NCBI GenBank assembly: GCA_004297765.1
Contig: SCTZ01000158.1
Span: 1-38,278, forward strand
Direction: 5' to 3'
Origin: Chloroflexota bacterium
Lineage (GTDB): Bacteria; Chloroflexota; Dehalococcoidia; FW602-bin16
DNA length: 38,278 bases
The number at the start of each line of letters is the position of its first letter. Position 1 is the stretch's first letter. This document shows, piece by piece, positions 1 to 38,278 of the stretch. The notes beneath the pieces are model-generated. The model saw only the letters and a list, made by a program, of their open reading frames with translations, was not told the DNA's origin and did no database searches. Both the position numbers and the translations under genes were made by a program.

Positions 1-86
1 CGCTGAACAGGCACAGACGAATGCCAGGGAGGGAGCTTGAGAGTGCGCTCGTACTCATCCTTATCGACGAAGATGGGTCTGCCCAT
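1..86 (-). CDS. Partial phage-element protein, N-terminus only
   Basis: An ATG at 86-84 (minus strand) is preceded by GAGGAGG at a good distance and opens a frame that stays open to the window edge. It begins MGRPIFVDKDEYERTLKLPP, 28 complete residues being visible. It overlaps the end of the 338-residue upstream gene by 26 bases, so translation is probably coupled. The visible part shows no recognisable domain. The call rests on the ribosome binding site and the tight arrangement of the neighbouring genes. Confidence 0.5.
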   Translation of the reverse strand, partial: MGRPIFVDKDEYERTLKLPPWHSSVPVQ

Positions 87-1077
87 AGGGCGCCTCCTCA
101 TCAGGCTGGTTATCGTACTCATCCAGTATCCGCCGCAGGTTCTCCTGCGCCTGCTGCCAGAGTGCCGCCTGGTCAAAGTCGATTGTCTTGACTTTATACT
201 GATCCGGGTCGTAGTACCGACCGCTCATACGAGCGATTGACTGCATGACTCCCCCTGGCTCATAGCCACCATACCACTGCTGCCCTGGCCGCAGCGCATA
301 GGGCGCCGCCTGCAACTGCCCCTGCTGAAGGTTCTGGAACATGTTGAGCGTATTGGCCATGCGGTTCTGGCTTTCCAACTGCTTGAGTTTCTGTTGATCG
401 AGCGCCCGTTGCCAGGCGTTCTGAGTACGGGTCTCTTCGTCTCCCGCCAGAAGACGACCGTAGTTCTTGTTCCATTGATCTTGCTCTACCGGCCACTTGC
501 TAAGGTTCTGGCGGGTCAACTCGTTGGCAAGTTGGGCTGCCTCGATCTCGTCGGCGTGGCGAGGGGCACGCTGGGGAGTAGCCGCCGGCGTTGTCGGGAA
601 GGTATTCACAAGCTCAGCAACGGGCTTGCCATCCGGGCCTGTTGTCCAACGATAGGCATTGTTCCCGCGGTAGAAGATATCCTTACCCGGTGCGGGCTTC
701 TGCGTTTCAAGCAATCGCTTCTGGCCCATCAAAGCGTTGTACTTGGAGTCCAGATCGGACACCGCCCTGATATATTCCGAGGATTGCTCCCACTTGCCGG
801 GAGAAACCTCATACCAACCGGACTTTTCCGTCCGAGCGCGCAATTCCCGGTTTGCCTTGATAGCGGAGTCTATGTCTGTCGCTGTCGGTTCGACGTTCCC
901 GCTATCAGGCTCAGGGGTTCCTCCCGTTGAGGGTCCGGCAGTGCCCTGGTCGCCTCCGCTCAAATCCACTGTCCCATAGATCGGATTGCCATAATCGTCG
1001 TAGCCGATAAGGATATCCTCGCTCGTCTCATCGTAACCATAGCGGGGGTCTCGTCGGGTCTGTGGTCTCTGAGCCAT
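61..1077 (-). CDS. Hypothetical phage-element protein, 338 aa
   Basis: The ATG at 1077 follows AGGAGG. I do not recognise the family. The N-terminal 60 residues are acidic and rich in Gly, Asp and Tyr (for example DDYGNPIYGTVDLSGG). The middle is polar, and residues from about 190 to 260 are rich in Gln, Asn, Leu and Met with helical character. The C-terminus is again charged. There is no signal peptide or membrane segment. It is the last complete gene before the window edge and overlaps the next gene by 26 bases. Its position downstream of the excisionase-like gene and its low-complexity polar make-up would fit a virion-assembly or structural accessory protein, but this is only a guess. Confidence 0.7.
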   Translation of the reverse strand: MAQRPQTRRDPRYGYDETSEDILIGYDDYGNPIYGTVDLSGGDQGTAGPSTGGTPEPDSGNVEPTATDIDSAIKANRELRARTEKSGWYEVSPGKWEQSSEYIRAVSDLDSKYNALMGQKRLLETQKPAPGKDIFYRGNNAYRWTTGPDGKPVAELVNTFPTTPAATPQRAPRHADEIEAAQLANELTRQNLSKWPVEQDQWNKNYGRLLAGDEETRTQNAWQRALDQQKLKQLESQNRMANTLNMFQNLQQGQLQAAPYALRPGQQWYGGYEPGGVMQSIARMSGRYYDPDQYKVKTIDFDQAALWQQAQENLRRILDEYDNQPDEEAPYGQTHLRR

Positions 1078-1107
1078 TGTTGTTAACCTCCTGTAGGGAT
1101 CAGCTTC

Positions 1108-1614
1108 TCAGTTTCTCCGATCGAGAAGCGCCAGCATGCGCCGCAACTGGTCGACGCGGGTCTCGAAAAAGAGTGCCGGCACCTCGATAAAGCCACCAGG
1201 CTTGATGATCGGCGGCTTGATTGTAATTGCCATCATGCCTGTTTCAGCGATCCAATCGAGCAACCGCCGATACTTGGCAATCGGGAAGACCAAGACGAAA
1301 CGGCAGGCCGCCGGCGTCTTCTGGCGACAATCACAAATTGCCACGCGCGGCAAGGGATCGGTCAGGAAAAGCCATTGGCTCCAATTATCGCCGCTCTGCT
1401 CGGGCTCCAGACCGACTAGCCGGTCAAGGTCGGCAATGTCCGGACGTGCCTTGAGTTGGATTATCGGGCCAGCCATAAACCGCCCTTGGCTGTTGAGACC
1501 CCCTATGGACGGCCAATAGCCAAAGATGGGCACCCGATGAGACAGGACCTCCTGCAACTCGTCCATGGTCTCAGTGGGCGTTGCGGCGTCCGTGTAGAGT
1601 CGGTGAGCCTTCAC
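1108..1614 (-). CDS. Hypothetical protein, 168 aa
   Basis: It starts with GTG at 1614, sharing four bases (GTGA) with the stop of the 57-residue zinc-finger gene, so the two are translationally coupled. The protein has mixed alpha/beta composition, no membrane segment and no motif I recognise. Visible features are a CDCRQ stretch followed by a further Cys (about residues 94-104) and a C-terminal helical segment ending LRRMLALLDRRN. It belongs to the three-gene unit expressed from the promoter at 2032-2060. No function is proposed. Confidence 0.7.
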   Translation of the reverse strand: MKAHRLYTDAATPTETMDELQEVLSHRVPIFGYWPSIGGLNSQGRFMAGPIIQLKARPDIADLDRLVGLEPEQSGDNWSQWLFLTDPLPRVAICDCRQKTPAACRFVLVFPIAKYRRLLDWIAETGMMAITIKPPIIKPGGFIEVPALFFETRVDQLRRMLALLDRRN

Positions 1615-1784
1615 AATTCGCGCCTTTCGTCCTCTGGCTCGCTAGCACAATTGGCACAGAAAGGACCTTCCTCTGGCCAGCCGGGACTACTGAACTCAAC
1701 TTCTGGATCATCCTCGAAGATATCCGCATTACATACCACGCAGATATCGGTTACCTTTCGTCCATCTACAATTCGTGTACTCAC
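1611..1784 (-). CDS. Small zinc-finger protein, 57 aa
   Basis: This short gene starts with GTG at 1784-1782, seven bases after AGGAAGGAGA, and ends with TGA at 1613-1611. Both ends overlap a neighbour by GTGA: its start overlaps the stop of the 64-residue HTH gene and its stop overlaps the start of the 168-residue gene. The 57-residue product contains CVVC at residues 15-18 and CANC at 43-46, a CxxC-x24-CxxC pattern likely to bind one zinc, with an acidic spacer and tail. The precise overlaps and strong ribosome binding site make it a convincing gene despite its length. Function unknown; similar small CxxC proteins occur throughout this element. Confidence 0.75.
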   Translation of the reverse strand: MSTRIVDGRKVTDICVVCNADIFEDDPEVEFSSPGWPEEGPFCANCASEPEDERREL

Positions 1785-1975
1785 GCTCGATCTCCTTCCT
1801 TGCGCTGACGGGCCAAGGTTTCAACCGACTCGGGATCAATCAAGCGCCCTAGCGGCGTCCGGATGCCCTGTAGCCGTCCTTCGTCCAACAACTGCCGGAT
1901 TCTCTGTGCCGAGACGCCGAGCCAGGTTCCTGCCTGCGCTGGCGTCAGCCAAGCTATCTGCGTCTCAGATACCAT
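1781..1975 (-). CDS. Excisionase-like HTH DNA-binding protein, 64 aa
   Basis: The 64-residue product has the form of an excisionase/MerR-like winged helix: residues 9-40 (WLTPAQAGTWLGVSAQRIRQ followed by LLDEGRLQGIRT) give the helix-turn-helix, and RLIDPESVETLA matches the following wing and helix. Such proteins bind DNA, bending att sites or controlling element promoters. It starts with ATG after a GGGGGACC site and is first in a three-gene unit with its own promoter (2032-2060). A role as recombination directionality factor for the recombinase at 7710-8633 is inferred from family and element context; it could instead be a transcriptional regulator. Confidence 0.75.
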   Translation of the reverse strand: MVSETQIAWLTPAQAGTWLGVSAQRIRQLLDEGRLQGIRTPLGRLIDPESVETLARQRKEGDRA

Positions 1976-2031
1976 CCTGGTCCCCCTTGCATATCGGGCT
2001 CTCGTTCAATCTCTATCTTGCTCTCCTGCAT

Positions 2032-2060
2032 AGTATAGCATATACCACATTTAGCGTAAA
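2032..2060 (-). promoter_or_regulatory. Sigma70-type promoter of the excisionase-like unit
   Basis: On the minus strand TTTACG (2060-2055), a 17-bp spacer and TATACT (2037-2032) form a good vegetative promoter. It would start transcription near 2025, about 50 bases upstream of the excisionase-like ATG at 1975, and drive the 64-, 57- and 168-residue genes and those beyond. Part of the surrounding sequence is AT-rich compared with the neighbours. Confidence 0.6.
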
Positions 2061-2121
2061 TCCTGTCTATATGCGGGAAACATCCCCATAGCAGGCGTAC
2101 GCGGGCAAGTGCGGGCGCATC

Positions 2122-2340
2122 CTAGAAAGTGTCCTTCTCGCTCGCGCGGAGTGCCGCAGCGTCAAGTATCCCCGTCAGCTCTGGGGCATGCTTATACCCA
2201 CATCGCCGACAGATCGGCCGCCAGGTGTCAGCCAGGAACAACTCCGGCCCTACTTGCGGATCTGTTCGTTCGCCGCACACGGCGCACGGATCGTTCGATG
2301 CACAGTTGTTGAGCTTGATAGAGAAGTCCGTCGGTGCCAT
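2122..2340 (-). CDS. Small zinc-ribbon protein, 72 aa
   Basis: It starts with ATG at 2340 after GGAGG and lies 17 bases after the preceding gene. The 72-residue product has CAVC (residues 19-22) and CRRC (about residues 44-47) separated by about 21 residues, a probable zinc-binding pair, followed by GYKHAPEL. There is no membrane segment. It is the last gene of the replication-module run before the promoter at 2032-2060. The family is unrecognised; it resembles the HNH-less zinc-ribbon small proteins common in tailed phages. The call as a real gene rests on the ribosome binding site, position and Cys pattern. Confidence 0.65.
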   Translation of the reverse strand: MAPTDFSIKLNNCASNDPCAVCGERTDPQVGPELFLADTWRPICRRCGYKHAPELTGILDAAALRASEKDTF

Positions 2341-2357
2341 GTTGTTTCGCCTCCTTG

Positions 2358-2564
2358 TTATCGCTTATGAGAATGGTAGTTCTCGCTAGACGCGTCTTGT
2401 TTTCGCGTGACTCGGTGGGGCGGGCACTTAGCGCCACAGTCGACGCAGCTAACCCGACCGTCCAGCCAGCGCACTAGGTGCCCACCACACAGGGGACAGG
2501 GACGCAACGGTCGGCAGCGCCCAACAGGAAGGTAGCATGCGCCCAGGGATGCTATCTTACTCAT
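2358..2564 (-). CDS. Small zinc-ribbon protein, 68 aa
   Basis: The ATG at 2564 overlaps the stop codon of the preceding gene as ATGA. The product contains CPLCGG (about residues 23-28) and CVDCGAKC (about residues 40-47), a compact CxxC-x14-CxxC zinc ribbon, flanked by basic residues and ending in a His- and Lys-rich tail. This may be a nucleic-acid-binding accessory protein of the replication module; the function is unknown. Confidence 0.65.
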   Translation of the reverse strand: MSKIASLGACYLPVGRCRPLRPCPLCGGHLVRWLDGRVSCVDCGAKCPPHRVTRKQDASSENYHSHKR

Positions 2565-3004
2565 CGCCTCGCCCCCTTTCCCTGCTTCGGCGGCTCCAAG
2601 CGCATGACTACTGGGAGCCAGCGCAGCGTCTTGTACCCTCCTGGCGGTAGCCGCTTAGCCAGGGGCAGGTTCAAGACTCCGCCGTCAGCGAGGTAAACCA
2701 TTATGGACGTTGGCCAGAAGTGGACCTTGCCCGCCCTCTCAAGATCGGCGATGGCGTCGGCGAACTCCTGGCTCATGTTCGCCCACAAGCAGACATTCGG
2801 CGCGATGTCGAGCCGGCAATCGCCGCGGACGGTAAAGAAGGGCTCTAAGGCGTCCCTAAGCTCGACAAGCGACACATGATCATGGCGGCAGACGTAATGC
2901 TCGATGGCGATGTCGAGCCGGCCGTCTTTCGCTGCGAGAAGCCACACAGGCGACTCTCTTTCATCGAAGCTGCGGATGCCGTCGATCTGATAACGTGGTT
3001 TCAT
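2561..3004 (-). CDS. Hypothetical protein, 147 aa
   Basis: The start chosen is the ATG at 3004-3002, which overlaps the stop of the primase-helicase as ATGA and follows GGGGAGAAAAGC; a longer in-frame version up to 3037 would lie inside the helicase gene. The protein begins MKPRYQIDGIRSFDERESPV, is soluble and mixed alpha/beta, and has a basic C-terminus. It is sandwiched between the helicase and a small zinc-ribbon gene with four-base overlaps on both sides, so it is probably co-translated with the replication proteins. I recognise no family. Confidence 0.7.
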   Translation of the reverse strand: MKPRYQIDGIRSFDERESPVWLLAAKDGRLDIAIEHYVCRHDHVSLVELRDALEPFFTVRGDCRLDIAPNVCLWANMSQEFADAIADLERAGKVHFWPTSIMVYLADGGVLNLPLAKRLPPGGYKTLRWLPVVMRLEPPKQGKGARR

Positions 3005-5187
3005 GCTTTTCTCCCCTCGCATCGTGACGCCGGCCACCAGAAATCATGGCCGTCTTTCGGGTCCTGCATCCGGCAGTATAGGCCGTCGCTTCCTTCCTGC
3101 ATCTCAAGCACCCTGACCGGCGTCTCGGTCATCAGGCTCCCATCTTCGGACAGCACCTCTACCAGGTCGCCAACCGTTGCGACTCGCGGAGGCGCGCTGC
3201 CGAGCGCCTTCAGTGCTGCCATTGCCTTGATCCGCTGGGCTGACGTGGATTTACGGATGGCGAAGGTGCGCCATTCCATCTCGCCAGTGATGGTCAAATC
3301 AGGCTCAATGGTGGTGGTGGGCCAGTCTCGTTTCTCGGCTTCGTAGATCAACGTATCCGGCGGGGGACTCGTACCAAATGCGGGTCTGGAGTCGGACTGA
3401 TCGTTGGTGTCTTCGTGGGTGGCGCTAGGTGGCGCAATCGCCGTACCTTTGGCTAATTCCACGTGAGGGGAAGTTACGGCGCTACCGCCACCTTCCGCCA
3501 CCCAATCGGCGCGCAGACCAATACCAACGTGAAGGCGGACGCCTTTGGATCCTTTGCGCTCACCGATGCCACGATCCTGAATGCGGGCGATGAACGTGTT
3601 CTTCTGGATGGGCTCGTCATGGGCGCGCTCACACCATTTCTTGTAGGCCGCGTACAATTCACCCTTCCCCACTTCGGCACGCGGGTGCAGGACGCAGCAC
3701 TGGGCGATGAATTCGGCGAGGATGTCTTGCTCGGCACGATATGCGGTCGTGGCCGCCTTCACCGTCTCTGCAGTCCAGCCCTGCTCCTGCTGCCAGTCGC
3801 GCCAGCCGTCCACAAGCCACCGCAGAATCGCCGGGCCATCAGCGACTAGCTCGGCTATTACCTCATCCTGGGGTCGTTTCTGCGCGTCAGGGATGCGCAC
3901 TGTCCAGGGGATTAGCCGGATACGGCGCCAGATGCCTTCGTCTGTTCCTTGCACTTGCGGCCTGTGGTTTACGATAAGAACCAGATCGGCGGTCTGCTCA
4001 AACGAGAAGAAGTCGCGAAACAGGAAGCGGGCTTTCTTGCGATCCCCGCCAGTCAGGTCCTTGACCAGTGCTTCAGCCAGCCGCCTACCCTCGTCCACCT
4101 CGACGCTGAACACCATCCGCTTGCCGGCCAGGTCTGCAAGCTCGGTTGGGTGCCGCCCGCTTTTGGATTGCAGGAGCAGATCAGGTGCCGCACGGTCGCT
4201 ATAGTCGCCTGTAACGCGCATAATTACGCGAGAAGTAGTCGTCTTGCCGTTCGCACCACCGCCATACCAGATAGGCAGGGCTTCTTCCAGTGCTGCGCCG
4301 ACCAATGAGCGGCCGAGATCCCGCTGGACTTGCCGCCGCACGTCGGTATCGGGCAGGAACATGTTGACATGGTGGTCCCATCGCTCGCTCTGCGCTGTCG
4401 GGTCATAGTCAACGGGCGCCAACATCGTGATAAGGTCTTTGGCGCTATGGGGTCGTAGTCCCAAAGCACGCAGATCAAGGGTGCCATTCCCGCAATTGAG
4501 CAGATAGGGATCAGCGTTCCATTGCTCAGGCAGGGTGAGAATGTGGTCCCAGCCCTTCAGGAAGGACAGAGCGCCGGTTATTCTGGCGTAGACACAGCTC
4601 TCCTCTATTTTTTCGGTGAGCCGCGCTATCTCTCCCTTGTCACCTGCCGCTATGGCGGCGGTAAGCTCGCTAAGGTACAACTCACGTAGCGTGTCTGCTG
4701 CTTCTTTGGCTACTGCCTCATCGGGCACTTGGCGCCATACCTTGCCGTCGTAGCGCATCCAAGCGCCACGATGGACAGCCCAGCGGTACTTATTTCTAAA
4801 TGGTTCTGCCAGCACGCTAGCATGGCCGTAGTCCTTCGGCAGATCCTCGCCAGTTGCGGACGGAGCGGCAGTAGGCGCCTGGGTATCGTTCTTTTTGCCG
4901 CTGCTTTTTTGGTCGCGCAGGGACACCTCGACCGCTGGCAGTAGCTCCAACAAGGCGCTTTCCACCTCTGTGGCTGGGATGCCCGTAGCTTGCGCCACCT
5001 CACCGGCAAACGCCTTCCGGTCGTCTTGGTCGGCCAGCTTCACCAGCCGTGCAGCCTGAACAGTGCCGTTGACGGCCTGAAGGGTCGCAACGATCCCGCC
5101 ACTAGAGCGGCCGCCCTCCAGTGCGATGATATCGATCGGCGGTCGGGAAACGGACGGAGCGGGTTCAAGCGGGCTTAGTGCAGGCAC
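3001..5187 (-). CDS. Phage/plasmid primase-helicase, D5/P4 type (SF3 helicase)
   Basis: The 728-residue protein matches the C-terminal half of P4 alpha-like replication proteins. Residues about 125-240 resemble the D5_N region (YRWAVHRGAWMRYDGKVW), then comes the superfamily 3 helicase with Walker A GGGANGKTT near residue 310, Walker B about 60 residues later, the sensor VNHRP, and GTDEGIWRRIRLIPW carrying the arginine finger. A C-terminal winged-helix-like part follows, then about 150 less conserved residues. It should unwind the origin of the element as a hexamer. It starts with GTG at 5187, six bases after AAGGAGGT, and overlaps the upstream primase gene by 13 bases, so the zinc-finger/Toprim and helicase activities are split over two genes. 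Confidence 0.92.
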   Translation of the reverse strand: MPALSPLEPAPSVSRPPIDIIALEGGRSSGGIVATLQAVNGTVQAARLVKLADQDDRKAFAGEVAQATGIPATEVESALLELLPAVEVSLRDQKSSGKKNDTQAPTAAPSATGEDLPKDYGHASVLAEPFRNKYRWAVHRGAWMRYDGKVWRQVPDEAVAKEAADTLRELYLSELTAAIAAGDKGEIARLTEKIEESCVYARITGALSFLKGWDHILTLPEQWNADPYLLNCGNGTLDLRALGLRPHSAKDLITMLAPVDYDPTAQSERWDHHVNMFLPDTDVRRQVQRDLGRSLVGAALEEALPIWYGGGANGKTTTSRVIMRVTGDYSDRAAPDLLLQSKSGRHPTELADLAGKRMVFSVEVDEGRRLAEALVKDLTGGDRKKARFLFRDFFSFEQTADLVLIVNHRPQVQGTDEGIWRRIRLIPWTVRIPDAQKRPQDEVIAELVADGPAILRWLVDGWRDWQQEQGWTAETVKAATTAYRAEQDILAEFIAQCCVLHPRAEVGKGELYAAYKKWCERAHDEPIQKNTFIARIQDRGIGERKGSKGVRLHVGIGLRADWVAEGGGSAVTSPHVELAKGTAIAPPSATHEDTNDQSDSRPAFGTSPPPDTLIYEAEKRDWPTTTIEPDLTITGEMEWRTFAIRKSTSAQRIKAMAALKALGSAPPRVATVGDLVEVLSEDGSLMTETPVRVLEMQEGSDGLYCRMQDPKDGHDFWWPASRCEGRKA

Positions 5188-6251
5188 CTCGCCACCTCCT
5201 TGGCTGGAATCGTGGCGATGCGCCGGCCTAGTGTAATCGCTCCCCTGGTACGCAGCCCTTGGTATCGTGTGGCCGGTGCGGTGTGAATCTGCACACCTGC
5301 TAGCAAAGCGTCGTCAATGCCCTTGTGGCAAGCATTCCATGAGGCGAGCCGGACGGTATAGCCTGCTCGCTCAAGAGCGAAGGACAGCGCTTCCCTGTGG
5401 AACGCCACTTCAGGCTTGGTCAAGAAGTCCGTATCATAAGCGATCGTCGCTGACTTTGCCCCAAGCGCGGACAGTGTTTCCAGTGCCGGACGCCACCCAG
5501 CAACGCCGGCCACGGCAACCACGCATGCCTGCAGTCGGTAGGACGCGATGCAGGCTTTAAGCGATCCCTCGGTTAGCCAGACGTCAGCCTGTGCCATCGA
5601 AGGACGCCATACCGCTACCGGCGAACCCGAAGAGCAGCCACGGGGCCATTTGGCGGACGAGAGCCAGGTATAGCGGGGTTGGTCGGGTCCGGGTTGGTCG
5701 GCGCGGACCTGAAGGGCTTGAATGCGTCCGAGGGGATCAAGCGCGGGGATCAAGATACCGGCGGGCGCCTTCACCAGCGCCCTCCACCCGTGAGCGCTCA
5801 CATAGGTTCCCGGAATGTCATGTAGCGAGCAACCGGCACTCTTGCGAACGCGCGCCATTAGGTTCCGGCGATCCGTGAACTCATCCATAGCTGGCAGGCT
5901 AGCGAAGAGCGGCAGCACCTCCGCAGGTAGACGGCGCACATTGAGAAGGTGCGCGCGGTGCTCGTCGCTCAGCCCCAACTCGGCGAGCAATGCACGATAG
6001 ACCGCGTCGCGCTTTTCGATCGCCGCAAGGTCAGTGGTCGTCGGAGCCACCGGCTTTGCTGCCTGGGGCGTCTCGCGGCGAGCACTCCTGTCGCCAACAG
6101 CGTGAGCCCAGCCGCCATTCTTCATCGAGCGGGTGGACTCGATGCGCATGCAGCATACCGTCCTGCCATCGGCAGAGGTCGTACACCAATCGGACTTCCC
6201 GCAGATCGGGCAGGGGTCTTGATGTGAAACACGGCGCCACCGCTCATTCAT
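5175..6251 (-). CDS. Phage primase with zinc finger and Toprim-like (DUF3854) domain
   Basis: The 358-residue product starts with a primase zinc finger: CPICGKSDWC at about residues 14-23, then a CCMR pair near residue 35, followed by GGWAHAVGD as in phage primases. After a linker, residues 190-320 form a Toprim-like domain: VWLTEGSLKA supplies the acidic residue, VAVAGVAGW follows, and IAYDTDF and GIDDALLAG supply the later acidic residues. It should prime replication of the element together with the downstream helicase. It overlaps the previous gene by 8 bases and the helicase gene by 13. The ATG at 6251 is preceded by GGAGGG. Confidence 0.87.
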   Translation of the reverse strand: MNERWRRVSHQDPCPICGKSDWCTTSADGRTVCCMRIESTRSMKNGGWAHAVGDRSARRETPQAAKPVAPTTTDLAAIEKRDAVYRALLAELGLSDEHRAHLLNVRRLPAEVLPLFASLPAMDEFTDRRNLMARVRKSAGCSLHDIPGTYVSAHGWRALVKAPAGILIPALDPLGRIQALQVRADQPGPDQPRYTWLSSAKWPRGCSSGSPVAVWRPSMAQADVWLTEGSLKACIASYRLQACVVAVAGVAGWRPALETLSALGAKSATIAYDTDFLTKPEVAFHREALSFALERAGYTVRLASWNACHKGIDDALLAGVQIHTAPATRYQGLRTRGAITLGRRIATIPAKEVARCLH

Positions 6252-6534
6252 TGTTCACGCCCTCCGCCGTCAGGAGCTTATGGCGCCGCTCTGCGTGATA
6301 CTCAACTATTCGGCGGGCGCGGTTGATGAAGTGCGGGACCGCTGCCAGTTGGGCTTCCCGGCTGTCAGCAATCAGATGTACCGCAAGTTGCGACGCACAG
6401 TCTGGATGGAGCACCAACGTCTCCTGACTTTTCCAGAACACGGCGAGCCCGCCGATCTGCTTGCCGCAGTAAAAGCAGTCCAGGTTCTTTGGCGCCCAGA
6501 ATTCAGTGCGGTCAGAAGGATACAAAACGCTCAT
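6244..6534 (-). CDS. Small zinc-binding protein, 96 aa
   Basis: It starts with ATG at 6534 after GAGAGGG and ends overlapping the primase start by 8 bases. Residues 20-23 (CFYC) and a later HPDC (about residues 43-46) make a probable C-C-H-C zinc site. The rest is helical, with RARRIVEYHAERRHK near the end. It is the first gene of the replication unit, directly upstream of the primase, so a role in replication or in its control is plausible but unproven. No family recognised. Confidence 0.7.
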   Translation of the reverse strand: MSVLYPSDRTEFWAPKNLDCFYCGKQIGGLAVFWKSQETLVLHPDCASQLAVHLIADSREAQLAAVPHFINRARRIVEYHAERRHKLLTAEGVNNE

Positions 6535-6624
6535 CCGTGCGCCCTCTCAGTGTGCGCCCGTCTGCACTGACGGTCCGCTTTGACATGCAACGTCCTGGGA
6601 GACTGGACAAGCCGTCGCTCGGGT

Positions 6625-6653
6625 GATATACTGTGGACGAAAAGGCCCTTGAA
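6625..6653 (-). promoter_or_regulatory. Weak candidate promoter for the replication unit
   Basis: On the minus strand TTCAAG (6653-6648), a 17-bp spacer and TATATC (6630-6625) lie between the hairpin at 6673-6696 and the 96-residue gene. Matches are only 3/6 and 4/6, but a promoter is expected here because a terminator-like hairpin precedes it. The leader to the ATG at 6534 would be about 85 bases. Confidence 0.3.
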
Positions 6654-6672
6654 TCCTGGTCTTTGTTCTGAG

Positions 6673-6696
6673 CGCCGCCCACGCCCCTGGGCGGCG
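6673..6696 (-). terminator. Terminator-like hairpin after the 102-aa gene
   Basis: CGCCGCCCA (6673-6681) and TGGGCGGCG (6688-6696) form a perfect 9-bp GC-rich stem with a 6-base loop, ten bases after the stop of the minus-strand gene 6706-7014. There is no long T run on the minus-strand side, so it may terminate weakly or act as a mRNA-stabilising hairpin. Confidence 0.5.
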
Positions 6697-6705
6697 TTTC
6701 TCGTT

Positions 6706-7014
6706 TCACGCATCCTCGCCCACCTCCACTGCCGCTTCCTTGGTGGCCTTGCCCTTTCGGCGTGTTTTGGCGGACGCAAGGGCCAGCTTGGTAAAGTATG
6801 CCTTTTTGGCATACTCGGCCCGTCGTAGCCGCTCGGGCTCGGGCAAGACATGGCTGGGGTCTACCTCATCGAGGAAGCGATCGAGGAACGCTTGACGAGC
6901 TTTCGCCGTAGTGTGTTTAGCATCGTGGGTAGCGTGGAGTCGGTACGCGCCTATCCGGCTTCTGAGGGTTCGCTCTCCGGGAGACAACAAAATGGCCACA
7001 CCTTCCCAATCCAC
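6706..7014 (-). CDS. Hypothetical basic helical protein, 102 aa
   Basis: The 102-residue product starts with GTG at 7014, is entirely soluble and predicted helical, and is rich in Arg, Lys and Ala (LASAKTRRKGKATKEAAVEV near the end). A central segment is HTTAKARQAFLDRFLDEVDP. The charge suggests nucleic-acid binding, but I recognise no motif. It is alone between the promoter at 7184-7212, which leaves a leader of about 160 bases, and the hairpin at 6673-6696. A downstream in-frame GTG (at about residue 6) could be the real start. Confidence 0.6.
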   Translation of the reverse strand: MDWEGVAILLSPGERTLRSRIGAYRLHATHDAKHTTAKARQAFLDRFLDEVDPSHVLPEPERLRRAEYAKKAYFTKLALASAKTRRKGKATKEAAVEVGEDA

Positions 7015-7183
7015 TGGCCGGGGTTACCGGGGAGCGGGGTGTGGCCGTGCCCACGCGGCGAGCATCAATCGTGGTCCAGGTTGACCATCGCCACAGAAGC
7101 GGTCGCCAGGGGCGGCGGCATGTGGCTCAGCCGATTGAGGTCGGCGCTCGTTTCGGCATAGTTCTATTTGCCTGTATGTTCAG

Positions 7184-7212
7184 ATGATAGCACAGCGTAA
7201 GAGCGTTTGCAA
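7184..7212 (-). promoter_or_regulatory. Sigma70-type promoter upstream of the 102-aa gene
   Basis: On the minus strand TTGCAA (7212-7207), a 17-bp spacer and TATCAT (7189-7184) match the vegetative consensus at 4/6 and 5/6. Transcription would start near 7177 and run through an unexplained leader of about 160 bases before the GTG at 7014. The promoter lies just inside the 3' flank of the 165-residue gene, which stops at 7216. Confidence 0.55.
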
Positions 7213-7215
7213 GAG

Positions 7216-7713
7216 CTATTGCTGCTGTTCCTCGCCCGTCTGGCGGGACGAATACTGGGCTGCGGCTTGGGCCCATGGCTCCTTCATCCGCTTTTTCCCT
7301 GGAAGCCGAAGCGCAGGCTCGGTCCGGTATTTGGCAACTGCCGTGCCCCAGCTATCCGAAGAAACGTTCAACTCGGTTGGGTCCAGCCATTGCCGGCGGC
7401 CGCATTCGTGCGGACAGTCGATCTCTGCGGGCAGGGATGTGACCCGACCGCCTTGCTCCTCCTTGCGGTTCCCCGCTCGGCGGTGGCGTGGGGCTTCCCA
7501 TAGTTCTCCTGGTTGTGGGTTTGCCTTCGGCTGTCGCTGGAGGTCTTCGGCATGCTTCGACAATCTCCAAATGCCGTCTGGCCATCGGGTCATCCCGTCG
7601 CGCAGGATAACGCAAGATCGATCATCGGGTATGGTGCCAATCACTTGACGGCACCGATAACACAGCACATGGTTAGAATGCTTCTTATCCAGCCGCGCCT
7701 TTTGCGTGCTCAC
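7216..7713 (-). CDS. Hypothetical CxxC protein, 165 aa
   Basis: It starts with GTG at 7713 overlapping the recombinase stop as GTGA, so the two are coupled. The product has CYRC at residues 18-21 and CPHEC near residue 100, and is otherwise very polar, with many Arg, Gln and Glu and a Gln-rich tail (TGEEQQQ). There is no membrane segment. The four Cys could form a zinc site like those of the other small proteins in this element. No family recognised; linkage to the recombinase hints at a role in integration or its control. Confidence 0.6.
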
Positions 7714-8633
7714 AGCCGATCCCCTGGTGATAGTCGTCTGTGGGCCTCGCGTGCGCGCTCATCCGCGGCAGACGCGCCGTACTTCCCCAACATGGTCCGC
7801 GATCGCCACCCGGCCAGGCGCATGAGATCGCCCTCCTGCCCGCCAGCGGCTAGCCACTGGTGCGCGAAGGTATGTCGGAACAAATGAGCATGCAACCCTG
7901 GCGGCAGCGCGGCCTCGTTTGCCCGTCGTCGCAACATGGTGGCAATTCCGCTTTCCCTGAGCGCCGCGTTCCCCGTCTGGCTCAGCCAGAGTGCAGGAAG
8001 GTCGGCGAGGCGATGCTGAGCGCGCACCCGTAGGTAACGATCGAGGGCTTGGGCTGTCTTCCGTCCGAAGGCACAGGCGCGCGGTCGTCGCCCCTTGCCG
8101 AGCACATGGACCACGTTCATGTCAAAGTCGACATCCTGCACGTTCAAGCCTAGGCATTCCGCCCGCCGCATGCCGCTATCCACCAGCAGGCGAATCATGG
8201 CCATGTCGCGCCGTGCCGCGAAGTCCCGCCCCTCGCATGCCTTCAGGAGTCGCCGTAGCTGATCCTCGGTCAGCACCGGGGGAGGGCTCTCCGGTATGTG
8301 CGGCGCCTTCATGCGGACCATCGGGCTCTCGCGGATCTCGCCCTCTTCAATGCACCACTTGAAGAACGCTTGCAAGCCACGAAAGAAGGTTGACGCCGTC
8401 GTGGGCTTGTTGCGCGCCAGCACGTCGGAAAGATAGCTCTCGATGTGCTCGCGGCTCAGAGCCTCCACATGTCGCGGCATGCCTCGTGCCGCCAAGTGAT
8501 GGTCGAGCTGATGGACGGCGTACAGGTAGATACTGATGGTGCTTGGCGCGCGGTTCGTAGCCAGGAGCGAACGGCGGAAGCTCTCGGACAGAGATTCCAG
8601 GCTGGACAAAGCGCTGGCAGTAGAGGCGGGCAA
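7710..8633 (-). CDS. Tyrosine recombinase / integrase (XerC/D-like)
   Basis: The 307-residue product has the two-domain layout of the family. The N-terminal SAM-like core-binding domain (residues about 12-100) contains [21 protein letters not shown]. The catalytic domain follows with Arg in DSGMRRAE, Lys in [18 protein letters not shown] giving His and Arg, Trp in GWRS at the second His position, and the nucleophile Tyr in MLGKYGA. It should integrate and excise the element at a short core sequence through a 3'-phosphotyrosine intermediate. The start is TTG at 8633, seven bases after AGGAGGT; a very good promoter lies just upstream. It is probably full length and active. Confidence 0.95.
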
Positions 8634-8661
8634 AGCACGTACCTCCTGACCGTTTTGTCCA

Positions 8662-8690
8662 ATTATATGCTATTTAAGCGCTGTGGTCAA
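8662..8690 (-). promoter_or_regulatory. Strong promoter of the recombinase gene
   Basis: On the minus strand TTGACC (8690-8685), exactly 17 bp and TATAAT (8667-8662) give a near-consensus sigma70 promoter. The transcript would start near 8654 and reach the AGGAGGT at 8647-8641. An imperfect dyad with AGACGC and GCGTCT arms lies just upstream (about 8696-8738). The rest of the 8691-8866 gap shows no gene and should contain the element boundary. Confidence 0.8.
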
Positions 8691-8866
8691 GTGCCAGACG
8701 CGCTGTATATCGGATAAGTGGCGTCTGCATGCGGGCTGAGCGGATGCGGGATCTAGGATAAAACAAAGCTTAAGGCAGGGTTAGCGTTTTTCTCTAGCGG
8801 GTCGACTTCCCTTGCCGTGACATCGCGCTCCCTATCGCGATGCCGCACGCGCTGCCCGGTCGGGCG

Positions 8867-9223
8867 TCACCGCAAGAGTGCTTTGACGCGGACGAGCAAC
8901 TCGTCGAAGGCGAACGGCTTAATCAGGTAGTCGTCAGCGCCGCTTTCGAAGCCGGCTACTCTATCGGGAACTGTACGTCTGGCTGTGAGTATCAGAACGG
9001 GCACATCGCTGAATGCACGCAAGCGGCGGCACGTCTCCAATCCGTCGATGCCTGGTAGCGTCAGGTCAAGGACAACCAGATCGACGGGCTGGCACCGCAG
9101 CTTCTCCAAGGCCTCCTCGCCACTCTCACTTAGGAACAGAGAATAGCCCTCCAAGCCCAGCCCTCGCCGGAGCAGTTTGAGTATCTCAGGGTCGTCGTCC
9201 ACTAGTAGAATACGTTCTTGCAC
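8867..9223 (-). CDS. Response regulator receiver protein lacking an output domain, 118 aa
   Basis: The start chosen is GTG at 9223, six bases after GGAGG; the longer upstream frame has no family resemblance. The 118-residue product is one complete CheY-like receiver: VDDDPE with the acidic pair near residues 8-9, the phospho-acceptor Asp in VVLDLTLPG (about residue 52), the switch Thr in LILTARR and Lys in LIKPFAF. It closely matches OmpR/PhoB-family receivers and stops at [11 protein letters not shown], exactly where the linker to the winged helix normally begins. What follows in frame is short and not a recognisable winged helix. The gene therefore looks cut off at the side facing the integrated element, although a free-standing receiver cannot be excluded. 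It is divergent from resB. Confidence 0.8.
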
Positions 9224-9422
9224 ACGTGGCCTCCGCGCGATTCGTTTCGGAAACCAACTGGGACAGTCCACGAGACAACACGCTATACGATCAGTCGCCG
9301 CGATTGTTCGGCTGAGATTGAGACGATATCCATCATGCATCCGCAAGATTAAGGGCGCATGATCGAGAGATTAGGAGCCAATGAGAAACACATCAATCTA
9401 TTATTCTGAGCCGCGCTGTCAA

Positions 9423-9478
9423 ACTTTCATGCAGTTCTAATGCGCATCTCATGCCGCCTTAATAGTAACCGTCTATGC
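9423..9478 (+). promoter_or_regulatory. Four 11-bp operator repeats plus -10 box upstream of resB
   Basis: Four direct repeats with an 11-bp period start at 9423 (CTTTCAT), 9434 (TTCTAAT), 9445 (ATCTCAT) and 9456 (CCTTAAT). Ten bases after the last heptamer is TATGCT (9473-9478), a plausible -10 box, so the last repeats occupy the -35 region. This is the layout of promoters activated by OmpR/PhoB-type regulators. The same array occurs at 11407 and 24271. The rest of the gap 9224-9704 shows no convincing gene; the leader to the resB ATG would be about 220 bases. Confidence 0.7.
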
Positions 9479-9704
9479 TTGGAGTGGCCGATTCCGTCGG
9501 CACTGCGGTTGGCCGATGTCTAGTCCGGATGCAGGCCCCGGGAATCGCCGCCATCTGGCGAGTCGCGGGCATGTCCACACATGTTGTCGACATGAACAGG
9601 AATAGCAACGTCCGCGACACTGAGGTCGGCGGCATGAGTCACAACGCGGTGAGCGAAGAAACTGTCGAAGAGCATGAAGATCTCATGTGAGAAGGACACG
9701 CAAA

Positions 9705-11201
9705 ATGGCAGATGATAGCAATACGAGAAAGCCGTCCGGTCCTGGGGTCATGGAAAGAACCCAGGGAGTGAAAACGAGCGCAGTTGCGGATGCCAAGGCA
9801 AGGGCACGTCCTGCACGCCAGGACGATATCGCCGATCGGGCCTGGCGCTTTTTCTGCTCTATGCGCCTGGCCCTGATCTTGATCCTCGTGATAACGGCGG
9901 CCGTCTTCATCGGGACCCTACTCGACCAGGCCCCCGGGGTATTGACCGCGAGCGACTACGCCAACTGGCTAAGCCGCGAGCGGCTCAAGTACGGTCCATA
10001 CACGGACATCTTGAGCGCGTTGCAGCTCTTCATTATCTACAATTCGGCCTGGTTCCGGGGGCTCCTGGCCCTGCTCCTTATGAACATCTTCATCTGCACG
10101 GTCAACCGCTGGAATGGCATCTGGACACTCATCACCCATCCCCACATCCGCATGAACGAGAGCTTTTTCCAGAAGGCCGGGCGCCGGGCGGAGTTCACCG
10201 CGCAGAAGTCTCCGGGGGAGGCGCGCGAGGAAGTTGTCCAGGCCCTGAGCAAACACCGCTACCGCGTCTTGCAGGAGGAAACTGCGGCGGGGGTCCATCT
10301 CTACGCCGACAAGAATCGCTGGTTCAAGCTAGGCACCTTCCTAACGCATATCAGCTTTGTCGTACTGCTCATCGGAATCCTGCTATACGTGGTCTTCGGC
10401 TTCCGGGAGACGGGCTTCGCCATTCCCGAGGGCTCGACGCGTGCCCTCGGCTACGGCACCAATATCGACGTGCGCGCGGATGCCTTTGCCGACGAGTACT
10501 ACCCGGAGGGACCGCCCAAGGACTACCGGAGCGATCTGGTCATCTTCGACAATGGACGGGAGGTAGCACGGAAGACCATTCATGTCAACGATCCGCTAGA
10601 GTATAACGGCGTGCGCTTTTACCAGTCCTTCTTCGGACAGGCGGCCATTATCACGGTAAAGGACCCCCAGGGCCAAGTTCTCCATAGCGATGGCGTGGCC
10701 CTTGCCTGGCGCAGCACTCGGGATGAAAAAAGAAGTGTAGGCTCATTTGACGTACCGTCCAAGGGATTGACAGTCTTCGTAGTGGGACCGCGATCGGGTG
10801 AGCGGGATTCTCTCATCCCAGCAGGCGAGGTGCGCCTGGAAATCTACCCGCAGAACAGCCAGTCGCCTCTTGCCGCGGAGAACGTGGCGGTGGGCAAGAG
10901 CAAAACGATCGGCGGGCTGGAGTACACCTTCGAGCGCGAGAAGCAGTTCACAGGGCTCCAGGTTTCCAAGGACCCCGGCAACTTCTTCATCTGGCTGGCC
11001 TCGACGCTGTTAGTGATCGGTTGCATGGCCGTCTTCTACTTCCCGCATCGGCGCCTCTGGATATTATGCCACCAGGATGAGAATGGACGCACCAAGGTCA
11101 TGGTTGGAGCACAGAAGGGCCGGGACCTGGCTTTTGCCGGCGAGTTTGCCCAGATCAAGGATGATCTCGCCGCCCGATTAGTGCCGCGCGGTACACGATA
11201 G
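9705..11201 (+). CDS. resB: Cytochrome c biogenesis protein ResB/Ccs1
   Basis: The start chosen is ATG at 9705, nine bases after AGAAGG; a GTG at 9687 is in frame but lacks a site. The 498-residue membrane protein has a polar N-terminal tail of about 50 residues, TM1 (FFCSMRLALILILVITAAVF), TM2 (about residues 118-135), TM3 (ISFVVLLIGILLYVVFGF), a large extracytoplasmic domain and a last TM (FIWLASTLLVIGCMAVFYFP) ending in PHRRLW, typical of ResB. In System II, ResB forms the cytochrome c synthetase with ResC/CcsA and delivers haem to apocytochromes. No ResC neighbour is present; the closest WWD-motif proteins here are CcmF and CcmC. It is monocistronic, ending at the hairpin 11234-11271. Confidence 0.92.
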   Translation: MADDSNTRKPSGPGVMERTQGVKTSAVADAKARARPARQDDIADRAWRFFCSMRLALILILVITAAVFIGTLLDQAPGVLTASDYANWLSRERLKYGPYTDILSALQLFIIYNSAWFRGLLALLLMNIFICTVNRWNGIWTLITHPHIRMNESFFQKAGRRAEFTAQKSPGEAREEVVQALSKHRYRVLQEETAAGVHLYADKNRWFKLGTFLTHISFVVLLIGILLYVVFGFRETGFAIPEGSTRALGYGTNIDVRADAFADEYYPEGPPKDYRSDLVIFDNGREVARKTIHVNDPLEYNGVRFYQSFFGQAAIITVKDPQGQVLHSDGVALAWRSTRDEKRSVGSFDVPSKGLTVFVVGPRSGERDSLIPAGEVRLEIYPQNSQSPLAAENVAVGKSKTIGGLEYTFEREKQFTGLQVSKDPGNFFIWLASTLLVIGCMAVFYFPHRRLWILCHQDENGRTKVMVGAQKGRDLAFAGEFAQIKDDLAARLVPRGTR

Positions 11202-11233
11202 ACTACTGCCACTCGATGGTCGTGCGTATCAAT

Positions 11234-11271
11234 AGTCATAGGAGGTGGACGGCTGTCCACCTCCTATGACT
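11234..11271 (+). terminator. Strong hairpin terminator after resB
   Basis: A perfect 17-bp inverted repeat (arms 11234-11250 and 11255-11271) with a GGCT loop follows the resB stop by 32 bases and is followed by a short T-rich stretch (TTGTT). It should end the resB transcript, separating it from the next promoter at 11407. The rest of the gap up to 11500 holds only that promoter. Confidence 0.75.
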
Positions 11272-11406
11272 TTGTTGACAGAAGCGATTTCCTCGCGTCA
11301 GCCTCAACTCAGACTCTCCCCGGTACAGCGGGCCGCGGCCATGGATCATGCGCCTCGCGAACGTTGGTCCGCGACTTGTTTCTCCTAAGATCTCTCGCAC
11401 CCCAAA

Positions 11407-11462
11407 CTCTCAGCACATCCTAATCTGGTCCTCAGTTCTTTCTCAGCCATGTTTGTGATCAT
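11407..11462 (+). promoter_or_regulatory. Four 11-bp operator repeats plus -10 box upstream of the HMA membrane protein
   Basis: Repeats of 11-bp period start at 11407 (CTCTCAG), 11418 (TCCTAAT), 11429 (TCCTCAG) and 11440 (TTCTCAG). Ten bases after the last heptamer is GATCAT (11457-11462), a 4/6 match to the -10 consensus. Number, period and spacing are identical to the array before resB. The leader to the ATG at 11501 is short. Confidence 0.7.
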
Positions 11463-11500
11463 AGGGTCAAAGAGCGCGGCCTCACATGGAGGAAAAGCTG

Positions 11501-12256
11501 ATGAGCTCGCCGAGTACTGGTCACTCACTCGCCGCCGACGGAGGCACGGTGGAGGCTGTGTTCGCCATCGGGGGCATGACCTGCGGCTCCTGCGTGCGTC
11601 ACGTTCGCGCAGCCCTCGAGGGCGTGACGGGGGTAACGAGCGCCGAAGTCAACCTGGAACGGGGGAACGCCCGTGTCCGCTATGCGGCCGGCGCAGTAGC
11701 GACATCCGACCTGTTCGAGGCTGTACGCCAGGCGGGATACCAGGCATCCGAAGAGGGACAGTTGGCGCTGGCAAATGCCTCACCCGCTATCGGAAGGACA
11801 TCGAGGGTCTGGTTGTTGCGGCCGCTTACCGCAGGTATTCTGAGTGCGGGGGTTCTAACCGCATTCTACATTGCCATAGTCACAGTGCTTCAGGGCTGGT
11901 CCCACGCGCTCGAGTTGGTGACGGGCGATTGGTATTTCGTCGGCGCCATCGCCGTGGGCTTCGGCGTGCAGGTCGGGCTCTTCGTCCATATGCGGCGGCT
12001 CCAGAAGTTGCGCAGGTCTCGTTCGTCCACTGCGCTCACAGGCGCCGGGACCGGGACCTCAACGGTAGCCATGCTAGCCTGCTGCGCGCACCACGCCACC
12101 GACGTGCTGCCACTGATCGGCCTATCCGGCGCCGCGGTCTTCTTGACTGACTACCGGATACCTTTCATGTTGCTTGGGATCGCAACCAATCTCGTGGGCA
12201 TCGTTGTAATGCTGCGCCTGCTACGCAAGCACAGTGCTCTGGGGTGTGCAACGTAG
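11501..12256 (+). CDS. HMA-domain membrane protein, probable metal chaperone/transporter
   Basis: The ATG at 11501 is preferred because GGAGG (11488-11492) lies eight bases upstream; the ATG at 11486 would put that site inside the gene. The 251-residue product has an N-terminal HMA domain with the metal motif GMTCGSC near residues 25-31, then four hydrophobic segments. The third carries a conspicuous LACCAHHATDVLPLIGLSG motif with adjacent Cys and His pairs. HMA domains bind soft metals such as Cu(I) or Hg(II), so the fused membrane part probably receives or passes on the ion. It lies between resB and the ccm operon, which would fit a copper or redox-metal role. The membrane family is unnamed to me. 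Confidence 0.82.
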   Translation: MSSPSTGHSLAADGGTVEAVFAIGGMTCGSCVRHVRAALEGVTGVTSAEVNLERGNARVRYAAGAVATSDLFEAVRQAGYQASEEGQLALANASPAIGRTSRVWLLRPLTAGILSAGVLTAFYIAIVTVLQGWSHALELVTGDWYFVGAIAVGFGVQVGLFVHMRRLQKLRRSRSSTALTGAGTGTSTVAMLACCAHHATDVLPLIGLSGAAVFLTDYRIPFMLLGIATNLVGIVVMLRLLRKHSALGCAT

Positions 12257-12302
12257 GATCGCCAGTCGCTAGTTGGTTCATCCACCAAGTCCTTTGTGCT
12301 TT

Positions 12303-12412
12303 CGTAGTGGCGGACCGCTCGCCAGAGTCGAGTCTGCGACCGTGTCCGCCAGGGGCGGGGTAGGGCGCGGCCCCCGCCCCGCCCCTGGCGGACAGAGCCG
12401 TCCGCCACTACG
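12303..12412. repeat. Nested palindromic element (MITE/REP-like), 110 bp
   Basis: Perfect 13-bp terminal inverted repeats (CGTAGTGGCGGAC at 12303-12315 and its complement at 12400-12412) enclose a second, perfect 17-bp inverted repeat (12344-12360 and 12377-12393) with a 16-base GC-rich loop. Both repeats share GTCCGCCA. The structure is that of a non-autonomous palindromic repeat; it fills the gap between the HMA gene and the ccm operon and may also terminate transcription. The rest of the gap 12257-12539 shows no gene. Confidence 0.75.
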
Positions 12413-12539
12413 GATGTCGATTAGAGGTGGTAGATGCACCACGAAGTAGGGTTCGGTAGGGTGGGAGATGGCATCAAAGGACACAACGCCAGTGTTCAGT
12501 GGACGAAAGCCAAGACAATGACGTTAGGGAGGTCCACCC

Positions 12540-13454
12540 ATGAAGTGGCTGATATTGTCGATCGTATTGGTGGGGCTGATGCTGGTGGGCGCGGTGCCGG
12601 CGGCCGCGGAGCCCGACGTGGCCAGCATCAGCGACCTGACGGTTTCCGTATGGCCGGAGTACGACGAGCCCCGCGTTCTCGTCATGTACGAGGGCAAGCT
12701 TCGACCGAATGTTAGCTTGCCCCAGAAAGTGCGCTTCCGAGTGCCCAAAGAGGCCGAGGTCAGCGAAGCCTGCGGGCTGAAGAAACCCGACGACGAGCAC
12801 CTTTGCCAGCTCTATGAGACGGCAGTCGACGGCGACTGGCTAATCGTCAGCTATGAGCTGCCGGTGCCCGACTTCTTCATGCAGGTCTACTACAATCCTG
12901 TCTCCGGCTCCGGGCAGCGCGCAATGGACTTCGACTTCTCATCCATCTACCCGGTGGATAATCTGCAGATCGGCGTCCAGCAGCCGGCTCGCAGCAGCGA
13001 CTTCGCTGTCACGCCGGTCAGCCAGCGGACGATTACGGACCAGCAGGGCTTCAAATACCTCCTGTATGAGTTCAAGGGACTGCCTGCCGACAAAACGGTG
13101 GACCTGAAGATCAATTACACCAAACCCGATTCCCAGCCCTCGGTGGCCAAGCAGCAGCAGGGTAGCGCGACCGCTAGCGCAACTGCTGATTCCTCGCGGC
13201 TGTTCTGGATCATTGTGGTGGTGGTAATGATGGGCGCTATTGCGCTGGTGCTGGTGCGGCAGCACCTGCGTGGCAGAGTTGAGCCAGCTTCCGCCATGGC
13301 CTGGCAGGGCACAGGATCAATGCGCGGCGCCGCTGTGGTCCCACGCCCTGCAGCGATCGCCTCTCGCGCCTTCTGTACGCAGTGTGGAAATCGGCTACGG
13401 ACGGGAGATCGCTTTTGCTCCGGCTGCGGTGCCGGAACGGGAGGTGCGCGATGA
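12540..13454 (+). CDS. Secreted-domain, single-TM protein with C-terminal zinc ribbon, 304 aa
   Basis: It starts with ATG at 12540 after AGGGAGGT. Residues 1-24 form a signal peptide (LVGLMLVGAVPAAAEPDV). About 190 extracytoplasmic residues of beta-rich character follow, then a TM segment near residues 221-245 (WIIVVVVMMGAIALVLV) and a cytoplasmic tail ending in a zinc ribbon, FCTQCGNRL and FCSGCGAG. It is first in the cytochrome c maturation run and overlaps the next gene as ATGA. I do not recognise the external domain. Its placement with ccmE/ccmF suggests a role in haem or apocytochrome handling with a cytoplasmic sensing module; this is inference. Confidence 0.78.
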   Translation: MKWLILSIVLVGLMLVGAVPAAAEPDVASISDLTVSVWPEYDEPRVLVMYEGKLRPNVSLPQKVRFRVPKEAEVSEACGLKKPDDEHLCQLYETAVDGDWLIVSYELPVPDFFMQVYYNPVSGSGQRAMDFDFSSIYPVDNLQIGVQQPARSSDFAVTPVSQRTITDQQGFKYLLYEFKGLPADKTVDLKINYTKPDSQPSVAKQQQGSATASATADSSRLFWIIVVVVMMGAIALVLVRQHLRGRVEPASAMAWQGTGSMRGAAVVPRPAAIASRAFCTQCGNRLRTGDRFCSGCGAGTGGAR

Positions 13455-14017
13455 CACCGGAGTTAGCAGCGGCCGAGGCGCGGAGCAGAGCAACAACCCG
13501 TCGAAAGCGCAATCCTATGATCTTCTGGTTGCAGGCGCTCATTGTTGCGCTGATCGTAGCGGCCGTTGGAGCCGGCCTGTACCAACTGACCATCGAGCAG
13601 ACAGGGTCCGACCAGGCTCTTGCGGTGCCTGGGTTAATTGGCGGCTATCGACTCACGGACGTGGTGCGCGGTGAAGAGGCGATCACACAGTTGCGCCAAC
13701 TGCATGGAAAAGACATCGGTATGACTGCCGGTTGGATTGGCTTCTACCAGCAGAATGCAACGGTGTGGGTCGCCGCGGCCGGGAGCGAAGCGCAGGCCAC
13801 TCAACTACTCGATTCCATGAATCGGCGGATCGGGGCGGGCAATGGGCCCTTCACGAATCTGCAGCAGCAGAACGTGAACGGCCAGACGATATACACCGTG
13901 GTCGGCCAGGGACAGCGGCACTACTACTATCAGCAGGGCAAGCTCGTCATCTGGCTGGCGGCACCCAAGGGTGGAGAGGAGCGCTTTCTCGCGGGCGCTC
14001 TTGAGGCTATACGCTAG
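13451..14017 (+). CDS. Membrane-anchored accessory protein of the ccm operon, 188 aa
   Basis: The ATG at 13451 overlaps the previous stop (ATGA). The protein has a basic cytoplasmic start (ARSRATTRRKRNP), one TM segment at about residues 24-43 (IFWLQALIVALIVAAVGAGL) and an external domain of about 140 residues containing SDQALAVPGLIGGYRLTDVV and a Gln/Tyr-rich stretch (GQRHYYYQQG). It has no Cys or haem motif. Coupling with the zinc-ribbon protein before it and ccmE after it suggests it works in the maturation complex, but no known family is recognised. Confidence 0.75.
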   Translation: MTPELAAAEARSRATTRRKRNPMIFWLQALIVALIVAAVGAGLYQLTIEQTGSDQALAVPGLIGGYRLTDVVRGEEAITQLRQLHGKDIGMTAGWIGFYQQNATVWVAAAGSEAQATQLLDSMNRRIGAGNGPFTNLQQQNVNGQTIYTVVGQGQRHYYYQQGKLVIWLAAPKGGEERFLAGALEAIR

Positions 14018-14065
14018 GATGCGCGCGGCACGACATGACGCGCTGCACCAAGGAGGTTGACGACG

Positions 14066-14521
14066 ATGTACAACACTCAGGCGGCAGAGGGTGTCGCCTC
14101 GCCCAGGGTAAAGCGGAAGTCGCTGCTGGCGCGCAAGAAGTTCCTCATCGGGAGCCTGGTGGTCGTTCTCGGCATTGCCTATCTGGTCTACTCCGGCATT
14201 CAGAGCACGATGATGTACTACCTAACTCCCAGCGAGCTGTTGGCCCAAGGCCCGGCGGCTTACGGAGAGCAGTTGCGGCTCTCCGGTTTGGTCAAGCCGG
14301 ATTCCGTGCAGTCAGAGCCCAAGACTATGACCTTGCGCTTCACCGTGATGGACGAGAAAGCCCCGGGCACGACGATGCCGGTCGTCTACAAAGGAGTAGT
14401 GCCAGACAGCTTCAAGCCCGATGCCGAGGTCGTCTTGGAGGGCAAGCTGTCGAGTGAAGGGGTATTCGAGGCGAATACCCTTTTGGCAAAGTGTCCCACA
14501 AAGTACGTGCCCGGCACTTAG
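14066..14521 (+). CDS. ccmE: Haem chaperone CcmE, CxxxY type
   Basis: The ATG at 14066 lies nine bases after AGGAGG; the TTG at 14057 directly abuts that site and is rejected. The 151-residue protein has an N-terminal anchor (residues about 29-48) and the OB-fold of CcmE: LRLSGLVKPDSV, then MTLRFTVMD, then VVYKGVVPDSFKPDAEVVLEGKL, and LLAKCPTKYVPG at the end. The haem-binding histidine of classical CcmE (HxxxY) is replaced by Cys143, giving C143-x3-Y147, the variant known from archaea and some deltaproteobacteria. CcmE takes haem exported with CcmC's help and hands it to CcmF for attachment to apocytochrome c. It lies directly upstream of ccmF. Confidence 0.92.
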   Translation: MYNTQAAEGVASPRVKRKSLLARKKFLIGSLVVVLGIAYLVYSGIQSTMMYYLTPSELLAQGPAAYGEQLRLSGLVKPDSVQSEPKTMTLRFTVMDEKAPGTTMPVVYKGVVPDSFKPDAEVVLEGKLSSEGVFEANTLLAKCPTKYVPGT

Positions 14522-14587
14522 AGCTAGCGGGTCCGAGCGCCCCGGCATTGGCGTCGGGAGCATCTTTACGTACTCTAGGAGGATCAC

Positions 14588-16585
14588 ATGACTGAGATTG
14601 GCTACTTCTCTCTCGTCATTGCCCTTTTCGTCAGTGGCTACAGCGCGGTGGCCTACGTCTATGGCGCCCGGGCCAGAGTGACACCGCTTTTGACCAGTGC
14701 ACGCAACGGCGTGTATGTGGCATTCGGCTTAGCTACCATCGCCTCTGCCATTCTGGTCAACGCCTTCTTCAGCCGGGATTTCGGGGTCGCATACGTCTAC
14801 CAGTACTCCTCGTCGGACATGGACGTCTTCTACACCTTTGCCGCCTGGTGGGCCGGACAAGCGGGCTCTCTTCTTTTCTGGGCCTGGCTGCTCTCGCTGT
14901 TCGCCGTGATCGTGATCTACCAGAACCGGGACCAGAACCGCGAGTTGATCCCTTACGTGGGTGCGATCATGATGGTCATCATGGCCTTCTTCATGGCTGT
15001 GATGGCATTCTCCTCTAACCCCTTCGAGCGGCTCCCGGTGACACCTGCCGAGGGGGAGGGGCTCAACCCGCTCCTGCAGAACATGGGCATGTTCTTCCAT
15101 CCCACCACCCTGTATCTGGGCTACGTGGGCTTCACAGTGCCTTTCGCCTTCGCCCTGGCCGCTCTCATGACCGGGCGACTTGGCGACCAGTGGATCCAAT
15201 CCACCCGCCGCTGGACGCTCTTTGCCTGGTTCTTTCTGGGCATGGGCAACCTCTTCGGCGCCCAGTGGGCGTACGTTGAGTTGGGCTGGGGTGGCTACAT
15301 GGGCTGGGATCCGGTTGAGAACGCCTCAATGATGCCCTGGTTCGTCGGCACGGCCTACCTGCACTCGGTTATGATCCAGCAGCGGCGTGGCATGCTCAAG
15401 GTCTGGAACATGGTCCTGATCATTCTCACGTACGCCCTTTCGATCTTTGGCACGCTGCTTACGCGCTCGGGAATCCTCTCCTCCGTGCACACCTTCAGCG
15501 AGTCGGCCCTGGGGCCCATGTTCATGGGGCTCATCGCGGCCATCGTGGTTATCTCGCTCTACTTCCTGCTGGAGCGGTTGCCGCAACTGCGCGCGGAGAA
15601 TCAGTTGGACTCCCTGCTGTCGCGTGAGTCCAGTTTCCTGTTCAACAACCTGCTGCTGGTAGGCGCAGCCTTCGCTATGTTCTGGGGCACGGTCTTCCCG
15701 TTGATCTCGGAAGCTGTGCGCGGCGTCAAGATCACGGTCGGTCCGCCCTTCTACAATCAGGTGATTCCGCCGATCTTGCTCGCGATGATCGTTCTGATGG
15801 GTATCTGTCCCCTCATCGGCTGGCGCAAGGCCTCGCACGAGAATCTGGTCCGCAACTTCCTCAAGCCTTTCGTGGCCACTGTGCTTCTGGTGGCACTTCT
15901 GGTTGCCACCGGCACGCGCTCCCCGGCCGCGGGTATGGCCTATGGTGCGCTGGGGTTCGTGGGCTTCACTATCCTGCTGGAGCTGTACAGGGGCACGCGG
16001 GCGCGGCGCCACGTTCACGGAGAGTCGATCCCGCTGGCCTTTCTACGCCTGGTTTGGTCCAATAAGCCGCGCTATGGGGGCTACGTGGTCCATATCGGGG
16101 TGATCATCATCGGCGTGGGCGTCGCGGCCTCCTCTTTGTTTTCCACTACTGTGGAAGGCAACCTCCGACCGGGTGAGAGCCTGGCGATCAATCAGTACAA
16201 CCTGACTTTTGAGAGACTGCAGAATTATCAAACGAAGGCGCGGCAGGTGGCATCAGCCTCCATGGCTGTGACCGAGAACGGCCAGCCTGTGGGACAGATG
16301 ATCTCTGAGAAATACACCCATCGCGGGCACGAGACGCCGGTGACCGAAGTATCCATCCGCACCACGCTGCTAGAGGATCTCTACGTGATTCTGGCCGGCT
16401 TCGCCGAGGACGGCTCGGCTTCTTTCAAGATTCTGGTCAACCCCATGGTCATCTGGATCTGGATCGGCGGTGTGGTCATGCTGGCTGGTACCATGATTAC
16501 CATGTGGCCTGATCCTCGGGAAGCACGCCGTCGCGTCACCGCGCAGGTGCGTGGTCCGGCGGAGAAGGTGGTGACCTATGCCTAG
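14588..16585 (+). CDS. ccmF: Cytochrome c haem lyase subunit CcmF
   Basis: It starts with ATG at 14588 after TAGGAGGATCAC. The 665-residue polytopic protein has the Trp-rich WWD haem-handling motif near residues 228-250 (LGWGGYMGWDPVENASMMPW), conserved His in flanking helices, and a long extracytoplasmic segment before its last TM (residues about 510-650), the expected CcmF layout. With CcmH it ligates haem delivered by CcmE to the CxxCH cysteines of apocytochrome c. Its stop overlaps the ccmH start by 8 bases. Length and motif indicate an intact gene. Confidence 0.96.
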   Translation: MTEIGYFSLVIALFVSGYSAVAYVYGARARVTPLLTSARNGVYVAFGLATIASAILVNAFFSRDFGVAYVYQYSSSDMDVFYTFAAWWAGQAGSLLFWAWLLSLFAVIVIYQNRDQNRELIPYVGAIMMVIMAFFMAVMAFSSNPFERLPVTPAEGEGLNPLLQNMGMFFHPTTLYLGYVGFTVPFAFALAALMTGRLGDQWIQSTRRWTLFAWFFLGMGNLFGAQWAYVELGWGGYMGWDPVENASMMPWFVGTAYLHSVMIQQRRGMLKVWNMVLIILTYALSIFGTLLTRSGILSSVHTFSESALGPMFMGLIAAIVVISLYFLLERLPQLRAENQLDSLLSRESSFLFNNLLLVGAAFAMFWGTVFPLISEAVRGVKITVGPPFYNQVIPPILLAMIVLMGICPLIGWRKASHENLVRNFLKPFVATVLLVALLVATGTRSPAAGMAYGALGFVGFTILLELYRGTRARRHVHGESIPLAFLRLVWSNKPRYGGYVVHIGVIIIGVGVAASSLFSTTVEGNLRPGESLAINQYNLTFERLQNYQTKARQVASASMAVTENGQPVGQMISEKYTHRGHETPVTEVSIRTTLLEDLYVILAGFAEDGSASFKILVNPMVIWIWIGGVVMLAGTMITMWPDPREARRRVTAQVRGPAEKVVTYA

Positions 16586-17129
16586 GGAAAGAACAAGCTC
16601 GACAGGTCTTCTTCTTGTGAGGAGGATTACCGCACGTCTTCTAGCGCTGGTAGCTCTGCTGCCACTGCTGACGTTGGCGCTGATGGCTAGGCCACCGATG
16701 GCCGTTTGGGCCGATGGCAATGTGGCGTTGGTTGATAGCCTTAGCGACGAGTTGATGTGCCAATGCGGTTGTTCCTACACGGTGAACGCGTGCGCGGGAG
16801 CCATGCAATGCGACGTCTCCGAGCAGATGCGCAAGGTAATCTCCGATAAGGTGGCCCAGGGACAGGGCCGCCAGCAGGTCATTAGCTACTTCGCCAGCCA
16901 GTACGGCGAAAAGGTACTCGCCGCGCCCACCAAGCAAGGCTTCAACCTGACGGCCTGGGTTACGCCGTTCGCGGCCATCCTGGCCGGGGCCGGGGTGGTC
17001 TACCTGATCCTGCAGGCCTGGGTGCATCGTCGGGGCGCTGAGCAGGACGAGACAGTGGATGAGTCCGGACCGGCCGATCTGGGAGCCTATGGCGAACGGG
17101 TCGACCGTGAGCTGGAGCAGTTCGTCTAG
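16578..17129 (+). CDS. ccmH: CcmH/CycL-type thiol protein of cytochrome c maturation
   Basis: The 183-residue product has an N-terminal signal/anchor (about residues 18-45), the redox motif LMCQCGC at residues 58-64 and a further Cys pair in NACAGAMQC, then VISYFASQYGEKVLAAP typical of CcmH, a C-terminal TM (AAILAGAGVVYLILQAWV) and an acidic tail. CcmH keeps the CxxCH cysteines of apocytochromes reduced for haem attachment. The classical motif is LRCxxC; the Cys-richer LMCQCGC form is a variant of the family. It overlaps ccmF by 8 bases. No CcmG-like thioredoxin lies nearby. Confidence 0.92.
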   Translation: MPRERTSSTGLLLVRRITARLLALVALLPLLTLALMARPPMAVWADGNVALVDSLSDELMCQCGCSYTVNACAGAMQCDVSEQMRKVISDKVAQGQGRQQVISYFASQYGEKVLAAPTKQGFNLTAWVTPFAAILAGAGVVYLILQAWVHRRGAEQDETVDESGPADLGAYGERVDRELEQFV

Positions 17130-17193
17130 CGAGTGTCACACAAATCAGATAGGGGCGCTGGGATCTTTAATAAACAAGCTAGGTACATCCCGC

Positions 17194-17218
17194 GTAGAGG
17201 CGCAATTGATTGCGCCCT
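17194..17218 (+). repeat. Short palindromic repeat, GTAG family (copy 1)
   Basis: A 25-bp sequence beginning GTAGAGGCGC forms a perfect GGCGCAAT / ATTGCGCC hairpin. It matches the repeat at 20506-20530 (opposite orientation) at 21 of 25 positions, and two of the differences compensate each other within the stem. It sits in the 168-bp gap between ccmH and the CcmI-like gene. Confidence 0.65.
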
Positions 17219-17297
17219 GGGCGGTGGTGGGGGCAGCGCACGCCCATGTACACGTAATTCTGTTAGAGATCATTATCACGCCCCAGAGGAGGCCAAA

Positions 17298-17882
17298 GTG
17301 ATTGTCAGCATCATCGCCGTAGCCATGGCGGCCGTCGTTTTCGCGATGGTGGGCTATCCCCTGTTAAACAACCGCCGCCAGCCGGCCGTCATTCAGCCGG
17401 AGGCATACCAGTTAGCGCTAGAGGATCTGGTGGTGGAAAGGGAAGAGACCTACGCAGCCATCAAGGAACTGGACTTCGACCACGAGATGGGGAATCTGGC
17501 CGATGCGGATTACCAGCAACTGCGCGAGCGCTATCGCCGGCGTGCGGCAGGCATCCTGGAGGAACTGGACAGGATGCAGGCCGTGTCGGCCGCACATGCC
17601 TCGAAGTCGAGATCAGCCACAAACCGGAAACCGCTTCCGTCCTCCGAGGACGAGATCGAGCGAGAGGTGCGTCGACGACGAGCCCGACGTCGGCCCTCGC
17701 CTGACGTCGGCACGACTTGCCCGAGCTGTGGCGGTTCTCTGGCGCTAGAGGATCGTTTCTGCGCCGCTTGCGGGACGGCCGTCGGCCGCCAGCGTTGCCC
17801 CGAATGCGGTACAGACTATGGGCCAGATGATCTCTTCTGCGGGAGCTGTGGCGCTAGTCTGGCCGCAGGGGTGGCGCGATGA
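17298..17882 (+). CDS. CcmI-like membrane protein with double zinc ribbon, 194 aa
   Basis: The GTG at 17298 follows AGAGGAGG; the longer frame upstream runs through a palindromic repeat and is not used. The 194-residue protein has one TM (IVSIIAVAMAAVVFAMVGYP), then a helical, CcmI-like segment (LALEDLVVEREETYAAIKEL and LADADYQQLRERYRRRA), an Arg-rich linker and a C-terminal double zinc ribbon with four CxxC pairs (CPSCGG, CAACGT, CPECGT, CGSCGA). The helical part resembles CcmI-type assembly factors that present apocytochrome to the lyase. The zinc ribbons place a nucleic-acid- or protein-binding module in the cytoplasm. It overlaps the next gene as ATGA. Confidence 0.82.
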   Translation: MIVSIIAVAMAAVVFAMVGYPLLNNRRQPAVIQPEAYQLALEDLVVEREETYAAIKELDFDHEMGNLADADYQQLRERYRRRAAGILEELDRMQAVSAAHASKSRSATNRKPLPSSEDEIEREVRRRRARRRPSPDVGTTCPSCGGSLALEDRFCAACGTAVGRQRCPECGTDYGPDDLFCGSCGASLAAGVAR

Positions 17883-19054
17883 AACTCCGACTCAGCGTCT
17901 TTGGACTGTTCGGTTCAACCGTGGCAGCACTGTTGACGCTGCTCGTCCTGACGGCGCCGGTCTCCGCGGATGGCGGTGTGCTCGAAGGACGGCTCAAGAA
18001 TGGGACGGCGGGTGCCGTCTTGCCCGCTGGGTTGGACGTGACGCTCACCGCATCGGGAGCTGAGGCTGGCTCCAATCTCATTCAGAGAGCCAAAGTGGAT
18101 GGGCAGGGCAGTTTTCGCTTCACACTCGACGCCACGACCGGCTACACCTATACCCTCACCACACTTTACCAGGAGGTGGAGTACCGCAGCCCGCCCGTAT
18201 CCTTCGCGGCCGCCGAGACGGCCAAGCAGATCGAGTTGACCGTTTACGAGACGACGGAGAGTGACGCGGCATTGACGATCGAGGTGGCACACACCGTGCT
18301 TGAACCCGATCCACAAGACCAGGCCGCCTGGGCCGTCGAGGCGGCCGTGATTCTCAACAGCGGAGACCGTACCTACATCGGTAATCCCCAGCGCTCGTTG
18401 GATGGCAAGCGTGCCACGCTGCTGTTCTCCTGGCCGGACGGATCCCAGCACCTGCAGCCCATGCAGGGGCTGGATGTTGATAGGCTCATCGAGGTGAACA
18501 ACGGCTTCGCGGATACGGCGCCAGTGTTACCCGGCAAGCACGAGGTGGGCTACACGTACATGGTACCCATTCAGAACGGGGCCGTCAGCTTCGCGCGGGC
18601 TGTGGACTACCCGACCAAGCGATTCACAGCGCTGGTCGTCGATACCGGGGGCCGCATCGACGGGGGGGCGCTGTCCAGAGGCGAGCCGGCGGATGTGGAT
18701 GGAAAACGCTACCAGGTCTTCACCGGCCAGAATCTAGCGCCCGGCTCGCCCATCACTCTGAACTTATCCGGGATACCATCCGGTCGGACGACGTCCACGA
18801 GCATGCTCATTATCGCGCTGGTCGCTGGGGCCCTAGCGGTGGCAGCCGGCGTGGCCGTCTACATTTGGCGCGGTCGGTCTGCGGGCGTGCTGACGCGCCA
18901 GTCTACTGCGGATCGCGACAGGCTTCTAGCAGATCTAGCTGAGCTGGACGATTCGTTCGAGGCCGGTGAGATCGATGAGGAGGAATATCAAGCCGAACGG
19001 GCGATGCGAAAACGCCAGTTGGCCGAGCTCTGGCAGATGCGAGCGGAGGGGTAG
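17879..19054 (+). CDS. Secreted/anchored accessory protein with SHOCT-like tail, 391 aa
   Basis: It begins with a signal peptide (LFGSTVAALLTLLVLTAPVSADG), then a carboxypeptidase-regulatory-like beta domain (GRLKNGTAGAVLPAGLDVTL, residues about 30-120), further extracytoplasmic beta-rich sequence to about 305, one TM (STSMLIIALVAGALAVAAGVAVYIW) and a cytoplasmic helical tail (LADLAELDDSFEAGEIDEEE) that resembles a SHOCT module. It overlaps the preceding gene as ATGA and precedes ccmA by two bases, so it is an integral operon member. Its external domain has no haem or Cys motif. Function unknown; a scaffold of the maturation complex is possible. Confidence 0.8.
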   Translation: MKLRLSVFGLFGSTVAALLTLLVLTAPVSADGGVLEGRLKNGTAGAVLPAGLDVTLTASGAEAGSNLIQRAKVDGQGSFRFTLDATTGYTYTLTTLYQEVEYRSPPVSFAAAETAKQIELTVYETTESDAALTIEVAHTVLEPDPQDQAAWAVEAAVILNSGDRTYIGNPQRSLDGKRATLLFSWPDGSQHLQPMQGLDVDRLIEVNNGFADTAPVLPGKHEVGYTYMVPIQNGAVSFARAVDYPTKRFTALVVDTGGRIDGGALSRGEPADVDGKRYQVFTGQNLAPGSPITLNLSGIPSGRTTSTSMLIIALVAGALAVAAGVAVYIWRGRSAGVLTRQSTADRDRLLADLAELDDSFEAGEIDEEEYQAERAMRKRQLAELWQMRAEG

Positions 19055-19056
19055 TG

Positions 19057-19773
19057 ATGGAGCAGCCGGCTATTTTGGTGCGCGATCTGCGCAAGTCCTT
19101 CGGGCCGATGCCGGTATTACGTGGCGTGGACCTGACGGTGGCCCCTGGTGAGCGACTAGCGCTCTTTGGAACAAATGGAGCGGGCAAGACCACTCTGATC
19201 CGGATCCTGGCCACCTTGATTCGTCCTTCGCTCGGCACGGTCATGGTGGCGGGCTGTGAATTGGGCTCAGAGAGCGCAGCGGTTCGCCGCCGAATCGGAG
19301 TGGTCACCCACCAGACGTATCTGTATGGCGACCTCACGGCCGCGGAGAACCTGCGCTTCTACGGGCGCCTCTATGGAATAGTGGACTCGGAGACCCGCAT
19401 TGGCGCTCTGCTGGATAAGGTGGGACTCTCCTCCAGGAGCCAGAGTCTGGTGCGCACCTTCTCGAGGGGCATGCAGCAGCGCCTGTCCCTGGCCCGCGCG
19501 CTTCTCCACCAGCCTGCAGTACTGTTGCTCGATGAGCCGGATACCGGGCTCGACCAGGAGGCCTTCGCCGTGCTGCGGTCTATCGTTACGGGGGAAACGA
19601 CAACGCGCCCGGCCGTGCTCCTAATCACTCACAACCTGGAGCACGGCTGGGCGCTGACCGACCGAGTGGCGATCCTGTCCCGCGGGCGGGTCGCCTTCAG
19701 CGCCCCTAAGGAGACACTGGATGTGGCAGAGCTTGCAGCGGCCTATCGCCGCTATGCTGTCAACGCGGCCTGA
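19057..19773 (+). CDS. ccmA: Haem exporter ABC transporter ATP-binding protein CcmA
   Basis: The ATG at 19057 lies five bases after GGAGGGG; the GTG at 19054 overlaps the previous stop. The 238-residue protein is a complete ABC ATPase: Walker A GTNGAGKTT at about residues 36-44, Q-loop VVTHQTYLYGDL, signature FSRGMQQRLSLA, Walker B VLLLDEPDTGLD and the switch His in LLITHNLEHG. With CcmB and CcmC it forms the complex that releases holo-CcmE after haem loading. It overlaps ccmB by 53 bases, so the pair is translationally coupled. Confidence 0.93.
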   Translation: MEQPAILVRDLRKSFGPMPVLRGVDLTVAPGERLALFGTNGAGKTTLIRILATLIRPSLGTVMVAGCELGSESAAVRRRIGVVTHQTYLYGDLTAAENLRFYGRLYGIVDSETRIGALLDKVGLSSRSQSLVRTFSRGMQQRLSLARALLHQPAVLLLDEPDTGLDQEAFAVLRSIVTGETTTRPAVLLITHNLEHGWALTDRVAILSRGRVAFSAPKETLDVAELAAAYRRYAVNAA

Positions 19774-20455
19774 TGGCGCCCTGACCCGCTTCGCAAGCCA
19801 GGTGGCGGCCATCGCGTGGAAAGATATGCTGGCCGAGAGTCGCACTAAGGAGGTGCTTAGCTCCACCTTCGTCTTCGCGGTGCTAGTCATCGTCGTCTTC
19901 AACTTCGCCTTCGAGCTGCGGGTGGAGACAACGTTGCCGCTTGCACCAGGCGTGCTGTGGGTGGCAATCATCTTCGCCGGGGTGCTTGGTCTTGGCCGCT
20001 CCTTCGTCGCCGAGCGGGATCGGGGGTGTCTGGAGGGACTGATGTTGTGCCCAGCCGACCGCGGGGCCATCTACCTCGGCAAGCTTCTCGGCAACCTGCT
20101 CTTCATGATCGTGGTGGAGGCGGTGCTGCTGCCGATCTTCTTCGTGCTCTTCAACCTTCCGGTCTTCACGCCAGAGCTGCTCTTGATCGTGGCGTTGGGC
20201 ACGCTCGGCTTCGCGGCAGTGGGCACGCTTCTCTCGGCCGTGGCAGTCAACACCCGCACGCGCGAGGTGATGTTGCCGGTCCTGCTCTTCCCGGTAGCCG
20301 TGCCGGTGCTCATTGCTGCCGTAAAGGGGACGGGCGTAGCGCTGGAGAGCAAGGGGTGGGAGGAGATGTTGCCATGGCTCAATATTCTGGTGGCTTTCGA
20401 TGCCATCTTCCTGGTGATCTGCTTCGTCGTCTTCGAGTACGTACTGGAGGAGTAG
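19721..20455 (+). CDS. ccmB: Haem exporter permease CcmB
   Basis: The ATG at 19721 is chosen because AAGGAG (19708-19713) lies seven bases upstream, inside ccmA; the next in-frame ATG (19754) has no such site. The 244-residue protein starts with a cytoplasmic segment containing IAWKDMLAESRTKEVLSSTF, typical of CcmB, then six hydrophobic segments with CcmB-like RDRGCLEGLMLCPADRGAIY between the second and third. It is the membrane partner of CcmA. Length agrees with the family. Confidence 0.93.
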   Translation: MWQSLQRPIAAMLSTRPDGALTRFASQVAAIAWKDMLAESRTKEVLSSTFVFAVLVIVVFNFAFELRVETTLPLAPGVLWVAIIFAGVLGLGRSFVAERDRGCLEGLMLCPADRGAIYLGKLLGNLLFMIVVEAVLLPIFFVLFNLPVFTPELLLIVALGTLGFAAVGTLLSAVAVNTRTREVMLPVLLFPVAVPVLIAAVKGTGVALESKGWEEMLPWLNILVAFDAIFLVICFVVFEYVLEE

Positions 20456-20505
20456 GGCTAGCTATCTCACCTGAAAGCTACGTTGTTGGAAAGGGGCAGG
20501 CCGTG

Positions 20506-20530
20506 AGGGCGCGATGAATCGCGCCCCTAC
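20506..20530 (-). repeat. Short palindromic repeat, GTAG family (copy 2)
   Basis: Arms GGGCGCGAT (20507-20515) and ATCGCGCCC (20518-20526) form a perfect 9-bp hairpin with a 2-base centre, followed by CTAC. On the minus strand it reads as the same 25-bp repeat as 17194-17218. It lies between ccmB and ccmC; the rest of that 152-bp gap shows no gene. Confidence 0.65.
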
Positions 20531-20607
20531 GAGGTGTGCTACGCGATCCCGCCGCCAGCGTTTAGAACAATGCTGTCGTCGGTAGAGAACCCAGGGAGCA
20601 TGCGAGT

Positions 20608-21318
20608 ATGGATATGATCCAGACAACAATCGGGCAGAACGAGAGACGCGATAGGCGTGGAGTGAACCTACTGGGCTACACGGCCCTGGCCGGCATACTG
20701 GTGGCTCTGTACGCCGTCTTCTTCTATGCACCGCGCGAGGCCATGATGGGCGAAGTGCAGCGCATTTTCTACTTCCACGTCCCCTCGGCGTACATCGCCT
20801 TCCTCGCCTTCGCCGTCGTCTTCGTCTCCAGCGTGCAGTATTTGCGAACGCGGGACGCCGGGTGGGACGCTCGGGCCCACGCCTCAGCAGAGATCGGCGT
20901 CGTCTTCTGCACCATCGCGCTGGTCACTGGCTCTATCTGGGCCAAGCCTATCTGGGGTGCCTGGTGGACCTGGGACCCGCGTCTGACCACTACCCTGGTA
21001 CTCTGGCTGATCTACGTCTCGTATCTCATGCTGCGAAGAGCCCTGGACGAGCCGGAGCGGCGGGCCCGCTTCGCGGCGGTAGTTGGGATCATCGGCTTTG
21101 TCGACGTGCCTCTGGTGTTCATGTCCATTCGCTGGTGGCGAACGATTCATCCAGTGGTCTTCAATGCGGACAGCATCGACGTGGATGGTCAGATGATGGT
21201 CGCCCTCGTCGTCTCGCTGGCCGCCTTTACGATCCTATACCTCTATTTGCTCAAGCTGCGTGTCGGCCTGGAACGCCTCCAGATCCGCGTCGAGGCTCTC
21301 CAACGAGCACGCTGGTAG
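20608..21318 (+). CDS. ccmC: Haem export/trafficking protein CcmC
   Basis: The 236-residue polytopic protein has six predicted TM segments and the WWD haem-binding motif WGAWWTWDPRLTTTLVLWL near residues 112-131, flanked by conserved His in FHVPSAYIAF and IHPVVF. CcmC loads haem onto CcmE. The ATG at 20608 is used; an ATG two codons later (20614) is equally possible. A palindromic repeat separates it from ccmB, and the CcmD-like gene follows after 12 bases. Confidence 0.94.
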   Translation: MDMIQTTIGQNERRDRRGVNLLGYTALAGILVALYAVFFYAPREAMMGEVQRIFYFHVPSAYIAFLAFAVVFVSSVQYLRTRDAGWDARAHASAEIGVVFCTIALVTGSIWAKPIWGAWWTWDPRLTTTLVLWLIYVSYLMLRRALDEPERRARFAAVVGIIGFVDVPLVFMSIRWWRTIHPVVFNADSIDVDGQMMVALVVSLAAFTILYLYLLKLRVGLERLQIRVEALQRARW

Positions 21319-21330
21319 GAGGATGCGACC

Positions 21331-21543
21331 ATGATGCAGAATCTTTGGTACCTTATTGTCGCGTACGGCGTAATATGGGTTGTGCTGTTTGCCTATATCT
21401 TTAGCGTGGAGCGCCGCCAGAAGCAACTGCGAGACGAGCTGACAGCGCTGGAGGCCGGGGTAGCGGCCGGTGAATGGAAGGAGACCATCGGCGAAAGCGC
21501 TCCGGCACGGGAAGAGATGGGTATCCCTAGCTTATCTCCATGA
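21331..21543 (+). CDS. CcmD-like small membrane protein, 70 aa
   Basis: AGGAGG (21317-21322) lies eight bases before the ATG at 21331. The 70-residue product has one TM segment (LIVAYGVIWVVLFAYIFSVE) followed by a basic/coiled stretch (RRQKQLRDELTALEAG), which is the form of CcmD, the subunit that stabilises CcmC-CcmE. Its position directly after ccmC supports the call; sequence alone is weak because CcmD is short and variable. Its last 17 bases overlap the convergent gene ending at 21527. Confidence 0.75.
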   Translation: MMQNLWYLIVAYGVIWVVLFAYIFSVERRQKQLRDELTALEAGVAAGEWKETIGESAPAREEMGIPSLSP

Positions 21544-22918
21544 TGGAGATAACCTCTCCGGTTATGGCGTCCACCACGATTTCGGCCCTTTTTCCTGTGG
21601 TAGGAGCAGCTCCGCCTTCCCCATCCAGTCGAACCGTCCAGCGTAGGAGCTGCCTTCCAGTCAGCTCTGGACCAATGTCCAGAGCAATTGTTTCTCGCGT
21701 TGCCATGTAGTCGACCTGCTGCCGTGCAATCTCAAGCGCACGTTCGCGAGGGATCGTCGGAGTCGTGGGAACGGTCACTTTTACATCCCTTGCCGAGTAG
21801 ATGGCGACTCGACCCATTCGGTCAGTGATGACCTTGACGGCATTCGGGGTTGGCACACCGTCGATTGTTTGTCGCCATTTGAACACATGTCCGCCTGTGA
21901 ATGGACTGGATTCCCCGGCTTCTTCAGGCTGGAGATTATTCTTGTGGAAGCTCGGATAGTGTCTCAAAGCGAAGTCGAGGGCAATGCGTCTGGCATCATC
22001 TTCGCTGATGCTGTAGCTCGGGTTGGTCGTTATTCCGTCGGAAAAGGTTGAGACGACCATGTTATTCTCAATGTCTACGAAGTAGTAGTCCTGCCCGCTT
22101 CTGAGGATGATATCCCGGTAGCCGTGTTCTTCGAGATGAACGTAGGCGAGCTTGATATCGCGCCCAACAAACCCACGCGCGCTTTCCTTAGCCTTCTCTA
22201 TCTGTGCTGAGGTCACATCGTCGCGCATCTCGGCTGCCATCTGCATGCTGGAAACCATCTCCTGGGAAACCATCCAGACGAAGATCGCAGTCGTCCCGAC
22301 AATAGGCACGGCGTAAGGAAGCACCACCGCGAGACGGCGCAGTCGCCCCGTGGGAGAGCCTTGACCCTGTGGCGGCGAAGATCGATTTGACCGCATCGAA
22401 GACGCCAGGCGCGCGGACACGAGCAACGCCAAGACCCCCCCAGCGATCAATACCAGGTAATGCCACACTTGATGTTCGGGACGTGGAGCCGAAAGAACGG
22501 TCAATTCTAGCCCGGTCTTGCCCGATGCCCCTGAGCTATTAACCCACACCTGGATTCGCCAACGTCCGCTCATTGGCAAAGTGCTGATGATCGCGTATTC
22601 GCCAGCGTTTCCTTGTGGCACTGCCGAGATTCGAACCGGCGTCAAGCGACTCGCACCTGGATCGGGCATCTCAGCCATCCCTGGGTTGTCACTCTGGTCC
22701 ATCCAGGCGATAGCAACTACCTGAGCTTTTGTTATCGGCCGTCCATGTTGATCTTTCGCCAAAGCGGTTAGACGGACCTCCTGGCCGATAACTGGAAAGG
22801 CAGGATCCATCGTAATCCGCAGCGAGACTCGGCCGTCAGCAGACGCAACCGACGGCAGTACGAGGACGATAGGAAACGTGAGGGCTACCAGCAACAGGCC
22901 GACACCAAATGCTCTCAT
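21527..22918 (-). CDS. FixH/YtkA-like and PepSY domain membrane protein, 463 aa
   Basis: The product starts with a signal peptide (LVALTFPIVLVLPSVASADG), then a beta-rich FixH/YtkA-like extracytoplasmic domain (residues about 28-145, with LTALAKDQHGRPITKAQVVA and SGRWRIQVWV). A TM follows at about residues 155-175, a basic cytoplasmic loop, a second TM (VVLPYAVPIVGTTAIFVWMV) and two external PepSY-like modules (SISEDDARRIALDFALRHYP; IPRERALEIARQQV) ending EIVVDAITGEVISIMEIS. PepSY domains are often inhibitory or metal/oxidase-associated; FixH/YtkA domains occur with cytochrome oxidase assembly. The combination is unusual. It converges on the ccm operon with a 17-base overlap. Confidence 0.75.
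   Translation of the reverse strand: MRAFGVGLLLVALTFPIVLVLPSVASADGRVSLRITMDPAFPVIGQEVRLTALAKDQHGRPITKAQVVAIAWMDQSDNPGMAEMPDPGASRLTPVRISAVPQGNAGEYAIISTLPMSGRWRIQVWVNSSGASGKTGLELTVLSAPRPEHQVWHYLVLIAGGVLALLVSARLASSMRSNRSSPPQGQGSPTGRLRRLAVVLPYAVPIVGTTAIFVWMVSQEMVSSMQMAAEMRDDVTSAQIEKAKESARGFVGRDIKLAYVHLEEHGYRDIILRSGQDYYFVDIENNMVVSTFSDGITTNPSYSISEDDARRIALDFALRHYPSFHKNNLQPEEAGESSPFTGGHVFKWRQTIDGVPTPNAVKVITDRMGRVAIYSARDVKVTVPTTPTIPRERALEIARQQVDYMATRETIALDIGPELTGRQLLRWTVRLDGEGGAAPTTGKRAEIVVDAITGEVISIMEIS
21532..21552. repeat. Perfect palindrome across the convergent gene ends
   Basis: TTATCTCCAT (21532-21541), one central G and ATGGAGATAA (21543-21552) form a perfect 10-bp palindrome. It spans the stop codon of the CcmD-like gene and the last codons of the opposite gene. 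It could act as a two-way transcription barrier or RNA hairpin, but there is no T tract on either side. Confidence 0.5.
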
Positions 22919-22951
22919 ACACCAACTCGTATCCAGGTACCTTTGAAGAGC

Positions 22952-22960
22952 AGTATATCA
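22952..22960 (-). promoter_or_regulatory. Extended -10 promoter for the PepSY fusion gene
   Basis: On the minus strand TGATATACT (22960-22952) is an extended -10 element (TGn plus TATACT). The -35 region is poor. Transcription would start near 22945, about 27 bases before the ATG at 22918. The rest of the gap up to 23094 shows nothing recognisable. Confidence 0.4.
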
Positions 22961-23094
22961 CTGGTGGCTGCTTCCCATCTCATCTCCATTCGAAAAGATA
23001 CATTGGCTTGCCAGGCTGGACCAAGACGGACGGAGCTGCCGGCAACGAACGCCGATGTTCCTCCCCTGGACTCCGCTACGCTGACATGCCACTC

Positions 23095-23790
23095 TCAGCG
23101 CATCAATTCACGCTCCTGAACGAAGGGTCCGTGCCAGACGTGGTACCAGACCTGACCGCTGTAGCCGTTCACCGAGAGCATCCCCTCGATCCCATCCTGA
23201 CGCAGGGTGTGCATCGTATAGTAGCCATAGAAGCGATCAGGCTGCGCCACGTCCAATGGTAGTCCTTGTGTCTTCAGGTATTGCCTGGCTAGCTCCTGGG
23301 CCCGTTCGGGCCCGATGGACATCTCCGCCGATTGTCCCTGGGCGGATCGTCGCCAGCCCATCATGCCTCCCATCATTCCATACCTGGTGTTCCACAGCAT
23401 GTTGGGCCCCATCTCCGGGAAGACGGCGGCCGTGTACTTGTCGATGAGCAGCTCGAAGGCACGCACACCCGTGTCTCGTTCTAACGCCTGGACGTAGTAG
23501 TTGCCCCCGAACTCCATCACCTCGGCCAAGGCCAGATTCGGATTGCCCAGGCTAGCGATGTAGTTCTGGGCAACCGTGCTGGCCCGCTCGATGTCGATGG
23601 GCTGGGCGTCGGCCGCTACCGGCCCGCCCATCATCCCTGCCATGGCCGGCATCCCCATCATGCCCCACGGGCCGGGACCCCATCCGTTAGGTCCCAACGA
23701 TGCTCCGATCGCGGGAACGACCGTGAGGAGCCCAATGATCCCCACAACGAGAGCCGCGATACCGCCGACGAGCCCACGTCTTCCACGCAT
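23095..23790 (-). CDS. Met/Gly-rich PepSY-domain exported protein, 231 aa
   Basis: It has an N-terminal signal anchor (GIAALVVGIIGLLTVVPAIG), then a Met-, Gly- and Trp-rich stretch (GPWGMMGMPAMAGMMGGPVA), and two PepSY-like repeats: ERASTVAQNYIASLGNPNLA (residues about 68-130) and GPERAQELARQYLKTQGLPL (about 158-225), with YGMMGGMMGWRR between them. The Met clusters resemble soft-metal (copper) binding segments of periplasmic proteins. It follows the SHOCT gene after 11 bases and is probably in its operon. A role in periplasmic metal handling is an inference from composition. Confidence 0.72.
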   Translation of the reverse strand: MRGRRGLVGGIAALVVGIIGLLTVVPAIGASLGPNGWGPGPWGMMGMPAMAGMMGGPVAADAQPIDIERASTVAQNYIASLGNPNLALAEVMEFGGNYYVQALERDTGVRAFELLIDKYTAAVFPEMGPNMLWNTRYGMMGGMMGWRRSAQGQSAEMSIGPERAQELARQYLKTQGLPLDVAQPDRFYGYYTMHTLRQDGIEGMLSVNGYSGQVWYHVWHGPFVQERELMR

Positions 23791-23801
23791 GGCCGCACCC
23801 C

Positions 23802-24173
23802 CTATCTCGCATCGAGGTCACGGCGCATCTGGTCGTACTGCTCCCGCGTGATCTCGCCCCTGGCGTAGCGTTCCCGCAAGATGTCCAGAGCGCTGGTACC
23901 GGAGGCGCCGGGTCCCGCCGCTGCGGGCCGTACCTGCTGGATTAGCCAGACGACAAGCCACACGATCCCACCGATGATGAGGACCCAGAAAAGCAGCATC
24001 AGAATGCCCATGAGGACCCCCCACCAGCCGAGGCTGTACCCCCCAAAGCCGTACCCTGTCCCGCCCCAACCCATCATGCCACCGAATCCCATCATGCCTC
24101 CGCCCAGTACACCGAGCAGCAGTATGACCAACACTATGGCCCCAACGATGATCGCAACGTCCCTTCCCTGCAT
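23802..24173 (-). CDS. SHOCT-domain membrane protein, 123 aa
   Basis: The ATG at 24173 lies seven bases after GGAGGT; the longer TTG start at 24188 would sit on that site. The protein has an N-terminal TM (VAIIVGAIVLVILLLGVLGG), a Met/Gly-rich stretch (MMGFGGMMGWGG), a second long hydrophobic segment (GVLMGILMLLFWVLIIGGIV) and a C-terminal SHOCT motif (ALDILRERYARGEITREQYD). SHOCT modules are short oligomerisation helices on membrane proteins of unknown role. It heads the minus-strand pair with the PepSY gene and diverges from the zinc-finger/PPIase unit. Confidence 0.8.
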   Translation of the reverse strand: MQGRDVAIIVGAIVLVILLLGVLGGGMMGFGGMMGWGGTGYGFGGYSLGWWGVLMGILMLLFWVLIIGGIVWLVVWLIQQVRPAAAGPGASGTSALDILRERYARGEITREQYDQMRRDLDAR

Positions 24174-24226
24174 GGCTGCTACCTCCAATGCTTGTGCATT
24201 GCATCCGTAGACGCATCAAACTGGCC

Positions 24227-24250
24227 GGCACAGTGTGTGCCAACTGTGCC
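24227..24250. promoter_or_regulatory. Overlapping dyads between divergent units
   Basis: GGCACAGT (24227-24234) and ACTGTGCC (24243-24250) form a perfect 8-bp inverted repeat. The left arm can alternatively pair as GGCACA / TGTGCC (24227-24241). The dyads lie between the SHOCT gene and the 11-bp repeat array, so they could be an operator for the minus-strand pair, or a leader hairpin of it. Confidence 0.45.
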
Positions 24251-24270
24251 GCCTGAATGGTGAAGCCTAT

Positions 24271-24326
24271 CTTTCAGTCTCCTATCAGTGCCTTTTCAGG
24301 TGACATTCAGCTTGAAGCACTACCAT
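24271..24326 (+). promoter_or_regulatory. Four 11-bp operator repeats plus -10 box upstream of the zinc-finger/PPIase unit
   Basis: Repeats of 11-bp period start at 24271 (CTTTCAG), 24282 (CTATCAG), 24293 (TTTTCAG) and 24304 (CATTCAG). TACCAT (24321-24326) lies ten bases after the last heptamer, as in the two other arrays. This is the most regular copy: all four heptamers end TCAG. The transcript would start near 24333 and reach the ATG at 24418. Confidence 0.75.
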
Positions 24327-24417
24327 GATAGGAAGTAACGGAGACGTCATTCCTGGGCGTACAAGCCAGCCGGCACTGGACTAGGCAGGGACGCCTGGTA
24401 AGAGGGGCGATTAGTCA

Positions 24418-24687
24418 ATGACCATATCAGATCAGGCCAAGACTCGACGAGTTGAACTAATCCTCCCTGCACGAGCGCAGGCAATGGGGCTTAGAACCGC
24501 GACGGACGCCAAGATCGCGTTCATTCGTCAGTCCTCCCTCTGGTGGCATGGAACGCTCTACTATTGCCCTTTGTGTGATCAGGAGTTCCAGGGTGCCGAC
24601 CTGGCGGCACGGCATCTTGTCGCTCGGCAGCATCCTGTGCTCAGGTGGGAACTTGCAGTCTTGCCCAACGTGGAGGCACGTAGTTAG
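24418..24687 (+). CDS. Small C2H2 zinc-finger protein, 89 aa
   Basis: The 89-residue product contains CPLCDQEFQGADLAARHLVA at about residues 50-69, continuing RQH. This is C-x2-C-x12-H-x5-H with hydrophobic residues at finger-core positions, essentially a classical eukaryotic-type C2H2 finger. The N-terminal half is basic (QAKTRRVELILPARAQAMGL). It is first in the unit controlled by the 11-bp array and lies two bases before the PPIase gene. Bacterial Ros-type fingers have a different spacing, so this is not a Ros homologue by pattern. DNA or RNA binding is possible but not shown. Confidence 0.7.
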   Translation: MTISDQAKTRRVELILPARAQAMGLRTATDAKIAFIRQSSLWWHGTLYYCPLCDQEFQGADLAARHLVARQHPVLRWELAVLPNVEARS

Positions 24688-24689
24688 CG

Positions 24690-26846
24690 GTGCACAGAGC
24701 ACTCAAACAGGCATTTGAGGATTTCAAGGCTGCGTTGGGAAGCGACCGATATGGCAAGGAGACGGTCAATTCCAGCCCGGCTCAGGCGGAGCCGTCACCG
24801 GCCGTAGTCCAGGGCCATCCTCACGAACCGATCTCACCACCTGAGGGTAGGTCGCCGGATCCGTCCTTCTCCGGCGACCTGCCCCCTATCCTGGCGCCAG
24901 AGCCGCCTGGGACTTCCACGGCCCCCGAGCCCACGGCGGACACGAACGGGGGTCTGAGGCTCGCCAGAGACTTTGTCAGCAGGCACGGCCCCGTTATCCT
25001 GATCGCGATAGTCGGGGCTGGAATCCTCGTCTGGGCGAACCTTGGAGGTTGGCTCGCACCAGAGCCATCAGACAGAGATGTCGTCGCTACCTACTCCGAT
25101 GGCATGGTGACAAAGGAAGATCTGCTGGGAAGACTGGAATCCCACACGGAGGCGGAGCGCAGGACATTAGCCACTCCAGAGGGCCTGCGGCACCTCGTCC
25201 AGGACATTGCAGTCCACCAGGTCGCGGAGCGCTGGGCAAAGGAGCGTGGACTGGACGACAAGAACAGTGTCCAACACGCCATGAAGCACGTGGCCGAGGA
25301 TATCAACCTCCACGACATTGGGACCCAGGTCCACGAGGGTCAGATTCGGGTCGACGAGGGAGAGATACAGACGTACTACGAGGAGAACCGCGAGCGCCTG
25401 GGCAATCAGCCTCTGCCGGAAGTCCGCGACATGATCCGTGAGACGCTGCACGCCAGCAAAGAAGAGGAGTACATCGACGCGTATCTGCGCGACCTGCGGG
25501 CCAGGGCCAGCGTGACCGTCAACTATCAGCTTTTAGCCGTGCCAGAGCCGACGGAAGAGGAACTCTGGGCCTATTATGTCTCACACCAGGCCGATTTCCG
25601 CGAGCCGGAGCGCGTGCGTGTTCAGGAGATGCGCTTCGAAGCAACTTCCCGGGACAAAGACCGTGAGTCCCGGGACAAGGCGGAAAAAGCCCTGGCCCGC
25701 GTGCAGGCCGGAGAGGATTTTGCCCAGGTGGCCCGTGAGCTCGCAACCAACGTGGGCGCGACCCGCGCGGAGGACGGCGACGAGGTCGTGCGGGGCTCCC
25801 GCGGGCAGGAGTTCGACGAGAAGGTCTTCAGCCTGAGAGAGGGCGACGTGAGCCCGGTCCTCAAGGATGGCGACGCATATGGATTGGTGAAGGTGGTGGA
25901 GAAGCGGCGAGAGCGAACACGCGAGCTCGACGAGGTCCGTGCGGAGATCCGTCGGACACTTGAAGCCGAGGCGGAGACCAGGCTTTTCGGGGAGAACAAG
26001 GAAAAGACGCTCTTCACCATCCGAAGCCGGCGCTTCACGCTGGGAGAATTCCTGGAAGAGTACCAGCACTTCGCGCCCGACGTGCAAGCGCGCTATCAGA
26101 GTCTCGATGCCAAGAAGGCGCTCGTCGATCAGCTTATCGACCGACTTCTGGTTATCGACGTAGGCTCCAGCCAACTGCTTGATGTGAAGAACAAAAAAGA
26201 GATCGAGGAGGCGCGGCGACACCTGCTGGCGCAGTACCTCCACGAGGAAGAGATGCAAGACAAGCTGGAGGTCAGTGACGACGAGGTCAAGCAGTACTAC
26301 CAGCAGCATCGCACGCACTATGTCGAGCCATCCAAGGTGAAGATCAGTTACATCCGCGTGGGGATGGGCGGAACAGAGGACAGCCGCAAACGCGCCAAGG
26401 AACGCATCGAAGAGGCGGCGAAGAGGTTGCAGGCGTCTAAGGATCGCCCTGAAGCCTTTGGAGAGGTGGCTAAGGAGTTCTCCGAGGACTCGAAGTCAGC
26501 CGCCATCGGAGGCAATCTGGACTCCTGGCTCGCCCGTAACAACGACGACCTGAGCCATGCTCTGGCCCACGACTTCACCGAGGCGGTCTTCCGCCTCAAA
26601 GTGGGGGAGACGAGTCGGGTCATCAGCATGGGCGATAGCTACTACATTGTGCGGGTGCGAGAAAAACAGGACGAGAAGCCTCTGACGTTGGAGCAGGTCA
26701 GTGCCACGGTGCGACAGGACATCCAGGACGAGAAACATCTGCGTGCTCTGCAGGATCTGGAAGCCGAGTTCGCCCGGCGCACGCGGTTGGTGGTGTATGA
26801 CGGCCGCCTGCGGGCGCTGGCAGAAGAGATAAGGGCGGCCAAATAG
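24690..26846 (+). CDS. SurA/PpiC-like peptidyl-prolyl isomerase with two parvulin regions
   Basis: It starts with GTG at 24690, two bases after the zinc-finger stop. The 718-residue protein has a Pro-rich cytoplasmic N-terminus, one TM at about residues 92-114 (PVILIAIVGAGILVWANLGG), a SurA-like helical chaperone region, a first parvulin-like domain (about 296-400; AGEDFAQVARELATNVGA), a helical linker, and a second parvulin domain (about 545-680; KEFSEDSKSAAIGGNLDSWL and FRLKVGETSRVI). It probably assists folding of exported proteins at the outer face of the membrane. The downstream SPFH genes continue the envelope-proteostasis theme. Confidence 0.87.
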   Translation: MHRALKQAFEDFKAALGSDRYGKETVNSSPAQAEPSPAVVQGHPHEPISPPEGRSPDPSFSGDLPPILAPEPPGTSTAPEPTADTNGGLRLARDFVSRHGPVILIAIVGAGILVWANLGGWLAPEPSDRDVVATYSDGMVTKEDLLGRLESHTEAERRTLATPEGLRHLVQDIAVHQVAERWAKERGLDDKNSVQHAMKHVAEDINLHDIGTQVHEGQIRVDEGEIQTYYEENRERLGNQPLPEVRDMIRETLHASKEEEYIDAYLRDLRARASVTVNYQLLAVPEPTEEELWAYYVSHQADFREPERVRVQEMRFEATSRDKDRESRDKAEKALARVQAGEDFAQVARELATNVGATRAEDGDEVVRGSRGQEFDEKVFSLREGDVSPVLKDGDAYGLVKVVEKRRERTRELDEVRAEIRRTLEAEAETRLFGENKEKTLFTIRSRRFTLGEFLEEYQHFAPDVQARYQSLDAKKALVDQLIDRLLVIDVGSSQLLDVKNKKEIEEARRHLLAQYLHEEEMQDKLEVSDDEVKQYYQQHRTHYVEPSKVKISYIRVGMGGTEDSRKRAKERIEEAAKRLQASKDRPEAFGEVAKEFSEDSKSAAIGGNLDSWLARNNDDLSHALAHDFTEAVFRLKVGETSRVISMGDSYYIVRVREKQDEKPLTLEQVSATVRQDIQDEKHLRALQDLEAEFARRTRLVVYDGRLRALAEEIRAAK

Positions 26847-26922
26847 GCGTTGAGTGGCGCCCCGATCAGTCATCCCGTTGAAGCTGTACGTCGGCGAGCT
26901 AGTGTGGTCACAAGGAGGTATT

Positions 26923-28533
26923 GTGGGAAGGAAGGAGAACACCCTCGTCATTGCGATGGGCGCGAACGTGCTCCTCATCGGTATGAAGCTCCTGTTGGCC
27001 CGTCTCTCTGGCAGCATGGCTCTCACCGCCGATGCCTGGCACTCCGTCGCCGACCTCTTCGTGACAGGCGCCGTTCTGGTGGGGCTATTTCTTGCCCGCC
27101 TGGAGCGACAGAAGCAAGGGCAGCCAGGACGGGCCGAGCATGCCGCCGCCCTCTTCGTAGCCATCTTCATCTTCTACATGGCCTATCGCGTCTTCACCGA
27201 AACAGTTGGCGGCCATGGGCACGAGCTGAGCAACGTTTTCGTCGTGGCGCTCGCCTCGCTAATCACCATTGCCATCAGCTACTTCATGGGGCGTTTCAAG
27301 CTCTACGTTGGCCAGCAGACCAGCTCGCCGGCCCTGCTCGCCGATGGCTACCACTCGATGATGCACATGTGGAGCTCCGTGGTGGTCGTGGCCGGACTGT
27401 TCGGTTACCTGATCGGCTTTCGGACCCTCGATCGTGTAGCCGCAGTGATCGTGGCCCTATTCATCGCCTATACCGGCTACCATATCCTTTCGGATGCGAC
27501 GAAAGGGCTGACCACGTCGGCTGAGTCCCAGGACGGTCCTCCGGGTGCCCACCGCCACGGACTGTTGGGCAACGCCTGGAAGCCATCCCCTTCAATACTA
27601 CGCCCCTTCGTCGTGGTGGTAGTGGCGCTATACCTGCTCTCGGGATTGTACTACGTCCAGCCTGGCGAGGTCGGTATTGTGCGCCGTTTTGGGCAGTGGG
27701 ATCGCCAGCAAGCATTGCCCGGTCTGCACTACCGTCTGCCCTGGCCCTTCGAGAGCACCGCGAACGTGGCCGTGGCCCAGGTGCGGCGCTTCGCCACTCC
27801 ACCGATGGAGATTCTCACGGGCGACGAGAACCTCGTAACGGCAAGCCTGGCCGTGCAATACGATATCTCCAGCGCCTCTGACTACCTTTTCAACGTGAGC
27901 GACCCGGACAAGCTCCTGGCCCCGGCCGCTAGCTCTTCTCTGCGTCAGACCGTTGGCGAGAAGGAGATCGACTACCTGCTGACCACGGGGCGGAAAGAGA
28001 CCGAGGATCACGCATCCAAAAGACTTCAGTCCATTTTGGACGATCAGAAGGCCGGCATTCGCGTGCAAGGTGTCCAGCTCGTGAGCATAGTGCCCCCAAG
28101 AGAGGTCGCCGATGCCTTCGTGGATGTGGCCAGCGCGCGCGAAGACAAGAACACCTTCGTCAACGAGGCCCTCTCCTACCGGAATGAGGTTGTGCCCAGG
28201 GCACGGGGCGAGGCGGAGAGAATGGTGCGAGAGTCCGAAGCATACCGGGCGGAGAAGATTAATACGGCCCTGGGCGACGCACAGCGTTTCCGTGACAAAG
28301 TTGTGGAGTACGCCAAGGCCAAGGAAGTCACTACAACGCGTCTGTACCTCGAAGCCGTCGAGAAGGTTCTGCCAAAGGTCAAGAAGTTCATCGTCAGCCC
28401 GGAGATCAAGCAGGACAATCTGGACCTATGGTTCGTGGGCGAGGGGACTACGGCACCGCAGGTGCCGCAGTCACGTCCATCGGCGAGCCCGCCGCCGTCC
28501 CCATCGCCTGCGCCGAGTACCGGGTCGCGCTAG
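26923..28533 (+). CDS. CDF metal-transporter domain fused to an HflK-type SPFH domain, 536 aa
   Basis: The GTG at 26923 follows AAGGAGG. Residues about 1-185 are a cation diffusion facilitator (CDF) membrane domain: SGSMALTADAWHSVADLF carries the HxxxD metal site of TM2, and SPALLADGYHSMMHMWSS is the matching TM5 site with its Asp changed to His (HSMMH). After a short His-containing linker, a TM (PFVVVVVALYLLSGLYYV) leads into a complete HflK SPFH domain (QPGEVGIVRRFGQW, then LPGLHYRLPWPFE, VQYDISSASDYLFNVSDP) with the coiled-coil region and a Pro/Ser-rich tail. HflK with HflC encloses FtsH in large membrane cages. The fusion would put a metal-transport-like domain in that scaffold. The frame is continuous, with no sign of an assembly join. 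Confidence 0.9.
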   Translation: MGRKENTLVIAMGANVLLIGMKLLLARLSGSMALTADAWHSVADLFVTGAVLVGLFLARLERQKQGQPGRAEHAAALFVAIFIFYMAYRVFTETVGGHGHELSNVFVVALASLITIAISYFMGRFKLYVGQQTSSPALLADGYHSMMHMWSSVVVVAGLFGYLIGFRTLDRVAAVIVALFIAYTGYHILSDATKGLTTSAESQDGPPGAHRHGLLGNAWKPSPSILRPFVVVVVALYLLSGLYYVQPGEVGIVRRFGQWDRQQALPGLHYRLPWPFESTANVAVAQVRRFATPPMEILTGDENLVTASLAVQYDISSASDYLFNVSDPDKLLAPAASSSLRQTVGEKEIDYLLTTGRKETEDHASKRLQSILDDQKAGIRVQGVQLVSIVPPREVADAFVDVASAREDKNTFVNEALSYRNEVVPRARGEAERMVRESEAYRAEKINTALGDAQRFRDKVVEYAKAKEVTTTRLYLEAVEKVLPKVKKFIVSPEIKQDNLDLWFVGEGTTAPQVPQSRPSASPPPSPSPAPSTGSR

Positions 28534-28570
28534 TGCGGTGTTAGCGATGTACGAATTGGCGTCACTCGGC

Positions 28571-28656
28571 TGTCATTCTGAGCCGCAGCGAAGAATCTCC
28601 CCCGGGCGCCTCGATAAGAGCCACGAGGAGATCCTTCGCTGCGGCTCAGGATGACA
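28571..28656. repeat. Imperfect 29-bp terminal-inverted-repeat element, 86 bp
   Basis: A 29-bp arm starting TGTCATTCTGAGCCGCAGCG (28571-28599) is repeated in inverse orientation at 28628-28656 with two mismatches, around a 28-base centre. This is a MITE-like palindrome. It lies between the fused HflK gene and hflC and splits the SPFH cluster. The shorter motif ATTCTGAGCCGC also occurs near 9402, possibly a fragment. The rest of the gap 28534-28745 shows no gene. Confidence 0.7.
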
Positions 28657-28745
28657 CTCAAGGGACTGCCTGTGGGGACGCCCACGTGTCGATTCATCGG
28701 TCACAGAGCGCTAGCCTGTCATAGAGATGGAGGTAAGCAGAAGCG

Positions 28746-29735
28746 ATGAGATCCAAAACCATGCTGATCCTGGCCGCGGTCGCGCTCCTGTTCGTGGTTG
28801 GGAACCTGGTCTTCTTCTCCGTAGATGAGACGCAATACGCTGTGGTCACGCAGTTCGGCGAGCCGATCCGGGCGATCACCCGGCCAGGATTGCAGTGGAA
28901 ATGGCCGGAGCCGATTCAGAGTGTCGTGTTCTACGACAACCGGGTGATGGTGCTTGCCCCGGACAAGGCCGAGTATCTGACCAGCGACAAGAAGAATATC
29001 CTGGTGGAGAACTACGTGGTCTGGCGCATCGCCGACCCGGTCCAGTACCTGAAGAGCTTGCAAGAGCGTGGTCGAGCTGAGACGCGGCTCACCGACATCG
29101 TGTCGTCTGAACTGGGAACCGCTCTGGGCAAGCAAGAGTTGGCCTCCCTTGTCACGACCGAGCAGAGGGCAATGCAACTACCCGTCGTGTTGGACGAGGT
29201 GACCCGCCAAAGCGGCGTACAAGCTGAGAAGTATGGTCTTGAACTGGTAGACGTGCGTGCTAAGCTGCTGAATTTCCCCGAGAAGAACCGCCTGTCCGTC
29301 TTCAGCCGTATGAAGAGCGAGCGCGAGGCCATCGCCCGCAAGTATCGGTCTGAGGGGGGCGAGGAGGCGGCCAAGATCCGCGCGGACGCCGAGCGCGAGC
29401 AGCGTGTGATCGTCTCCGAGGCTTACGCCAAGGCGGAGAAGCTGCGCGGCGAGGGCGATGCTGAAGCCATCCGCATCTACGCCGAGGCCTACGGCAAGGA
29501 TCCAGAGTTCTACAAATTCCTGCGTACCCTGGAGTCCTACGGCAAGTTCATCGACGACAAGACCACGGTCGTTCTTCCATCGAACTCGGAGCTCCTGAAG
29601 TACCTCAACCAGGTGCAGAACCGCCCGCCAGGACAGTCCGCGAGCCAGCCGGGAAGATCAGATAGTAACGCGACCAGCGCCGGCTTGATAAGCGCGACGG
29701 ACGACGCCGCGGCTGCCACGGATGGGAGGCGGTAA
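28746..29735 (+). CDS. hflC: HflC, SPFH-family modulator of FtsH
   Basis: The 329-residue protein has an N-terminal TM (MLILAAVALLFVVGNLVFFS), the SPFH domain beginning VDETQYAVVTQFGEPIRAIT with GLQWKWPEPIQSVVFYDNR, and the HflC-typical C-terminal coiled coil (SEREAIARKYRSEGGEEAAK and ADAEREQRVIVSEAYAKAEK), then AYGKDPEFYKFLRTLESYGK, the HflC end signature. HflC pairs with HflK around FtsH. It is followed after two bases by a conventional hflK, so the locus has two HflK-type partners for one HflC. Confidence 0.93.
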   Translation: MRSKTMLILAAVALLFVVGNLVFFSVDETQYAVVTQFGEPIRAITRPGLQWKWPEPIQSVVFYDNRVMVLAPDKAEYLTSDKKNILVENYVVWRIADPVQYLKSLQERGRAETRLTDIVSSELGTALGKQELASLVTTEQRAMQLPVVLDEVTRQSGVQAEKYGLELVDVRAKLLNFPEKNRLSVFSRMKSEREAIARKYRSEGGEEAAKIRADAEREQRVIVSEAYAKAEKLRGEGDAEAIRIYAEAYGKDPEFYKFLRTLESYGKFIDDKTTVVLPSNSELLKYLNQVQNRPPGQSASQPGRSDSNATSAGLISATDDAAAATDGRR

Positions 29736-29737
29736 GT

Positions 29738-30877
29738 ATGGAGGAGGACCTGACAACCTCGTCTGCACCAGTGGTTGTTGAGGGCATTGCAGAACCAGGC
29801 AGTGGAACAGGGCGGGAAACGCCTGGACCATCGCTGGCGTGGCGGGTGGGAGCAGCGGTAGCTGCCTTACGTGCTGCCATGAGGGGCGCACTAGGCGACA
29901 GCGGAACGACAATCGGCGCGGACCTGCGCGGCGCGTTCGGTCACATCCTGGCCGCTCGGCATCTCGGGTTAATGGTCCTGGGCGGGCTCGCTGTTGCCTA
30001 CGTACTCTCCGGTGTCTACGTGGTCAATCCGGGAGAAGAGGCCGTGGTTCGCCGCTTCGGGCGGGTGTTGGATCGGCGCGTGGCCGAGGGGCTGCGCTAT
30101 CGGCTTCCCTGGCCCATAGAGCAGGCCGACAAAGTCAACGTCGCCCAAATTCGGCGGGAAGGTATTGGGGTGACCATTCCCGACCACCCCACGAGCGTTC
30201 ACCCGCCCGAGGAAGTGCAGGTGCTCACGGGCGACGAGAACATCGTCAACGTCAAAGTCATCGTTCAATACCGCGTGAAGGACCCGGCCGACTACCTCTT
30301 CAAGGTGGCGTATGGCCCCGATCCGCTCATCCGCAACGCCGTCAAAGACGCCCTCGTCAGCCTCGGGGGAGCAACGGACGTCGACGACCTGCTCACCACC
30401 GGCCGACCTGAGTGGCAGCAGGCGCTCCAGTCGCAGGCACAGAGGACACTGGATCGGTACAACAGCGGCTTACAGTTCGTGAACATCAGCCTCCAGGAGG
30501 TCTACCCACCCAAGGAGGCGTCCGATGCCTTCCGCGACGTGGCCAGCGCCCGAGAGGACCGGGCCAAGGCGATCAACGACGCGCAGGGCTACCGCAACAG
30601 TGTCGTGCCCGAGGCCCGGGGCAAAGCGCAGCGTGCTATCAGCGAGGGGGAAGGATACAAGGCGGACGTCATCAACCGAGCCAAGGGTGAGGCCACGCGG
30701 TTCGACGATACTCTTGCGGAGTACGTGCGCAGCCTGGAGAGCTCGTCGGATGACGTAACTCGGTACCGGCTGTACGTCGAGTCCATGGAGAAGATCCTGT
30801 CCAAGGTGAAGAAGTACGTGGTCGACCCCGGTGAGAATGGCGAGAAGGTAAACGTGCGCATCCTGGAGCAACGATGA
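29738..30877 (+). CDS. hflK: HflK, SPFH-family modulator of FtsH (second copy, no CDF domain)
   Basis: The ATG at 29738 lies eight bases after GGAGG and two bases after the hflC stop. The 379-residue protein has an Ala/Gly-rich N-terminal extension of about 70 residues, a TM (LGLMVLGGLAVAYVLSGVYV), the SPFH domain (NPGEEAVVRRFGRVLDRRVA, LTGDENIVNVKVIVQYRVKD) and the HflK coiled coil (ASAREDRAKAINDAQGYRNS). It is a close paralogue of the SPFH half of the gene at 26923-28533, for example both share VASAREDRAK/N-type segments. Duplication within the cluster is likely. Confidence 0.93.
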   Translation: MEEDLTTSSAPVVVEGIAEPGSGTGRETPGPSLAWRVGAAVAALRAAMRGALGDSGTTIGADLRGAFGHILAARHLGLMVLGGLAVAYVLSGVYVVNPGEEAVVRRFGRVLDRRVAEGLRYRLPWPIEQADKVNVAQIRREGIGVTIPDHPTSVHPPEEVQVLTGDENIVNVKVIVQYRVKDPADYLFKVAYGPDPLIRNAVKDALVSLGGATDVDDLLTTGRPEWQQALQSQAQRTLDRYNSGLQFVNISLQEVYPPKEASDAFRDVASAREDRAKAINDAQGYRNSVVPEARGKAQRAISEGEGYKADVINRAKGEATRFDDTLAEYVRSLESSSDDVTRYRLYVESMEKILSKVKKYVVDPGENGEKVNVRILEQR

Positions 30878-30934
30878 GGCTGGGGCAAGCTAGAATCCAA
30901 TCCCCAACAAACAATAGATTGGTGAGGTAGGATA

Positions 30935-31786
30935 ATGAACTCTATCGCCATAGGGATCGATCCCATGATTGCCCATTTGGGTGGATTCGAGCTCCGATGG
31001 TATGGCCTGGCGATCGTGGCAGCCGTGGTCGTCGGCATCTGGGTGGCTACTATGGAGGCGAAACGCAGAGGGATCTCGGCCGACGACATCCAGTCCCTGG
31101 GAATGTGGAGCGTCATAGGCGGCATCATCGGGGCACGCCTCTTCCACGTCCTGGACAAGTGGGAGTTCTATCTCGCCAACCCTCACCAGATCCTGGCCTT
31201 ACAGCAAGGGGGGCTAGCCATCTGGGGCGGTGTGGTCGGCGGTGTCGCGGTTGGAGCGGTCTACGCGCGCCGCAGGAAGCTTCCGCTCGCGATCACAGCG
31301 GATATCGGTGCTCTGGGGCTCATCACCGGCCAGATCATTGGTCGGATTGGCTGCTTGATAAACGGCGACGCGGTTGGAGGTCCAACCACTCTCCCCTGGG
31401 GTTTCCGCTACGTGAACCCCAACGCGATGTTGCCACAAGCCATCGTCGACTACGCACGCGAACAGGGCAGGAGCGTCGCCGAGATCGCGGTGCAGCCGTA
31501 CCCGCTCTATGATATGGTCTGGAATCTGGGGGTCCTGGCGATCCTATGGCATCTGCGCACGCGAACACGGCTGAATGGTCTGATCTTCTTTACGTACGTC
31601 GCCCTGTACGGAGCCGGCCGCTTCGTTTTAAGCTTCGTAAGAGTGGAGGACCAGATCTTCCTGGGACTGCAACAGGCCCAGCTTATCGCCCTCGGTATGA
31701 TGCTCGCCGGAATCGTAGCCGTGGTCTACCTGCTGGGAAAGAGCAAGAAGACAGCTCTCGCAGGCCGTGCCCTGAGCGCTTCCTGA
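30935..31786 (+). CDS. lgt: Prolipoprotein diacylglyceryl transferase Lgt (copy 1)
   Basis: The 283-residue polytopic protein shows the Lgt hallmarks: the N-terminal IDPMIAHLGGFELRWYGLAI, RLFHVLDKWEFY, and the signature GQIIGRIGCLINGDAVGGPT near residues 130-150, followed by YPLYDMVWNLGV. Lgt transfers diacylglycerol from phosphatidylglycerol to the lipobox Cys of prolipoproteins. It starts with ATG at 30935 after GAGGT. A second, diverged Lgt lies at 35089-35877. Whether this copy belongs to the SPFH unit (57-bp gap) is unclear. Confidence 0.93.
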   Translation: MNSIAIGIDPMIAHLGGFELRWYGLAIVAAVVVGIWVATMEAKRRGISADDIQSLGMWSVIGGIIGARLFHVLDKWEFYLANPHQILALQQGGLAIWGGVVGGVAVGAVYARRRKLPLAITADIGALGLITGQIIGRIGCLINGDAVGGPTTLPWGFRYVNPNAMLPQAIVDYAREQGRSVAEIAVQPYPLYDMVWNLGVLAILWHLRTRTRLNGLIFFTYVALYGAGRFVLSFVRVEDQIFLGLQQAQLIALGMMLAGIVAVVYLLGKSKKTALAGRALSAS

Positions 31787-31824
31787 TTACTCGCCCGATT
31801 CATGTCGGTGGGGCTTTCGAGAAC

Positions 31825-31872
31825 TGGACATGTGGAGCGTCGTGTTATAAGATATATCTATCAATCGCGATA
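31825..31872 (+). promoter_or_regulatory. Promoter and operator of the mer operon
   Basis: TGGACA (31825-31830), a 17-bp spacer and TAAGAT (31848-31853) form a good promoter. Overlapping the -10 box and start site are a perfect 10-bp palindrome (AGATATATCT, 31850-31859) and a TATC-N6-GATA dyad (31859-31872). An AT-rich dyad at this position is where ArsR-type repressors bind, so autorepression by the gene at 31900 is likely. Confidence 0.65.
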
Positions 31873-31899
31873 CCACGATAGCTACTCTGGAGGTCCCCT

Positions 31900-32244
31900 A
31901 TGACGACCGCATATTCTGGCATCGATATGACGAGCGCGCAGTTCGAGCTCGACGCCAAGTTCTTCCGTGGACTGGCCGATCCCACGCGAGTGCGCATTCT
32001 GGACTTCCTGCTCGAAGGGGAGAAGAACGTGGGGCAAATCGTGGATTACCTGGGCGCTCCGCAGAGCAGCGTCTCGATGCACTTGACTTGTCTCCGCTGG
32101 TGTGGCTACGTCTCCGCGCGGAAGGATGGCAGGCACGTGTACTACAAGGTGACCGATGAGCGGGTGCGCGAAATCATCCGGCTGGCGCGTGCCATTATCG
32201 CAGACAACGCTCAGGCAATCCTTTCCTGCCAGGTGATCAGGTAG
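31900..32244 (+). CDS. ArsR/SmtB-family metal-responsive repressor, CmtR-like
   Basis: The 114-residue winged-helix protein has the ArsR core (KFFRGLADPTRVRILDFLLE) and recognition helix (PQSSVSMHLTCLRWCGYV), then the wing ARKDGRHVYYKV. Cys64 and Cys68 in HLTCLRWC coincide with the Cys pair of mycobacterial CmtR (HLxCLRxC), and Cys110 near the C-terminus matches CmtR's third ligand. Such sensors release DNA when Cd, Pb or Hg binds. It is first in the mer operon, 13 bases before merB, behind a promoter with overlapping dyads. It replaces the MerR activator of classical mer operons; ArsR-type mer regulators are known in actinobacteria. Confidence 0.92.
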   Translation: MTTAYSGIDMTSAQFELDAKFFRGLADPTRVRILDFLLEGEKNVGQIVDYLGAPQSSVSMHLTCLRWCGYVSARKDGRHVYYKVTDERVREIIRLARAIIADNAQAILSCQVIR

Positions 32245-32257
32245 CGGGAGGCAAGCG

Positions 32258-32920
32258 TTGAGTTCAGTTCGCACAGAAGGACTCGAGGAGCACTTGCATT
32301 CGTTGTCGCCGGGAGAGCAGGCCGTGGGTCTCGCGGCCTTTCGGCTTATTCTTGATGGAACCGCGGCCTCAATCGATGTCATCGCCGACCGCGCGGGCCT
32401 CCCGCGAGATGACGTGGAGAGTATCGTCTCTCAACTGGCCCAGCGCGGCCTGATCGTGGTCGACAGCTCGGGGGATGTGGTCGGCAGTTGGGGACTCTCG
32501 CTACTGCCCATGGTCCACCGGCTGCGGATCGCCGGCCGCGACCTCTACACCTGGTGTGCCGAGGACGCCATCGGCATCCCCGCGGCCCTGGACGAAGATG
32601 CCACTATCTCGTCTCGCTGCTTCCAGTGCGGCGAGCCGCTCACCATCGAGATATGCGCCGGGCACGATGCCCGCGCCTCCGCTCCGAACGTTCGCATCTG
32701 GCTGGTCGAGGCGGAGATCGGCCGCTCTATCGTTGGCTGCACCTGACCGCTCATCAACTTCTTTTGCTCGGTCGAGCACCTGGAAGAGTGGCGTAGCCAG
32801 AACGAGAAACAGGCCGGGCAGCCTGTTTCTGTAGCCGAGGCCGCGGAGTTGGGCCGGCGCTGGTGGAGATGGGCAGCGCGAAACCGAGATGAAAGGGAAA
32901 TGGGAGGACAGATCGCATGA
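32258..32920 (+). CDS. merB: Alkylmercury lyase MerB with in-frame TGA at the catalytic Cys (probable selenoprotein)
   Basis: It starts with TTG at 32258, six bases after GGGAGG. A MerB domain is clear: DLYTWCAEDAIGIPAAL carries Cys100 and Asp103, the counterparts of Cys96 and Asp99 of the R831b enzyme. Codon 163 is TGA (32744-32746). It lies exactly 63 residues after Cys100, the same distance as Cys96 to Cys159, the second catalytic cysteine. After it the frame continues as MerB (PLINFFCSVEHLEEWR...) for 57 residues and stops with TGA in an ATGA overlap with merA. Total 220 residues, against 212 for the family. A hairpin with a GGTC loop follows at SECIS distance. MerB protonolyses C-Hg bonds and passes Hg(II) to MerA. 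I infer selenocysteine at 163; the alternative is a nonsense mutation or base-call error. Confidence 0.85.
32758..32786 (+). promoter_or_regulatory. Candidate bacterial SECIS hairpin in merB
   Basis: The upper stem TGCTC (32765-32769) / GAGCA (32774-32778) closes a GGTC loop starting 24 bases after the TGA. A lower stem CTTC (32758-32761) / GAAG (32783-32786) follows beyond a small internal loop. Known bacterial SECIS elements have the apical loop about 16-37 bases after UGA with a G among its first two bases, and that of E. coli fdhF contains the same GGTC. SelB would bind it. Confidence 0.7.
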
Positions 32921-34581
32921 GCAATCCGAGCAACGACCGAGCATTGCGCATGAAAGTCGACGGCATGACCTGCGAGCATTGCGAGCTGAGCGTGGTCAAG
33001 TCCCTGCAAGATGTCGGCGTAAGCGACGTGCGCGTTGACCATCGTCGCGGGGAGGCGATCTTCAACGCTCCCGCGGACGTTGATCCGGCCATCCTGGCCA
33101 GAGCGGTCAGCAGGGCTGGCTACCAGCCGGGGCCCGTGGAGACTGTGGAGACGTCAGGCGCAGGCAGATTCCCTGCCTCGCCAGATGGGGACTACGACTT
33201 GGCCATCGTCGGCTCCGGCGGCGCGGCCTTCGCGGCCGCCATCCGCGCTCGCGAGCTGGGCGCCCGCGTGGTCATGATCGAGAGGGACACCCTTGGGGGC
33301 ACCTGTGTCAATGTCGGCTGCGTGCCCAGCAAGACCTTGCTGCACGCCGGCGACCTCTACCATCAGGCCGGCCATCACCCCTTCCGCGGCATTCATACGG
33401 TTCAGGAGGGCGTGGTTCTGGGGCCCCTGGTCGACCAGAAGAACGAGCTCGTTCACACTCTGCGGCGGGAAAAGTACGAGGAGCTGATCGCGGAATATGG
33501 CTGGGATCTCGTCCGCGGCGAGGCGCGGTTCCTCGATGGGGAGCGCCTGGAAGTCGACGGGGAGGTCGTCACTGCTTCACGCATCCTGATCGCCACCGGC
33601 GCCTCGCCGGCCGTCCCGTCCATCCCCGGCTTGGCCGAGGCTGGCTACCTGACCAGCACCACGGCCCTCGCGCTGTCGGAGGTGCCCGAGAGCCTGGTCG
33701 TTATTGGCTCCGGCTTCATCGCGCTGGAGCTGGGACAGCTCTTTCGCCACCTGGGCAGCCACGTGACGGTCATGCAGCGCAGCCCGCGCATTCTGAAAGG
33801 CTACGAGCCAGAAGTGGCGGAGGCCGTCTACGAAGCGCTGTCGGAGCAGGGGATGAGCTTCGTCACGGGGGCCCGATTCACGCGGGTGGAGAAGAGGTCA
33901 CCTGGCTATCATGTTGCCGTCGAGGTTGGAGGTGAAACCCGAGCGGTGGAGGCCGAACAGCTTCTGGTAGCCATCGGTCGACGGCCGAACACCGCGGCTC
34001 TGCACCTGGACCGAGCCGGCGTCAAGGTCGGACCTCTCGGCGAGATCGTGGTAGACGCACACCTGCGCACGACGAACCCGTGCATCTTCGCCGCGGGCGA
34101 CGTGACGGCCGGGCCGCAGTTCGTCTACGTCGCGGCCTACCAAGGGACGCTGGCGGCGGAGAACGCCCTCAGCGGAGCGCAGCGGAGAGTCGACCTCAGT
34201 GCCGTGCCGGCGGTTGTGTTCACCAGTCCTTCGATCGCCACCGTGGGACTCACCGAGGAACAAGCCAAAGCAGCCGGGCACGCCGTGAAGAACTCCGTTC
34301 TACCGGTGAAAGCGGTCCCGCGTGCGCTGGTCAACCATGACACGCACGGCGTCTTCAAGATCGTCGCGGACTCATCAACGGACCGCATCCTCGGCGTGCA
34401 CGTGGTGTCCGAGAACGCGGGGGACGTGATCTATGCCGCGACCCTGGCGGTGAAGTTTGACCTGACGGTCCACGACCTGGTTTCGACCTTCGCGCCCTAC
34501 CTGACCATGGCCGAGGGGCTCAAGCTGGCTGCTCAGACCTTCGGGAAGGACGTAGCCAAGCTCTCGTGCTGCGCTTCGTGA
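32917..34581 (+). CDS. merA: Mercuric reductase MerA with N-terminal HMA domain
   Basis: The 554-residue protein has an HMA domain with DGMTCEHC (Cys19, Cys22), an FAD Rossmann fold (AIVGSGGAAFAAAIRARELG), the redox-active GGTCVNVGCVPSK (Cys130, Cys135), the NADPH-binding GSGFIALELGQLF, the FAD motif IFAAGDVTAGPQF, the dimer domain, and the C-terminal vicinal pair in KLSCCAS (Cys551, Cys552) that receives Hg(II). All catalytic cysteines are ordinary Cys codons. It reduces Hg(II) to Hg(0) in the cytoplasm. Its start overlaps the end of the read-through merB frame as ATGA, which ties the two genes' translation together. Confidence 0.96.
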   Translation: MSNPSNDRALRMKVDGMTCEHCELSVVKSLQDVGVSDVRVDHRRGEAIFNAPADVDPAILARAVSRAGYQPGPVETVETSGAGRFPASPDGDYDLAIVGSGGAAFAAAIRARELGARVVMIERDTLGGTCVNVGCVPSKTLLHAGDLYHQAGHHPFRGIHTVQEGVVLGPLVDQKNELVHTLRREKYEELIAEYGWDLVRGEARFLDGERLEVDGEVVTASRILIATGASPAVPSIPGLAEAGYLTSTTALALSEVPESLVVIGSGFIALELGQLFRHLGSHVTVMQRSPRILKGYEPEVAEAVYEALSEQGMSFVTGARFTRVEKRSPGYHVAVEVGGETRAVEAEQLLVAIGRRPNTAALHLDRAGVKVGPLGEIVVDAHLRTTNPCIFAAGDVTAGPQFVYVAAYQGTLAAENALSGAQRRVDLSAVPAVVFTSPSIATVGLTEEQAKAAGHAVKNSVLPVKAVPRALVNHDTHGVFKIVADSSTDRILGVHVVSENAGDVIYAATLAVKFDLTVHDLVSTFAPYLTMAEGLKLAAQTFGKDVAKLSCCAS

Positions 34582-34595
34582 GGAGGACAGAGGAG

Positions 34596-35027
34596 TTGAA
34601 AGCTGTTGAATTCGACAAGAGAGAGCAGATCGGGGCGACAGACGCCTCTACGGAGGCGTCGAGCGGCGGCGCCACGGCGTCGCTAGGCGTGGGGCTGATT
34701 GGCGCCCTCGTCGGCAGCCTCTGCTGCCTTCTGCCGGCCCTGGCCTTGACGGTGGGCCTGGCTGGTGCCGCGGGGCTGGTCCAGCTCGGCGCGTATCAGC
34801 CCTACTTCCTCGCTGCAAGCCTGCTCTTTGTGGGCGGATGGAACTGGTACATGGTGCAGCGGCGCAAGAGCTGCTGCACGACCGTCGACCAGAGGAGAGC
34901 CTTGTACGCGTCGGCGATCCTCTCGGTCCTGGTGTTCCTGGTGGTCTACGTCGTCATCAACTACGCCATGGTGCCCTGGCTGTACGATCTATGGTCGGAA
35001 AGAATGCCGGCGACGCACTCTATGTAG
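34596..35027 (+). CDS. MerT-like mercuric transport protein (Cys form)
   Basis: TTG at 34596 is the best start, nine bases after AGGAGG overlapping the merA stop; an upstream GTG would lie inside merA. The 143-residue product has an acidic N-terminal extension, then three TM segments. TM1 carries the vicinal pair in GSLCCLLPALALTVGLAGAA, matching the MerT Hg(II) site, and the loop after TM2 carries a second pair (RRKSCCTT), as in MerT. MerT moves Hg(II) inward to MerA. All ligands here are Cys, unlike the second MerT at 36449. Confidence 0.83.
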   Translation: MKAVEFDKREQIGATDASTEASSGGATASLGVGLIGALVGSLCCLLPALALTVGLAGAAGLVQLGAYQPYFLAASLLFVGGWNWYMVQRRKSCCTTVDQRRALYASAILSVLVFLVVYVVINYAMVPWLYDLWSERMPATHSM

Positions 35028-35088
35028 CAGGCGGCACTTTGATGGCCGCTGAGCAGGGCTTTAGCGAAAGGGAGGACGTCTCATAGCC

Positions 35089-35877
35089 ATGATCGTGATC
35101 GACATCGATCCCATGTTGGCCAGGATCGGACCGCTCAACATTAGCTGGCACGGCCTCTTCACGGCCGTCGGCATCCTGGTGGCTGTCGTGCTGGCGGCGC
35201 GCCTGGCAAGGAGAACTGGCTTCGCCGAGGACCACGTGTATGGGCTGGCCCTCTGGGCGGTGCCGGCGGGTGTCGTCGGTGCACGACTCTTCCACGTCGT
35301 CGACGAGTTCGGCTACTACGCGGCGCATCCGCTAGCTATCCTGGCGATTCAGGAGGGCGGGCTGGCTATCTACGGCGGTCTGGCGGGCGGCATTCTCGGC
35401 GGGGTTCTCTACCTTGCTCGTCACGGCCTGCCTCTCGGGCGGTTTGCCGATGCGGTCGCGCCGGCCATCATCTTAGGGCAGGCTATAGGTCGCATCGGCG
35501 ACGTCATCGACGGCGAGCACCACGGCGCGCCCGCGGACCTGCCCTGGTCGGTGGTCTACGTCCATTCGAACACGGCGGGAGAGCAAGGGCTGGCCGTGCA
35601 TCCGTCCGTCGGCTACGAGATGCTGTGGGACCTGGCGGTCTTCGCCGTGCTCCTGGGGCTACGCGACCGGTTGCCGCGCGCGGGAATGCTTTTCTGGACC
35701 TATGTCGTCCTGTATGCTCTCGGGCGCTTCGTGGTGGGCTTCTTCCGCACGGACACGATGCTACTGGGAGGGCTTGGGCAAGCCCAGCTCATCGCCGTCA
35801 TCAGTCTGCTTGTCACGATCCTCGTCCTGGCCGCGCCCTCCCTACGACGAGGCAAGGTTGCGGGTGCAACGGCGTAG
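35089..35877 (+). CDS. lgt: Prolipoprotein diacylglyceryl transferase Lgt (copy 2, in the mer locus)
   Basis: The 262-residue product is a second Lgt: IDPMLARIGPLNISWHGLFT, RLFHVVDEFGYY, and the signature region GQAIGRIGDVIDGEHHGAPA. The core diverges from copy 1 and the usual GRxGNFxNxE form (Asp in place of the first Asn, DGE instead of NxE), so its activity is uncertain. It lies between the Cys-type merT and the MerP-like lipoprotein gene, so its likely client is that lipoprotein. The ATG at 35089 is 13 bases after GGAGG, a weak spacing. Confidence 0.88.
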   Translation: MIVIDIDPMLARIGPLNISWHGLFTAVGILVAVVLAARLARRTGFAEDHVYGLALWAVPAGVVGARLFHVVDEFGYYAAHPLAILAIQEGGLAIYGGLAGGILGGVLYLARHGLPLGRFADAVAPAIILGQAIGRIGDVIDGEHHGAPADLPWSVVYVHSNTAGEQGLAVHPSVGYEMLWDLAVFAVLLGLRDRLPRAGMLFWTYVVLYALGRFVVGFFRTDTMLLGGLGQAQLIAVISLLVTILVLAAPSLRRGKVAGATA

Positions 35878-35914
35878 ATGGAGAAAGAACGCTGAGGAAT
35901 CCAAAGGAGGAACG

Positions 35915-36370
35915 ATGAGGAGAAGCTATCTACTGTTCGGCCTCAGTCTAACGCTGGTGCTGCTCCTGAGCGCGTGCGCGGCCGCCCGGGCGACGCCGAG
36001 CCCCGACGCTCAGCCCACGAGGAGTCCCACGGGGCAACAGGCGGACTCCACGGACGGCAAGAGCGCGCCCAGTCCGGATACCGATTTCCGGAGCATGACG
36101 TCGGATCGACAGCCAGACTCCGCGGAGAACCAGCGGGCCCAATCGTCAGGGCAAGCCACGGTGAGCTTCTTCGTGCCGTCGGTCACCTGACCATCGTGCG
36201 TTCCGCGCGTGACCGCCAGCGCCAAGCAGGTGGCAGGCGTGGAGAAGGTCCAGGTGGACCTACGCACACAGACCGTGACCGTCACGTACGATGCGGCGAA
36301 GACGAATCCGGAGTCCATCAAGAGGGCCCTCGAAGAGGGGGGCGACACCGTGAAGCCGCCTCGTAGTTAA
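35915..36370 (+). CDS. MerP-like HMA lipoprotein with in-frame TGA in the CxxC motif (probable selenoprotein)
   Basis: AAAGGAGG precedes the ATG at 35915. Residues 1-21 are a lipoprotein signal (LTLVLLLSAC, lipid Cys21), followed by a Ser/Pro/Asp-rich linker of about 60 residues. Then VSFFVPSVT leads into TGA (36188-36190, codon 92) and the frame continues PSCVPRVTASAKQVAGVEKV with the rest of an HMA domain to TAA at 36370. Aligned to the HMA signature MTCxxC, the TGA replaces the first metal-binding Cys, giving U92-x2-C95. Without read-through the protein would lack the whole metal domain. A SECIS-like hairpin follows at 36214-36239. It would be a membrane-tethered periplasmic Hg(II) scavenger; the Lgt gene just upstream fits lipid anchoring. 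Total 151 residues. Confidence 0.82.
36214..36239 (+). promoter_or_regulatory. Candidate SECIS hairpin in the MerP-like gene
   Basis: A lower stem CGCC / GGCG (36214-36217 / 36236-36239) and upper stem GCCA / TGGC (36221-36224 / 36231-36234) enclose an AGCAGG loop beginning 35 bases after the TGA, just within the usual range and with a G at loop position two. A competing stem GCGC / GCGC exists at 36205-36222. This is the least convincing of the three hairpins and lacks the GGTC loop. Confidence 0.4.
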
Positions 36371-36448
36371 CAGTGTGCTCGTGCACCTGTCGTGGATGCT
36401 GGGCAGACAAGGACGGCTGACAAGACATGATCGGAGTATGGCAAGGGA

Positions 36449-36769
36449 ATGAAGGAGAAGCTTTCCAGTTTGGGCTCGGTGGGCACGGCCTTCCTAGCCT
36501 CTATTTGCTGACTGGGCCCCTTGGTTTTTGCATCGCTCGGTCTGAGCGGTGTCGGCATAGCAACGGCTGCGTTTCTCACACCGTATAAGCCGGTCTTCCT
36601 GGGGGCAACCATTGCCCTGCTGGGGGCGGCGCATTTCCTGCTGCGCAAGAAGTCCACCGGTAGCCCGTGGAACACACGGATCGTGTGGGGCGCGACCGCG
36701 TTGGTCGCGGGACAGCTGGTGTACTCGGTGGTCAACACCTGGCTGGTATCCGCAAACGGCGGGCAATAA
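36449..36769 (+). CDS. merT: MerT mercuric transporter with in-frame TGA in the TM1 Cys pair (probable selenoprotein)
   Basis: The frame opens with ATG at 36449 and reads MKEKLSSLGSVGTAFLASIC, then TGA (36509-36511, codon 21), then LGPLVFASLGLSGVGIATAA and on to TAA at 36769. MerT proteins have SICCLGP here; the TGA stands exactly at the second Cys of the Hg(II)-binding pair, giving Cys20-Sec21. TM1, TM2 (VFLGATIALLGAAHFLL) and TM3 (VWGATALVAGQLVYSVV) are all present; total 106 residues, close to the 116 of Tn501 MerT. The hairpin at 36530-36552 is an excellent SECIS candidate. Translation ending at the TGA would give only 20 residues. The start-codon context is modest (GGAG 12 bases upstream). 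Confidence 0.85.
36530..36552 (+). promoter_or_regulatory. Candidate bacterial SECIS hairpin in merT
   Basis: A 9-bp stem (36530-36538 with 36544-36552, two G-U pairs) closes a GGTCT loop that begins 28 bases after the TGA. The core CGCTC-GGTCT-GAGCG repeats the loop sequence of the E. coli fdhF SECIS and nearly the whole upper stem of the merB hairpin, although the two genes are unrelated in sequence. Confidence 0.75.
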
Positions 36770-36892
36770 GGTGGTCCCATGTGCTGCATCATCGGAGGAC
36801 GCGCATCGGGAAGACAACGAACGCGGGCGTGAAAGCTTTCAGGACACCCCGAACCAGCGCCTGGTGGTGTCTTGCTACGGAAAGGGTCGAGC

Positions 36893-38278
36893 ATGAGACG
36901 GATATCGCCGAACGGATGCGACTTGGCCGAGGGCCCGAGTGCAAATGGGGTGCAGGCTAGTGGCCTTCGCTGGCCGCGCCTGGTGATCGTCTTTGGGGTT
37001 GCCGTGGTGGTGGCGGGCCTGGCCGGGTTGATGGCCTACGGACTGGTGTACGGCCAGCGGGTCATTCTTGGGGTCAAGGTGCACGACGTCGATGTTGGCG
37101 GGCTTGGCCACGAGGACGCAGTTGAATTGATCCGGTCCCACCTGGCCGAGTTCGAGCGTAGCGCGATGGCTCTGCGTCTTGGAGAACAAGAGTGGAAGCT
37201 CTCTCCAGCGCAAATGGGCGTGCGGTTCGATGCCAGGAAGACGGCCGACGACGCTCTGCAGACTGGTAAGCAGGGCAACATGCTGGAGAAGCTCGTGGTG
37301 CAGTTCGATGCGCTGGGCACGGGCGCCTACGTCGAGCCGACGTACGCGATGGATGCAGACGAGTTCGCCGCCGCCGTCAAGCGCCTCGCGGTGCGGATCG
37401 ACCAGGCCATGGTGAACGCGGCCATCAAGATCGAGGGCGGCCAGGTGCGCGTGGTGACCCCGAAGGAAGGGGTCGTGGTGGAGCAGGCCAAGCTGCGGGA
37501 AAGGCTTGAGCAGCGGGTTCAGGCGCTCTCCTCGGCCCCCATCGAGATCCCGGTCACGCGGACGGCCCCGAAGGTCACCGCGCAGGATCTGGAACCCGCT
37601 AGGGCACGCGCGCAGCAGATGATCTCGGGTCCCATCAAGGTGACGCTCGATGATCGAGTTCTCGACAAGTGGGCCGTAGGCGAGGCCAAGCTGGCCAGCA
37701 TGGTGGTCTTCGAGGAGAAGGAGAGCGGCGGCAAGCGCCAGATGATGGCGACTCTCAACAAGGCGATGCTGCGCGACCTGGCCGACAAGATCGCCGCAGA
37801 AGTGAACCAAAAGCCTCAGAACGCGCGCTTTGACTGGAACGGCGGCAAGCTCAAGCCCATCAGCGACGGGCGCGCTGGGCGGACGTTGGACGTCGACCGG
37901 TTCGTTGAGGATCTTGAGGCCGTGGCGGTCTCGTCGGGTGAGCGGAAGATGGCCCTGCCAATGAGGGTGGTGCAGCCTCTCGTCGGTCCGAACGATGGCG
38001 CTAAGCTGGGGATCAAGGAGGTGGTGGAGGAGCGGCGCACCGACTACAGCGGAGGCGCTTCCGAACGCCGCTACAACATACGCCTGGGCGCCTCGCGTGT
38101 GCACGGCGTGGTCGTGCCCCCGGGCGAGATCTTCAGCTTCAGCGATGAAGTGGGCGAGATCACGGAGGAGAACGGCTACCAGATGGGATTCGCCATCATC
38201 GGAGCGGACACGTTGCCCGATCCGGGCGGCGGGATCTGCCAGGTCTCGACGACGGTATTCCAGAGCATGTTCTGGGCC
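36893..38278 (+). CDS. VanW-family protein with peptidoglycan-binding-like domain (partial, runs off the window)
   Basis: An ATG at 36893 after GGAAAGGG opens a frame that remains open to the last base (462 codons). After a short basic N-terminus there is one TM (VIVFGVAVVVAGLAGLMAYG), then LGVKVHDVDVGGLGHEDAVE, typical of the start of the PG_binding_4 domain, which recurs to about residue 380. The VanW domain follows with SERRYNIRLGASRVHGVVVP, PPGEIFSFSDEVGEIT and GGGICQVSTTVFQS. VanW proteins are cell-envelope proteins of unclear biochemical role found next to glycopeptide-resistance or wall genes. The C-terminus is missing only because the window ends. The 123-bp gap before it holds no recognisable gene. 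Confidence 0.9.
   Translation, partial: MRRISPNGCDLAEGPSANGVQASGLRWPRLVIVFGVAVVVAGLAGLMAYGLVYGQRVILGVKVHDVDVGGLGHEDAVELIRSHLAEFERSAMALRLGEQEWKLSPAQMGVRFDARKTADDALQTGKQGNMLEKLVVQFDALGTGAYVEPTYAMDADEFAAAVKRLAVRIDQAMVNAAIKIEGGQVRVVTPKEGVVVEQAKLRERLEQRVQALSSAPIEIPVTRTAPKVTAQDLEPARARAQQMISGPIKVTLDDRVLDKWAVGEAKLASMVVFEEKESGGKRQMMATLNKAMLRDLADKIAAEVNQKPQNARFDWNGGKLKPISDGRAGRTLDVDRFVEDLEAVAVSSGERKMALPMRVVQPLVGPNDGAKLGIKEVVEERRTDYSGGASERRYNIRLGASRVHGVVVPPGEIFSFSDEVGEITEENGYQMGFAIIGADTLPDPGGGICQVSTTVFQSMFWA

Follow-up and report, generated by a model that had tools for sequence, protein, structure and literature searches.

We found a mer-type operon in a Chloroflexota bacterium in which three in-frame TGA codons stand at mercury-binding or catalytic cysteine positions and are predicted to be read as selenocysteine (Sec). 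Judged from the sequence, this operon probably encodes a selenolate-armed pathway for mercury uptake and organomercury cleavage. It is located in the window, the whole stretch of 38,278 nucleotides that was analyzed, and consists of seven plus-strand genes at positions 31900-36769, encoding an ArsR-type regulator, MerB, MerA, MerT (MerT1), Lgt, a MerP-like HMA lipoprotein and a second MerT (MerT2) (Table 1). Seven mer-type genes on one strand had been claimed in the original prediction, and gene calls and family profile matches agree with this. The identities of the genes stood; small corrections concern merT1, which falls slightly short of the Pfam MerT cut-off, and a further lgt just upstream of the locus. 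This additional lgt is located at 30935-31786, and its stop codon is a TGA. The contamination of the assembly is 8.95%.

Table 1. Features of the locus, with window positions and the evidence for each assignment.
Feature	Position	Strand	Evidence
ArsR/SmtB-type metalloregulator, first gene of the locus	31900..32244	+	NF033788 85.6 bits (cut-off 55); PF01022
merB, organomercurial lyase, predicted Sec at residue 163, stop overlaps merA ATG	32258..32920	+	PF03243 104.9 bits (cut-off 27); PDB alignment
merB in-frame TGA, predicted Sec codon 163	32744..32746	+	Frame open across TGA; Sec/Cys column
Small hairpin TGCTC-GGTC-GAGCA 3' of merB TGA, candidate SECIS apical stem-loop	32765..32778	+	Recoding p 0.134, weak alone
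merA, mercury(II) reductase, N-terminal HMA domain, all Cys, TGA stop	32917..34581	+	TIGR02053 609 bits (cut-off 454.45)
merT1, Cys-type MerT-like transporter, start uncertain	34566..35027	+	PF02411 30.1 bits (cut-off 32.9); Cys pairs in sequence
lgt, prolipoprotein diacylglyceryl transferase within operon	35089..35877	+	TIGR00544 160.2 bits (cut-off 118.9)
MerP-like HMA lipoprotein, metal motif UPSC	35915..36370	+	PF00403 56.2 bits (cut-off 24.8); MerP structures among PDB matches
HMA lipoprotein in-frame TGA, predicted Sec codon 92	36188..36190	+	Frame open; Cys in homologues
merT2, short MerT, CU replacing vicinal Cys pair	36449..36769	+	PF02411 45.7 bits (cut-off 32.9)
merT2 in-frame TGA, predicted Sec codon 21	36509..36511	+	TGA-bearing relatives
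9-bp hairpin, GGTCT loop, 3' of merT2 TGA, candidate SECIS	36530..36552	+	Recoding p 0.002; covariation

Among the traits of a mer operon, a MerA above the equivalog cut-off is present, a MerT above the Pfam gathering score is present in merT2, and a MerR-type regulator is absent from the locus, the regulator being of the ArsR/SmtB type according to NCBIfam and Pfam. Relatives of this regulator precede a ferredoxin and a trio of Sec genes in a Bacillota MAG (L059, 51% identity) and MerA in genome G417 (L075, 49% identity). Upstream of arsR a promoter scan yielded one site, which is not above chance expectation, and the only inverted repeats are short ones of 6 nt; an Rfam scan of the window gave no match above gathering scores. 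The motif LLLSAC of the HMA lipoprotein is one that we take to be lipobox-like. Three of the seven proteins place a TGA at a mercury-ligand position, with open frames and Cys in the homologues, and Cys is kept in MerA, in its HMA domain and in MerT1, as read directly from the sequence; both had been claimed in the original prediction.

According to the accessible part of PMC8261052, MerB is the enzyme known to demethylate organomercury in the mer pathway, and its residues Cys96, Asp99 and Cys159 are essential and strictly conserved. In the PDB alignment C100 and D103 of the window MerB (within YTWCAEDA) correspond to Cys96 and Asp99 of E. coli MerB, and the TGA aligns with Cys159. The protein carries the Pfam MerB domain above the gathering score, and in place of the cysteine at position 159 it has the TGA codon, predicted to give Sec, the selenium analogue of Cys. 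All three NCBIfam models that match this MerB fall under their cut-offs (112.9 versus 193 and 99.2 versus 200 for the MerB models), so that a substrate other than organomercury is conceivable. MerB searches gave 57 and 27 matches, from which those assigned a locus were taken; 53 loci entered the column alignment and one (L096) gave no match. At the Cys159 column the remaining 52 loci, window included, have TGA in 17 cases, Cys in 34 and Leu in one. We also analyzed 61 MerBs, including the one studied here, from a database of 5.8 billion proteins. In this set 32 proteins end exactly before the Cys159 column, the TGA stop of the 31 others besides our own being inferred from the protein; 27 have Cys there and one (P0002) has Arg. 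Since TGA recurs in the same column and so many database proteins end there, chance in-frame TGAs are excluded. On a tree of 63 rows, from which P0014, P0031, P0051 and P0052 were left out, the column shows at least four Sec/Cys exchanges.

Sec/Cys pairs among homologues were found for the other two proteins as well. The TGA of the lipoprotein replaces the first Cys of the HMA CxxC motif, giving UPSC where all nine database homologues (P0065-P0073) have CPSC; HMA relatives were taken from queries based on L059 and L061 and from direct translation. The TGA of merT2 replaces the second Cys of the vicinal pair, which reads CU here versus CC in P0064. A relative of merT2 in genome G121 also bears the TGA and is 65% identical; such relatives are rare (6 of 400 genomes of the phylum, including our own), and a structure search with merT2 matched no solved structure.

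Purifying selection is seen downstream of the TGAs (dN/dS pairs: HMA 0.32/0.84, MerT 0.36/2.00, MerB 0.25/1.54 and 0.25/0.68). In addition, merB when read through terminates at a TGA at 32918-32920, which overlaps the start of merA within ATGA (32917-32920); without read-through of the first merB TGA there would be no such overlap. Gene decay, with the TGAs as real nonsense mutations or else as sequencing errors, would explain why public gene callers stop or restart at these codons, the database copy of the window MerB being 162 aa long and ending at the TGA, and that of MerT2 beginning downstream of it. That explanation is hardly credible, given that distant genomes have TGA or Cys in the same column, selection persists past the TGA, merB forms the ATGA overlap with merA and the Sec trio is found again in a MAG from a different phylum. 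The original prediction had named unconserved or erroneous TGAs as grounds against itself; the Sec/Cys pairs span several phyla.

A genome without Sec genes had been named as a further such ground. The genome encodes the complete set: SelA (524.3 bits), SelB (354.6 bits), tRNA-Sec (70.4 bits, anticodon tca) and two SelDs, each with a TGA at the active-site position. The frames would be open under any sense reading of TGA, and a general reassignment or a suppressor tRNA could insert Cys or Trp; this is extremely improbable, since merA (TGA at 34579-34581), merB and the upstream lgt all terminate at TGA, the SelDs of the full Sec gene set bear TGAs themselves, and the TGAs in three genes replace Cys at metal-binding or catalytic positions. 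TGA doubles as a normal stop in merA, as stated in the original prediction, which had also proposed to check co-occurrence with selABCD. Each of the 17 genomes whose MerB match contains one TGA also has SelA, but this is a weak test because SelA is so common in MerB genomes of this phylum (43 of 49). A TGA-bearing MerT is present in G270 together with a tRNA-Sec of 76.6 bits, and SelA was not found there; in G121 and G417 SelA is present and tRNA-Sec scores below the gathering score.

Hairpins following the TGAs were assessed with two rules and compared to synonymous recoding. The strict rule demands a loop with RGT, and the looser rule a G among the first two loop bases, which presumably corresponds to the published bacterial SECIS model. 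The recoding test covered 23 of the 25 folded sites, the HMAs of L061 and L062 being left out. By the strict rule 9 of 23 sites beat recoding at p<0.05, p values that are optimistic since the rule was devised after the hairpins had been inspected; by the looser rule it was also 9 of 23, partly different sites. The merT2 hairpin shows two compensatory pairs against L059 and L072. The merB stem is kept in all five Sec merBs compared (window and L059-L062), and two Cys genes share it, that of L064 in full and that of L063 with four of five pairs. For the lipoprotein TGA no hairpin was found by the strict rule, and the looser rule gave p 0.411. Minimum-free-energy folding of the 50 nt past each TGA did not set the 25 Sec sites apart from shuffles (mean z -0.51); as controls, four TGA codons that act as normal stops had a mean z of 0.31, and six further control stops proved to be TAG or TAA. 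The evidence for a SECIS is good for merT2, weak for merB and weaker still for the lipoprotein, and the covarying hairpin after the merT2 TGA fits the context-dependent decoding claimed previously. Taken together, decoding of UGA as Sec in merB, the HMA lipoprotein and merT2 is well supported and likely.

For this predicted Sec-bearing operon we propose the following course of events. The ArsR-type repressor would bind metal and release the operon. Anchored via Lgt, the HMA lipoprotein would use its Sec-x-x-Cys motif to capture Hg(II) or an organomercurial on the outer side of the membrane and would hand it over to both MerTs, MerT2 with Cys-Sec and MerT1 with Cys-Cys. MerB would cut the carbon-mercury bond; C100 and Sec163 would be its two chalcogen ligands, and D103 would donate the proton. 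MerA would take the freed Hg(II) via its Cys HMA domain and reduce it to Hg(0). Sec would act in capture, crossing and cleavage; the Cys kept at the final reduction may be needed for mercury release. We infer that mercury is the substrate and that Sec is of benefit; with mercury as substrate, the affinity of selenium would be the obvious reason for Sec use. Cleavage of the Hg-C bond is faster with selones than with thiones, according to the accessible part of PMC11639659. Sec could alternatively serve thiol-selenol redox chemistry in UxxC oxidoreductases or antioxidant proteins, several bacterial selenoproteins with UxxC belonging to redox families in the section seen of PMC13188914. Such a role is very unlikely here, as Sec sits in the metal-ligand sites of MerB, HMA and MerT and not in thioredoxin folds.

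Neighbouring TGA-bearing merB, HMA and merT genes were sought in other genomes, as the original prediction had suggested, and were found. L059 encodes MerT(U), HMA lipoprotein(U) and MerB(U) in a row. The complete Sec trio was seen in two loci only, the window and L059. In G121, HMA(U) and MerT(U) lie together with MerA; G417 has ArsR, MerA, a Cys MerT and HMA(U); and in L061 and L062 MerB(U) is preceded by an HMA whose gene contains two TGAs (UxxU). MerB(U) was found without MerA, MerT or HMA alongside in L060 (20.6 kb), L076 (11 kb) and L077 (6.5 kb).

We lean towards the view that selenium-based mercury resistance exists in more than one phylum, with selenolates relaying the metal from the lipoprotein via the transporter to the lyase and with MerB as a selenoenzyme that breaks carbon-mercury bonds, and that much of this branch of the organomercurial lyase family is cut at UGA in public databases and missed by surveys of methylmercury demethylation. 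This reading is tempered because some loci have MerB(U) with no mer genes around it and the trio was seen complete in two loci only. If the MerB branch uses Sec at the third catalytic residue, gene callers cut the protein there, as in the database homologues described above, and surveys requiring full-length MerB would likely miss the Sec branch. With its repeated switching, the MerB column lets one ask in a natural setting why organisms bear the cost of selenium.

The Sec-assisted organometallic (SAO) system, with SaoL (NF040728; Haft and Gwadz 2023), is presented in the accessible part of PMC13188914 as a multi-selenoprotein operon with a MerB-like Sec protein of motif CU. The window operon resembles it in combining several predicted selenoproteins, one of them MerB-like, as far as that part of the source goes. 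It is unlikely that the selenoproteins serve SAO-like handling of some organometal or another metal in place of mercury resistance, with MerB(U) as a SaoL-like lyase. The MerB is weakly similar to SaoL, and downstream of the L059 trio come an ABC permease that best matches SaoP (136.5 bits, cut-off 295), a CopZ-like Fe-S protein that itself bears a TGA, and a nitrogenase-like subunit. However, the window MerB reaches 55 bits against a SaoL cut-off of 140, its membership of SaoL was rejected on this score, and the MerB models score higher. The window operon has a strong MerA and two MerTs instead of Sao genes, and MerA also adjoins the G121, G417 and Geobacter loci. SaoL above cut-off was found in none of 251 genomes of the phylum (our own included), and an NCBIfam scan of the seven genes matched no other Sao family, for MerA among the best 25 of 77 families.

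MerT- and HMA-type selenoproteins are likewise covered by NF045683 (MerT/CopZ fusion-like selenoprotein) and NF041115 (UxxU metal-binding (seleno)protein). The UxxU HMA of L061 scores 92.7 against the NF041115 cut-off of 95, whereas the window proteins are far under the cut-offs of NF045683 (24.3, 37.7 and 27.5 versus 375) and NF041115 (29.4 versus 95); in the window separate genes encode MerT and HMA, and the HMA carries UxxC. The portion seen of PMC13188914 lists a putative mercuric transport selenoprotein (ABB16073) and a MerT motif C/SxxU, which matches the CLAU proteins of G121 and G270 and differs from the CU of merT2. An ocean survey reports MerP and putative mercuric transport selenoproteins (PMC2398784, accessible part). 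In these parts of the two sources Sec appears singly in MerT- and MerP-like proteins, given family by family and without an operon. Individual reports of Sec already exist for MerT-like, MerP-like and MerB-like proteins; the literature searched contained no triple-Sec operon in which a Sec-MerB adjoins MerA. The original prediction knew of no described system with this combination; given the published single Sec forms, the idea stands less alone than had been assumed there.

The canonical mer operon with merB, represented by Geobacter argillaceus (L063), has the same functional set of MerT, MerP-like HMA, MerB and MerA side by side, all with Cys ligands. In contrast, the window has TGA at three ligand positions and adds an ArsR-type regulator, a dedicated lgt, an HMA in lipoprotein form and a second MerT.

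The mer locus lies in an assembly of 5.64 Mb (completeness 99.89%, contamination 8.95%), in which the window is contig C211. As the original prediction had claimed, merB, the HMA lipoprotein gene and the second merT gene (merT2) were each found to contain one in-frame TGA, read here as selenocysteine (Sec, U). MerA is clearly recognised as a mercury(II) reductase, with 609 bits against a cut-off of 454.45. The terminal TGA of the read-through merB overlaps the merA start as ATGA, an arrangement that is possible only if the first merB TGA is translated. TGA was also predicted to double as an ordinary stop, and it indeed ends merA, merB and the upstream lgt, so that decoding must be context-dependent. 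Two lgt genes are present; the usual Lgt motif is GRIGN. Phage-type integrase and D5-type primase/helicase genes elsewhere in the window suggest an integrated mobile element.

Features of the window and of related loci (L numbers denote fetched loci)
Feature	Sequence	Position	Strand	Details
mer locus	window	31900-36769	+	ArsR-type regulator, MerB, MerA, Cys MerT, Lgt, HMA lipoprotein, second MerT
lgt upstream of mer genes	window	30935-31786		motif GRIGC
lgt among mer genes	window	35089-35877		motif GRIGD
integrase and primase/helicase genes	window	3004-8633	-	left of cytochrome c assembly genes
cluster around the Sec genes	L059	230-6414
CLAU MerT-like protein	L073	3909-4163
CLAU MerT-like protein	L074	4321-4617
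CLAU MerT-like protein	L079	5001-5276
longer MerB-like subfamily, close matches	L042, L046, L047, L050, L084, L088, L090, L094

The genome was checked for Sec genes, and SelB (354.6 bits), SelA (524.3 bits), tRNA-Sec (70.4 bits; anticodon tca by ARAGORN) and two SelDs above cut-off were detected. The two SelD genes are distinct (contigs C193 and C194; loci L019 and L020), each with a single TGA at the active-site position, in GAGUACK or CAGUAAK. Across the phylum, SelA was above cut-off in all 17 genomes whose MerB match has one TGA, and in 26 of the 32 other MerB genomes, a weak association (about 0.065 by hypergeometric count). Among six named genomes with MerB, those of L059 to L063 had SelA above cut-off and that of L064 did not. 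In genome G270, which has a TGA MerT, no SelA match was found, and its tRNA-Sec (76.6 bits) is the second best among 18 genomes; G121 and G417 have SelA, and no tRNA-Sec above the gathering score was found in them.

MerB relatives were present in 49 of 400 genomes of the phylum and in 23 of 393 in a search of the class. The 57 phylum matches contained one TGA in 17 cases, two in one and none in 37, and TAG occurred in two. Alignment places the window Sec at Cys159 of E. coli MerB, with C100 at Cys96 and D103 at Asp99. Of 53 fetched MerB loci, 52 could be aligned at this Cys159 column: 17, counting the window, hold TGA, 34 hold Cys and one (L087) holds Leu. L093 has a second TGA in the compared stretch; the other 16 TGA loci have none besides this one. 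The scan of named genomes gave six loci. Four are the more closely related ones and share the TGA position: L059 (Bacillota MAG), L060 (unplaced bacterium), L061 (Rokuibacteriota MAG) and L062 (Deltaproteobacteria MAG). The other two, L063 from Geobacter argillaceus and L064 from an archaeal MAG, have Cys.

A database of 5.8 billion predicted proteins yielded 61 MerB homologues, all with Cys at the Cys96 position. Thirty-two of them, the window's own included, terminate exactly before the column and 27 have Cys there; P0002 has Arg and P0051 is unaligned at this point. Judged from the protein sequences, the stop in the other 31 would be TGA. A tree was built from the sequence preceding the column. 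On it the Sec/Cys label switches five times, at least four of which are forced by well-supported branches, and P0038 (Sec) pairs with P0004 (Cys) as its sister. This column is also TGA in a longer MerB-like subfamily (motif like FTUGTMNLFRSEEH), at each of the eight loci that match closely; of the weaker matches, L092 has TGA and L095 Cys. P0014 (355 aa) fuses a Cys HMA domain, a part that looks ferredoxin-like by eye and MerB, and ends exactly before the column.

The search for neighbouring TGA genes succeeded: L059 carries an ArsR relative, a ferredoxin and then consecutive MerT(U), HMA lipoprotein(U) and MerB(U). The full trio was found in two loci only, this one and the window. G121, from another family of the phylum, has consecutive HMA(U), MerT(U) and MerA, the latter two with 65% and 67% identity; its HMA gene is truncated at the contig start, which leaves no lipobox visible. 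G417 encodes ArsR, MerA, a Cys MerT and an HMA protein with GMTUDGC, and UxxU HMA motifs lie upstream of MerB(U) in L061 and L062. MerA, MerT and HMA were not found beside MerB(U) in L060 (20.6 kb), L076 (11 kb) or L077 (6.5 kb), nor were MerA and MerT in L062 (17 kb), where HMAs are present. Few genomes have a MerT2 relative: 6 of 400 in the phylum and 3 of 60 among relatives, own included in both. Of the three MerT2 database proteins, the window's own and P0063 both begin downstream of the TGA position, and P0064 has CC; the database homologues of the lipoprotein read CPSC in nine of nine. Chloroflexi and Dehalococcoidales MAGs (P0010, P0063, P0051) are among the named relatives of MerB and MerT2, which makes Chloroflexota a likely affiliation of the window. 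P0010 (MerB) and P0063 (MerT2), both from Chloroflexi MAG records, probably share one operon, since their locus tags are near (HY675_05010 and HY675_04990) and their contigs equally long.

Past the TGA, dN was lower than dS in five of six pairs of TGA-bearing relatives, namely those with computable dS (dN/dS: HMA 0.32/0.84; MerT 0.36/2.00; MerB 0.25/1.54 and 0.25/0.68; long MerB 0.24/0.77).

Beyond the trio, the L059 cluster encodes the ferredoxin, an ABC permease nearest SaoP, a CopZ-like Fe-S protein whose gene also carries an in-frame TGA, and two nitrogenase-like subunits, of which the second was assigned via similarity to the first. It is a possible link between the mer and the Sec-assisted organometallic (SAO) systems. 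A second MerT-like kind, CLAU (CxxU), occurs twice in G121 and also in G270, where it is followed, in the same orientation, by a stretch that looks rhodanese-like by eye.

Plain folding energy after the TGAs showed nothing unusual. Hairpins were tested against synonymous recoding at 23 sites under a strict loop rule, fixed after hairpins had been seen, and p<0.05 was reached at nine sites; a looser rule likewise gave nine of 23. For merT, p was 0.002 in the window merT2, 0.004 in G121 and 0.010 in L059, and for merB p was 0.004 in G365, 0.006 in G390 and 0.134 in the window. Values below 0.05 were also obtained for three of the four long merBs and for one CLAU merT out of three, and the window lipoprotein has no hairpin by the strict rule. 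Compared with L059 or L072, the window's merT stem keeps its pairing via two compensatory changes (C-G to A-T, G-C to A-T) and the loop GGTCT is unchanged, which supports a SECIS in merT2. The candidate merB stem is identical in all five Sec genes compared and complete in one Cys gene (L064) as well, and may therefore reflect the coding of the protein. The merT stems of L079 and L074 have a C-C mismatch as fourth pair, and a GGTC hairpin follows the TGA in four of four long merBs tested.

Cys96, Asp99 and Cys159 are described as essential MerB residues in PMC8261052, and selone compounds that mimic the lyase are reported to break Hg-C bonds more quickly than their sulfur counterparts (PMC11639659). 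On the basis of Sec at Cys159, these residues and this chemistry, a relay is predicted in which the HMA lipoprotein would capture mercury, MerT transport it, MerB(Sec) cleave the Hg-C bond and MerA reduce the product. Mercury as substrate is suggested by MerA, MerT and homology, and induction, transport and cleavage are likewise predictions.

The combination had been put forward as one not known to be a described system. No MerA-bearing mer operon with three selenoproteins was found in the literature searched, which did not extend to the Haft publications in J Bacteriol (2023) and mSystems (2025), nor was Sec at Cys159 of any MerB stated there, the Sec position of the MerB-like lyase SaoL lying outside the comparison. 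Word searches found no mercury, MerB or MerT in the main texts of PMC5029168 and PMC12013277. The individual proteins have published counterparts: selenoproteins listed as MerP and as putative mercuric transport proteins in an ocean survey (PMC2398784), an alkylmercury lyase MerB-like selenoprotein in a 2022 review (PMC9312934) and, each as a family of its own, a putative mercuric transport selenoprotein (PF02411), a UxxU metal-binding protein and the lyase SaoL in a 2026 review that also describes the SAO operon (PMC13188914). The CLAU proteins resemble the C/SxxU protein of that review. NCBIfam models matching these proteins as MerB, SaoL or Sec-MerT all scored below cut-off. Because of this and the literature results, we regard the locus as a new form of a known kind of multi-selenoprotein metal handling, here grafted onto the mer pathway.
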